From the NCBI GenBank assembly GCA_015068285.1, contig SVKW01000003.1:1-39179 (forward strand): 39,179 nt of DNA, in the 5' to 3' direction. The number at the start of each line of letters is the position of its first letter. Within the stretch, counting starts at the first letter, position 1. A program made the position numbers and the translations under genes. Below the pieces are notes generated by a model. That model ran no database searches. It was not told the DNA's origin and saw nothing but the letters and a program-made list of their open reading frames with translations. The DNA comes from Oscillospiraceae bacterium. GTDB taxonomy: Bacteria; Bacillota; Clostridia; Oscillospirales; Butyricicoccaceae. Shown piece after piece: positions 1-39,179 of this stretch.

Positions 1-1
1 C

Positions 2-406
2 GCAGTTATCACACTTTGCATTCTTCTTTTCGGTCACCTTCTCATCGGTATGTTTACAACAACTGAAGCTCTCATCGACCTTGCAGTAAGAATGCTCCGC
101 GTTATGGCTATCGGCTACATCTGCGTAGCTGTAACACAGTGCTTCGGCGGCGTAATGCGCGGCGCAGGTGACACAGTCACACCAATGTGGGTTTCCATCA
201 TCTCCACAATCATTCTCAGAATCCCAACAGCTTACATAATCGCTTACTTCACAAGAAGCGCAGAGTTCCCACATGGCAATCCGATCGCTCTCTATGCTTC
301 CCTTATGGTTTCATGGACTCTCGGTGCGGCAATCTCCGCTGTTATGTTCAAGATAGGCAAGTGGAAGAAGAAAATGATGAATCGCGACAATGTCAACGCA
401 TTCTAA
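2..406 (+). CDS. MATE family efflux transporter, C-terminal part (5' truncated by window edge)
   Basis: Frame is open from base 2; hydrophobic segments with 'GVMRGAGDTVTPMWVSI...RIPTAYIIAY', typical of the MATE C-terminal half; followed by a terminator hairpin. Confidence 0.85.
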   Translation, partial: AVITLCILLFGHLLIGMFTTTEALIDLAVRMLRVMAIGYICVAVTQCFGGVMRGAGDTVTPMWVSIISTIILRIPTAYIIAYFTRSAEFPHGNPIALYASLMVSWTLGAAISAVMFKIGKWKKKMMNRDNVNAF

Positions 407-416
407 TTGAAAAAGA

Positions 417-448
417 ACAAAGGCACGCTGTTATAGCCGTGCCTTTTC
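417..448 (+). terminator. Rho-independent terminator
   Basis: AAAGGCACG-ctgttatagc-CGTGCCTTTTCTT hairpin right after the MATE stop codon. Confidence 0.75.
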
Positions 449-502
449 TTGTATTTTAATAATATCTGTGATAAAATAAGAAAAAATTTTGCGAGGAAAA
501 CA

Positions 503-1102
503 ATGACAGATAAAGAGATTTTATGGGATAACCGCCTTAAAATAAATACAAGCGGCAGGGATGAGGAAAATGCCGATGAATACCGTTTTCCCTATGAGCC
601 TACGCCGTACTGTGTCCTTGAACGCCTTGCCGACAGCGGCTTTATCGGCGAAAACGATACTTTGCTCGACTATGGCTGCGGCAAGGGAAGGGTGGATTTT
701 TTCCTTGCACATAAATGCAAGGCGAACACCATAGGAATTGAATATGACGAGCGGATTTATAAAATTGCACTTGAAAATCAGAAAAGCTCCCCTTTGGAAT
801 CAAGGTTTGTCCTTGCAAATGCCGAAAAATATCAGGTGCCTTACGATGTCACCCGCTGCTATTTCTTCAACCCCTTTTCGGTGGAGATACTCCATAAAAC
901 AATGGCAAGAATAATCGAATCATATTATGAAAGCCCGCGGGAAATCATGCTGTTTTTCTATTACCCGTCGGACGAATACATATCATACCTTATGACAGTT
1001 GACGAGCTGGAGTTTTACGATGAAATCGACTGCTCTGATTTGTTTGAAAATGACAGCCGTGAACGAATCATGATTTTCACCCTGCCGTATTTTGAGATGT
1101 AA
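503..1102 (+). CDS. SAM-dependent methyltransferase (class I)
   Basis: Motif I-like 'DTLLDYGCGKGRVDFFLA' and acidic 'GIEYDERIY'; start moved from 449 to ATG 503 because of RBS 'gcgaggaaaaca'. Confidence 0.75.
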   Translation: MTDKEILWDNRLKINTSGRDEENADEYRFPYEPTPYCVLERLADSGFIGENDTLLDYGCGKGRVDFFLAHKCKANTIGIEYDERIYKIALENQKSSPLESRFVLANAEKYQVPYDVTRCYFFNPFSVEILHKTMARIIESYYESPREIMLFFYYPSDEYISYLMTVDELEFYDEIDCSDLFENDSRERIMIFTLPYFEM

Positions 1103-1128
1103 GGGTATTTTTTATTGTGCAGTTTTTG

Positions 1129-1157
1129 TTGCAAAAAATGCTGTAATGTGATATAAT
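1129..1157 (+). promoter_or_regulatory. Sigma70-type promoter TTGCAA-17-TATAAT upstream of MATE gene
   Basis: TTGCAA (1129-1134), 17-nt spacer, TATAAT (1152-1157). Confidence 0.55.
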
Positions 1158-1207
1158 AACATAGTAAATAATTAACTATCTTAACAATCTCGGAAAGAGG
1201 AAACAAA

Positions 1208-2569
1208 ATGGCAACTCAGATCAAAGACTTCACAAAGGGCAACATTTCAAAACAGCTTGTAGTGTTTGCCTGGCCGCTGTTTTTGTCAAACCTCCTGCAG
1301 GTCGTCTACAACATGGTGGACATGGTTGTGGTAGGGCAGGTGCTTGGCAAAGCAGGGCTTTCGGCTGTGGCTGTCGGTGGCGACGTCACACACTTTTTAA
1401 CATTCATTGCGATGGGCTTTTCCAATGCAGGGCAGGTCATCATCGCACGTTACATAGGCTCAAAGCAAAACGATAAAATCGCAAAATTCGTCGGCACAAT
1501 GTGTTCCTTCCTTATGTGCTGTGCCATAATTCTCAGCGTAGTCGGTCTGCTTTTCCAGAACACCATACTCACATGGATGAACACTCCGGAAGAAGCATTC
1601 GCAGGCGCTGTCGGATATTCCACAATCAGTATGGCAGGTCTTGTGTTCATTTACGGCTATAATATGGTCAGCGCAATCCTCCGCGGCATGGGCGACTCCA
1701 AGCATCCGTTTATCTTCATTTCGATGGCGGCAATTATGAATCTCGTCCTCGACATCGTGCTGGTAGCCTATATGGATATGGGCGCGGCAGGCGCGGCTAT
1801 CGCAACAGTATTTTCGCAGGCTGTCAGCTTCATTGCCTGTGCTATCTTCCTCTATAAAAACCGCAAAAGCTTCAGCTTAGAGGCAAAAATATCCGATTTC
1901 ACCCATTGGAACAGAGAAATGCTTGACGATTTAGTCAAACTCGGCGTGCCAATGGCTATCAAGTCGGCAGCTGTTCAGGTTTCCAAGCTTTTCGTCAACT
2001 CCTGGATCAATTCCTACGGCGTTGCAGTTTCGGCATTCGCAGGCATCGCAAACAAGCTGGCAAGCGTTGCAAACCTTGTTTCCAATGCCCTCAACACAGC
2101 AGGCTCCACAATGGTAGGGCAGAATATCGCCGCAGGCGAGTTTGCGCGAGTCAAAAAGGTACTCAAAAGCCTCGGTGTTATCACAATTTCCATCGGTACG
2201 ATCATTTCGGTATTCGTCTGCCTGTTCCCACAGCAGGTGTTCGGTATATTCACAAGTGATGAAGCCGTTCTTGCCATCGTCGACGGCTACCTGCCTATCG
2301 CGGTATTGCTTTTCTACGGTGCGGCGCTGAGAGCGATAATGAACGCCCTCATCAACGGCTCAGGCGACCATAAAATGAACTTTGCAACGGCAATCCTTGA
2401 CGGCATCGTAATGCGAATCGGTCTTGCAATTCTGTTCGGTTTGGTCATGGATATGAAGCATTACGGCTTCTGGCTGGGCGATGCTCTCGCAGGCTTCACG
2501 CCGTTCTTCATCGGCATCTGGTTCTATTATTCGGGCAAATGGAAAGATAAGGCAATCAGAAAACAGTAA
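1208..2569 (+). CDS. MATE family efflux transporter
   Basis: 453 aa, about 12 TM segments, 'FAWPLFLSNLLQVVYNMVDMVVVGQVLG', 'GAALRAIMNALINGSGDHK'; RBS 'gaaagagg'. Confidence 0.92.
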   Translation: MATQIKDFTKGNISKQLVVFAWPLFLSNLLQVVYNMVDMVVVGQVLGKAGLSAVAVGGDVTHFLTFIAMGFSNAGQVIIARYIGSKQNDKIAKFVGTMCSFLMCCAIILSVVGLLFQNTILTWMNTPEEAFAGAVGYSTISMAGLVFIYGYNMVSAILRGMGDSKHPFIFISMAAIMNLVLDIVLVAYMDMGAAGAAIATVFSQAVSFIACAIFLYKNRKSFSLEAKISDFTHWNREMLDDLVKLGVPMAIKSAAVQVSKLFVNSWINSYGVAVSAFAGIANKLASVANLVSNALNTAGSTMVGQNIAAGEFARVKKVLKSLGVITISIGTIISVFVCLFPQQVFGIFTSDEAVLAIVDGYLPIAVLLFYGAALRAIMNALINGSGDHKMNFATAILDGIVMRIGLAILFGLVMDMKHYGFWLGDALAGFTPFFIGIWFYYSGKWKDKAIRKQ

Positions 2570-2573
2570 AAAT

Positions 2574-2603
2574 AAAAGACCACTCATACGGGTGGTCTTT
2601 TTT
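2574..2603 (+). terminator. Rho-independent terminator
   Basis: AAAAGACCACTC-ATAC-GGGTGGTCTTTTTT. Confidence 0.85.
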
Positions 2604-2868
2604 ATATGAAAAAATATTTAGGTGGTAAAAAACAGTGAAAAAACCTTCAAAACTGCACGATTTTGTCGAAAATAAGTAAAAAATTATTTTTTACCGTATA
2701 TTTCTGTATGTAAATTACATTCATAAAAACAAAGGACACTGAAAAAGGGCATAAACAGTGTGGTTTATCCAAAAAATACGGTGGTTATTTGTGCATATAG
2801 ACGATGGAATTGTTTGAAAATTATGAAGAAGTCTGAAAAAAACGGCAAAAACTGTCCGGATGAAGTTA

Positions 2869-2896
2869 TTGACTGTTGTGGGGTTTGTGGTATAAT
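2869..2896 (+). promoter_or_regulatory. Sigma70-type promoter TTGACT-16-TATAAT
   Basis: TTGACT 2869-2874, 16-nt spacer, TATAAT 2891-2896, followed by AAAAGGAGG RBS and ATG 2929. Confidence 0.65.
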
Positions 2897-2928
2897 CGGT
2901 CACAATCAATTCAAAAGGAGGAAACAAA

Positions 2929-3993
2929 ATGAAAAAACTCATCTGCACAATTCTCGCCATCTGCATCATGTTCACCATCGTTCCGCTGGAGGCAATCGCT
3001 GCACTGAAGTCGCTGGGCACTATCAACACCTTTAATGAAAACCTCAGCTATGACCAGTATAATGCGCTGCGCAAGGGCGATTACAAGGCGGTCCAAAAAA
3101 GCGGCACATGGTATTATCAGTTTACAACAGACAAGCATACGCTGCTGGTAAAGGCATCTGCATTTGCAAATCCTGTGAAAAATGATTATACCGGACTCAA
3201 TGAAAAACTTACGAAGGGTGTGGCAAATACAACAACCAGCACAACACCGAGTTACGTGTATAAGGAACAGAGTGTGAGAAAAATAATGCCTCTGAGAAAT
3301 TCTCATTATTCAAGACCGTTGGGAGATGAACATATGCCTTTTAATGAGTATTCCACATATATTTCCTATATGAAATTTATGTCATCACTCTCAGGCAATA
3401 AAATCACGTTGCAGGCAGAAAAGAATGGCCATGTGCTGTTTAAGTATTCAGCTAAAGTCCGTGGCAATTCCAGAATGCTCACAGGTACAAATTACAGAAC
3501 ACCGTTCAATGCAATCGAATACAAGGAAGCCCTTGAAAGAACCATCTCCAATTCGGTAGGCAATACAATTACACCGACATTTACAGTCTCTATCGATAAG
3601 ACGGGCTCAAATAAGATTCTTCTCAAGGAGTTTTTCTATAAGAACAAAGGTGTTGTAAAGGAAAAGAATAAGGTAGATAGACTTATTGACATCGCAGTTA
3701 CAACAGGCAAGCTGACAGTTGAAATGGCAGCAAAGGATGTTGGAATTGTCGATTCGCTGTATGACATTTTGAAGCAGGGAATCTCCCTTGATGAAAAGGG
3801 TGGAACATATTCGGAAACAAAGAGTTATCCGTTGTCCAAAAATTATAAGAATAAGGACTACAAGGTGTTGAGGGGCAGCTTCAGATCGCCTGTCGACCTT
3901 AAAAAGCATGAGGACTATTTCGAAGTTAATCTCAACCTTAATAAGACTCCGGCATCAGGCACTAAAATCTCTGTAAAGTTCAGCGCGAAATAA
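2929..3993 (+). CDS. Predicted secreted protein of unknown function
   Basis: Sec-type signal peptide 'MKKLICTILAICIMFTIVPLEAIA'; no recognised domain; strong RBS and promoter, terminator downstream. Confidence 0.8.
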   Translation: MKKLICTILAICIMFTIVPLEAIAALKSLGTINTFNENLSYDQYNALRKGDYKAVQKSGTWYYQFTTDKHTLLVKASAFANPVKNDYTGLNEKLTKGVANTTTSTTPSYVYKEQSVRKIMPLRNSHYSRPLGDEHMPFNEYSTYISYMKFMSSLSGNKITLQAEKNGHVLFKYSAKVRGNSRMLTGTNYRTPFNAIEYKEALERTISNSVGNTITPTFTVSIDKTGSNKILLKEFFYKNKGVVKEKNKVDRLIDIAVTTGKLTVEMAAKDVGIVDSLYDILKQGISLDEKGGTYSETKSYPLSKNYKNKDYKVLRGSFRSPVDLKKHEDYFEVNLNLNKTPASGTKISVKFSAK

Positions 3994-3994
3994 C

Positions 3995-4025
3995 AAAAAG
4001 ACCACTCGTACGGGTGGTCTTTTTT
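3995..4025 (+). terminator. Rho-independent terminator, almost identical to the one at 2574
   Basis: AAAAAGACCACTC-GTAC-GGGTGGTCTTTTTT. Confidence 0.85.
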
Positions 4026-4034
4026 ACAGTAATA

Positions 4035-4094
4035 AGCCTTCCCCTTGAGGGGAAGGTGTCAGCAAAGCTGACGGATGAGGTGTAGCCGTAGGCG
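4035..4094 (+). repeat. Intergenic structured repeat, family A
   Basis: AGCCTTCCCCTTGAGGGGAAGGTGTCAGCAAAGCTGACGGATGAGGTGTAGCCGTAGGCG; two hairpins plus purine tail; near copies at 7447 and 23463. Confidence 0.85.
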
Positions 4095-4124
4095 TCTAAA
4101 TAATTAACGGTATCATATAATATC

Positions 4125-4787
4125 CTACTTCAATATCTTCCGTACAACACCCTCGTCCACATCGGGGAAAAGCCTGCATATATGGTCAAAAATCCTATCG
4201 TATGACTCGCTCGGCTGACATTTATACACATTCTGTGTAAAAAACTCGCCGAACTGCTGTTCAAATGTGGCATAGCGGGCCACGCCCCAGCCGTAAACCT
4301 TGCCCTTTTTGTCCTTCATATATTCAAAATCGGTCGTCGTCACATAGCCCTGCATCTGCAGACGGGTGATTATTCCGTCAAAGCCCTTTTTGCCGTTTCG
4401 TCCGAAACCGCTCAACTCCTTGAGATTTTTTGACAGCAGGGAAGGATGCTTTTCAAGCACCTCGCACACCTGCCTGTCGTTATAGCTTGCAAGCCCGTCA
4501 TCATAGCGTGCATCGTGGTCATATCCGTCTCTGCGGCAGTTAGCAAAATCACAAATCCAGTCGCGGCTGATGAAAACCGCCTTGCCCCTGAAAAACTTGC
4601 CGTAAGCACAGCCGGTTTCTCTTATAACAGGACCTTTCCACTCCCACGGACCATCGTTTTCGCCAAACCACAGGGAAGGCTCACACAGCTCCTCAATGGA
4701 AAATCCCCTTATCTCATTTTTGAAAAAGGGCACAAAACCCCATTTTTCCACAAGGGCAATAATGTCCGCCTTTGAGCGTATGACCAT
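4125..4787 (-). CDS. AlkZ-related / winged-helix protein (family assignment from memory)
   Basis: 220 aa; 'GFSIEELCEPSLWFGENDGPWEWKGPVIRETGCAYGKFF...YDHDARYDDGLASYND' resembles proteins annotated as AlkZ-related. Confidence 0.6.
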   Translation of the reverse strand: MVIRSKADIIALVEKWGFVPFFKNEIRGFSIEELCEPSLWFGENDGPWEWKGPVIRETGCAYGKFFRGKAVFISRDWICDFANCRRDGYDHDARYDDGLASYNDRQVCEVLEKHPSLLSKNLKELSGFGRNGKKGFDGIITRLQMQGYVTTTDFEYMKDKKGKVYGWGVARYATFEQQFGEFFTQNVYKCQPSESYDRIFDHICRLFPDVDEGVVRKILK

Positions 4788-4850
4788 AAAAACACATCCT
4801 TTCTGATTGGATTATAGCACAAAGTCGCATATAATGCAAATTGCATATAT

Positions 4851-4896
4851 GCCTCCCTTGCCTAAAGGGAGGGGGACCACGTTAGTGGTGGAGGGA
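4851..4896 (+). repeat. Intergenic structured repeat, family A (GGACC..GGTGGAGGGAT subtype)
   Basis: GCCTCCCTTGCCTAAAGGGAGGGGGACCACGTTAGTGGTGGAGGGAT. Confidence 0.8.
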
Positions 4897-4940
4897 TATG
4901 TTATTGTTTTGATATATGTACTGCAACCTGCCAACACCAC

Positions 4941-4970
4941 AAAAAAGACCGCCATTACAGCGGTCTTAAA
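4941..4970 (-). terminator. Rho-independent terminator for RelA/SpoT-like gene
   Basis: AAAAAAGACCGC-cattaca-GCGGTCTT hairpin; T-tract on minus strand. Confidence 0.75.
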
Positions 4971-4975
4971 TATTA

Positions 4976-5767
4976 TTATCTGTCCTTTATCCTGCGGAAA
5001 TATGAGCTCATTTCGTCGGCAAGCCCCGAAAGACGATTGAGCATACGGGAATAATCCTCCAGCATTTCGTCATTCAGCCCCGATTTATAGACGATATCGT
5101 GGTCGATTTCGCTCCAGCCTTCCTCGAAAAGAGTACGCCCCTGAATTTCAATATAATGCCCCTTGTACTTGACGATATAATGAAGCGAGCGGTAAATGCC
5201 GTCGGTGATTATGTCGATTTCCTTTCCGTCATAAATCTTGGTGTCGCCCGTGCGCTTGTACGCTCTCGGACGCTCAGCAAGATAATAATGGTCGGGATTT
5301 TCGTCAAAATCAGCCAGTCTGTCCTTGATATAAAGGTCAGGATTGTTTTCAAAAATCCCCGTCAGATACTTGTGGAAATGCACCCAGTCCTCGCGGTAGA
5401 GGAAAAGCACACGGATTCCTATAAGGTCGGTGACGAATTTATAATAATTGGTGTGGTCGAGCATGGCGAATTTTTCGGGATTTTCCAGCTTTTTGCGGAC
5501 AACCTTTTCGAGCAGATTGTCGGCATCCTTGATGCGGTAACGGTAGGAATGAATGCCTGCAACATCTATTTCATAGAGATAGTCGTCGATGAAGTTTTTA
5601 ACTATATCACGCAGGTCCTTTTCAAGCCTCTTGTAATTATAATAGATAAGCCCAAGTTCCTCCCAGGTGATATCAGCTCTGATAAGGTCATCTTCGGTAA
5701 AGTTATATGTCGATAAAAATGTCTGCTTGTCCATATTTATCCCTGCCTTTGCGAGATTTTCATACAT
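4976..5767 (-). CDS. Small alarmone synthetase / GTP pyrophosphokinase (RelA_SpoT synthetase domain)
   Basis: 'YRYRIKDADNLLEKV', 'DLIGIRVLFLYREDW', 'YIEIQGRTLFEEGWSEIDHDIVYK' match RelA_SpoT synthetase motifs; no HD hydrolase or TGS domain. Confidence 0.85.
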   Translation of the reverse strand: MYENLAKAGINMDKQTFLSTYNFTEDDLIRADITWEELGLIYYNYKRLEKDLRDIVKNFIDDYLYEIDVAGIHSYRYRIKDADNLLEKVVRKKLENPEKFAMLDHTNYYKFVTDLIGIRVLFLYREDWVHFHKYLTGIFENNPDLYIKDRLADFDENPDHYYLAERPRAYKRTGDTKIYDGKEIDIITDGIYRSLHYIVKYKGHYIEIQGRTLFEEGWSEIDHDIVYKSGLNDEMLEDYSRMLNRLSGLADEMSSYFRRIKDR

Positions 5768-5810
5768 ATATTATACCATAAGTTTGAGTCGATTACAACT
5801 GAAATATCAA

Positions 5811-5838
5811 TGCAGGGGACGGCGACCTCGGTGTCACG
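5811..5838 (+). repeat. Family B repeat, degenerate copy
   Basis: GCAGGGGACGGCGACCTCGGTGTCACGA; same 5' GGGGACGGC as the copy 40 bp downstream. Confidence 0.45.
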
Positions 5839-5851
5839 AAAAACAAAATCT

Positions 5852-5880
5852 GTAGGGGACGGCATTTATGACGTCCCGCA
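5852..5880 (+). repeat. Family B structured repeat
   Basis: GTAGGGGACGGCATTTATGACGTCCCGCA; stem GGGACG/CGTCCC. Confidence 0.75.
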
Positions 5881-5888
5881 AAACAACA

Positions 5889-5919
5889 TAAAAAAGACCG
5901 CCCATGTGAGCGGTCTTTC
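5889..5919 (-). terminator. Rho-independent terminator for M20 amidohydrolase gene
   Basis: AAAAAAGACCGC-ccatgtga-GCGGTCTTT. Confidence 0.8.
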
Positions 5920-5933
5920 GATATAACAATAAC

Positions 5934-7229
5934 TTATGCCTTGAGTTCGTCGAGGAGCTGGATGTAGCTTTCCTTTGTGAGAGGAGCCTTGAAGTTAGCC
6001 TTAACTTCGAGAGCCTTTTCAGCGCCGTTAGCGAGAAGGTCAACAACTGTCATAGCGAGCATCTTAGCTGCTGTTACGTAAGCAAGCTGCTTGTCTTCGA
6101 TTTCGTAGTTGGAGCTGTGGCCGATACCAACAGAGCCGCCAACCATAGCGTGAACAGTTGGGATAAGGTTGGAAACGTCGTTAGCTTCTGTTGTGAAGCC
6201 GGATGGGCTCTTGCCGAGCTTTTCTTCGCCGATGAGCTCTACGATATTGCCTTCAACCAAGCCCTTGAGTTCTGGGGATTCAACGGAGAAGAGGTAACCT
6301 GGGAGATTGAAAATCTTGCATTCAGCGCCCATAGCATCAGCGCCAGCCTTGAGAGCACGGTCGATCTTGAAGCTTGCATCCTTGATAGCAGGGATGGAGC
6401 GGCCGCGTACGAATGTTTCGATCTGAACGAATGCAGGAACTACGTTAACGAGAGCGCCGCCCTTTGTGATGATTGGGTGGAAGCGGATGCCGTCTTCGTC
6501 CTTGAATGTTGTACGCTGAGCGTCACAAGCCATAAGACCGATCTTAGCTGCGTCGAGAGCATTGATGCCGTTGAATGGAGCAGCAGCGTGGCTTTCCTTA
6601 CCGATGTACTGAACGATCTTTGCAACGAAGCCCATACCGCCAGGGCCGCCAGCTGTGATCTTGTCACCCTGAACAGTGTGCTGCATAATCATAGCATCAA
6701 CATCGTCAAATGCGCCCAGCTTGATGAATTCCTGCTTACCGCCGAGGTAAGAGATCTTGCCCTGCTGCATCTGTTCATTACGCCATTCAAGTTCAACGCC
6801 TTCTTCTGCAGGAACAGCCATAAGAGCAACGTCACCGTCGAGCATATCCATAACACCCGATTCCTTGAGACCGTAAGCAACACCCATGAGGGAAGCGATC
6901 TGTGCGTGGTGGCCGCAGGAGTGAGCAGCGCCAGTTACAGGGTCAGCGCAGCGGTGACCTGGGCATACAACAGCGTCAAGCTCGCCCATAACAGCGATCT
7001 TAGCCTTGTGGTCCTTACCAGGAACGTCAGCGATAACGCCTGTGAGAGCAACTTCGTCCTTATATGTATAGCCGAGTTCATCAAAAACAGCCTTTACCTT
7101 GGCAGCTGTCTTGTATTCCTTGTAGCCGAGTTCCGGCTCTGCAAAGATGCTTTCAGCGATGTTGATGATTTTGTCAGCATTCTTGTCGATAGCTTCGCAA
7201 ACTAATTTCTTCATTTCCTGAACAGTCAT
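5934..7229 (-). CDS. M20 family metallopeptidase / amidohydrolase (AbgA/AbgB-like)
   Basis: 431 aa; 'AEPELGYKEYKTA', 'AVMGELDAVVCPGH', 'AAHSCGHHAQIASLMG', 'PAEEGVE', 'GPGGMGF'; conserved M20 zinc-site context. Confidence 0.9.
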   Translation of the reverse strand: MTVQEMKKLVCEAIDKNADKIINIAESIFAEPELGYKEYKTAAKVKAVFDELGYTYKDEVALTGVIADVPGKDHKAKIAVMGELDAVVCPGHRCADPVTGAAHSCGHHAQIASLMGVAYGLKESGVMDMLDGDVALMAVPAEEGVELEWRNEQMQQGKISYLGGKQEFIKLGAFDDVDAMIMQHTVQGDKITAGGPGGMGFVAKIVQYIGKESHAAAPFNGINALDAAKIGLMACDAQRTTFKDEDGIRFHPIITKGGALVNVVPAFVQIETFVRGRSIPAIKDASFKIDRALKAGADAMGAECKIFNLPGYLFSVESPELKGLVEGNIVELIGEEKLGKSPSGFTTEANDVSNLIPTVHAMVGGSVGIGHSSNYEIEDKQLAYVTAAKMLAMTVVDLLANGAEKALEVKANFKAPLTKESYIQLLDELKA

Positions 7230-7397
7230 GATAGTAAGTCTCCTTTATGATTTAAAATTATTTGTCTGTATTGACGGAATAAGTGAAATACTTTTGTGTA
7301 AAACATACAAAAGCTGTATAATTATTCACCTTCCACTTATCATTATACCATAAAAATCCACCATTGCAAGAATTATTTTTATATTTCTCAAAGCTCC

Positions 7398-7426
7398 TTG
7401 ACAACGCATTCCATTGGGTATAAAAT
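7398..7426 (+). promoter_or_regulatory. Candidate promoter TTGACA-17-TAAAAT upstream of phosphatase/AEC operon
   Basis: TTGACA 7398-7403, 17-nt spacer, TAAAAT 7421-7426. Confidence 0.45.
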
Positions 7427-7446
7427 TTATGTACCATCTCTTTTGA

Positions 7447-7506
7447 AGCCTTCCCCTTGAGGGGAAGGTGTCAGCGTAGCTGACGGATGAGGTGGTGCCG
7501 AAGGCA
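7447..7506 (+). repeat. Intergenic structured repeat, family A
   Basis: AGCCTTCCCCTTGAGGGGAAGGTGTCAGCGTAGCTGACGGATGAGGTGGTGCCGAAGGCA. Confidence 0.85.
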
Positions 7507-7543
7507 TAAATAATCCCCTACATTATATAATAAGGAGAACCCC

Positions 7544-8314
7544 ATGGAAAAAGTTATTCTCATATCCATTGACGGAATGCGTCCTGACGGATTTTTAAAC
7601 TGCGGAAATCCATTTATCAACGATATTATGGCAAATTCCACATATACGCTTAAAGGCAGAACAATGTTCCCGTCTGTGACACTTCCGTGCCATCTTTCTC
7701 TTTTCCACAGCGTGCCGCCTGAAAGACATGGCATCACAACAAATACATATATCCCGTTTGCCCGTCCGCTCAACGGACTTTTTGAACAGCTCAAACTGGC
7801 AGGCAAGACAAGCGCCATGTTTTATGGCTGGGAGCCGCTCCGCGATGTAGCCCGTCCGCTTTCGCTGAAATATTCGGCATATATCAGCGCTCTTGCCGAA
7901 GAACATGTCGACGACAGGCTGACAGACCTTGCCATCGACCGCATCAATAAGACAAAGCCTGACTTTGTATTCCTATATATGGTGGACACCGACGAGCATG
8001 GCGGCCATGGTCACGGCTGGATGAGCGAAGAGTATCTCAACTGCATCAACCGCGCCATAAATAATGTAAAGCGAGTCTATGAGCTTTTCCACGATGAGTA
8101 CACCATCGTTGTCACAGCCGACCACGGCGGACACGACCGCTCCCACGGCACAACAATGGACGAGGATATGACGATTCCAATGTTCTATATCGGTCCTCGC
8201 TTTGAAAAGGGCAAGGTGCTTGAAAACACAACTATCCTCGATATCGCGCCGACAATCTGCGATGTTATGGGCGTGCTCAGAGCTCCTGAATGGGAAGGAG
8301 TTTCGAGAGCATAA
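7544..8314 (+). CDS. Alkaline phosphatase superfamily protein (nucleotide pyrophosphatase/phosphodiesterase-like)
   Basis: 'ISIDGMRPDGF', 'FPSVTLPCHLSLFHSVPPERHGI', 'DTDEHGGHGHG', 'VTADHGGHDRSHG' metal-site motifs; RBS 'aaggag'. Confidence 0.88.
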   Translation: MEKVILISIDGMRPDGFLNCGNPFINDIMANSTYTLKGRTMFPSVTLPCHLSLFHSVPPERHGITTNTYIPFARPLNGLFEQLKLAGKTSAMFYGWEPLRDVARPLSLKYSAYISALAEEHVDDRLTDLAIDRINKTKPDFVFLYMVDTDEHGGHGHGWMSEEYLNCINRAINNVKRVYELFHDEYTIVVTADHGGHDRSHGTTMDEDMTIPMFYIGPRFEKGKVLENTTILDIAPTICDVMGVLRAPEWEGVSRA

Positions 8315-9252
8315 TGACAGTATTTTTATCAACACTCAACCAGATGGCGTTTCTCGTTCTGCTCATTGGTATCGGCTATGTCATCGTCAAGACAAAGGCT
8401 GTGCCAAGTGACGGGGCAAGCCTGCTGTCAAAACTGGAAAATAATGTATTTATCCCAGCCCTCGTCCTCGGCACATTTATGGAAAACTTCACTCTCGAGC
8501 GCTTTGGCACAGCAGGGCAGTATCTCCTTGTCGGCTTAGTCGTAATTCTCATCACAATGCCGATAGCCGTCTTTGCAGCGAAAAAATGCCATAAGGACGA
8601 ATATATTCAGAAAATCTACACCTACGGTCTGGCATTTTCCAACTTCGGCTTTATGGGCAATGCCGTTGTGGGCGCCCTTTTCCCTGATATTTTCATGGAA
8701 TACCTGATTTTCGTCCTGCCGTTCTGGACATTTATCTATGTCTGGGGCGTGCCGACACTTCTCATTCCTGTGAAAGACGAAGGCAAATCAAAGCTTGCAG
8801 GGCTGAAAAATCTAATAAATCCGATGTTTATTTCAATGATAATCGGTATGATAGTCGGCATAATCAATATTCCGCTGCCGGGATTTCTCACTTCGGCAGT
8901 TTCCTCTCTCGGCTCCTGTATGTCGCCGCTGGCAATGCTGCTGACAGGCATGACAGTTGCCAAGCTTGACATTAAAAAGACTTTAGCCGACAAATCCATC
9001 TACCTCGTCTCGGCAATCAGACTTCTTATAATTCCAGTAATTTCCATATTTATATTGAAGTTCATCCCGATGAGCTATGGCCTCAAACTCTGCACAGTCT
9101 GCTCGCTGGCAATGCCGCTGGGGCTTAATACAATAGTGGTCCCAAGTGCCTACGGAAAAGATACATCTGTCGCCGCCGGCATGGCGCTCGTCTCCCATGT
9201 GGCATCCTGCCTCACAATTCCGCTCATCTTCATGCTGTTTGAAATTATATAA
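8314..9252 (+). CDS. AEC (auxin efflux carrier) family transporter
   Basis: 10-TM-like protein; 'NNVFIPALVLGTFMENF', 'GLAFSNFGFMGNAVVGALFP', 'AMPLGLNTIVVPSAYGKD'; start set to ATG 8314 in a TAATG overlap with the upstream stop. Confidence 0.85.
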   Translation: MTVFLSTLNQMAFLVLLIGIGYVIVKTKAVPSDGASLLSKLENNVFIPALVLGTFMENFTLERFGTAGQYLLVGLVVILITMPIAVFAAKKCHKDEYIQKIYTYGLAFSNFGFMGNAVVGALFPDIFMEYLIFVLPFWTFIYVWGVPTLLIPVKDEGKSKLAGLKNLINPMFISMIIGMIVGIINIPLPGFLTSAVSSLGSCMSPLAMLLTGMTVAKLDIKKTLADKSIYLVSAIRLLIIPVISIFILKFIPMSYGLKLCTVCSLAMPLGLNTIVVPSAYGKDTSVAAGMALVSHVASCLTIPLIFMLFEII

Positions 9253-9266
9253 CTTCTCACCCGTTT

Positions 9267-9319
9267 AGCCTCCCTTTGGTAAAGGGAGGGGGACCATCCG
9301 TAGGATGGTGGAGGGATCG
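9267..9319 (+). repeat. Intergenic structured repeat, family A (GGACC..GGTGGAGGGAT subtype)
   Basis: AGCCTCCCTTTGGTAAAGGGAGGGGGACCATCCGTAGGATGGTGGAGGGATCG. Confidence 0.8.
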
Positions 9320-9366
9320 AGAAAGCATAAAAAAGAAGCTTTCACTAATTCTAAAAGCCTCTCCAA

Positions 9367-9395
9367 GTAGGGGCGGGTTTCCGCGCCCGCCCGCA
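9367..9395 (+). repeat. Family B structured repeat
   Basis: GTAGGGGCGGGTTTCCGCGCCCGCCCGCA; stem GGGCGGG/CCCGCCC. Confidence 0.8.
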
Positions 9396-9399
9396 CTAT

Positions 9400-9490
9400 C
9401 AAATGCGCCGCAGACACCGAAATGTTCCGCAGGAACAATTCATGATATGAAGTATCAATTCATTCTTCATGTCGCAAGACAATTCATCAT
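9400..9490 (+). repeat. Trailing units of a composite repeat: AAATGCGCCGCAGACACC, GTTCCGCAGGAAC hairpin, and an AATTCAT-rich segment
   Basis: AAATGCGCCGCAG(A/G)CACC recurs at 32866-32883; multiple AATTCAT words between 9437 and 9490. Confidence 0.5.
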
Positions 9491-9491
9491 C

Positions 9492-9519
9492 AAAAAAGCT
9501 CTCCAAACGGAGAGCTTTT
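9492..9519 (-). terminator. Rho-independent terminator for dehydrogenase gene
   Basis: AAAAAAGCTCTCC-aaac-GGAGAGCTTTT. Confidence 0.8.
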
Positions 9520-9534
9520 CCTATCTTCATTTAT

Positions 9535-10596
9535 TTACTTCAGCTTTGCAATAACAGCTGCGCCGACTTCCGATGTTTTGGCAGTACCGCCCATATCAGG
9601 AGTGAGGAACTGTTTTTCCACCATAACAGCCTCGATAGCATCGAGAACCTTCTTGCCCCATTCTGTATAGCCGAAATGGTCGAGCATCTGGCTGACAGAC
9701 CAGATGGAAGCGAGAGGGTTGGAAACTTCCTGACCTGCAATGTCAGGAGCAGAGCCGTGGATAGGCTCAAACATAGATGGGAACTTGCCTTCAGGGTTGA
9801 TATTTGCCCCGGCAGCCAAACCCATACCGCCCGAAATAGCCGCGCCAAGGTCTGTGAGAATATCGCCGAAAAGGTTGGAAGTTACAACAACTTCAAAACG
9901 CTTAGGGTCCTTTACGAAGAACATACTTGCCGCGTCAACGAGAAGGTGATGAGTCTTAACTTCAGGGTATTCCTGCGCAACCTCATTGAAAACCTTATCC
10001 CAGAAAACCATGGAATAGTTGAGAGCATTGCCCTTGCTGATGCTTGTCAGGCTCTTGCCTTCCTTCTTTGCAAGCTCAAAAGCATAGCGGATAATTCTTT
10101 CTGTGCCTTTGCGTGAGAAAACACCTGTCTGGAGAACAACTTCATTTGGCTGACCTTTATAAAGCCAGTCGCCTGCGCCTGCATATTCGCCTTCGCTGTT
10201 TTCACGAATGACTATCATGTCAATGTCCTCCTCCTTCACATCCTTGAGCGGACAAGGAGCGCCCTTGAGAAGCTTTACAGGGCGGAGGTTTACATACTGG
10301 TCAAAATCGTGGCGGATTTTGAGCAATAAATCCCAGAGGGAGATATGGTCAGGCACGCCAGGGTAGCCGACAGCGCCAAGATAGATAGCGTCAAACTTTG
10401 AAAGAATTTCAATGCCGTCGTCAGGCATCATCTTGCCGTTTTTGAGGTAGTATTCACAGCCCCAAGGGAAGTGTTCAAACTCAAAATTGATATTTTCATC
10501 AAGGGATGCGATGTGCTGCAGCACCTTCACACCCTCGGATATAACTTCAGGACCAATGCCGTCGCCGGCAATAACAGCAATTTTATGGTTATTCAT
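9535..10596 (-). CDS. Isocitrate/isopropylmalate dehydrogenase family; likely tartrate/D-malate dehydrogenase type
   Basis: 353 aa; 'IAVIAGDGIGPEV', 'VPDHISLWDLLLKIRHDFDQYVNLRPVKLL', 'MFEPIHGSAPDIAGQ'. Confidence 0.88.
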   Translation of the reverse strand: MNNHKIAVIAGDGIGPEVISEGVKVLQHIASLDENINFEFEHFPWGCEYYLKNGKMMPDDGIEILSKFDAIYLGAVGYPGVPDHISLWDLLLKIRHDFDQYVNLRPVKLLKGAPCPLKDVKEEDIDMIVIRENSEGEYAGAGDWLYKGQPNEVVLQTGVFSRKGTERIIRYAFELAKKEGKSLTSISKGNALNYSMVFWDKVFNEVAQEYPEVKTHHLLVDAASMFFVKDPKRFEVVVTSNLFGDILTDLGAAISGGMGLAAGANINPEGKFPSMFEPIHGSAPDIAGQEVSNPLASIWSVSQMLDHFGYTEWGKKVLDAIEAVMVEKQFLTPDMGGTAKTSEVGAAVIAKLK

Positions 10597-10686
10597 AAGC
10601 TTTTCCTTTCATAAACTGATTTATGATTAAAGTGTAGCACTTTGAATGGGGAATGTCAACAAAAATCCCCTCGTCTCCCTTTTAAT

Positions 10687-10728
10687 AGCCTCGCCCTCTT
10701 CAGAGGGAGAGGTGGCAGCCGTATGAGG
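10687..10728 (+). repeat. Family A repeat lacking the second stem (internally shortened)
   Basis: AGCCTCGCCCTCTTCAGAGGGAGAGGTGGCAGCCGTATGAGG. Confidence 0.7.
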
Positions 10729-10772
10729 ATATCAAAGTATATAACGATTAGCACACAATAAATAAAAAATAT

Positions 10773-10961
10773 TTATTCAGATTCAGCAAGATAAGTTATC
10801 AACAAAACAATTAAGAAAAGCGGTAAACTTATAATGCTTACAGTAACTTGTGAATTGGATATTAGCGCGAATAATAAACCAGATACGGTTATAATTATTT
10901 GAATTATAATGTAGAACTTAAACGCTTTCTTTAGCGCACGGGAAAAACGCGATTCATTCAT
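10773..10961 (-). CDS. Small (62 aa) predicted membrane protein
   Basis: RBS 'aaggaggttattt' before ATG; two hydrophobic helices 'FYIIIQIIITVSGLLFALI' and 'VSIISLPLFLIVLLITYLA'. Confidence 0.6.
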   Translation of the reverse strand: MNESRFSRALKKAFKFYIIIQIIITVSGLLFALISNSQVTVSIISLPLFLIVLLITYLAESE

Positions 10962-11002
10962 AAATAACCTCCTTGTATATACATAAGAGTTTTATTAAAT
11001 TC

Positions 11003-11395
11003 TTACATTCTATCCTCAATAATCTTCCTCAGTATTTCCTCATCGGCAGGGCAGAAGTCAAACTGCCCAATCTCACTTGCCGTAATCCACCTGATATCAT
11101 TATGCTCCAGTAATTTCGGCTCGCCCTCTTTAATTATGCTATTATATAATGTAAGGCGGACGGTGATATCGGGATATTCGTGCACAAGCTCCATATAAAT
11201 ATCCTGTGGCTCAACGATTATATCCAGCTCCTCCTTGCACTCGCGAATGAGAGCATCAGTCTTGCTTTCGCCCTTTTCTACCTTGCCGCCTACAAATTCC
11301 CAGAGCAAAGCCTGGGCTTTATTGGCAGGGCGCTGACATATCATAAACCTGTCGCCATCCCACACAAGGGCGGCAACAACATTGGTAATTTCCAT
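11003..11395 (-). CDS. Nudix hydrolase, MutT (8-oxo-dGTP)-like
   Basis: Nudix box 'GGKVEKGESKTDALIRECKEEL'; TAATG overlap with upstream aminotransferase gene. Confidence 0.9.
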   Translation of the reverse strand: MEITNVVAALVWDGDRFMICQRPANKAQALLWEFVGGKVEKGESKTDALIRECKEELDIIVEPQDIYMELVHEYPDITVRLTLYNSIIKEGEPKLLEHNDIRWITASEIGQFDFCPADEEILRKIIEDRM

Positions 11396-12546
11396 TATTT
11401 TACATACTCCTCATAGTACTGACGGGCGTATTTCAAGGCAGTATCCACATCTTCTTCGTTGGAGAAAATGCCCAGCGAAAGACGGACAAAGCCGAGGTCC
11501 ATCTTGCTTATGGCAATATTTCTCTCGCCAAACCACGCCTTCATGTGGGCAAGGTCAGGCACAACGACAGAGTTTATGCCGGCGCGCTCGTCAGGGTTTG
11601 CAGGAGTTGCCACATGGTAGCCGATTTCACGCAGGCCGTCATTCATCTTCTGGGAAAGCACAGCCACATGAGCGGCAATATTTTCAACGCCAACCTCAAG
11701 AATGAATTTCAAAGCCGCGCGCAATGTGTAAATACCGGGGTAATTCAGATTGGAAAGCTCAAATTTTCTCGCATTCAGCTCATCTTTGAGAGTATTCGTC
11801 CAGCTTTCGCGGTCGAAAGAGCGGACACCCGACGAGCCGGCATACTGAGGCTTAAGCAGCTTCATAAGCTCAGGCGCAATATACAATAAACCCACACCTG
11901 TCACGGAAAGCAGATTCTTGTGTGCGCCCGAAGCCACAGCATCAATGCCCCAGTTTTTCGCATCAAGGGGAATGAGCCCAAGGCTCTGAATTGCATCGAC
12001 AACTAAAAACGCTCCGTTTTTATGGCATATTTCAGCAAGAGCCTTGATGTCGCATTTGTAGCCTGTAGGCGCCTGCACATGGCTGATTGCCACGATTTTT
12101 GTGTTCTTGTCAATATATTTTTCGATAATATCAGGGGAAAGACGGTGATTTTCCGATTTTGCAATACGCACCTCGACGCCCTTTTCCTTGAGCGCCAGCC
12201 ATGGCATCACATTTGATATATGCTCGTCTGTATTGATAACCACATTGTCGCCCTTTTCAAATGGGAAAGACTGGGAAATAATATTCAAGCCCTCCACAGT
12301 ATTTTTGGTGATTGCAATATGGTCGGGGCAGACACCGCCTAAAAGCCGAGCCGAAAGCGCGCGCACCTCATCAGCCGCCTCATTCCACTGGCGTTTGCCT
12401 TCAAGAATGCCATTGAAATTTTCCTCAAAATATAAATCCATAGCCTCTTTCGCAATCGTACAGCCGCCGTTAGACAGCCCTGCCTCAAGATAAACCTTCT
12501 TTGAGCAGACAGGGAAGAGAGCTCTTATTTTATCGTGGTCCTTCAT
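11395..12546 (-). CDS. Class V aminotransferase (cysteine desulfurase-like)
   Basis: 'AITKNTVEGLNIISQSFPFEKGDNVVIN', 'FLVVDAIQSLGLIPLDAKNWGIDAVASGAHKNLLS' (PLP lysine context); start set at 12546 with GGAGG RBS. Confidence 0.88.
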   Translation of the reverse strand: MKDHDKIRALFPVCSKKVYLEAGLSNGGCTIAKEAMDLYFEENFNGILEGKRQWNEAADEVRALSARLLGGVCPDHIAITKNTVEGLNIISQSFPFEKGDNVVINTDEHISNVMPWLALKEKGVEVRIAKSENHRLSPDIIEKYIDKNTKIVAISHVQAPTGYKCDIKALAEICHKNGAFLVVDAIQSLGLIPLDAKNWGIDAVASGAHKNLLSVTGVGLLYIAPELMKLLKPQYAGSSGVRSFDRESWTNTLKDELNARKFELSNLNYPGIYTLRAALKFILEVGVENIAAHVAVLSQKMNDGLREIGYHVATPANPDERAGINSVVVPDLAHMKAWFGERNIAISKMDLGFVRLSLGIFSNEEDVDTALKYARQYYEEYVK

Positions 12547-12579
12547 AAAATTACCTCCGTAAAGATTTCTTATGGTAAA

Positions 12580-12608
12580 ATCATAGCACAAGCCGACACC
12601 ATTTACAA
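12580..12608 (-). promoter_or_regulatory. Promoter TTGTAA-17-TATGAT (minus strand) for aminotransferase/Nudix operon
   Basis: On + strand ATCATA 12580-12585 and TTACAA 12603-12608, 17-nt spacer. Confidence 0.5.
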
Positions 12609-12657
12609 TAATTTGTGACAAAAAACTTAAAATCAGCTTAAAAAGGCAAAAAAATTC

Positions 12658-12686
12658 TTGCAGTATTAACAAAGCTTTGGTATAAT
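12658..12686 (+). promoter_or_regulatory. Promoter TTGCAG-17-TATAAT, divergent, for the zinc-ribbon/PAP2/CDP-alcohol operon
   Basis: TTGCAG 12658-12663, 17-nt spacer, TATAAT 12681-12686. Confidence 0.55.
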
Positions 12687-12783
12687 CCTTACTATATAGA
12701 AAAAAGCCACAATTTCGTCACACATTATTTAAACTTTAGTGTTATTATTATATTGGATAAAAATAGCACAAGAAGGAAAAATA

Positions 12784-13200
12784 ATGAAAAACTGGCTTAC
12801 AAAACTGGCACAAAAAATCAATCAATTCATGTACGGAAGATACGGCACCGACAAGCTGAATATGTTTCTGCTGACGCTGTCCATAATATTGGTCTTTCTT
12901 TCGTACTTCCCGAAAATGGGTATCTGTTCGCTTATCGCATATATTTTCGTGATATGGGCGCTGTTCAGAAGCCTTTCGAAAAATCTCCACAAAAGACGCC
13001 TCGAGCTTTATAAATATGAGGAGATAAAAAGAGATTTCACGGGCAGAATAAGCCTCATAAAGCAGATATGGCAGAACAGAAAGACCCACAAATATTTCAG
13101 ATGCAAAAACTGCGGCAACATTTTCCGTGTCCCTAAAGGCAAGGGCAAAATAGAAGTTACCTGCCCGAAATGCAAAACGAAATCCATCCGCAAGTCGTAG
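12784..13200 (+). CDS. Small membrane protein with C-terminal zinc ribbon
   Basis: Two TM helices, then 'FRCKNCGNIFRVPKGKGKIEVTCPKCKTKS' (CxxC...CxxC); start at ATG 12784 after 'gaaggaaaaata'. Confidence 0.75.
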   Translation: MKNWLTKLAQKINQFMYGRYGTDKLNMFLLTLSIILVFLSYFPKMGICSLIAYIFVIWALFRSLSKNLHKRRLELYKYEEIKRDFTGRISLIKQIWQNRKTHKYFRCKNCGNIFRVPKGKGKIEVTCPKCKTKSIRKS

Positions 13201-13222
13201 CATCATCTTAAAAGGTAGGACT

Positions 13223-13894
13223 ATGAAGCCAAAAGTTGACTACAGTAAATTCAAACTGAGCAAGCTGAACACTATCGAATACAAGCATCTTAAGCTGCTT
13301 GCTTTCTGGCCGATATACGGCGTATTTTTCTACGCTCTCGAGCGGTTTATCATCGCGCCATACTATTACCCCATTTACTGCGGCATGGACGATATGATCC
13401 CCTTCAACGAATGGTTTGTAATCCCGTACCTTTTCTGGTATGTATTCCTCATCGGAATGCACATCTATACCCTTATGTACGATGTGGAAAACTTTAAAAA
13501 AATGATGCGTTTCATCATAATAACATACACGGCGGCTCTCGTTATATACGCAGTATTCCCGAATTGCCAGCAGCTTCGTCCTCCTGTCTTTGAAAGGGAA
13601 AACCTGCTGACAAAAATGATGAGTGTCCTATATGCCATCGACACCAACACCAATGTCTGCCCGTCAATTCATGTCATCGGCTCACTTGCCGTACTTTCGA
13701 CAGCTCTCAGACTGAAAGGCATAAAAAGTGTATCGGTTATCTGGTTTGTGGTGACAGCATTTTTTATCAGCATTTCCACAGTTTTTCTCAAACAACACTC
13801 AATTATCGACATATTCGCCGCCCTGCCTATCTGCATTTTAGCCGATTTAATATGCTGGGGCTGGAAAAATAATAAAAAAGAAAGAGTAAAATAA
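13223..13894 (+). CDS. PAP2 superfamily membrane phosphatase
   Basis: 6-TM-like; 'CPSIHVIGSLAVLSTAL' and 'STVFLKQHSIIDIFAALPI' match PAP2 motifs. Confidence 0.8.
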   Translation: MKPKVDYSKFKLSKLNTIEYKHLKLLAFWPIYGVFFYALERFIIAPYYYPIYCGMDDMIPFNEWFVIPYLFWYVFLIGMHIYTLMYDVENFKKMMRFIIITYTAALVIYAVFPNCQQLRPPVFERENLLTKMMSVLYAIDTNTNVCPSIHVIGSLAVLSTALRLKGIKSVSVIWFVVTAFFISISTVFLKQHSIIDIFAALPICILADLICWGWKNNKKERVK

Positions 13895-14451
13895 TGCGCA
13901 ATATTTTCAAAAAAGATCAGATATTGACAATTCCAAACCTGCTCAGCCTTGCACGCCTTGCAATGATTCCGCTGATTATATGGCTGTATGCCGTAAAGCA
14001 GAATTATTCTATGGCGCTGTTTATGCTGTTTGTTTCATGGCTGACAGATGTTGCCGATGGTTTTATTGCGAGACATTTCAATATGACCTCCGATTTCGGC
14101 AAGATTTTTGACCCTGTCGCCGATAAGCTGACCCAGGCGGCAATGCTTTTCTGCCTTGCAATAAGATACAGACGAATGAAATATCTCATCGGCATTTTTG
14201 CCGTAAAGGAGATTATAATGAGCACTATGGGGCTTTTCGCCATACACAAAACCGATGAAATCAGAGGCGCCGTATGGTCGGGCAAAATCAACACAGGTCT
14301 TATCTATCTCACGATAGGTCTGCTGATAATCATGCCTAATATGGACATCCGCTACGCCAACGGACTTATCAGCATTTGCTGCTTCTCAATGATAGTTTCA
14401 GGCGGACATTACGTCAAAAACTACCTCGAAACCCTCGGATCCGATAAATAA
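13894..14451 (+). CDS. CDP-alcohol phosphatidyltransferase (PgsA-like)
   Basis: 'DVADGFIARHFNMTSDFGKIFDPVADK' fits DxxDGxxAR...GxxxDxxxD; TAATG overlap with PAP2 gene. Confidence 0.92.
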   Translation: MRNIFKKDQILTIPNLLSLARLAMIPLIIWLYAVKQNYSMALFMLFVSWLTDVADGFIARHFNMTSDFGKIFDPVADKLTQAAMLFCLAIRYRRMKYLIGIFAVKEIIMSTMGLFAIHKTDEIRGAVWSGKINTGLIYLTIGLLIIMPNMDIRYANGLISICCFSMIVSGGHYVKNYLETLGSDK

Positions 14452-14481
14452 TAAAAGCCACCCATAGCGGTGGCTTTTTTA
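14452..14481 (+). terminator. Rho-independent terminator
   Basis: AAAAGCCACC-catagc-GGTGGCTTTTTT. Confidence 0.85.
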
Positions 14482-14534
14482 TGGCTTGACATCGGGAATA
14501 CGGTGGGATAAAATTAAATAAAGAGGTGATATTT

Positions 14535-15047
14535 ATGGTGCTGATAATAACAGGAGCTTCCCACACAGGCAAAACAGCCCTCGCACAGAAATTGCTTGAA
14601 AAATACAGCATCCCATATCTTTCGATAGACCATATCAAAATGGGGCTTATCCGCAGCGGCATCACAGAGCTGACGCCCGAAAGCGAAGATGAAAAGCTGA
14701 CAGCGTTTTTGTGGCCAATCATCAGAGAGATTATCAAGACTGCCATCGAAAACAGCCAGAATCTCATAGTGGAAGGCTGTTATGTCCCATTTGACTGGCA
14801 GAAAGATTTAGATGAGCTATATCTCGAAAATATAAAATACCTCTGCCTTGTTATGAGTGAGAATTACATAAAAACTCATTTTGACGATATTAAAACCTAT
14901 GAAAATATAATTGAACATCGACTTTACGACGATTTCACCATGGAAAATGCCCTTGAAGAAAATGCGTATTACATGGAAAAATGCCGTCAGCATAATATAA
15001 AACCACTGATTATCGACGAAAAATATGAGATAAATATTGAATTATAA
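14535..15047 (+). CDS. P-loop NTPase / small kinase-like protein
   Basis: Walker A-like 'IITGASHTGKTALAQKLLEKY'; start set to ATG 14535 after RBS 'agaggtg'. Confidence 0.7.
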   Translation: MVLIITGASHTGKTALAQKLLEKYSIPYLSIDHIKMGLIRSGITELTPESEDEKLTAFLWPIIREIIKTAIENSQNLIVEGCYVPFDWQKDLDELYLENIKYLCLVMSENYIKTHFDDIKTYENIIEHRLYDDFTMENALEENAYYMEKCRQHNIKPLIIDEKYEINIEL

Positions 15048-15059
15048 AGGAGAATCGCC

Positions 15060-15635
15060 ATGACAAAAGTATATTTTATCCGCCATGCAGAGCCCGATTA
15101 TAATGACCTTGATGCCGTTAACCGTGCGCTTACAGAAAAGGGCAGAGGAGACACATACCATGTGGCGAATTTCCTTAAAGACAAGGAAATCTCCGCCGTT
15201 TTGTCCAGCCCGTACCAGCGCTCTTACGATACAGTCGCCAATTTCGCAAAACAGATGGGCATGGAGGTTGAAACTGTCTACGACCTTCGCGAGCGCAAAA
15301 TCTGTGATACTTATGTGGACGATTTCCCTGGCTTTGCCGAAGCTCAGTGGGCGGATTTCGATTATAAGCTTGAAACAGGTGAAAGCCTGAGAGAGGTGCA
15401 GGACAGGAATACAAATGCCCTCAAAGATATTTTAAAACGTTACGAAGGAAAGAATATCGCCATCGGCACCCACGGCACAGCTCTTTCAACCATAGTCAAT
15501 TACTACGATAAGTCCTTTGGCTATGAGGACTTTATGAAGATACGCAGAGTGCTTCCGTGGATAGTGGTTATGACCTTTGAAAACAGTGAGTGTAAAGGCA
15601 TAGACCAGTACAGATTAAACTGGGAAAAGATGTAA
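15060..15635 (+). CDS. Histidine phosphatase (phosphoglycerate mutase-like) family protein
   Basis: 'VYFIRHAEPDY' RHG-type motif, 'SSPYQRSYDTVANFA', 'IAIGTHGTALSTIV'. Confidence 0.88.
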   Translation: MTKVYFIRHAEPDYNDLDAVNRALTEKGRGDTYHVANFLKDKEISAVLSSPYQRSYDTVANFAKQMGMEVETVYDLRERKICDTYVDDFPGFAEAQWADFDYKLETGESLREVQDRNTNALKDILKRYEGKNIAIGTHGTALSTIVNYYDKSFGYEDFMKIRRVLPWIVVMTFENSECKGIDQYRLNWEKM

Positions 15636-15646
15636 TTCCTTGTTAT

Positions 15647-15695
15647 AGCCTCCCCTGTGTAAGGGATAGAAGCTGTTTGACAGACTTCCCCCTTT
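15647..15695 (+). repeat. Family A repeat, degenerate copy
   Basis: AGCCTCCCCTGTGTAAGGGATAGAAGCTGTTTGACAGACTTCCCCCTTT. Confidence 0.45.
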
Positions 15696-15699
15696 TTAT

Positions 15700-15753
15700 A
15701 GCCTCGCCCCATTTATGGGGAGAGGTGGCTGCCGTAAGGCAGACGGAGAGGGG
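15700..15753 (+). repeat. Intergenic structured repeat, family A
   Basis: AGCCTCGCCCCATTTATGGGGAGAGGTGGCTGCCGTAAGGCAGACGGAGAGGGG. Confidence 0.85.
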
Positions 15754-15763
15754 AAAAATAACA

Positions 15764-15793
15764 AAAGGCAGTCCAGAACGGACTGCCTTTTTC
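15764..15793. terminator. Bidirectional terminator between convergent genes
   Basis: AAAAGGCAGTCC-agaac-GGACTGCCTTTTT. Confidence 0.8.
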
Positions 15794-15810
15794 TATACAT
15801 ATTATATATA

Positions 15811-16524
15811 TTACGCGTGAATTTCTTTATGCTGCACCCAGAAAGCGCCGCTCGGCTTGATAGCCAGAATGTCGATAGGGCCGCCAACAGTCTTGCTTCT
15901 GTTCTGGAAAGCTATGGTTTTCGCCGTCACATCAACGGCATATTTGGCAAAATCGACCGCATCTTGCAGAGTAAAGAAGGCAAAGCCCATGGAATAATCC
16001 TTCAGGTCGATATAATTTCCGTCACTCGTCTTGATAGCCACAGTATTGAGCAGACGGACAAGAATTTCTGTTTCGCCGTCCCATGTTGCGCTGGCATTTT
16101 CGGTATTTTTGCGTGTGATGCTCTTTGCAGGCACATTCACGCGATGCACGTGAGCCGTCATATCCCCCTTGTCATAGCCTGCAACGATAAACTTTGCATC
16201 TGGCACAGGGTCAAATTTGCCAAAATAATCGATAAGCTTCTGGGAAACCTCCTCGACAGAAGTCTTTTCCTTGACATTTTTGGCGATAAAATCCTCAATA
16301 TAAATGGAAATCGGTCGGTTTTTTATGCTGGAAGCCCCCGAAGTTGAAAGCCCGATGGTGGAATTGCACATAAAAGTCTTATATGTGGTGTCGGTGCTCT
16401 GTATGCCGTAGTTTTTCAGCGCACCCTTGCCGTTTGGATTTGGCTCATAAGTTGTATATGTAATACGGCTGTCGCTGGCCATAACAATTCCTTCGTGGGT
16501 GTAAACTGTGATAATAAATGACAT
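15811..16524 (-). CDS. Proteasome beta-fold Ntn hydrolase-like protein with predicted N-terminal Ser
   Basis: 'MSFIITVYTHEGIVMASDSRIT' aligns without gaps to the proteasome/HslV N-terminal strand and ADSR motif; 'TTYKTFMCNSTIGLSTSG' fits the catalytic Lys region; C-terminal 'SKTVGGPIDILAI'. Confidence 0.7.
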   Translation of the reverse strand: MSFIITVYTHEGIVMASDSRITYTTYEPNPNGKGALKNYGIQSTDTTYKTFMCNSTIGLSTSGASSIKNRPISIYIEDFIAKNVKEKTSVEEVSQKLIDYFGKFDPVPDAKFIVAGYDKGDMTAHVHRVNVPAKSITRKNTENASATWDGETEILVRLLNTVAIKTSDGNYIDLKDYSMGFAFFTLQDAVDFAKYAVDVTAKTIAFQNRSKTVGGPIDILAIKPSGAFWVQHKEIHA

Positions 16525-16859
16525 AATGTTTTCCTCGCGTATGAACTAATATAAATGTAATTATACCATATACAACTATATAATACAGCAATTATTGAGA
16601 AAAGCAATATTGTATACCTATCTTTATAGGTAAAATATTTATAGTTAAAATCAATAAAATACAGGCGTATTTATTGTGAAAACTGAACAAGTAAATAAAT
16701 TGTGTCTTAATATTGGAAAAATTTGCTGCGATGGCAGAGGCTTTATTTGATTTATATATAAAGCATACATTATGGGTTGATTTTTGTACAGTATTGTGTT
16801 ATCTTCGTCAAGGTTTGAAAACCACAACAAAATAATTTAAGAAAGTGAGAAACACACCA

Positions 16860-18833
16860 ATGAAGAAGTTTATTGCGCTCGTTCTTGCTATGGTTATGGC
16901 TCTCTCCCTTTTCGCAGGCTGCGCTAAGGAAGAACCAACAGCTACAACAGCTGCACCGGCAGGCAACGACACAACAACAGCTGCGCCAACAACAGCAGCT
17001 CCTGAAAAGGAAGATGCAGAACCAATCAAGGATCTCATCCTCGCAAAAACATACGGTCTTGAAACATTTGCAATCTGGAACACAGAATCTGCAAACTCCC
17101 GCGGTATCCTCATCAACTGCTTCGAAGGCCTCCTCGACAACGACAACAAGTCTCAGTCCATCCCAGCTATCGCTAAATCCTGGGGCTCTGAAGACGGCAA
17201 CGTAACATGGAAGTTCGACCTCCGTGACGATGCCAAGTGGGTTGACGTTAACGGCGCTGAAAAGGCTCCTGTAGTTGCTGCTGACTTCGCAACTGGTATG
17301 GAATATATGCTCAACTTCCACAAGAACGGTGGCCACAACACACCAAAGCTCATCGAATTCGTTAAGGGCTGTAAGGAATACTATGAATACACACAATCCC
17401 TCGACGCTGCAGAAGCTATGAAGCTCACAGCTGGTGAAGGCTCCAAGTTCATGGAAATGGTCGGCATCGAAATCCCAGATGAACACACAGTTATCTACAC
17501 ATGCCTCAAGCCAACACCATACTTTGATTCCATCGCTCAGACATCTTCCTTCTATCCAATCGCTCAGGGTATGATCGATGAAATCGGCGTTGAAAACCTC
17601 AACTCCATCACAAACAAGAACATGTGGTACAACTCCTGCTACATCATGCCTGAATATGTTTCCGGCAACGAAATGGTTCTCGAACCAAACCCACTTTACT
17701 GGGACAAGGAAGCTACACTCTTTGATTCCGTAACAATCAAGCAGGTTGAATCCTCCGATGTAGCATATATGCTCTTCGAAAACGGCGAAAACGACTATGT
17801 AGCTCTTAACTACACACAGGTTATGGAAATCAACTCCGACCCTAACCACAAGTTCCACGATTACCTTATCGAAGCTCTCCCAGGTATGCGTGCTAACCAG
17901 ATGCACTTCAACTATGACAAGGTTCTCGCAGACGGCACACCAGATACAAACTGGAACAAGGCTATCAACAACCTCAACTTCCGTAAGGCTATGTACTACG
18001 GTATCGACTTCCTCGAATACTACAAGCGCTTCAACCCAATCAACCCAATGAACTGCGAAAACAACTTCTACACACGTGCTGACCTCGTTTACATGTCCGA
18101 CGGCACACAGTATGTTGAAGTAGTTCGTGACGAAATGGGTATCGACGAAAAGTCTGATACAAAGATCGCTCAGCTCAACCCAACAAAGGCTGAAGAACAC
18201 AAGAAGCTTGCTATCGAAGAACTCACAGCACAGGGCGTAACATTCCCTGTAGTTATCGAATACTACATCGGTTCCTCTCAGGACGCTGTTGACAACGCAA
18301 AGGTTCTTGAACAGTCCATGGAAGAATGCTTAGGCTCTGACTTCATCGACGTAAAGCTTATGGAATACGGCGCACTTTCCGGCACAGAAGTACGTGACAA
18401 TGGTATGTCCGCATTTGCTATCAACTCCTACGCTGGCGCATTTGCTGACCCATCCACATACCTCACACAGGAAATCTACGGCGACGCTAACGCATTCTAT
18501 ACAACAAGATACTCCCGTATCAACAACCTCCCAACAGACAGCGAAACATCCCTCGCTCTCCAGGAATACACAAGACTCTTCAACGAAGCAAACGCTATCA
18601 CAGATGACCACGATGCACGTCTCAAGGCATTTGCAAAGGCTGAAGCATACTTCTTCGATCAGGTTATCACAGTTCCTGTTTACATCACAAACAGCTACTG
18701 CCTCTCCAACATCAACCTCGATTCTCAGATGTACTCCATGCTCGGCGGTTCTGCTGAAAAGATGAAGAACTGGGAAACAGACCTTAACGGTTACACAAGA
18801 GAAGAAATGGAAGCAATCTACGCTGCAAAGTAA
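16860..18833 (+). CDS. Peptide/oligopeptide ABC transporter substrate-binding lipoprotein (SBP family 5)
   Basis: Lipobox 'MALSLFAGCAKEE', Thr/Ala/Pro linker, 'NSRGILINCFEGLLDNDN...WGSEDGNVTWKFDLRDDAKW'; followed by permease and ATPase genes. Confidence 0.93.
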   Translation: MKKFIALVLAMVMALSLFAGCAKEEPTATTAAPAGNDTTTAAPTTAAPEKEDAEPIKDLILAKTYGLETFAIWNTESANSRGILINCFEGLLDNDNKSQSIPAIAKSWGSEDGNVTWKFDLRDDAKWVDVNGAEKAPVVAADFATGMEYMLNFHKNGGHNTPKLIEFVKGCKEYYEYTQSLDAAEAMKLTAGEGSKFMEMVGIEIPDEHTVIYTCLKPTPYFDSIAQTSSFYPIAQGMIDEIGVENLNSITNKNMWYNSCYIMPEYVSGNEMVLEPNPLYWDKEATLFDSVTIKQVESSDVAYMLFENGENDYVALNYTQVMEINSDPNHKFHDYLIEALPGMRANQMHFNYDKVLADGTPDTNWNKAINNLNFRKAMYYGIDFLEYYKRFNPINPMNCENNFYTRADLVYMSDGTQYVEVVRDEMGIDEKSDTKIAQLNPTKAEEHKKLAIEELTAQGVTFPVVIEYYIGSSQDAVDNAKVLEQSMEECLGSDFIDVKLMEYGALSGTEVRDNGMSAFAINSYAGAFADPSTYLTQEIYGDANAFYTTRYSRINNLPTDSETSLALQEYTRLFNEANAITDDHDARLKAFAKAEAYFFDQVITVPVYITNSYCLSNINLDSQMYSMLGGSAEKMKNWETDLNGYTREEMEAIYAAK

Positions 18834-18869
18834 TTTCGCTTAAAAGGTAACTCTTTTCATGTGATAAGT

Positions 18870-18908
18870 AAAAATCCTGAAGTGCCCCAGTGGCACTTTG
18901 GGATTTTT
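18870..18908 (+). terminator. Long-stem terminator after SBP gene
   Basis: AAAATCCTGAAGTGCC-ccagt-GGCACTTTGGGATTTTT. Confidence 0.85.
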
Positions 18909-18970
18909 CGCTATTCTGCAATCTCACTATAATATAAAATAAGCTTGCCGATTTGATTATTCTCATTCTC

Positions 18971-19019
18971 GGCTCCCTCAAACGAGGGAGCTGGCGCGCG
19001 TCAGCGTGACTGAGGGAGT
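18971..19019 (+). repeat. Intergenic structured repeat, family A
   Basis: GGCTCCCTCAAACGAGGGAGCTGGCGCGCGTCAGCGTGACTGAGGGAGT; tail repeats the GAGGGAG arm. Confidence 0.75.
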
Positions 19020-19089
19020 GAAAATAACTGATTTTATACAGGCATCATTAATCCTATAAATCCAGCATAATCCAAAAGGAGAATAATAA

Positions 19090-20040
19090 ATGCTGAAATA
19101 CACAATAAAAAGACTTGCACAGTCGCTTTTCACAGTTTTCCTTATTGCGACTATCATCTTTGTACTTATGCGACTTCTTCCTGTCGAAAACTATTTCACA
19201 GAAGATGAAGTCATGAATCTCACACAGGACCAGCAGGAAGATATCCTCAGAGAGGCAGGCCTGCTCGATCCTATCCCAACACAGCTTATACGCTTCTATG
19301 GTCAGGTGCTCAAGTTTGACTTTGGCACATCAAGACGCATCCAGAAGGGCGCTCTTGTCGTAGACGTTATCGGCGATAAGTTTGCAGTCTCCATGCGTAA
19401 CGGCGCGATGGCTCTCGGTATCGCTCTCGTTGTCGGCGTTCTTATGGGTGTTGCTCAGACACTCAATAAGAATGGTCCTCTCGATCATCTTGGTACAGCC
19501 TTCACCATTTTTGTAAACTCTGTTCCGGCAATCGTTTCGTTTGCGCTTATAATGGTGTTCGGCTCCAAAGTTTTAGGATTGCCGACCCTTTATTCCTCTC
19601 GTAAAGTGGGACTTTCAAACGTAATGCCGGTTTTCTGCCTTTCTCTCGGCTCGATAGCAGGCTATGCTCTCTGGACAAGAAGATATATGGTCGACGAACT
19701 CAACAAGGACTATATCAAGCTTGCAAAAATCAAAGGCATTTCAAATGCCCAGATTATGATAAAGCACGTTCTCAAGAATGCATTTGTTCCGCTTACACAG
19801 TATCTGCCTGCCGCATTCCTTTCCACAATCGGCGGCTCCATGCTGTGTGAAACATTCTTCTCGGTGCCGGGTATGGGACCGCTCCTCACAACAGCGGTTA
19901 CAAAGTATGACCTCAATGTTGTACAGACTCTTTCCATCCTGTATTCCACTCTCGGTGTACTTGGTGCATTCCTCGGTGACCTTCTCATGATCCTCTTTGA
20001 CCCACGTATCACACTTGTAGAAAAGGAGGGAGCAAGATAA
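19090..20040 (+). CDS. Peptide ABC transporter permease (OppB/DppB-like)
   Basis: 'MLKYTIKRLAQSLFTVFLIATIIFVLMRLLP', 'DYIKLAKIKGISNAQIMIKHVLKNAFVPLTQYL'. Confidence 0.92.
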   Translation: MLKYTIKRLAQSLFTVFLIATIIFVLMRLLPVENYFTEDEVMNLTQDQQEDILREAGLLDPIPTQLIRFYGQVLKFDFGTSRRIQKGALVVDVIGDKFAVSMRNGAMALGIALVVGVLMGVAQTLNKNGPLDHLGTAFTIFVNSVPAIVSFALIMVFGSKVLGLPTLYSSRKVGLSNVMPVFCLSLGSIAGYALWTRRYMVDELNKDYIKLAKIKGISNAQIMIKHVLKNAFVPLTQYLPAAFLSTIGGSMLCETFFSVPGMGPLLTTAVTKYDLNVVQTLSILYSTLGVLGAFLGDLLMILFDPRITLVEKEGAR

Positions 20041-20957
20041 TGAAAAAGACAGAAGATCTTTTCCGCTTTCTGGAATATTCTGCTGAAAATGCCGAAAAAA
20101 TCGGCTATTCCGATTATTCCTACTGGAAGTCTGTATGGCAGAACTTCCTTAAGAAAAAGAGCGCGGTTTTTATGTCCATCGTATTTATCGCTCTCGTAAT
20201 CTTTACATATATTGCTCCTGTAATCGGCAAGTACGATTATCAGAATCTCCGTATCGATGCATCCCTTTCCTTTATCTCGCCTAACAGCGAATACTGGTTC
20301 GGTACAGACAATCTGGGCTGTGACTACTGGTGTCAGGTATGGTATGCAGCGCAGGTATCCATCAAGCTTTCTCTCATCGTTGTATTGGGCGAATGTGCTC
20401 TCGGTGTAGCTCTCGGCTGCGTATGGGGCTATGTGCGTAAGCTTGACAGATTCTTTACAGAGCTTTACAATATCATTAACAATATTCCAACACTCATCTA
20501 TATGTCCATCATTTCCATGCTTGTAGGTCAGAGCTTCATGACAATGGCATTGTCCATGATCTCTATCGGCTGGCTCAAGATGGCAAGAAATGTAAGAAAT
20601 CTCGTTATGGTATACCGCGACAGAGAATATAACCTTGCATCCCGCTGTCTCGGCACACCAATCTGGAGAGTTCTGACAAAGAACATCCTCCCATATCTGG
20701 TCAGCGTTATCATTCTTCGCCTTGCTATTTCCATTCCACAGACTATCGGCCTTGAGTCCACACTTTCTTACCTCGGCCTCGGTCTCGGCGTAGATACACC
20801 ATCTCTCGGTGTTCTTCTCAGAAACTCCCGCGCATCCTTCCTGCAGTATCCATATCTGCTGATTTTCCCTGCAGCTATCGTTTCTACAATCACAGTTACA
20901 TTCTATCTTGTCGGTAACGCATTCTCCGATGCTGCTGACCCACGTAATCACGTTTAA
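20040..20957 (+). CDS. Peptide ABC transporter permease (OppC/DppC-like)
   Basis: 'FGTDNLGCDYWCQVWYAAQVSIKLSLIVVL', 'ASRCLGTPIWRVLTKNILPYL', 'SYLGLGLGVDTPSLGVLLRNSR'; 1-nt overlap with the upstream gene. Confidence 0.92.
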   Translation: MKKTEDLFRFLEYSAENAEKIGYSDYSYWKSVWQNFLKKKSAVFMSIVFIALVIFTYIAPVIGKYDYQNLRIDASLSFISPNSEYWFGTDNLGCDYWCQVWYAAQVSIKLSLIVVLGECALGVALGCVWGYVRKLDRFFTELYNIINNIPTLIYMSIISMLVGQSFMTMALSMISIGWLKMARNVRNLVMVYRDREYNLASRCLGTPIWRVLTKNILPYLVSVIILRLAISIPQTIGLESTLSYLGLGLGVDTPSLGVLLRNSRASFLQYPYLLIFPAAIVSTITVTFYLVGNAFSDAADPRNHV

Positions 20958-20969
20958 GGAGGTATGAAT

Positions 20970-22013
20970 ATGAATAAAGAGATTATTCTTTCTGCAAAAG
21001 ATATCGAAATCATGTTCAATCTCCGTGGCAGACAGCTCAAAGCTATCAGAAAGTGCTCCCTAGACCTTTATAAGGGGGAAACACTCGCCATCGTAGGTGA
21101 ATCCGGTTCCGGTAAGTCTGTATTTACAAAATCCTTCCTCGGCATGCTTGATGCCAATGGCAAGGTCATCGGCGGCTCCATTATGTATCAGGGCGAAGAC
21201 CTCGCAACATACACAAAGGAAAAGCAGTGGAGAACAATCCGCGGCAAGAAGATCGCCATGGTTATGCAGGACCCAATGACATCTCTCAATCCGCTTATGC
21301 CTGTCGGCAAGCAGATACAGGAAAGTATTTCAAGAAATCAGGGCGTCAGCGGCAGAGAAGCCAAGAAAATGGCTATCGAAATGCTGAGAAAGGTCGGTAT
21401 CCCTGATCCTGAAAACAGATACAAGCAGTATCCTCACGAATTTTCCGGCGGTATGCGTCAGCGTGTAGTTATCGCTATTGCAGTAGCCTGCCAGCCTGAA
21501 ATCCTCATCTGCGACGAGCCGACAACAGCTCTCGACGTTACAATTCAGGCACAGATATTGAAGCTCATCCACGATCTCCAGCTTGAATACAATATGACAG
21601 TCGTCTATATCACTCATGACCTTGGCGTTGTTGCAAACGTAGCCGACAGAGTAGCGGTTATGTACGCAGGTCAGATCGTTGAATACGGTATGGTAGAAGA
21701 AATCTTCTATGATGCATGGCACCCATATACATGGGCTCTCATGTCCTCACTTCCACAGTACGGCACAAAGGGCAATCCGCTGCCAACAATCGACGGCACA
21801 CCTCCAAACCTCTTTATGGAAGTCAAGGGCGATGCATTTGCTCCCCGTAACAAGAAGCCTCTTGCCATCGACTTTGAAGAAGAGCCGCCGTATTTTGAAA
21901 TTTCCCCAACACACAAGGCAAAGACATGGTATCTCGATCCACGCGCACCAAAGATCGAGCAGCCTGAAATTTTCCGCAAGCTGCGCGAACAGAGAATGAG
22001 AAAGGAGAGTTAG
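20970..22013 (+). CDS. Peptide ABC transporter ATPase (OppD/DppD-like)
   Basis: Walker A 'GESGSGKS', signature 'FSGGMRQR', Walker B '[11 protein letters not shown]'; ATG 20970 is spaced better from GGAGG than ATG 20964. Confidence 0.93.
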
Positions 22014-22014
22014 T

Positions 22015-22944
22015 ATGGCTGAAAAACTTATCGAAATAAAAGACCTGCAGGTCAGCTTCGGCAAGGGCAGAAAAAAGTTCATTGCCGTCGATCACGTCAA
22101 TATCGATATCTATAAGGGCGAAACATTCTCCCTCGTAGGTGAATCGGGCTCCGGTAAGACAACTATCGGCCGTGCGATTCTCCGTATCAACCCTGTAACA
22201 GGCGGCGAAATCTTTTATAAGGGCCGCAAGATCAACGGCAAGATTTCCAAGGAGCTTGATATGGAAATCATCAAGAATTGTCAGATGGTTTTCCAGGACC
22301 CTATGGCATCTCTCAACGAGCGTGCAAAGGTCGATTACATCGTTTCCGAAGGTCTTATCAACCACAAGCTCTATAAGGACGAAGCAGACAGAAAGGCAAA
22401 GGTCGACGCCGCTCTCCGCGACGTAGGTCTTCTCCCTGAGTTCTCCACACGTTTCCCACATGAGTTCTCAGGCGGTCAGCGTCAGCGTATCGGTATTGCC
22501 CGTGCTCTCGTTATGAATCCTGAGTTCATCGTTCTCGACGAACCGATTTCCGCCCTCGACGTTTCGATCCGTGCACAGGTTCTCAACCTGCTCAATGACC
22601 TCAAGAAGGAAAGAGACCTGACATATCTCTTCGTGGCTCACGACCTTTCTGTTGTAAGATTTATCTCCGACAGAGTTGCAGTTATCCACAAAGGACGCAT
22701 CGTTGAGCTTGCCGAAACAGAGGAGCTGTTCACAAATCCGCTCCATCCGTATACAAAGGCTCTGCTCTCGGCAGTTCCGATTCCGGACCCATATCTGGAA
22801 AGAAGAAAAGAGCTGCTCATCTACGATCCATCTATGCACGATTACTCCAAGGATGGTCCTGTCTGGGAAGAAATCAAGCCTGGGCACTTTATCTACGGCA
22901 ATCAGGCCGAGCTTGAAAAGTACAGAAAAGAACTCGGTATGTAA
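22015..22944 (+). CDS. Peptide ABC transporter ATPase (OppF/DppF-like)
   Basis: Walker A 'GESGSGKT', '[15 protein letters not shown]', '[13 protein letters not shown]'. Confidence 0.93.
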
Positions 22945-22953
22945 GTCATTCTC

Positions 22954-22982
22954 GTAGGGGCGGGTCTCTGCGCCCGCCCGCA
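22954..22982 (+). repeat. Family B structured repeat between oppF-like gene and next CDS
   Basis: GTAGGGGCGGGTCTCTGCGCCCGCCCGCA. Confidence 0.8.
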
Positions 22983-23004
22983 TATTTATAAAAAGGAGAA
23001 ACCA

Positions 23005-23418
23005 ATGAAAAAACTTCGCTCACTGCTGACATTAAGCACAAAAAAGCCGATAATCTATTCAAGCATCTCGAAATCCCTCATAGGTCTTGCGGCAGTTCTT
23101 GTGTGGGACAGATTTGTCAATCAGAACAGCATAAGACCGATGGGACTTTTGGAAACAGGCTTTTTTGCGGTGGGCGCATGGTTTATCCTCTGGGCATGGT
23201 TCCAGTATCTTGCCCTCGATGGCATGAAGCCGTTCAAAGTTCCCGATAAGGTTGAGGAGAATAAGGGCGGAAGACTTTCCTTTGACTCGCTGATAAACAC
23301 CAATACAGAAGCATTTGAAGGGCTTGAAGAGGAGGAGAAAATAGCCGTAAAGCTGTGCTCCAATCTCATCGTCGCATTGATATTCATCATACCAAGCATC
23401 ATTGCAATAATACTTTAA
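23005..23418 (+). CDS. Hypothetical membrane protein
   Basis: 137 aa with RBS 'aaaaggag'; three hydrophobic segments. Confidence 0.65.
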   Translation: MKKLRSLLTLSTKKPIIYSSISKSLIGLAAVLVWDRFVNQNSIRPMGLLETGFFAVGAWFILWAWFQYLALDGMKPFKVPDKVEENKGGRLSFDSLINTNTEAFEGLEEEEKIAVKLCSNLIVALIFIIPSIIAIIL

Positions 23419-23426
23419 AGCATAAC

Positions 23427-23457
23427 AAAAGGCAGTTCACAACGAACTGCCTTTTTT
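23427..23457. terminator. Terminator hairpin between convergent genes
   Basis: AAAAGGCAGTTC-acaac-GAACTGCCTTTTTT. Confidence 0.8.
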
Positions 23458-23462
23458 ATTTT

Positions 23463-23528
23463 AGCCTTCCCCTCGAGGGGAAGGTGGCACACGAAGTGTG
23501 ACGGATGAGGTGTAGCCGCATAGCGGCG
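23463..23528 (+). repeat. Intergenic structured repeat, family A
   Basis: AGCCTTCCCCTCGAGGGGAAGGTGGCACACGAAGTGTGACGGATGAGGTGTAGCCGCATAGCGGCG. Confidence 0.85.
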
Positions 23529-23561
23529 TATATTCAATTCCGCCGCAGGTGCACTATATTT

Positions 23562-26312
23562 CTACACCACAATCTTGGCCGCACTGCCGCCGCTTGCCGT
23601 CTTTGTGACAACGATCTGCTTGTCGATTCTCGTTTTGAGCTCGCCCACATGGGAAATAATACCCACCAACCTGTCGGTCTCGGAAATGCTCATAAGAGCC
23701 CTGATAGCCTGGCTTAAAGACTCCTCGTCAAGCGAGCCGAAGCCCTCGTCGACAAACATGGTATCCAGCTTGATGCCGCCTGCCGTAGATTGAATCTCGT
23801 CGGAAAGCCCAAGCGCAAGGGACAGGGAAGCCTTGAAGCTTTCGCCGCCCGAAAGAGTGCGCACAGAGCGTGTACTGCCGTTATAATGGTCGATAACATC
23901 AAGCTCAAGCCCGCTCTGCGAGCGGTTGTTAGCCGCCTCTCTCGTCCTGCGAAGCTCGTACTGACCGCCTGTCATCACAAGAAAACGAGTGTTGGCGCGG
24001 GCGATAATGCGGTCAAAATATGTCATCTGAATATAAGTTTCAAGCATGATTTTTTCCCGGCCTGCAATGTTGCCGCTTACCGTATTTGAAAGGGCGCGCA
24101 TCCATGTGAGCTGCTTTTCAAGCTGTGTCAGCGAGTGGGATTTTTCCCTGATTTTTCCAAGTGAAAGCGTGTTTGCGGAGATTCTGTGATGCACCCCACG
24201 CAAGGCATTTGCGATGGCTTTCTGCCTGTTTATAAGCCCGTTTCTGCGGCTTTCAAGGGAGGAAATATCCACTTTTTCCATGTTTTCCAGCTGCTTTTCA
24301 AGCTGATTTACCTGCCCCTGAGCCGAAGCCAGCTTGTTCTGCATATCTCGGTAAGCCCTGTCAGCCTCGTCGAGAGCGTCCTGCAAATCAAGCCTGCGCT
24401 TTGTCAGCTCATTGCGGTGACGCATAGCCTCGGCCTTGTCGGAAAAGTCCAGCTTTTCACGAAGCGAATCCACAAGGTCGGAAAGCTCATTTGCCAGAGT
24501 TTTCGCCGCGGCAATGTCGCTTTCAAGCTGAGAAATCTGCCTGTCAGCAAGAGAAAGACGCGATTCAGACTGAGGAATGAGGGCTGCAAGCTTTTTTCTG
24601 CGCTCAATCTTCTTATTTTCAAGGTGAATCTGGCCGTCAATTTCATTCATTTCGCTGATTTTATCGGCAATAGCGCCGATGACAAGCGCCTCGGTTTCGC
24701 CATTATAGCCGGCGCCTGTCAGGTTGGAAGCCTTTGCATTGACAATGTCAAGCTGAGCCTCATAATTGCCCTTCAGCTTGCCTGCCTTTTCGCTGTGAGT
24801 GTTGAGAATCGCATTTGCCGCATCAGCATCGTCCTTTGCCTTTTTGAGCGCAAGCTGGCTGGGCACATCACAGGAAAGCTGAGCAGGGGAAGGGTGGTGC
24901 GCAGAGCCGCAGACAGGGCAAGGCTCGCCGTCTTTAAGAGTGAGCGCAAGCACCCCTGCCTGGCCGTCAAGATAAGCCTTGTTTTTTGCGTTATAAACGG
25001 CGGAAAGCTGTTCGGCGCGGTCACGGGCAATGAGATATTCGTCTCTTGCAGAAATATATTTATTTTCCATTATTTTACAGCTCTTAATATCGCTGAGAAG
25101 GTCGTTCAGGTCGCCGATGCCATCGGAAAGAGCCTCTTTTTTGTTGTTCATCTTTTCTATGGAAACACCTGCGCCTTCAAGAGAGGAAAACTCTGCTTTA
25201 AGAGCCTCAACAAGCTGTGAAATCTCCTTCTGCATTGCCGATTCCTTATCAAGCAATGAGTAAAGGGAAATAACTTTACTGTTAGCTTCACTAAAGCGTT
25301 TGCAAGTATTTTCAAGCTCGTCATAGCTTGGCATAGCAGCATCGAGAGCCGCTATTTTATTTGTAAGCAATTCTATCTCATTTTTGCTGTCTGAAAGCTC
25401 ATCACAGCGCTTTTTGCGAAGCTGTAAAGAGAGGGTATAGCTCTCGGCATCAAGCTTGCAATGCCCCAGTTCATTTTCCAGTTTCTGGTATTCATTACCC
25501 TTGACAAAACGAGCATTCAGAGCATCGAGATAATGTGCTATTTTGTCGTTTACCTTGCTGAGTTTAAGGTCATAAGCCTTGTCAGCGGATACAATATTTT
25601 CCAGTAAATTACATATATCATCGGGGAGCATATTTCCATTTTTTGCCTGCTCAACCTGTTCGCTGTCGCCGATAATGCCGTTTATATACTGGGCAATACT
25701 CAGCTTTTCAGCGTCATGTTTTTTATTCACTTCGCTCAGATCAGCGCGGATTTTATCCTGCAGGGTCTGGTAAAGGGAGGTGTTGAAAATCTGGCGGAAA
25801 ATCGCCTGCCTGTCCTTGGTGTCGGCAAGCAGAAGCTTGAGAAAATCGCCCTGAGCAATCATGGCAATCTGTGAAAACTGATTTCTGTCAATGCCGAGAA
25901 TGTTTTTCACAGCCGCATCGACCTCCCTCAGCTTTGTCACAACAGAGCCGTCAGGCATGGTGAGAAGCGCCTCGGCGCGTTGAGGCACAGTGCCGCCGCC
26001 ACGCTTGGCAGGGCGCTCGTATTCAGGGTTTCTTTTTACAGTATATTCCAGTCCGCGATAGGAAAAAACAAGCTCGACAAAGGTCGGAGTATCGCTGTCG
26101 GCATACTTGGAACGGAGCATTGCGGGCTGTCTGTTATCACCGCTGGCTTCGCCAAAAAGAGCAAAGGTTATTGCGTCAAAAATCGTCGTCTTGCCGGCTC
26201 CCGTGTCTCCGGTTATGAGATATAATCCATCTTTTCCCAGTTTCTCCATATCGATAACTGAGCATCCGGCATAAGGACCGAAAGCCGAAATTGTCAATTT
26301 TAATGGTCTCAT
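23562..26312 (-). CDS. sbcC: SbcC-like exonuclease subunit (SMC-like ATPase)
   Basis: 916 aa; Walker A 'GDTGAGKTTIFDAI', zinc hook 'CPVCGSAHHP', 'LSGGESFKASLSLALGLSD', 'MFVDEGFGSLDEESL'. Confidence 0.93.
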   Translation of the reverse strand: MRPLKLTISAFGPYAGCSVIDMEKLGKDGLYLITGDTGAGKTTIFDAITFALFGEASGDNRQPAMLRSKYADSDTPTFVELVFSYRGLEYTVKRNPEYERPAKRGGGTVPQRAEALLTMPDGSVVTKLREVDAAVKNILGIDRNQFSQIAMIAQGDFLKLLLADTKDRQAIFRQIFNTSLYQTLQDKIRADLSEVNKKHDAEKLSIAQYINGIIGDSEQVEQAKNGNMLPDDICNLLENIVSADKAYDLKLSKVNDKIAHYLDALNARFVKGNEYQKLENELGHCKLDAESYTLSLQLRKKRCDELSDSKNEIELLTNKIAALDAAMPSYDELENTCKRFSEANSKVISLYSLLDKESAMQKEISQLVEALKAEFSSLEGAGVSIEKMNNKKEALSDGIGDLNDLLSDIKSCKIMENKYISARDEYLIARDRAEQLSAVYNAKNKAYLDGQAGVLALTLKDGEPCPVCGSAHHPSPAQLSCDVPSQLALKKAKDDADAANAILNTHSEKAGKLKGNYEAQLDIVNAKASNLTGAGYNGETEALVIGAIADKISEMNEIDGQIHLENKKIERRKKLAALIPQSESRLSLADRQISQLESDIAAAKTLANELSDLVDSLREKLDFSDKAEAMRHRNELTKRRLDLQDALDEADRAYRDMQNKLASAQGQVNQLEKQLENMEKVDISSLESRRNGLINRQKAIANALRGVHHRISANTLSLGKIREKSHSLTQLEKQLTWMRALSNTVSGNIAGREKIMLETYIQMTYFDRIIARANTRFLVMTGGQYELRRTREAANNRSQSGLELDVIDHYNGSTRSVRTLSGGESFKASLSLALGLSDEIQSTAGGIKLDTMFVDEGFGSLDEESLSQAIRALMSISETDRLVGIISHVGELKTRIDKQIVVTKTASGGSAAKIVV

Positions 26313-27445
26313 TTTCTGCCCTCCCAGATGGATTCAATAAGATTTTTTACATATTTTTCCTGTTCTTCACCCAAAACGGAATTATTCTGCTTTTCATAAA
26401 ATTCGCTGAAAAGTTCAAATGGAGATTTTGCGGAAACATCGGCATCGGCTTCAAGCTGCTGGGAATTTCTGGTACGCATATTGTCATAGCTCAGCTTCAT
26501 AATGTTAGGGTAGACAGTCCTCAGCTTTGTCATGGCATCGGGCACATCTTCTTCATCTGTCAGCGTGATATGCACGTAATCGTTGGTGTCAGTACCCTCG
26601 TAATTTGCCTTAAGCATAAGCACATCATAGCTGCCCTTTATCTCACGCATATCGTGGAGAGGAGCGAGAGGAATTACAGAAACTGTAAAGTCATTCTTTT
26701 CGTTCAACTCGACAAAAGTTACAGATTTGCTGTGTTTACACTCGGAAAATGAGTATTTAAGCGGTGTACCGCAGTATCTGATGCGCTCACTTCCCACATT
26801 CTGCGGAGAGTGGATATGGCCGAGAGCCACATAGTCAAAGCAGTCAAAAACATCGCTGTCAACATTGTCTGTACCGCCGACAGAATGTTCCTCCGATTCG
26901 CAGGTCGAAGCGCCTGTGACAAACTGATGTGTGACGAGAACATTTCTTTTATTTACATCTATTTCCATTTTATCAACAGCGGTGCACACTGCATCTGTAT
27001 AGCTTTCAATGGAAATATCTGGGAAAAATCTGCGCACATTTGCAGGCTTTACAAATGGCAGCATATATACGTTAATATCACCAAAACTGTCCGTTAATAC
27101 GGTCGGTTTGATATCACCGTCGTAGACAGGGGAGAAATGCACTCCGCTCTTTTCCATAATGGCAGAGCCAAAAGCAATTCGCTCAGGTGAATCGTGATTG
27201 CCGCTGATGATAAAAATATCATTGCACATAGATGTGATACGGGACAGAAAACTGTCGAAAAGGGCAACAGCCTCTGCGCTCGGTACAGCCTTGTCGTAGA
27301 CATCGCCTGCGATAATGACAGCATCAGCCTGCTGATTTTTTACAATTTCTGTAATTTGATCTAATATATGCTCCTGATCTTCAAGCAAGAAAAAGCCATT
27401 AAGTCGCTTGCCGATATGCAGGTCGGAAAGATGTATAAGTTTCAT
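26309..27445 (-). CDS. sbcD: SbcD-like exonuclease subunit (Mre11-type metallophosphoesterase)
   Basis: 'MKLIHLSDLHIGKRLNGF', 'IIAGDVYDKAVPS', 'IISGNHDSPERI', 'VALGHIHSPQ'; 4-nt overlap with sbcC. Confidence 0.93.
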   Translation of the reverse strand: MKLIHLSDLHIGKRLNGFFLLEDQEHILDQITEIVKNQQADAVIIAGDVYDKAVPSAEAVALFDSFLSRITSMCNDIFIISGNHDSPERIAFGSAIMEKSGVHFSPVYDGDIKPTVLTDSFGDINVYMLPFVKPANVRRFFPDISIESYTDAVCTAVDKMEIDVNKRNVLVTHQFVTGASTCESEEHSVGGTDNVDSDVFDCFDYVALGHIHSPQNVGSERIRYCGTPLKYSFSECKHSKSVTFVELNEKNDFTVSVIPLAPLHDMREIKGSYDVLMLKANYEGTDTNDYVHITLTDEEDVPDAMTKLRTVYPNIMKLSYDNMRTRNSQQLEADADVSAKSPFELFSEFYEKQNNSVLGEEQEKYVKNLIESIWEGRK

Positions 27446-27469
27446 ATAAACTCCGTTAAAATATGGAAA

Positions 27470-28279
27470 TTATTTACAATATTTGCGTATGTGACACAGC
27501 CTGTCGACCAGAGTGAAGCCAATCTTCTTATAACACTCATTGGACGGCCCATAGCTGCTGTCGGCATATAAAATAGGCGTCATACCGCTCTGGACAGCAG
27601 TTTTGCACAGACTGTGCACAAGATTATAGGCATAACCTTTTCTGCGGTATTCAGGCGCAGTATAAACTGCTGAAAGCCGGGCAAAATTGTCTGTTTTCAC
27701 ATTCTGAGTCATAGCAACAAGCTGATTCTGCTCATTTCTCCACGCAAAAAGCTGATTGCGTTCAATTGCCTCATCCATGTGCTCGCGGCAATATTCCATC
27801 TCATGGTCAATTCCTTCGGCTTCAAGCTCAAAATCATGGAAAAATCCGGCAAAAATATCAATATCAGTTGTATCAGCGAGCTCGATTTTGCCGTCAGCAA
27901 TCTTATCAACAGGCAAAATATTATCCAGACGATAGGACAGCATATCAATATCTATATAGGTGTTTTCAAAATAGGAATCGTTCTTCAAAGCCTGCCAGAG
28001 CTTCTCGATCATAATGTGATAATGTCCTTTTTCAAAAGGAAAATGGTCCTTAATGCAAGCCCCGATAAGCTCGACAGCCTTCGTGTCAGCCATATCCTTG
28101 CACCACACCCATACAGGGAAAGGAGCATTGGAATAGCATAAGATAACATTTTCGTGGTCGGTGAAAATATCGGTGCATCGGCGGCGCAGAATGGCGAAAA
28201 GCACCGAAAATGTGATTTCATCACCCTTAAGCAGTTCAATAAGCTCCTCGCAGCTTTGATTTTTATAATGAGTAAGCAT
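27470..28279 (-). CDS. GNAT family N-acetyltransferase
   Basis: 'LSAVYTAPEYRRKGYAYNLVHSLCKTAVQSGMTPILYADSSYGPSNECYKKIGF'. Confidence 0.85.
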   Translation of the reverse strand: MLTHYKNQSCEELIELLKGDEITFSVLFAILRRRCTDIFTDHENVILCYSNAPFPVWVWCKDMADTKAVELIGACIKDHFPFEKGHYHIMIEKLWQALKNDSYFENTYIDIDMLSYRLDNILPVDKIADGKIELADTTDIDIFAGFFHDFELEAEGIDHEMEYCREHMDEAIERNQLFAWRNEQNQLVAMTQNVKTDNFARLSAVYTAPEYRRKGYAYNLVHSLCKTAVQSGMTPILYADSSYGPSNECYKKIGFTLVDRLCHIRKYCK

Positions 28280-28334
28280 TTTATCACCTCCGATGAAAAT
28301 AGTTTAGCACGAAAGACGAAAAATTGCAAGAAAA

Positions 28335-28366
28335 TCAAAAAAGCCGCCCTTGCGGACGACTTTTTC
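28335..28366 (-). terminator. Terminator with G-U pairs on the minus strand
   Basis: + strand AAAAAAGCCGCCC-ttgc-GGACGACTTTTT; mismatches become G-U in the minus-strand RNA. Confidence 0.7.
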
Positions 28367-28376
28367 AAAAATATTC

Positions 28377-29240
28377 TTACTTGACTTCGATAAGCTCGTA
28401 CTTGCGGTTTGCAAAGCCGAGAGCTTCGGCAGCATCAACTGTAAGAACGCCCTTACGGGAGTTGATTCTTTCGAGAAGGTGCTCCTTGCCTGGGTCATCG
28501 GAGTTGATAACGAGGTCGAGGCAAGCCTGGTCGATAGCGATAGGGTCTGTGGAAGCGAGGATACCGATATCCTTCATGCAAGGATCTTCAGCCTTTGCGC
28601 AGCAATCACAGTCGACAGACATATTAGCCATAACATTGATGTAAACGATCTCGTTCTTGAAATACTGGCATACGCTCATTGCAGCGTCAGCCATAGACTT
28701 GAGGAAGAGTTCACGTTCAGCAGTCCAGATCTTTTCAGGTTCGCCTGCGCCGTGAATATATGCCTTACCATAAGAGGAAGCCATACCGATAGCGAGCTGC
28801 TTGAGAGCTCCGCCGTAGCCGCCCATTGGGTGACCCTTGAAGTGGGAGAGAACAAGCATGGAATCGTAGTTAGCAGCGTTCTTGCCAAGATAATTCTTCT
28901 TGATAACATTGCCGTTCATTTCGATTTCCATATCAGGACCTTCAGCGTCCATAATGTCAACCTTGAAATACTTTGTCCAGCCGTGTTCATCCATAAGGAT
29001 CTTATGCTTTTCTGTTGTGTTGCGCTGACCTTCGTAAGCTGTGTTACATTCAACAACTGTGCCGCCTACATGGTCGATGATAGGCTTCCAGAATTCAGGG
29101 TGAAGGAAGTTCTGGTTGCCTTTTTCGCCGGAGTGAACCTTGATAGCTACATTGCCCTTGAGTTCCTTGCCGACAAGCTTGTAAAGTTCAAGCACTTTTT
29201 CTGGGGAGATTTCTCTGGAAAAATAAACCTTAGCGTTCAT
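28377..29240 (-). CDS. DUF362 domain-containing protein
   Basis: 'KGNVAIKVHSGEKGNQNFLHPEFWKPIIDHVGG', 'VLSHFKGHPMGGYGGALKQLAIGMAS', 'DCDCCAKAEDPCMKDIGILASTDPIAIDQACLDLV'. Confidence 0.88.
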   Translation of the reverse strand: MNAKVYFSREISPEKVLELYKLVGKELKGNVAIKVHSGEKGNQNFLHPEFWKPIIDHVGGTVVECNTAYEGQRNTTEKHKILMDEHGWTKYFKVDIMDAEGPDMEIEMNGNVIKKNYLGKNAANYDSMLVLSHFKGHPMGGYGGALKQLAIGMASSYGKAYIHGAGEPEKIWTAERELFLKSMADAAMSVCQYFKNEIVYINVMANMSVDCDCCAKAEDPCMKDIGILASTDPIAIDQACLDLVINSDDPGKEHLLERINSRKGVLTVDAAEALGFANRKYELIEVK

Positions 29241-29376
29241 AATGTCCTCCTATATATTCATACTATACTAATTATATACCTTAAACTGCCCTTTAAGTCA
29301 AGAGATTTTTGTAACATACATAAAAAATCTGAATAAGATAAAAATAGAACTGCACAATGAAAGGAAGGGACTTAAT

Positions 29377-30621
29377 ATGAATCCATTTAAAGAACGGGCA
29401 ATGCCTGTTGACGCATCATTCAGAAACTGGCAGGGCATTTATCCAAAGCCATACTGCAAGCATGAGGTAGACCCATATACAAAGACGAGAATCATCCTGA
29501 TGAACGGTACAGAGTTTGAATCGGTGTGGTTCGGCCACCGCTTCAATCGAATCTGCAACAACAACGATTTAAGAAGAGAACTCGCCCTCATCCGCCGAAG
29601 CGAGCAACAGCAGCAGAAGGTGATTGCCGCTCTCAAGCCGATGGACGAAAGCATTCTTGAGCACACTATCAGCTATGAACAGCTTGCTGTCGATCTTACA
29701 GCCGAAATGGCGCGCAAAGAACCTGATATGATGGTCAAAGCCGCTCTCGACTTTGCTCTCCTTGAGGACTTCGACCATCTTTACCGCTATGCCGACCTGC
29801 TTGAAATGCAGCAGGGTATAAAGGCTGAGCATCTTGTCGGCCATTACACCGAAATCATGCCGGGCAGACCGACAATTTCCGAGCACCGCTATCCCTTTGA
29901 CAATGTAAGATGCTTCATCAATAACAAGACAGCTCATCCGCTGACAAAGCTTCATACAGCCATCATCACAGCGGCAGAGCAGCAGACGATGAACTATTAT
30001 ATGAATGTCGCCGCCGTTGTTGAAACGAGCGACATCGGCAGACAGCTCTATCAGGAAATCGGTCTTATCGAAGAACAGCACGTCACACATTACGGCAGCC
30101 TGCTCGACCCTAATGTAACACTTCTTGAGCATCTGCTTGCCAACGAATACACCGAATGTTACCTCTATTATTCCTGCTACCAGACCGAAACCGACCCATA
30201 TATCAAAAAAATCTGGGAGCAGCATTTCTGCGAGGAGCTTTCCCATCTTCACAAGGCTGTCGAGCTTCTGCGTAAGTATGAGAAGAAGGACTGGTGCGAA
30301 GTCATTCCGGACGGCGAATTCCCTGATTTGCTTTCTCTCCATGAAAATAAGGAATATATCCGTAAGGTGCTGGAAAATACTGTAAACTTTACAAGTAAGA
30401 ATGAGGATTATATCTGTGTAGATAAGCTCCGTCAGGACGACAGATTCTTCCTTTTCCAGCAGCGGCTCAATACACCTGTGTGCGAAGTGCCTTCTCATGC
30501 AGTTATAGAGCAGTATATCGCCCTTAACGGCATGGATTACCGCTATGAAATCCGCGAAAATCCAATTCCACAGCTCCGCGACCGCACAAAAGATAATACA
30601 ACCGTCGGCAGATGTATGTAA
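29377..30621 (+). CDS. Uncharacterised protein with ferritin-like di-iron motif pattern
   Basis: 'AEQQTMNYY', 'IEEQHVTHY', 'ANEYTECYLYYSCY', 'FCEELSHLHKA': E, ExxH, E, ExxH order; RBS 'aggaaggga'. Confidence 0.65.
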   Translation: MNPFKERAMPVDASFRNWQGIYPKPYCKHEVDPYTKTRIILMNGTEFESVWFGHRFNRICNNNDLRRELALIRRSEQQQQKVIAALKPMDESILEHTISYEQLAVDLTAEMARKEPDMMVKAALDFALLEDFDHLYRYADLLEMQQGIKAEHLVGHYTEIMPGRPTISEHRYPFDNVRCFINNKTAHPLTKLHTAIITAAEQQTMNYYMNVAAVVETSDIGRQLYQEIGLIEEQHVTHYGSLLDPNVTLLEHLLANEYTECYLYYSCYQTETDPYIKKIWEQHFCEELSHLHKAVELLRKYEKKDWCEVIPDGEFPDLLSLHENKEYIRKVLENTVNFTSKNEDYICVDKLRQDDRFFLFQQRLNTPVCEVPSHAVIEQYIALNGMDYRYEIRENPIPQLRDRTKDNTTVGRCM

Positions 30622-30641
30622 TGATATCAGCATAAAGAAAT

Positions 30642-30670
30642 GTAGGGGAGGGTCTCTGTGCCCTCCCGCA
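30642..30670 (+). repeat. Family B structured repeat
   Basis: GTAGGGGAGGGTCTCTGTGCCCTCCCGCA; stem GGGAGGG/CCCTCCC. Confidence 0.8.
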
Positions 30671-30676
30671 ATAAAA

Positions 30677-30705
30677 CAAAAGCCACTCAGACCGAGTGGC
30701 TTTTT
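30677..30705. terminator. Terminator between convergent genes
   Basis: AAAAGCCACTC-agacc-GAGTGGCTTTTT. Confidence 0.8.
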
Positions 30706-30715
30706 GCGTATAATA

Positions 30716-32212
30716 TTAGTCGATTACTATTGTCTGGTTCATATCAAGATTGATATACCAATATTCATGGAGCTGCTTCCAGAAATACATACTGAGATTA
30801 TCTTTACTTATTTCGCCATCCTTTGTGCCGTTATACTCAGGCTTAGGATATGCCTTTTCAAGCACACGCCACTCGCTCAGCCAATGACCTTCACCGGTAG
30901 TTGCATTGAGGCGGTAAGTATCATCATTGATATTTCGGCCAATGCTGTTTATAAGATTTCCGTCAATGGCTTCATCATATGTAAATGTATAACGATCCCA
31001 ATCGCCGCTTTTAATCTTTAAGAACTGGTCGGGCGCAACACCCTGTCCTTCGCCGAGAACGCCGTTAGGCCCCTTTTTGAGAACAACCTTTGTGCCGTCC
31101 TTCTTGATGAAAATATCCCCTTCACGCGCAAGACGAGGAGTTGCTTCGCCATAACGGATTGTCATAGGCAAGAGGAGAGATACATCTGCACGAGCATCCT
31201 TGTTTACAAGTCTGTATGCCACCATAGCGCCCTGCTCACGTGTGAGAGTCTTATCTGGCGCAAATGTGCCAACATCGCCATAGCCTGTGATAAGTCCCAT
31301 TGAGAAGGCTTTAAGAGCATAATCCTTATAATAATTGCCGATTGCCGAATAGTCCTTGAGCATGGAAGTATCAACAAGAGTGCCTGCCTTTTCGCCCTGC
31401 TTTTCAGCGGTACGAACTGCAATAAGAGCCATTTCCTCGCGTGTCATAGGCTTTTCAAGCTTTGCGTAATCAAACTCGCTTTCGCTGATAAGTCCCTTCT
31501 TTACAGCAAGCTCATAAGCATTGGAGAACCATGTCTTGCCGCTGCCCATAGCCGAAAGCTCGTCTGCATAGAGATAACGAGTCATAACTGTGATGAACTG
31601 CGCCTTGGACATTGTGCCCTCAGGCGAAAACTCGCTGATACCATACATATCAGGGTCCTTGGTGCCGTTGAACATACCAAGCTTGACCATTTCCATAATG
31701 GCACCGTGTGACCACCTGCCTGTTGCCACGTCAGAGAAGGATTTAAGCTCAGGCTTGTACTCCTGACAGTCTTCGATTACGAAAAACGCATCAACTCCGG
31801 CAACAGAAGCGCGGGCAGAAACGTAATATACGCCTTCCTTGACTAACATATAATGTCTTGCGCCGTCATCAGGAGGAATAGCTTCTTCAGGCATGAGAGA
31901 AGGAGCAAAGGAAAAATCCTTAGCATACATTACACCGCCGCCAAACTGTCCTGCTGCGTCAGGGTTTTCATTATAGAACTGGATTTCCACAGGACCTGTG
32001 CAGTAATAAACGTCAACTTCGCCCGCCATGTAAAGGTGAATTGGCTCGCCTTTATCGATTCGCGGAGCATTGACTTTGAAAATATAGTCAGGAATTACAT
32101 TGCCATAAAAATAATCTGCAGGAATAGTAAACTGCAGATGATCATTCGCCGCAAATACCGACATAGGCATAAGCATAGCAAGAATGAGAAGCATACTGAA
32201 TATTCGTTTCAT
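30716..32212 (-). CDS. Secreted protein with S-layer homology (SLH) domains
   Basis: Signal peptide 'MKRIFSMLLILAMLMPMSVFA'; SLH-type 'FSDVATGRWSHGAIMEMVKLGMFNGTKD...FSPEGTMSKAQFITVMTRYL' and further 'F.PDKTLTREQGAMVAYRL'. Confidence 0.85.
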   Translation of the reverse strand: MKRIFSMLLILAMLMPMSVFAANDHLQFTIPADYFYGNVIPDYIFKVNAPRIDKGEPIHLYMAGEVDVYYCTGPVEIQFYNENPDAAGQFGGGVMYAKDFSFAPSLMPEEAIPPDDGARHYMLVKEGVYYVSARASVAGVDAFFVIEDCQEYKPELKSFSDVATGRWSHGAIMEMVKLGMFNGTKDPDMYGISEFSPEGTMSKAQFITVMTRYLYADELSAMGSGKTWFSNAYELAVKKGLISESEFDYAKLEKPMTREEMALIAVRTAEKQGEKAGTLVDTSMLKDYSAIGNYYKDYALKAFSMGLITGYGDVGTFAPDKTLTREQGAMVAYRLVNKDARADVSLLLPMTIRYGEATPRLAREGDIFIKKDGTKVVLKKGPNGVLGEGQGVAPDQFLKIKSGDWDRYTFTYDEAIDGNLINSIGRNINDDTYRLNATTGEGHWLSEWRVLEKAYPKPEYNGTKDGEISKDNLSMYFWKQLHEYWYINLDMNQTIVID

Positions 32213-32275
32213 ATAAAATCCCCCTTATTTAATATAATTCAAGCATAGCATAAAATGCTGAAAATATCAATAACA

Positions 32276-32300
32276 AAGCCGCCCATGACGGACGGCTTTC
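32276..32300 (-). terminator. Terminator with G-U pair on the minus strand
   Basis: + strand AAAGCCGCCC-atga-cGGACGGCTTT. Confidence 0.65.
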
Positions 32301-32302
32301 GC

Positions 32303-32791
32303 TTATTTCCAATATTCTTTCTTCACAACCCTGTATGCAGGCTTGTAATGCTGGTGATACTGCTTTGTGTGTGAAGTGGGGCGTATGCCTTCCATGAGAT
32401 AGGTGGCAACAGCCTTGTAAGCTGTGTCAAAATCAAAACTGAAACAGCCTTCCTCAGCCATTTTAATAAATAAATCGAGCTTTTCCTCAAAGGCATAGTT
32501 GCTTCCGCCGCCTTCGTTGGCACTCTTTACAAATGCCTCATTGAGCCTGCCAAGCTGAGCCTTGTCAAGCCCCTTGAGGGAAACACGCACATAGCCGTTT
32601 CCAATATCCTGCTCGGCTTCACAAGGCAAATCATGGGTTTCCTGCCATTCGCCAAGCAATCTCCCTTCGGCAACAAGCGGGTCTGCAATAAGATGCCCCG
32701 GACCAAACTCGTGCTGAAAAATCAGCTTGATATAGTCCTGCGGCAGAGAATGAGGATGAAGTTTCTTTTCCAGTAAAATATATTCTTTCAT
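32303..32791 (-). CDS. Hypothetical protein
   Basis: 162 aa with coding-like composition, 'DYIKLIFQHEFGPGHLIADPLVAEGRLLGEW'; RBS 'gaaaggatttatt'; terminator downstream. Confidence 0.7.
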   Translation of the reverse strand: MKEYILLEKKLHPHSLPQDYIKLIFQHEFGPGHLIADPLVAEGRLLGEWQETHDLPCEAEQDIGNGYVRVSLKGLDKAQLGRLNEAFVKSANEGGGSNYAFEEKLDLFIKMAEEGCFSFDFDTAYKAVATYLMEGIRPTSHTKQYHQHYKPAYRVVKKEYWK

Positions 32792-32832
32792 ATAATAAAT
32801 CCTTTCACTATTTCTTGGCTTCCTCGTAGGAT

Positions 32833-32862
32833 GTAGGGGCGGGTTTCCATGCCCACCCGCCT
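32833..32862 (+). repeat. Family B structured repeat, 5' part of a composite
   Basis: GTAGGGGCGGGTTTCCATGCCCACCCGCCT, followed by AAATGCGCCGCAGGCACC. Confidence 0.75.
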
Positions 32863-32888
32863 AATAAATGCGCCGCAGGCACCCATTT

Positions 32889-33006
32889 AGCCTCCCCTGT
32901 GATTTCACCCCAACGAGCGGGCTCGCCGGGGACCCCATTATCGGGGAGGGGGCGCCGTAAACGGCACTAGCTTCGCGTCGCCACGAAGTGGTGGTGGGGT
33001 TGTCTG
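32889..33006 (+). repeat. Family A repeat, expanded copy
   Basis: AGCCTCCCC...[extra hairpin region]...CGGGGAGGGGGCG...CCACGAAGTGGTGGTGGGGTT; outer CCTCCCC/GGGGAGG stem kept. Confidence 0.65.
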
Positions 33007-33065
33007 ATATTAAATGCGACTTGTGTAAGCGCCCTTTGGGTATCACACAACACTTACACATTACT

Positions 33066-33100
33066 AAAAAAATACCGCCGCTATATAAAACGGCGGTATT
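33066..33100 (-). terminator. Terminator for MATE gene
   Basis: AAAAAAATACCGCCG-ctatataaaa-CGGCGGTATT. Confidence 0.75.
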
Positions 33101-33107
33101 GTGCAGT

Positions 33108-34541
33108 TTAGTGGTGCTTCTTCTTGCTTGCAAATGGCGGTTCATCGCCATCGTTGAGAGGCTTGAGCTTTTTGAAAAGCCATGTCATCATAGGAACGGC
33201 AAGGAAGAGGAAGGAGAACAGGTCGGAGAGCGCCTGTGCGCCTGCAAGACCGTATTCGCCGATGCCGAACATATTCTCCAGAATTGGAGGGAGAATCAGA
33301 ACTATAGGAATGAGGAACAAAAGCTGGCGTGACATACTGAGAACGAGATTCTCAACAGGTCTGCCTATCGACTGGAACATATTACTGGAAACCATAACGA
33401 TGATGTGCGGAATAAGCACAACGCAGAGTGTACGCACCTTGAAAGATGCAACGGCGAGAACAGTAGGGTCGTTTTCCGAGTTGAAGAAACCGATAAGAGT
33501 TTCAGCACCGAGGAACATTGCTGTGCCGAGAATGAGAGCGCAGATCGAGCCGATCTTGACGGTTGTCATGTAAGCTTCCTTAACACGCTTGTATTTCTTT
33601 GCGCCCCAGCAGAAGCCTGCAACAGGACCGAAGCCCTGGGAGAAGCCCATGATAGCAGAAGCGATAAGACGGTAAAGCTTATTGGCAACAGAGATAGCGG
33701 CGAGAACAGCAGTGCCGAAGCCCTTTGCAACATGGTTGGAAATAATACCGCCAACAGACATAAGGCTCATACGCAAAAATGCAGGAACGCCCATCTTTGC
33801 AACTTCGCTCATTGTATCCCATTTCAGTTTGAAATGCTTGAAATGAAGTTCAAGCATAGCTGTCTTCTTGATATAAGGAATAGCGAGAACACAGCAGCTG
33901 AACATCTTGGAAAGGGCAGTAGCGCCTGCAGCGCCGGCAACTTCCCAGCCGAAAACGTTGATGAAAAGCGGGTCGAGAATTATATTGAGGAAACAGCCTG
34001 AACACATACCCCACATAGCATAAGTTGTCGAGCCTTCGCTTCGCAGAAGCTGATTCATGATAAGGTTAGCTGTTGTAAATCCTGATGAAAGCATGATCCA
34101 GTGTGCATAGTCCATGGAATACTGGAGAGCTGAATCTGTAACACCGAAAAGACGGACTATCGGTTCTTTGAAGAATACGCAGATAAAACCTAACATAAAG
34201 GAGAAAAGAACACCGATAGTGAGAGTTGTTGTAGCAACGGAAGAAGCCTTTTCGTCTTCCTTGGCGCCCATAAGACGGGATATGTAGCTGGCAGCACCCA
34301 TTGCAAAACCCATTGAAACGGCGCGGAGCAGATTCATAAGCGAATCGTTTACCGCAACAGCAGCGGTGGCATTCATGCCAAGCTGACTGACGAAGAAAGT
34401 GTCGGCAAGATTATATATCGAGTCGATCATCTGAGAGATAATCATCGGTATGGCAACTCTTGGAATGACCTTCATCATCGGATCTTCCAGCATCATACGG
34501 CGACGAGCTTCTCTCTGTAAAGCTTGCTTGTTAGCGTCCAA
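33108..34541 (-). CDS. MATE family efflux transporter
   Basis: 477 aa; 'MIISQMIDSIYNLADTFFVSQLG', 'GFSQGFGPVAGFCWGAKKYKRVKEAY', 'NMFQSIGRPVENLVLSMSRQ'. Confidence 0.92.
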   Translation of the reverse strand: MDANKQALQREARRRMMLEDPMMKVIPRVAIPMIISQMIDSIYNLADTFFVSQLGMNATAAVAVNDSLMNLLRAVSMGFAMGAASYISRLMGAKEDEKASSVATTTLTIGVLFSFMLGFICVFFKEPIVRLFGVTDSALQYSMDYAHWIMLSSGFTTANLIMNQLLRSEGSTTYAMWGMCSGCFLNIILDPLFINVFGWEVAGAAGATALSKMFSCCVLAIPYIKKTAMLELHFKHFKLKWDTMSEVAKMGVPAFLRMSLMSVGGIISNHVAKGFGTAVLAAISVANKLYRLIASAIMGFSQGFGPVAGFCWGAKKYKRVKEAYMTTVKIGSICALILGTAMFLGAETLIGFFNSENDPTVLAVASFKVRTLCVVLIPHIIVMVSSNMFQSIGRPVENLVLSMSRQLLFLIPIVLILPPILENMFGIGEYGLAGAQALSDLFSFLFLAVPMMTWLFKKLKPLNDGDEPPFASKKKHH

Positions 34542-34662
34542 AGCAAATTACCTCCATTTCTTTAAGTAACTTAATGAATATATTTTACACCCATTTAAAA
34601 CATAAGTCAAGATAATAATTTTTTATCAAACTTTAAGCGAAAAAAGGCCGCTTTTAAATAAA

Positions 34663-34690
34663 AGCCTTTCCGGTTTCAGGAGGAGGTGTT
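34663..34690 (+). repeat. Family A repeat, 5' half only
   Basis: AGCCTTTCCGGTTTCAGGAGGAGGTGTT. Confidence 0.55.
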
Positions 34691-34702
34691 TATTGCGTCA
34701 CT

Positions 34703-34752
34703 TGCCTCCCTCTGAGGAGGGAGGTGGCTGCCGAAGGCAGACGGAGGGAGAG
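34703..34752 (+). repeat. Intergenic structured repeat, family A
   Basis: TGCCTCCCTCTGAGGAGGGAGGTGGCTGCCGAAGGCAGACGGAGGGAGAG. Confidence 0.85.
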
Positions 34753-34786
34753 AAAACTATCAAATCCGACGGAGACACATATAAAA

Positions 34787-34840
34787 AGCCTCTCCTGTTT
34801 TAGGAGGAGGTGGCAGTCCGAAGGACTGACGGAGAGGGTG
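34787..34840 (+). repeat. Intergenic structured repeat, family A
   Basis: AGCCTCTCCTGTTTTAGGAGGAGGTGGCAGTCCGAAGGACTGACGGAGAGGGTG. Confidence 0.85.
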
Positions 34841-34850
34841 TAAACACACT

Positions 34851-34921
34851 TCTTCTACATTCGTAGAAATTTCTCTTGACAGCAAAAATACTTTCATGAT
34901 ATAATTTCTACAAAAGTAGAA
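34851..34921 (+). promoter_or_regulatory. Promoter with two BlaI/MecI-like operator dyads
   Basis: Dyad 1 TTCTAC-attc-GTAGAA (34852-34867); -35 TTGACA 34876-34881; 18-nt spacer; -10 TATAAT 34900-34905; dyad 2 TTCTAC-aaaa-GTAGAA (34906-34921). Confidence 0.75.
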
Positions 34922-34937
34922 GATAAGGAGATGTCTT

Positions 34938-35312
34938 ATGAATAATATAAAACGCCTGCCCGACAGTGAGCTTGAGCTTATGCAGATAATCTGGAAGCTG
35001 GAATATCCCGTTTCCCGCCCGGACATCGAAAAAAACCTGCCAGAAAATCATCAGCTCGCCGCCACAACGATTCTCACATTATTAACACGCCTTTGCGAAA
35101 AAGGCTTCCTCAAGGTGGAAAAACAGGGTAAAACCAACCTGTATACGCCCCTTATCGCCGAAAAAGATTACCTTGCAGGGGAGAGCCGCAATATCCTCAA
35201 CCGCCTTTACGGCGGCTCGCTGAAAGCCTTCGCAATGTCTTTGGTCGACTCAGGCGTAAGCCGCGAAGAAATCGACGAGCTGCGTAAAATGCTTGAAGAA
35301 AACAAGCTTTAA
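34938..35312 (+). CDS. BlaI/MecI/CopY family transcriptional repressor
   Basis: 'LPDSELELMQIIWKLEYPVSRPDIEKNL...LAATTILTLLTRLCEKGFLKVEKQGKTNLYTPLIAEKDYLA'. Confidence 0.93.
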   Translation: MNNIKRLPDSELELMQIIWKLEYPVSRPDIEKNLPENHQLAATTILTLLTRLCEKGFLKVEKQGKTNLYTPLIAEKDYLAGESRNILNRLYGGSLKAFAMSLVDSGVSREEIDELRKMLEENKL

Positions 35313-35394
35313 AGAACTGATGCTAAAAGCACATTCGTCGGTGGCTCTTTTCAGCCATTCTGACAAAAATATCTCGCCGTAAGGAGGAAAGATT

Positions 35395-37275
35395 ATGATT
35401 ACTGAAAAAGTCTTTTATGTAGCCCTTATTTCATTTATCGTATGGTATGTTTTCCGCCGTGAATGGCGGTATGAAAAGGAAGTAGCCCGAACAGGCGTCG
35501 TCATGGAATACCACAGAGGGCGCACGACAGCCATCGGCTCTCCGATGATGTTTCCCTATGCAATGCTTGCAATAACAGCAGTAATCCTGCTTCTTAACGG
35601 CTTCGGAAGCGCCTTTGAAGGTCTTGCCGAAATGGTATACGATTTTCTTATGACAATAAGCCTTTATTACATCGTGCTTATGGTGACATTGCCGTTTCTG
35701 CGCAAAATCATCAGCGCAAGAGCGTGCGCCTATCTCTGGATAGTGCCTGCCGCCCTTTACAATTTTATATATGTATTTAACAGACGAAACTTCTCGGTGC
35801 CGCCGTTTACAGTGAGGATTCCACGCAATATAGCCATTGCCTTTGCTGTAATCTGGCTTGTCGGCTTTGCCGTAATAATGACATGGAAAATAGTGTCCCA
35901 TCTCCGTTTCCGCAGGGAAATCCTCGAGAATGCCCACGAAGTCAAGGATGAGGAAATCCTTGCCCTCTGGGATAAGGAGCAGGATTTAATCGAGCGCAAG
36001 AGGGTGATCCCGCTTCTCGTTTCCGATAAAATCGCCTCGCCTATGACAATAGGCGTCCACGATGGAGCGCTCCGTACAGTCCTTCCTGCTATACATTATA
36101 ATATAGAGGAGCTTGAGCTCATATTCCGTCACGAGCTTCGTCATGTCCAGCGCCTCGACAGCGAAACAAAAGCCTTCTTAGCCTTTATGCAGGCCTTCTG
36201 CTGGTTTAACCCTCTCATGTGGTTTGCCACCAAAAAGGCGGCAGAGGATATGGAATTGTCCTGCGATGAAATGGTGCTATACAATGCCGACGAAAGCAAG
36301 CGTAAAAAGTATGCGGAGCTACTGCTCGAAACAGCAGGGGACGGCAGAGGATTTACAACCTGCCTTTCGGCAACAGCCAACAGTCTGCGCTACCGCCTTA
36401 AAAATGTAATGCTTCCGCGCAAGCGTCTTTCGGGCGCAGTTATAATTGCTCTGGTCACAGCCGTAATTATGATGACAGGCAATATTATAGCTGTAAGCAC
36501 CAGTTACGGCAGCATAGATGATGTAATTCTCCATGACCTCGGTGATTATTACATCAAAACCACAAGCATTCTTACAGCCGACGACTATAAATATAAGGAT
36601 GTCTACGGCTGGGACGAAGAAAAGCTGACCGATTATATCGGCTCCCTTGAAGTCACAAAGATAAGCAATATTATGGACGAGCCGCAAGGCGAAAAGCAGG
36701 GGCTTTTCCTCGCTATGCAAGGTGAAAATGACCTTATCTGGTTGAGCATTATGGACGATGTCCTCGATGTGCAGGTCGTCGGAGGGGGTAAAGCTTCTGG
36801 ACTTTACACAATCGAGGATAGCATAGATTGGACGCTAATAAATAGCTGTATGGACTATACTGTGGAAAACCCTGACCCCAATCCTGTACGCCCCACACTC
36901 GGCTTGTTCTTTGACCCTCCGCTTGAGCCTTACGAAGAAGCCTTGCACGCTGAGGACCGCCTGATAAGAATGACAGAGGGCAGTAATGTCACAGAATTTG
37001 AAAAGGAAGAACACGGCTGGAGCGGTGTTGTCGGCATAAAGCTCGACAAAGCCTTCCTTGAGTTTTCATACGAGCCTGAGGATTTTCTTATCGAAATCGA
37101 AGGTATGAACGGTGAAGGCAAGGAAACCGTTAAGCCGTCACAGCTTGGCGAAGGCAATGCCCTCAATTTAAAGCCATATCATGCCCGCTACACAGTCTAC
37201 GGCACCTTTAAATCCCATAAGCGCACAACCTACGAAATGGCATTCTATTTTGAAATCAATCCAAACCAGAGATAA
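35395..37275 (+). CDS. M56 family (BlaR1/MecR1-like) membrane metallopeptidase with non-PBP C-terminal domain
   Basis: N-terminal TM segments, 'LIFRHELRHVQRLD' (HExxH), 'AAEDMELSCDEMVL'; C-terminal extracellular region without SxxK/SxN/KTG motifs. Confidence 0.88.
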   Translation: MITEKVFYVALISFIVWYVFRREWRYEKEVARTGVVMEYHRGRTTAIGSPMMFPYAMLAITAVILLLNGFGSAFEGLAEMVYDFLMTISLYYIVLMVTLPFLRKIISARACAYLWIVPAALYNFIYVFNRRNFSVPPFTVRIPRNIAIAFAVIWLVGFAVIMTWKIVSHLRFRREILENAHEVKDEEILALWDKEQDLIERKRVIPLLVSDKIASPMTIGVHDGALRTVLPAIHYNIEELELIFRHELRHVQRLDSETKAFLAFMQAFCWFNPLMWFATKKAAEDMELSCDEMVLYNADESKRKKYAELLLETAGDGRGFTTCLSATANSLRYRLKNVMLPRKRLSGAVIIALVTAVIMMTGNIIAVSTSYGSIDDVILHDLGDYYIKTTSILTADDYKYKDVYGWDEEKLTDYIGSLEVTKISNIMDEPQGEKQGLFLAMQGENDLIWLSIMDDVLDVQVVGGGKASGLYTIEDSIDWTLINSCMDYTVENPDPNPVRPTLGLFFDPPLEPYEEALHAEDRLIRMTEGSNVTEFEKEEHGWSGVVGIKLDKAFLEFSYEPEDFLIEIEGMNGEGKETVKPSQLGEGNALNLKPYHARYTVYGTFKSHKRTTYEMAFYFEINPNQR

Positions 37276-37298
37276 AACAGAAAGGACAAAATTATAAT

Positions 37299-37327
37299 GT
37301 CATTCTGAGCGAATGCGAAGAATCTCC
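37299..37327 (+). repeat. Short intergenic motif TGTCATTCTGAGCGAATGCGAAGAATCTC
   Basis: Resembles the 'GTCATTCTGAGCGAAGCGAAGAATC' word often seen between genes in bacteria; single copy here. Confidence 0.4.
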
Positions 37328-37433
37328 ATCGGTTTGTACAAACAAATGTAAGGAACTTAATCCACCCTCTTGCAATTCAATTTCAAAAATGCTATCATAT
37401 AGGTAAGCAAAAACTAACTGCGGAGGGCATAAT

Positions 37434-38138
37434 ATGAAAAATCTTGAACAGAAAATCCGTACATTGCTTAGAGAAATGGGCGCAGATATAGTGGGAATCG
37501 GTGATGTAAAGGGAATTGCCTTTAATGGATACACACGCGCCATAGCCGTTGCAAAAGCCCTTCCGCTCCATGTTCTCGAGCGCGAAGTGCCGGAAGGACC
37601 TACCCAGGAGTATCAGGACAGATACGATGAGCTGAATCTTCTGCTGGACAAAATGGCAGACGCCGTCGAAGAATTGCTCGTCAGCGAAGGCCACCGCTCG
37701 CTTGCTCTTTCACGCAGAAATATCCAGTGGGACAGGGAAACCTTTTCAACTCCGTTTCCATATAAGACAGCCGCCACACGCGCAGGCATAGGCTGGGTGG
37801 GTAAATGCGCCCTCCTCGTCACGCCTGAATGCGGCGCAGGCGTCCGTCTTACGGCGATACTCACCGATGCGCCGCTGGAAACAAATGAGCCGATTAACGA
37901 ATCCCGCTGCGGAGAATGCACGGTCTGCACCGACATATGCCCTGCAAAGGCGATTAAAAACGCATTATGGGATACACAAAAGGTGAGAAGTGATCTTGTC
38001 GATATAAAGCAGTGCGATAAAATCGCCCGTGATATCGCTGAAATCAAGCTTGGCGAGCGCACAACGATGTGCGGCAAGTGCTTTGCCGCCTGTCCGTATA
38101 CAAAAGCCTATATCGCCCGCAAAAAAGCCGAAAAATAA
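37434..38138 (+). CDS. QueG-like (epoxyqueuosine reductase-related) 4Fe-4S protein
   Basis: 'AATRAGIGWVGKCALLVTPECGAGVRLTAILTD', 'CGECTVCTDICPAKAI', 'CGKCFAACPYTKA'. Confidence 0.8.
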   Translation: MKNLEQKIRTLLREMGADIVGIGDVKGIAFNGYTRAIAVAKALPLHVLEREVPEGPTQEYQDRYDELNLLLDKMADAVEELLVSEGHRSLALSRRNIQWDRETFSTPFPYKTAATRAGIGWVGKCALLVTPECGAGVRLTAILTDAPLETNEPINESRCGECTVCTDICPAKAIKNALWDTQKVRSDLVDIKQCDKIARDIAEIKLGERTTMCGKCFAACPYTKAYIARKKAEK

Positions 38139-38140
38139 AT

Positions 38141-38176
38141 CAAAAACTCCCGAAACTTACATCGGGAGTTTATTTT
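38141..38176. terminator. Terminator after QueG-like gene
   Basis: AAAAACTCCCGA-aacttaca-TCGGGAGTTTATTTT. Confidence 0.75.
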
Positions 38177-38211
38177 ATAACATCAATTTGAAAAACATAG
38201 TGCGTATATGT

Positions 38212-38242
38212 AAAAAAAGAACGCCCGACGGACGTTCTTTTG
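38212..38242 (-). terminator. Terminator for rpmE
   Basis: + strand AAAAAAAGAACGCCC-gac-GGACGTTCTTTT. Confidence 0.7.
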
Positions 38243-38258
38243 TTTTCGTATTTTACGA

Positions 38259-38459
38259 TTACTTCTTGCCGAAACGCTTGTTGAAACGGTCAACACGGCC
38301 GCCTGCGTCTACGAGCTTCTGCTTACCTGTGAAGAATGGGTGGCAAGCGCTGCAGATTTCAACCTTAAGGTCCTTTCTTGTGGAACCTGTTTCGATAACG
38401 TTACCGCAAGCACACTTAACTGTTGTTACAGCATAGTTTGGGTGGATGCCCTCTTTCAT
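38259..38459 (-). CDS. rpmE: 50S ribosomal protein L31
   Basis: '[66 protein letters not shown]'; start set at 38459, RBS 'agaggtg'. Confidence 0.96.
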
Positions 38460-38502
38460 TGTTTTCACCTCTGAGTCTTATTTTTGTTAGCACATGTGAT
38501 GT

Positions 38503-38531
38503 ATTCTATCACAACATTTCAAGAAAATCAA
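38503..38531 (-). promoter_or_regulatory. rpmE promoter TTGATT-17-TAGAAT (minus strand)
   Basis: + strand ATTCTA 38503-38508 and AATCAA 38526-38531, 17-nt spacer. Confidence 0.5.
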
Positions 38532-38733
38532 TAGTTTTTTTGAAAAATCTTGAAAAATATTTTTGCACATGAAAAAACATGAAAAAAACACAAAATTACT
38601 ATTGCGTTTTTTTCAATTATCTATTATAATTTAATAGCTGTTTGCAATTTTGTCAAGAGTAAATCAAAAATATTTATTGAGACAATGCAATCTACATATT
38701 AAATATATTTCGAAATCAAGGACGGAGTTCAAA

Positions 38734-39179
38734 TGAAAAACAGAAAAAAGCAGACTCGCAATAAGAATATACTCATTTCTGTTATAAGCGTGCTCGTTAT
38801 CCTCGTGCTTCTCTACGGCATCGGATATTCCACAGGCTTTATCCAGAGAAACCTCACAGCTCTCAAGGTGGGCGATTATAAGATAAATGCCCTTGAGTAC
38901 CGTTTTTACTACACAGACGCAAAGAACAATCTCATCAATGAATACGGCACAGAAATGGCTCAGAACGGCGTTGACTTCAATAAGCCTCTCGAAAGTCAGC
39001 AGTACACAGAAACTGTTTCCTGGTCTGACTATATCCACAATCAGGCTGTTGCTGAGCTTACAGAAATCTACGGCATCTACGGCGCTGCTGAAAAGGCAGG
39101 TCATGTTATGAGCGATGAAATGAAGGCTTCTGTCGAATCCTATATGAACGCTCTCGTCGGCTCTGCTCAGAATCAGAAT
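38734..39179 (+). CDS. Membrane-anchored SurA/PrsA-like (peptidylprolyl isomerase-type) protein, N-terminal part, truncated by window edge
   Basis: N-terminal TM 'NILISVISVLVILVLLYGIGYSTGF', then 'LKVGDYKINALEYRFYYTDAKNNLINEYG', typical of SurA_N-like clostridial proteins; open to window end. Confidence 0.65.

What the first reader, a model, noticed from the sequence alone, without database searches (positions are those of the whole stretch)
15811..16524. Orphan proteasome-fold protein with a predicted N-terminal Ser nucleophile
The RBS-supported start gives MSFIITVYTHEGIVMASDSRIT. After Met removal, Ser1 lines up without gaps with Thr1 of proteasome beta/HslV, and GIVMASDSR (D17, S18, R19) matches the GVVLAADSR block. 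'TTYKTFMCNSTIGLSTSG' fits the region of the catalytic Lys33, with about 15 extra residues before it, and the C-terminal 'SKTVGGPIDILAI' resembles the SGG..V motif. Proteasome-family enzymes normally use Thr. No HslU, Mpa/ARC or other unfoldase is encoded in this window. This could be an HslV/Anbu-like relative with a Ser nucleophile, or an inactive or repurposed form.
Basis: partly seen in the sequence, partly recalled or inferred. Interest (0 to 1): 0.7.

Follow-up and report, generated by a model that had tools for sequence, protein, structure and literature searches.

The report
Serine-type orphan proteasome-like enzyme
This gene makes a small bacterial relative of the protein-shredding proteasome that uses serine rather than threonine as its predicted cutting residue; it belongs to a scattered, uncharacterised family often carried by phages or found beside phage-defence genes, and its job is unknown.

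Summary
The gene (minus strand, 16524..15811, 237 aa) has an RBS, is under strong purifying selection (dN/dS 0.02-0.04) and starts Met-Ser. A profile of 28 homologues matches proteasome beta chains (E 3e-8), with Ser2 on Thr1 without gaps. An AlphaFold model (pLDDT 90, pTM 0.85) matches solved proteasome beta chains (Foldseek probability 1.00). Position 1 is Ser (16) or Thr (11) in every complete homologue, the Lys33 equivalent is invariant, and Asp17 and Gly47 equivalents are kept in 27 of 28, so an inactive form is unlikely. It is not HslV or Anbu: it resembles the uncharacterised Firmicute-cluster proteasome homologues of Fuchs et al. 2021, though FC1 membership could not be tested. The genome has no detectable HslU, HslV or proteasome. 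Added here: a supported, nearly all-Ser clade reaching beyond Firmicutes; no acid at the Asp166 position; and frequent location in prophages or next to RM, DISARM/BREX-like, Lamassu-like or SLFN genes, although the window's own copy and several others sit in ordinary chromosome. Best reading: an active, AAA+-independent, Ser1 amide-bond enzyme spread as an accessory gene. A phage-defence role is possible but unproven.

The parts
15811..16524 (-). CDS of a 237-aa proteasome-like Ntn protein, ATG at 16524-16522, stop at 15813-15811
   Evidence: ORF listing; purifying selection; profile match to proteasome beta
16533..16536 (-). ribosome-binding site GAGG, 8 bases before the ATG
   Evidence: sequence read
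16519..16521 (-). codon of Ser2, which becomes Ser1 after Met removal; predicted nucleophile
   Evidence: aligned with proteasome Thr1; Ser 16 / Thr 11 of 27 complete homologues
16471..16473 (-). codon of Asp18 (mature Asp17), catalytic-triad position
   Evidence: Asp in 27 of 28, Glu in one
16378..16380 (-). codon of Lys49 (mature Lys48), equivalent of proteasome Lys33
   Evidence: invariant in 28 of 28; aligned with the Lys33 region
16336..16338 (-). codon of Gly63 (mature Gly62), equivalent of oxyanion-hole Gly47
   Evidence: 27 of 28; same 14-residue spacing from the Lys as in proteasomes
16405..16452 (-). S3-S4 extension (about residues 25-40) that accounts for the extra residues before the Lys
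   Evidence: lower-confidence hairpin in the model; length varies among homologues
15970..16047 (-). insertion between helices H3 and H4 (about residues 160-185), typical of the Ser clade
   Evidence: alignment A7, model secondary structure
15871..15891 (-). TVGGPID block (residues 212-218), counterpart of the proteasome SGG block; Gly215 and Asp218 invariant

Best explanation
The gene encodes a proteasome-beta-fold N-terminal-nucleophile hydrolase. It has no propeptide. Methionine aminopeptidase would remove Met1 (the second residue is Ser) and leave Ser1 as the nucleophile. Ser1, activated by Lys48 and Asp17 with Gly62 in the oxyanion hole, would attack an amide bond, as Thr1 does in the proteasome. 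It works without a dedicated AAA+ unfoldase, so its substrates are probably small, unfolded or specifically recognised peptides or proteins. It belongs to a scattered accessory family resembling the Firmicute-cluster proteasome homologues, moved around by prophages and other horizontal transfer and kept on the chromosome in some lineages. Shown: gene, homology, fold (predicted), active-site conservation, distribution. Inferred: Met removal, catalytic activity, substrate type. Unknown: physiological role and oligomeric state.
For: Profile homology to proteasome beta at E 3.2e-8 with Ser1 on Thr1. 13 of 28 members hit Pfam Proteasome (best 7e-6) and 9 of 28 hit the archaeal proteasome beta model (best 7e-7). 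AlphaFold model pLDDT 90.2, pTM 0.85. Foldseek hits to solved proteasome beta chains with probability 1.00 and to a phage 'proteasome beta type-2 subunit' at TM 0.75/0.81. Ser/Thr1, Asp17, Lys33 and Gly47 equivalents conserved, although many homologues were fetched with patterns from the C-terminal half. Purifying selection. No HslU, HslV or proteasome found in the genome. A yeast beta5 Thr1-to-Ser mutant loses only 40-45% of its activity, so Ser1 is workable chemistry (PMC4792962).
Against: The second proton-relay pair of proteasomes (Ser129/Asp166), needed for autolysis and efficient proteolysis (PMC4792962), is not recognisable: no acid at the Asp166 position in 28 sequences and mostly non-Ser at the Ser129 position. 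TM scores to PDB are only about 0.5-0.62, so the subunit shape differs from proteasomes. No activity data are known to me for any member. The S3-S4 and H3-H4 insertions may prevent ring assembly.
Confidence: 0.72

Rival explanations
1. It is a phage-defence or superinfection-exclusion effector: a Ser/Thr Ntn protease carried by prophages and defence islands that cuts a host or phage protein on infection.
For: Among about 14 independent settings found by genome searches, five are prophage or phage-like (L022, L024, L069, L070, L071) and four neighbour defence genes: between hsdS and hsdM of a type I RM system (L007), near a type II RM set (L009), between DrmD/PglX/PglZ and a LmuB/ABC-3C set (L072), beside SLFN AlbA_2 (L025). 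In viral contigs it sits as an antisense cargo gene between portal and terminase (L027) or beside a phage-defence-candidate DUF4917 gene (L032). A distant 402-aa relative sits at the end of streptococcal satellite phages.
Against: Five settings, including the window with its two congeners, are ordinary chromosome. One order keeps it near secA-hpf-comF in 4 of 4 genomes. No enrichment test against a control was made, and the viral set is biased by construction. PADLOC has no model for it.
Confidence: 0.3
2. It is a connectase-like protein ligase or specific transpeptidase, acting as a monomer or small oligomer rather than a protease.
For: It has an extension between S3 and S4, the site of the connectase signature insertion (PMC8665760), and an H3-H4 insertion, a kind predicted there to hinder double rings; one family member has a weak hit to the connectase N-terminal model (E 0.11).
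Against: The S3-S4 extension is a short hairpin, not the two-helix insertion, and two helices are present at the H1-H2 place that connectase lacks. The weak hit is not significant.
Confidence: 0.12
3. It is a catalytically dead, repurposed proteasome fold that binds a partner.
For: The Ser129/Asp166 pair is lost, and proteasome alpha subunits show that the fold can be kept without activity.
Against: Ser or Thr at position 1, Lys, Asp and Gly are kept in essentially all divergent homologues, including changes between Ser and Thr that keep a hydroxyl.
Confidence: 0.12

Closest known systems
Firmicute-cluster proteasome homologues, above all FC1 (Fuchs, Alva and Lupas 2021, PMC8665760)
   Same: Proteasome-like subunit without propeptide, Ser/Thr1-Asp17-Lys33 triad, mainly Firmicutes, no partner known
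   Different: Membership not testable here (reference sequences not held). The Ser clade also occurs in Coprothermobacterota and Bipolaricaulota MAGs, whereas FC1 is listed as Firmicutes only
20S proteasome beta subunit
   Same: Fold, nucleophile position, Asp17, Lys33 and Gly47 equivalents, SGG-like block
   Different: Ser instead of Thr, no propeptide, 15 more residues before the Lys, H3-H4 insertion, no Asp166 or Ser129 equivalent, no other proteasome subunit found in the genome
HslV
   Same: Bacterial proteasome-beta relative
   Different: No HslU in the genome; not among the best sequence or fold matches; Ser nucleophile
Anbu
   Same: Bacterial proteasome-beta relative without AAA+ partner
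   Different: No C-terminal helix H5 in the model; no transglutaminase/ATP-grasp/Alpha-E operon recognised around it
phrog_5990 (402-aa prophage and satellite-phage protein)
   Same: Homologous C-terminal GGPID block and N-terminal Thr; 18 of 28 members match it
   Different: About 160 residues longer, Thr nucleophile, at the ends of prophages and satellite phages

Membership tests
Proteasome-like family (broad sense) | Significant sequence homology to proteasome beta | tested here: met
   Profile E 3.2e-8; 13 of 28 members hit PF00227. The window protein alone has no Pfam hit
Proteasome-like family (broad sense) | Ntn fold | tested here: met
   AlphaFold model pLDDT 90; Foldseek probability 1.00 to proteasome beta
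Proteasome-like family (broad sense) | Ser/Thr1, Asp17, Lys33, Gly47 conserved | tested here: met
20S proteasome beta | Thr1 nucleophile, with Ser129/Asp166 pair | tested here: not met
   Ser1; no acid at the Asp166 position in 28 sequences
20S proteasome beta | Alpha subunit partner in the genome | tested here: not met
   No PF00227 match in G000-G002; drafts 86-95% complete
HslV | HslU partner | tested here: not met
   Only sub-threshold AAA+ hits
Anbu | C-terminal H5 helix and Anbu operon | tested here: not met
   Chain ends after the last core strand; neighbours differ
FC1 | Clusters with FC1 sequences at P 1e-10 | not testable with these tools
   FC1 sequences (WP_075525441.1 and others) are not in the held collections
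Connectase | Two-helix S3/S4 insertion and no H1-H2 | tested here: not met
   Hairpin only at S3/S4; two helices (72-83, 90-101) present at the H1/H2 place
Active Ntn hydrolase | Ser1-dependent activity after Met removal | not testable with these tools
   needs purified protein

The most novel reading that the evidence does not exclude
The Ser-nucleophile clade, with its Thr-type sisters, is a proteasome-fold protease family that serves as a mobile phage-defence or superinfection-exclusion effector, working without any AAA+ unfoldase.
Probability: 0.25. Interest if true: 0.8.

Novelty: new member of a known kind. Interest (0 to 1): 0.45.

Why it matters
All true proteasomes are said to use Thr strictly (PMC4792962). 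A supported, nearly all-Ser natural clade without propeptide and without the Asp166 relay is a natural test of why proteasomes need Thr. The recurrent prophage and defence-gene neighbourhoods give a contextual lead for proteasome homologues whose discoverers reported no informative genomic context (PMC8665760).

Tried and rejected
Single-sequence Pfam, NCBIfam and PDB searches found nothing; only profiles worked. The first AlphaFold run with 6 rows was poor (pLDDT 61) and was not used. Weak hits of one member to DrmB in PADLOC and of others to SANTA or AhpC-TSA_2 were dismissed as chance. Plasmid searches found no relatives. Among annotated phages only the 402-aa sister family was found. A defence enrichment test was not completed: the scan of 118 neighbours gives family tallies, not counts per protein, and no control set was scanned. 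Whether the gene moved within the genus is undecided: in G002 it sits elsewhere, but the whole region is rearranged. Literature searches found no report of function.

Full report
Observation. The ORF is where stated, on the minus strand (16524..15811), 237 aa, with ATG, a GAGG ribosome-binding site and start MSFIITVYTHEGIVMASDSR. Against the two congeneric genomes dN/dS is 0.016 and 0.042, so this is a maintained protein.

Homology and fold. Alone the protein hits nothing in Pfam, NCBIfam or PDB sequences. Relatives were gathered from genomes and viral contigs and aligned (A7, 28 rows). The profile matches proteasome beta chains at E 3.2e-8, all 60 listed hits being proteasome subunits, with the window's Ser2 on Thr1. 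A second AlphaFold run reached pLDDT 90.2 and pTM 0.85. Foldseek finds solved proteasome beta chains with probability 1.00 but TM only about 0.5-0.62, and a phage protein named proteasome beta type-2 subunit at TM 0.75/0.81. The fold is secure; the subunit is a divergent one.

Active site. Position 1 of the mature protein is Ser in 16 and Thr in 11 of 27 complete homologues, Asp17 is kept in 27 of 28 (one Glu), the Lys33 equivalent (Lys48) in 28 of 28 and the Gly47 equivalent (Gly62) in 27 of 28. The Lys to Gly spacing is 14 as in proteasomes. Many of the viral homologues were fetched by patterns from the C-terminal half, so this N-terminal conservation was not built in for them. The Asp166 position is never acidic and the Ser129 position is mostly not Ser (positions inferred from the GG and G anchors of the alignment). 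In proteasomes that pair serves autolysis and catalysis (PMC4792962); its absence fits a protein without propeptide but leaves the efficiency of proteolysis open. In the tree a supported set of 14 rows (99/96) holds 12 Ser rows, one Thr row on a long branch and one truncated row; the Ser/Thr state needs five changes overall. The Thr1-to-Ser mutant of yeast beta5 is still active, so Ser1 is chemically plausible.

Partners. No HslU above cut-off and no other proteasome-family protein was found in the window's genome or two congeners; the best hslU hits look like ClpX (by length and partial match, not tested further). The genome is an 86% complete draft.

Distribution and setting. None of 58 same-family genomes outside the window's genus carries a match at the single-sequence level. 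In a phylum-wide draw of 398 genomes, 8, the window's own included, had a match. The Ser clade also occurs in MAGs labelled Coprothermobacterota and Bipolaricaulota. Settings fall in three sorts: ordinary chromosome (window genus, L008, L012, L013, and an order of four genomes that all carry it, near secA-hpf-comF); prophage or phage-like regions (L022, L024, L069, L070, L071 and the viral contigs); and next to defence genes (type I RM L007, type II RM L009, DrmD/PglX/PglZ and LmuB/ABC-3C L072, SLFN L025, and in a viral contig the defence-candidate DUF4917 gene of L032). A distant 402-aa family, phrog_5990, sits at the ends of streptococcal satellite phages. These settings suggest an accessory, mobile gene and make a defence role worth testing. 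They do not show it: no control set was scanned, and viral contigs are phage by construction.

Comparison. Fuchs, Alva and Lupas 2021 (PMC8665760) described 22 new proteasome-like families, among them five Firmicute clusters, gave the triad as Thr1/Ser1-Asp17-Lys33, noted the lack of propeptides and of AAA+ partners, and reported no informative genomic context. The window protein fits that description and is best filed as a Firmicute-cluster-like proteasome homologue; FC1 membership could not be tested. It is not HslV or Anbu. What is added here is the nearly all-Ser clade, its reach beyond Firmicutes, the missing Asp166 relay, and the prophage and defence-gene settings.

Verdict. A real, probably active, orphan Ser-type proteasome-fold enzyme of a known but uncharacterised kind. 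Function remains open.

Noticed in passing
L031:2111-2784: A prophage carries two family genes; the one at 2111 is broken by a frameshift relative to its near-copy in L029.
   Followed up: partly
MK448317.1 9274-10476 and other Streptococcus satellite phages: The 402-aa Thr-type relative (phrog_5990) lies at or near the very end of satellite phages and prophages, the usual cargo position.
   Followed up: partly
L019, L066, L067, L068: In one order all four held genomes carry the Ser-type gene, near GNAT, HEAT-repeat, comF, hpf and secA genes.
   Followed up: partly
L010:2-136: Genome G002 has a second, truncated copy at a contig end beside a near-identical metallophosphoesterase, probably a second strain in the MAG.
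   Followed up: partly
window:15693-15760: Intergenic sequence with partial copies elsewhere in the window and in congeneric genomes; looks like a dispersed intergenic repeat.
   Followed up: no
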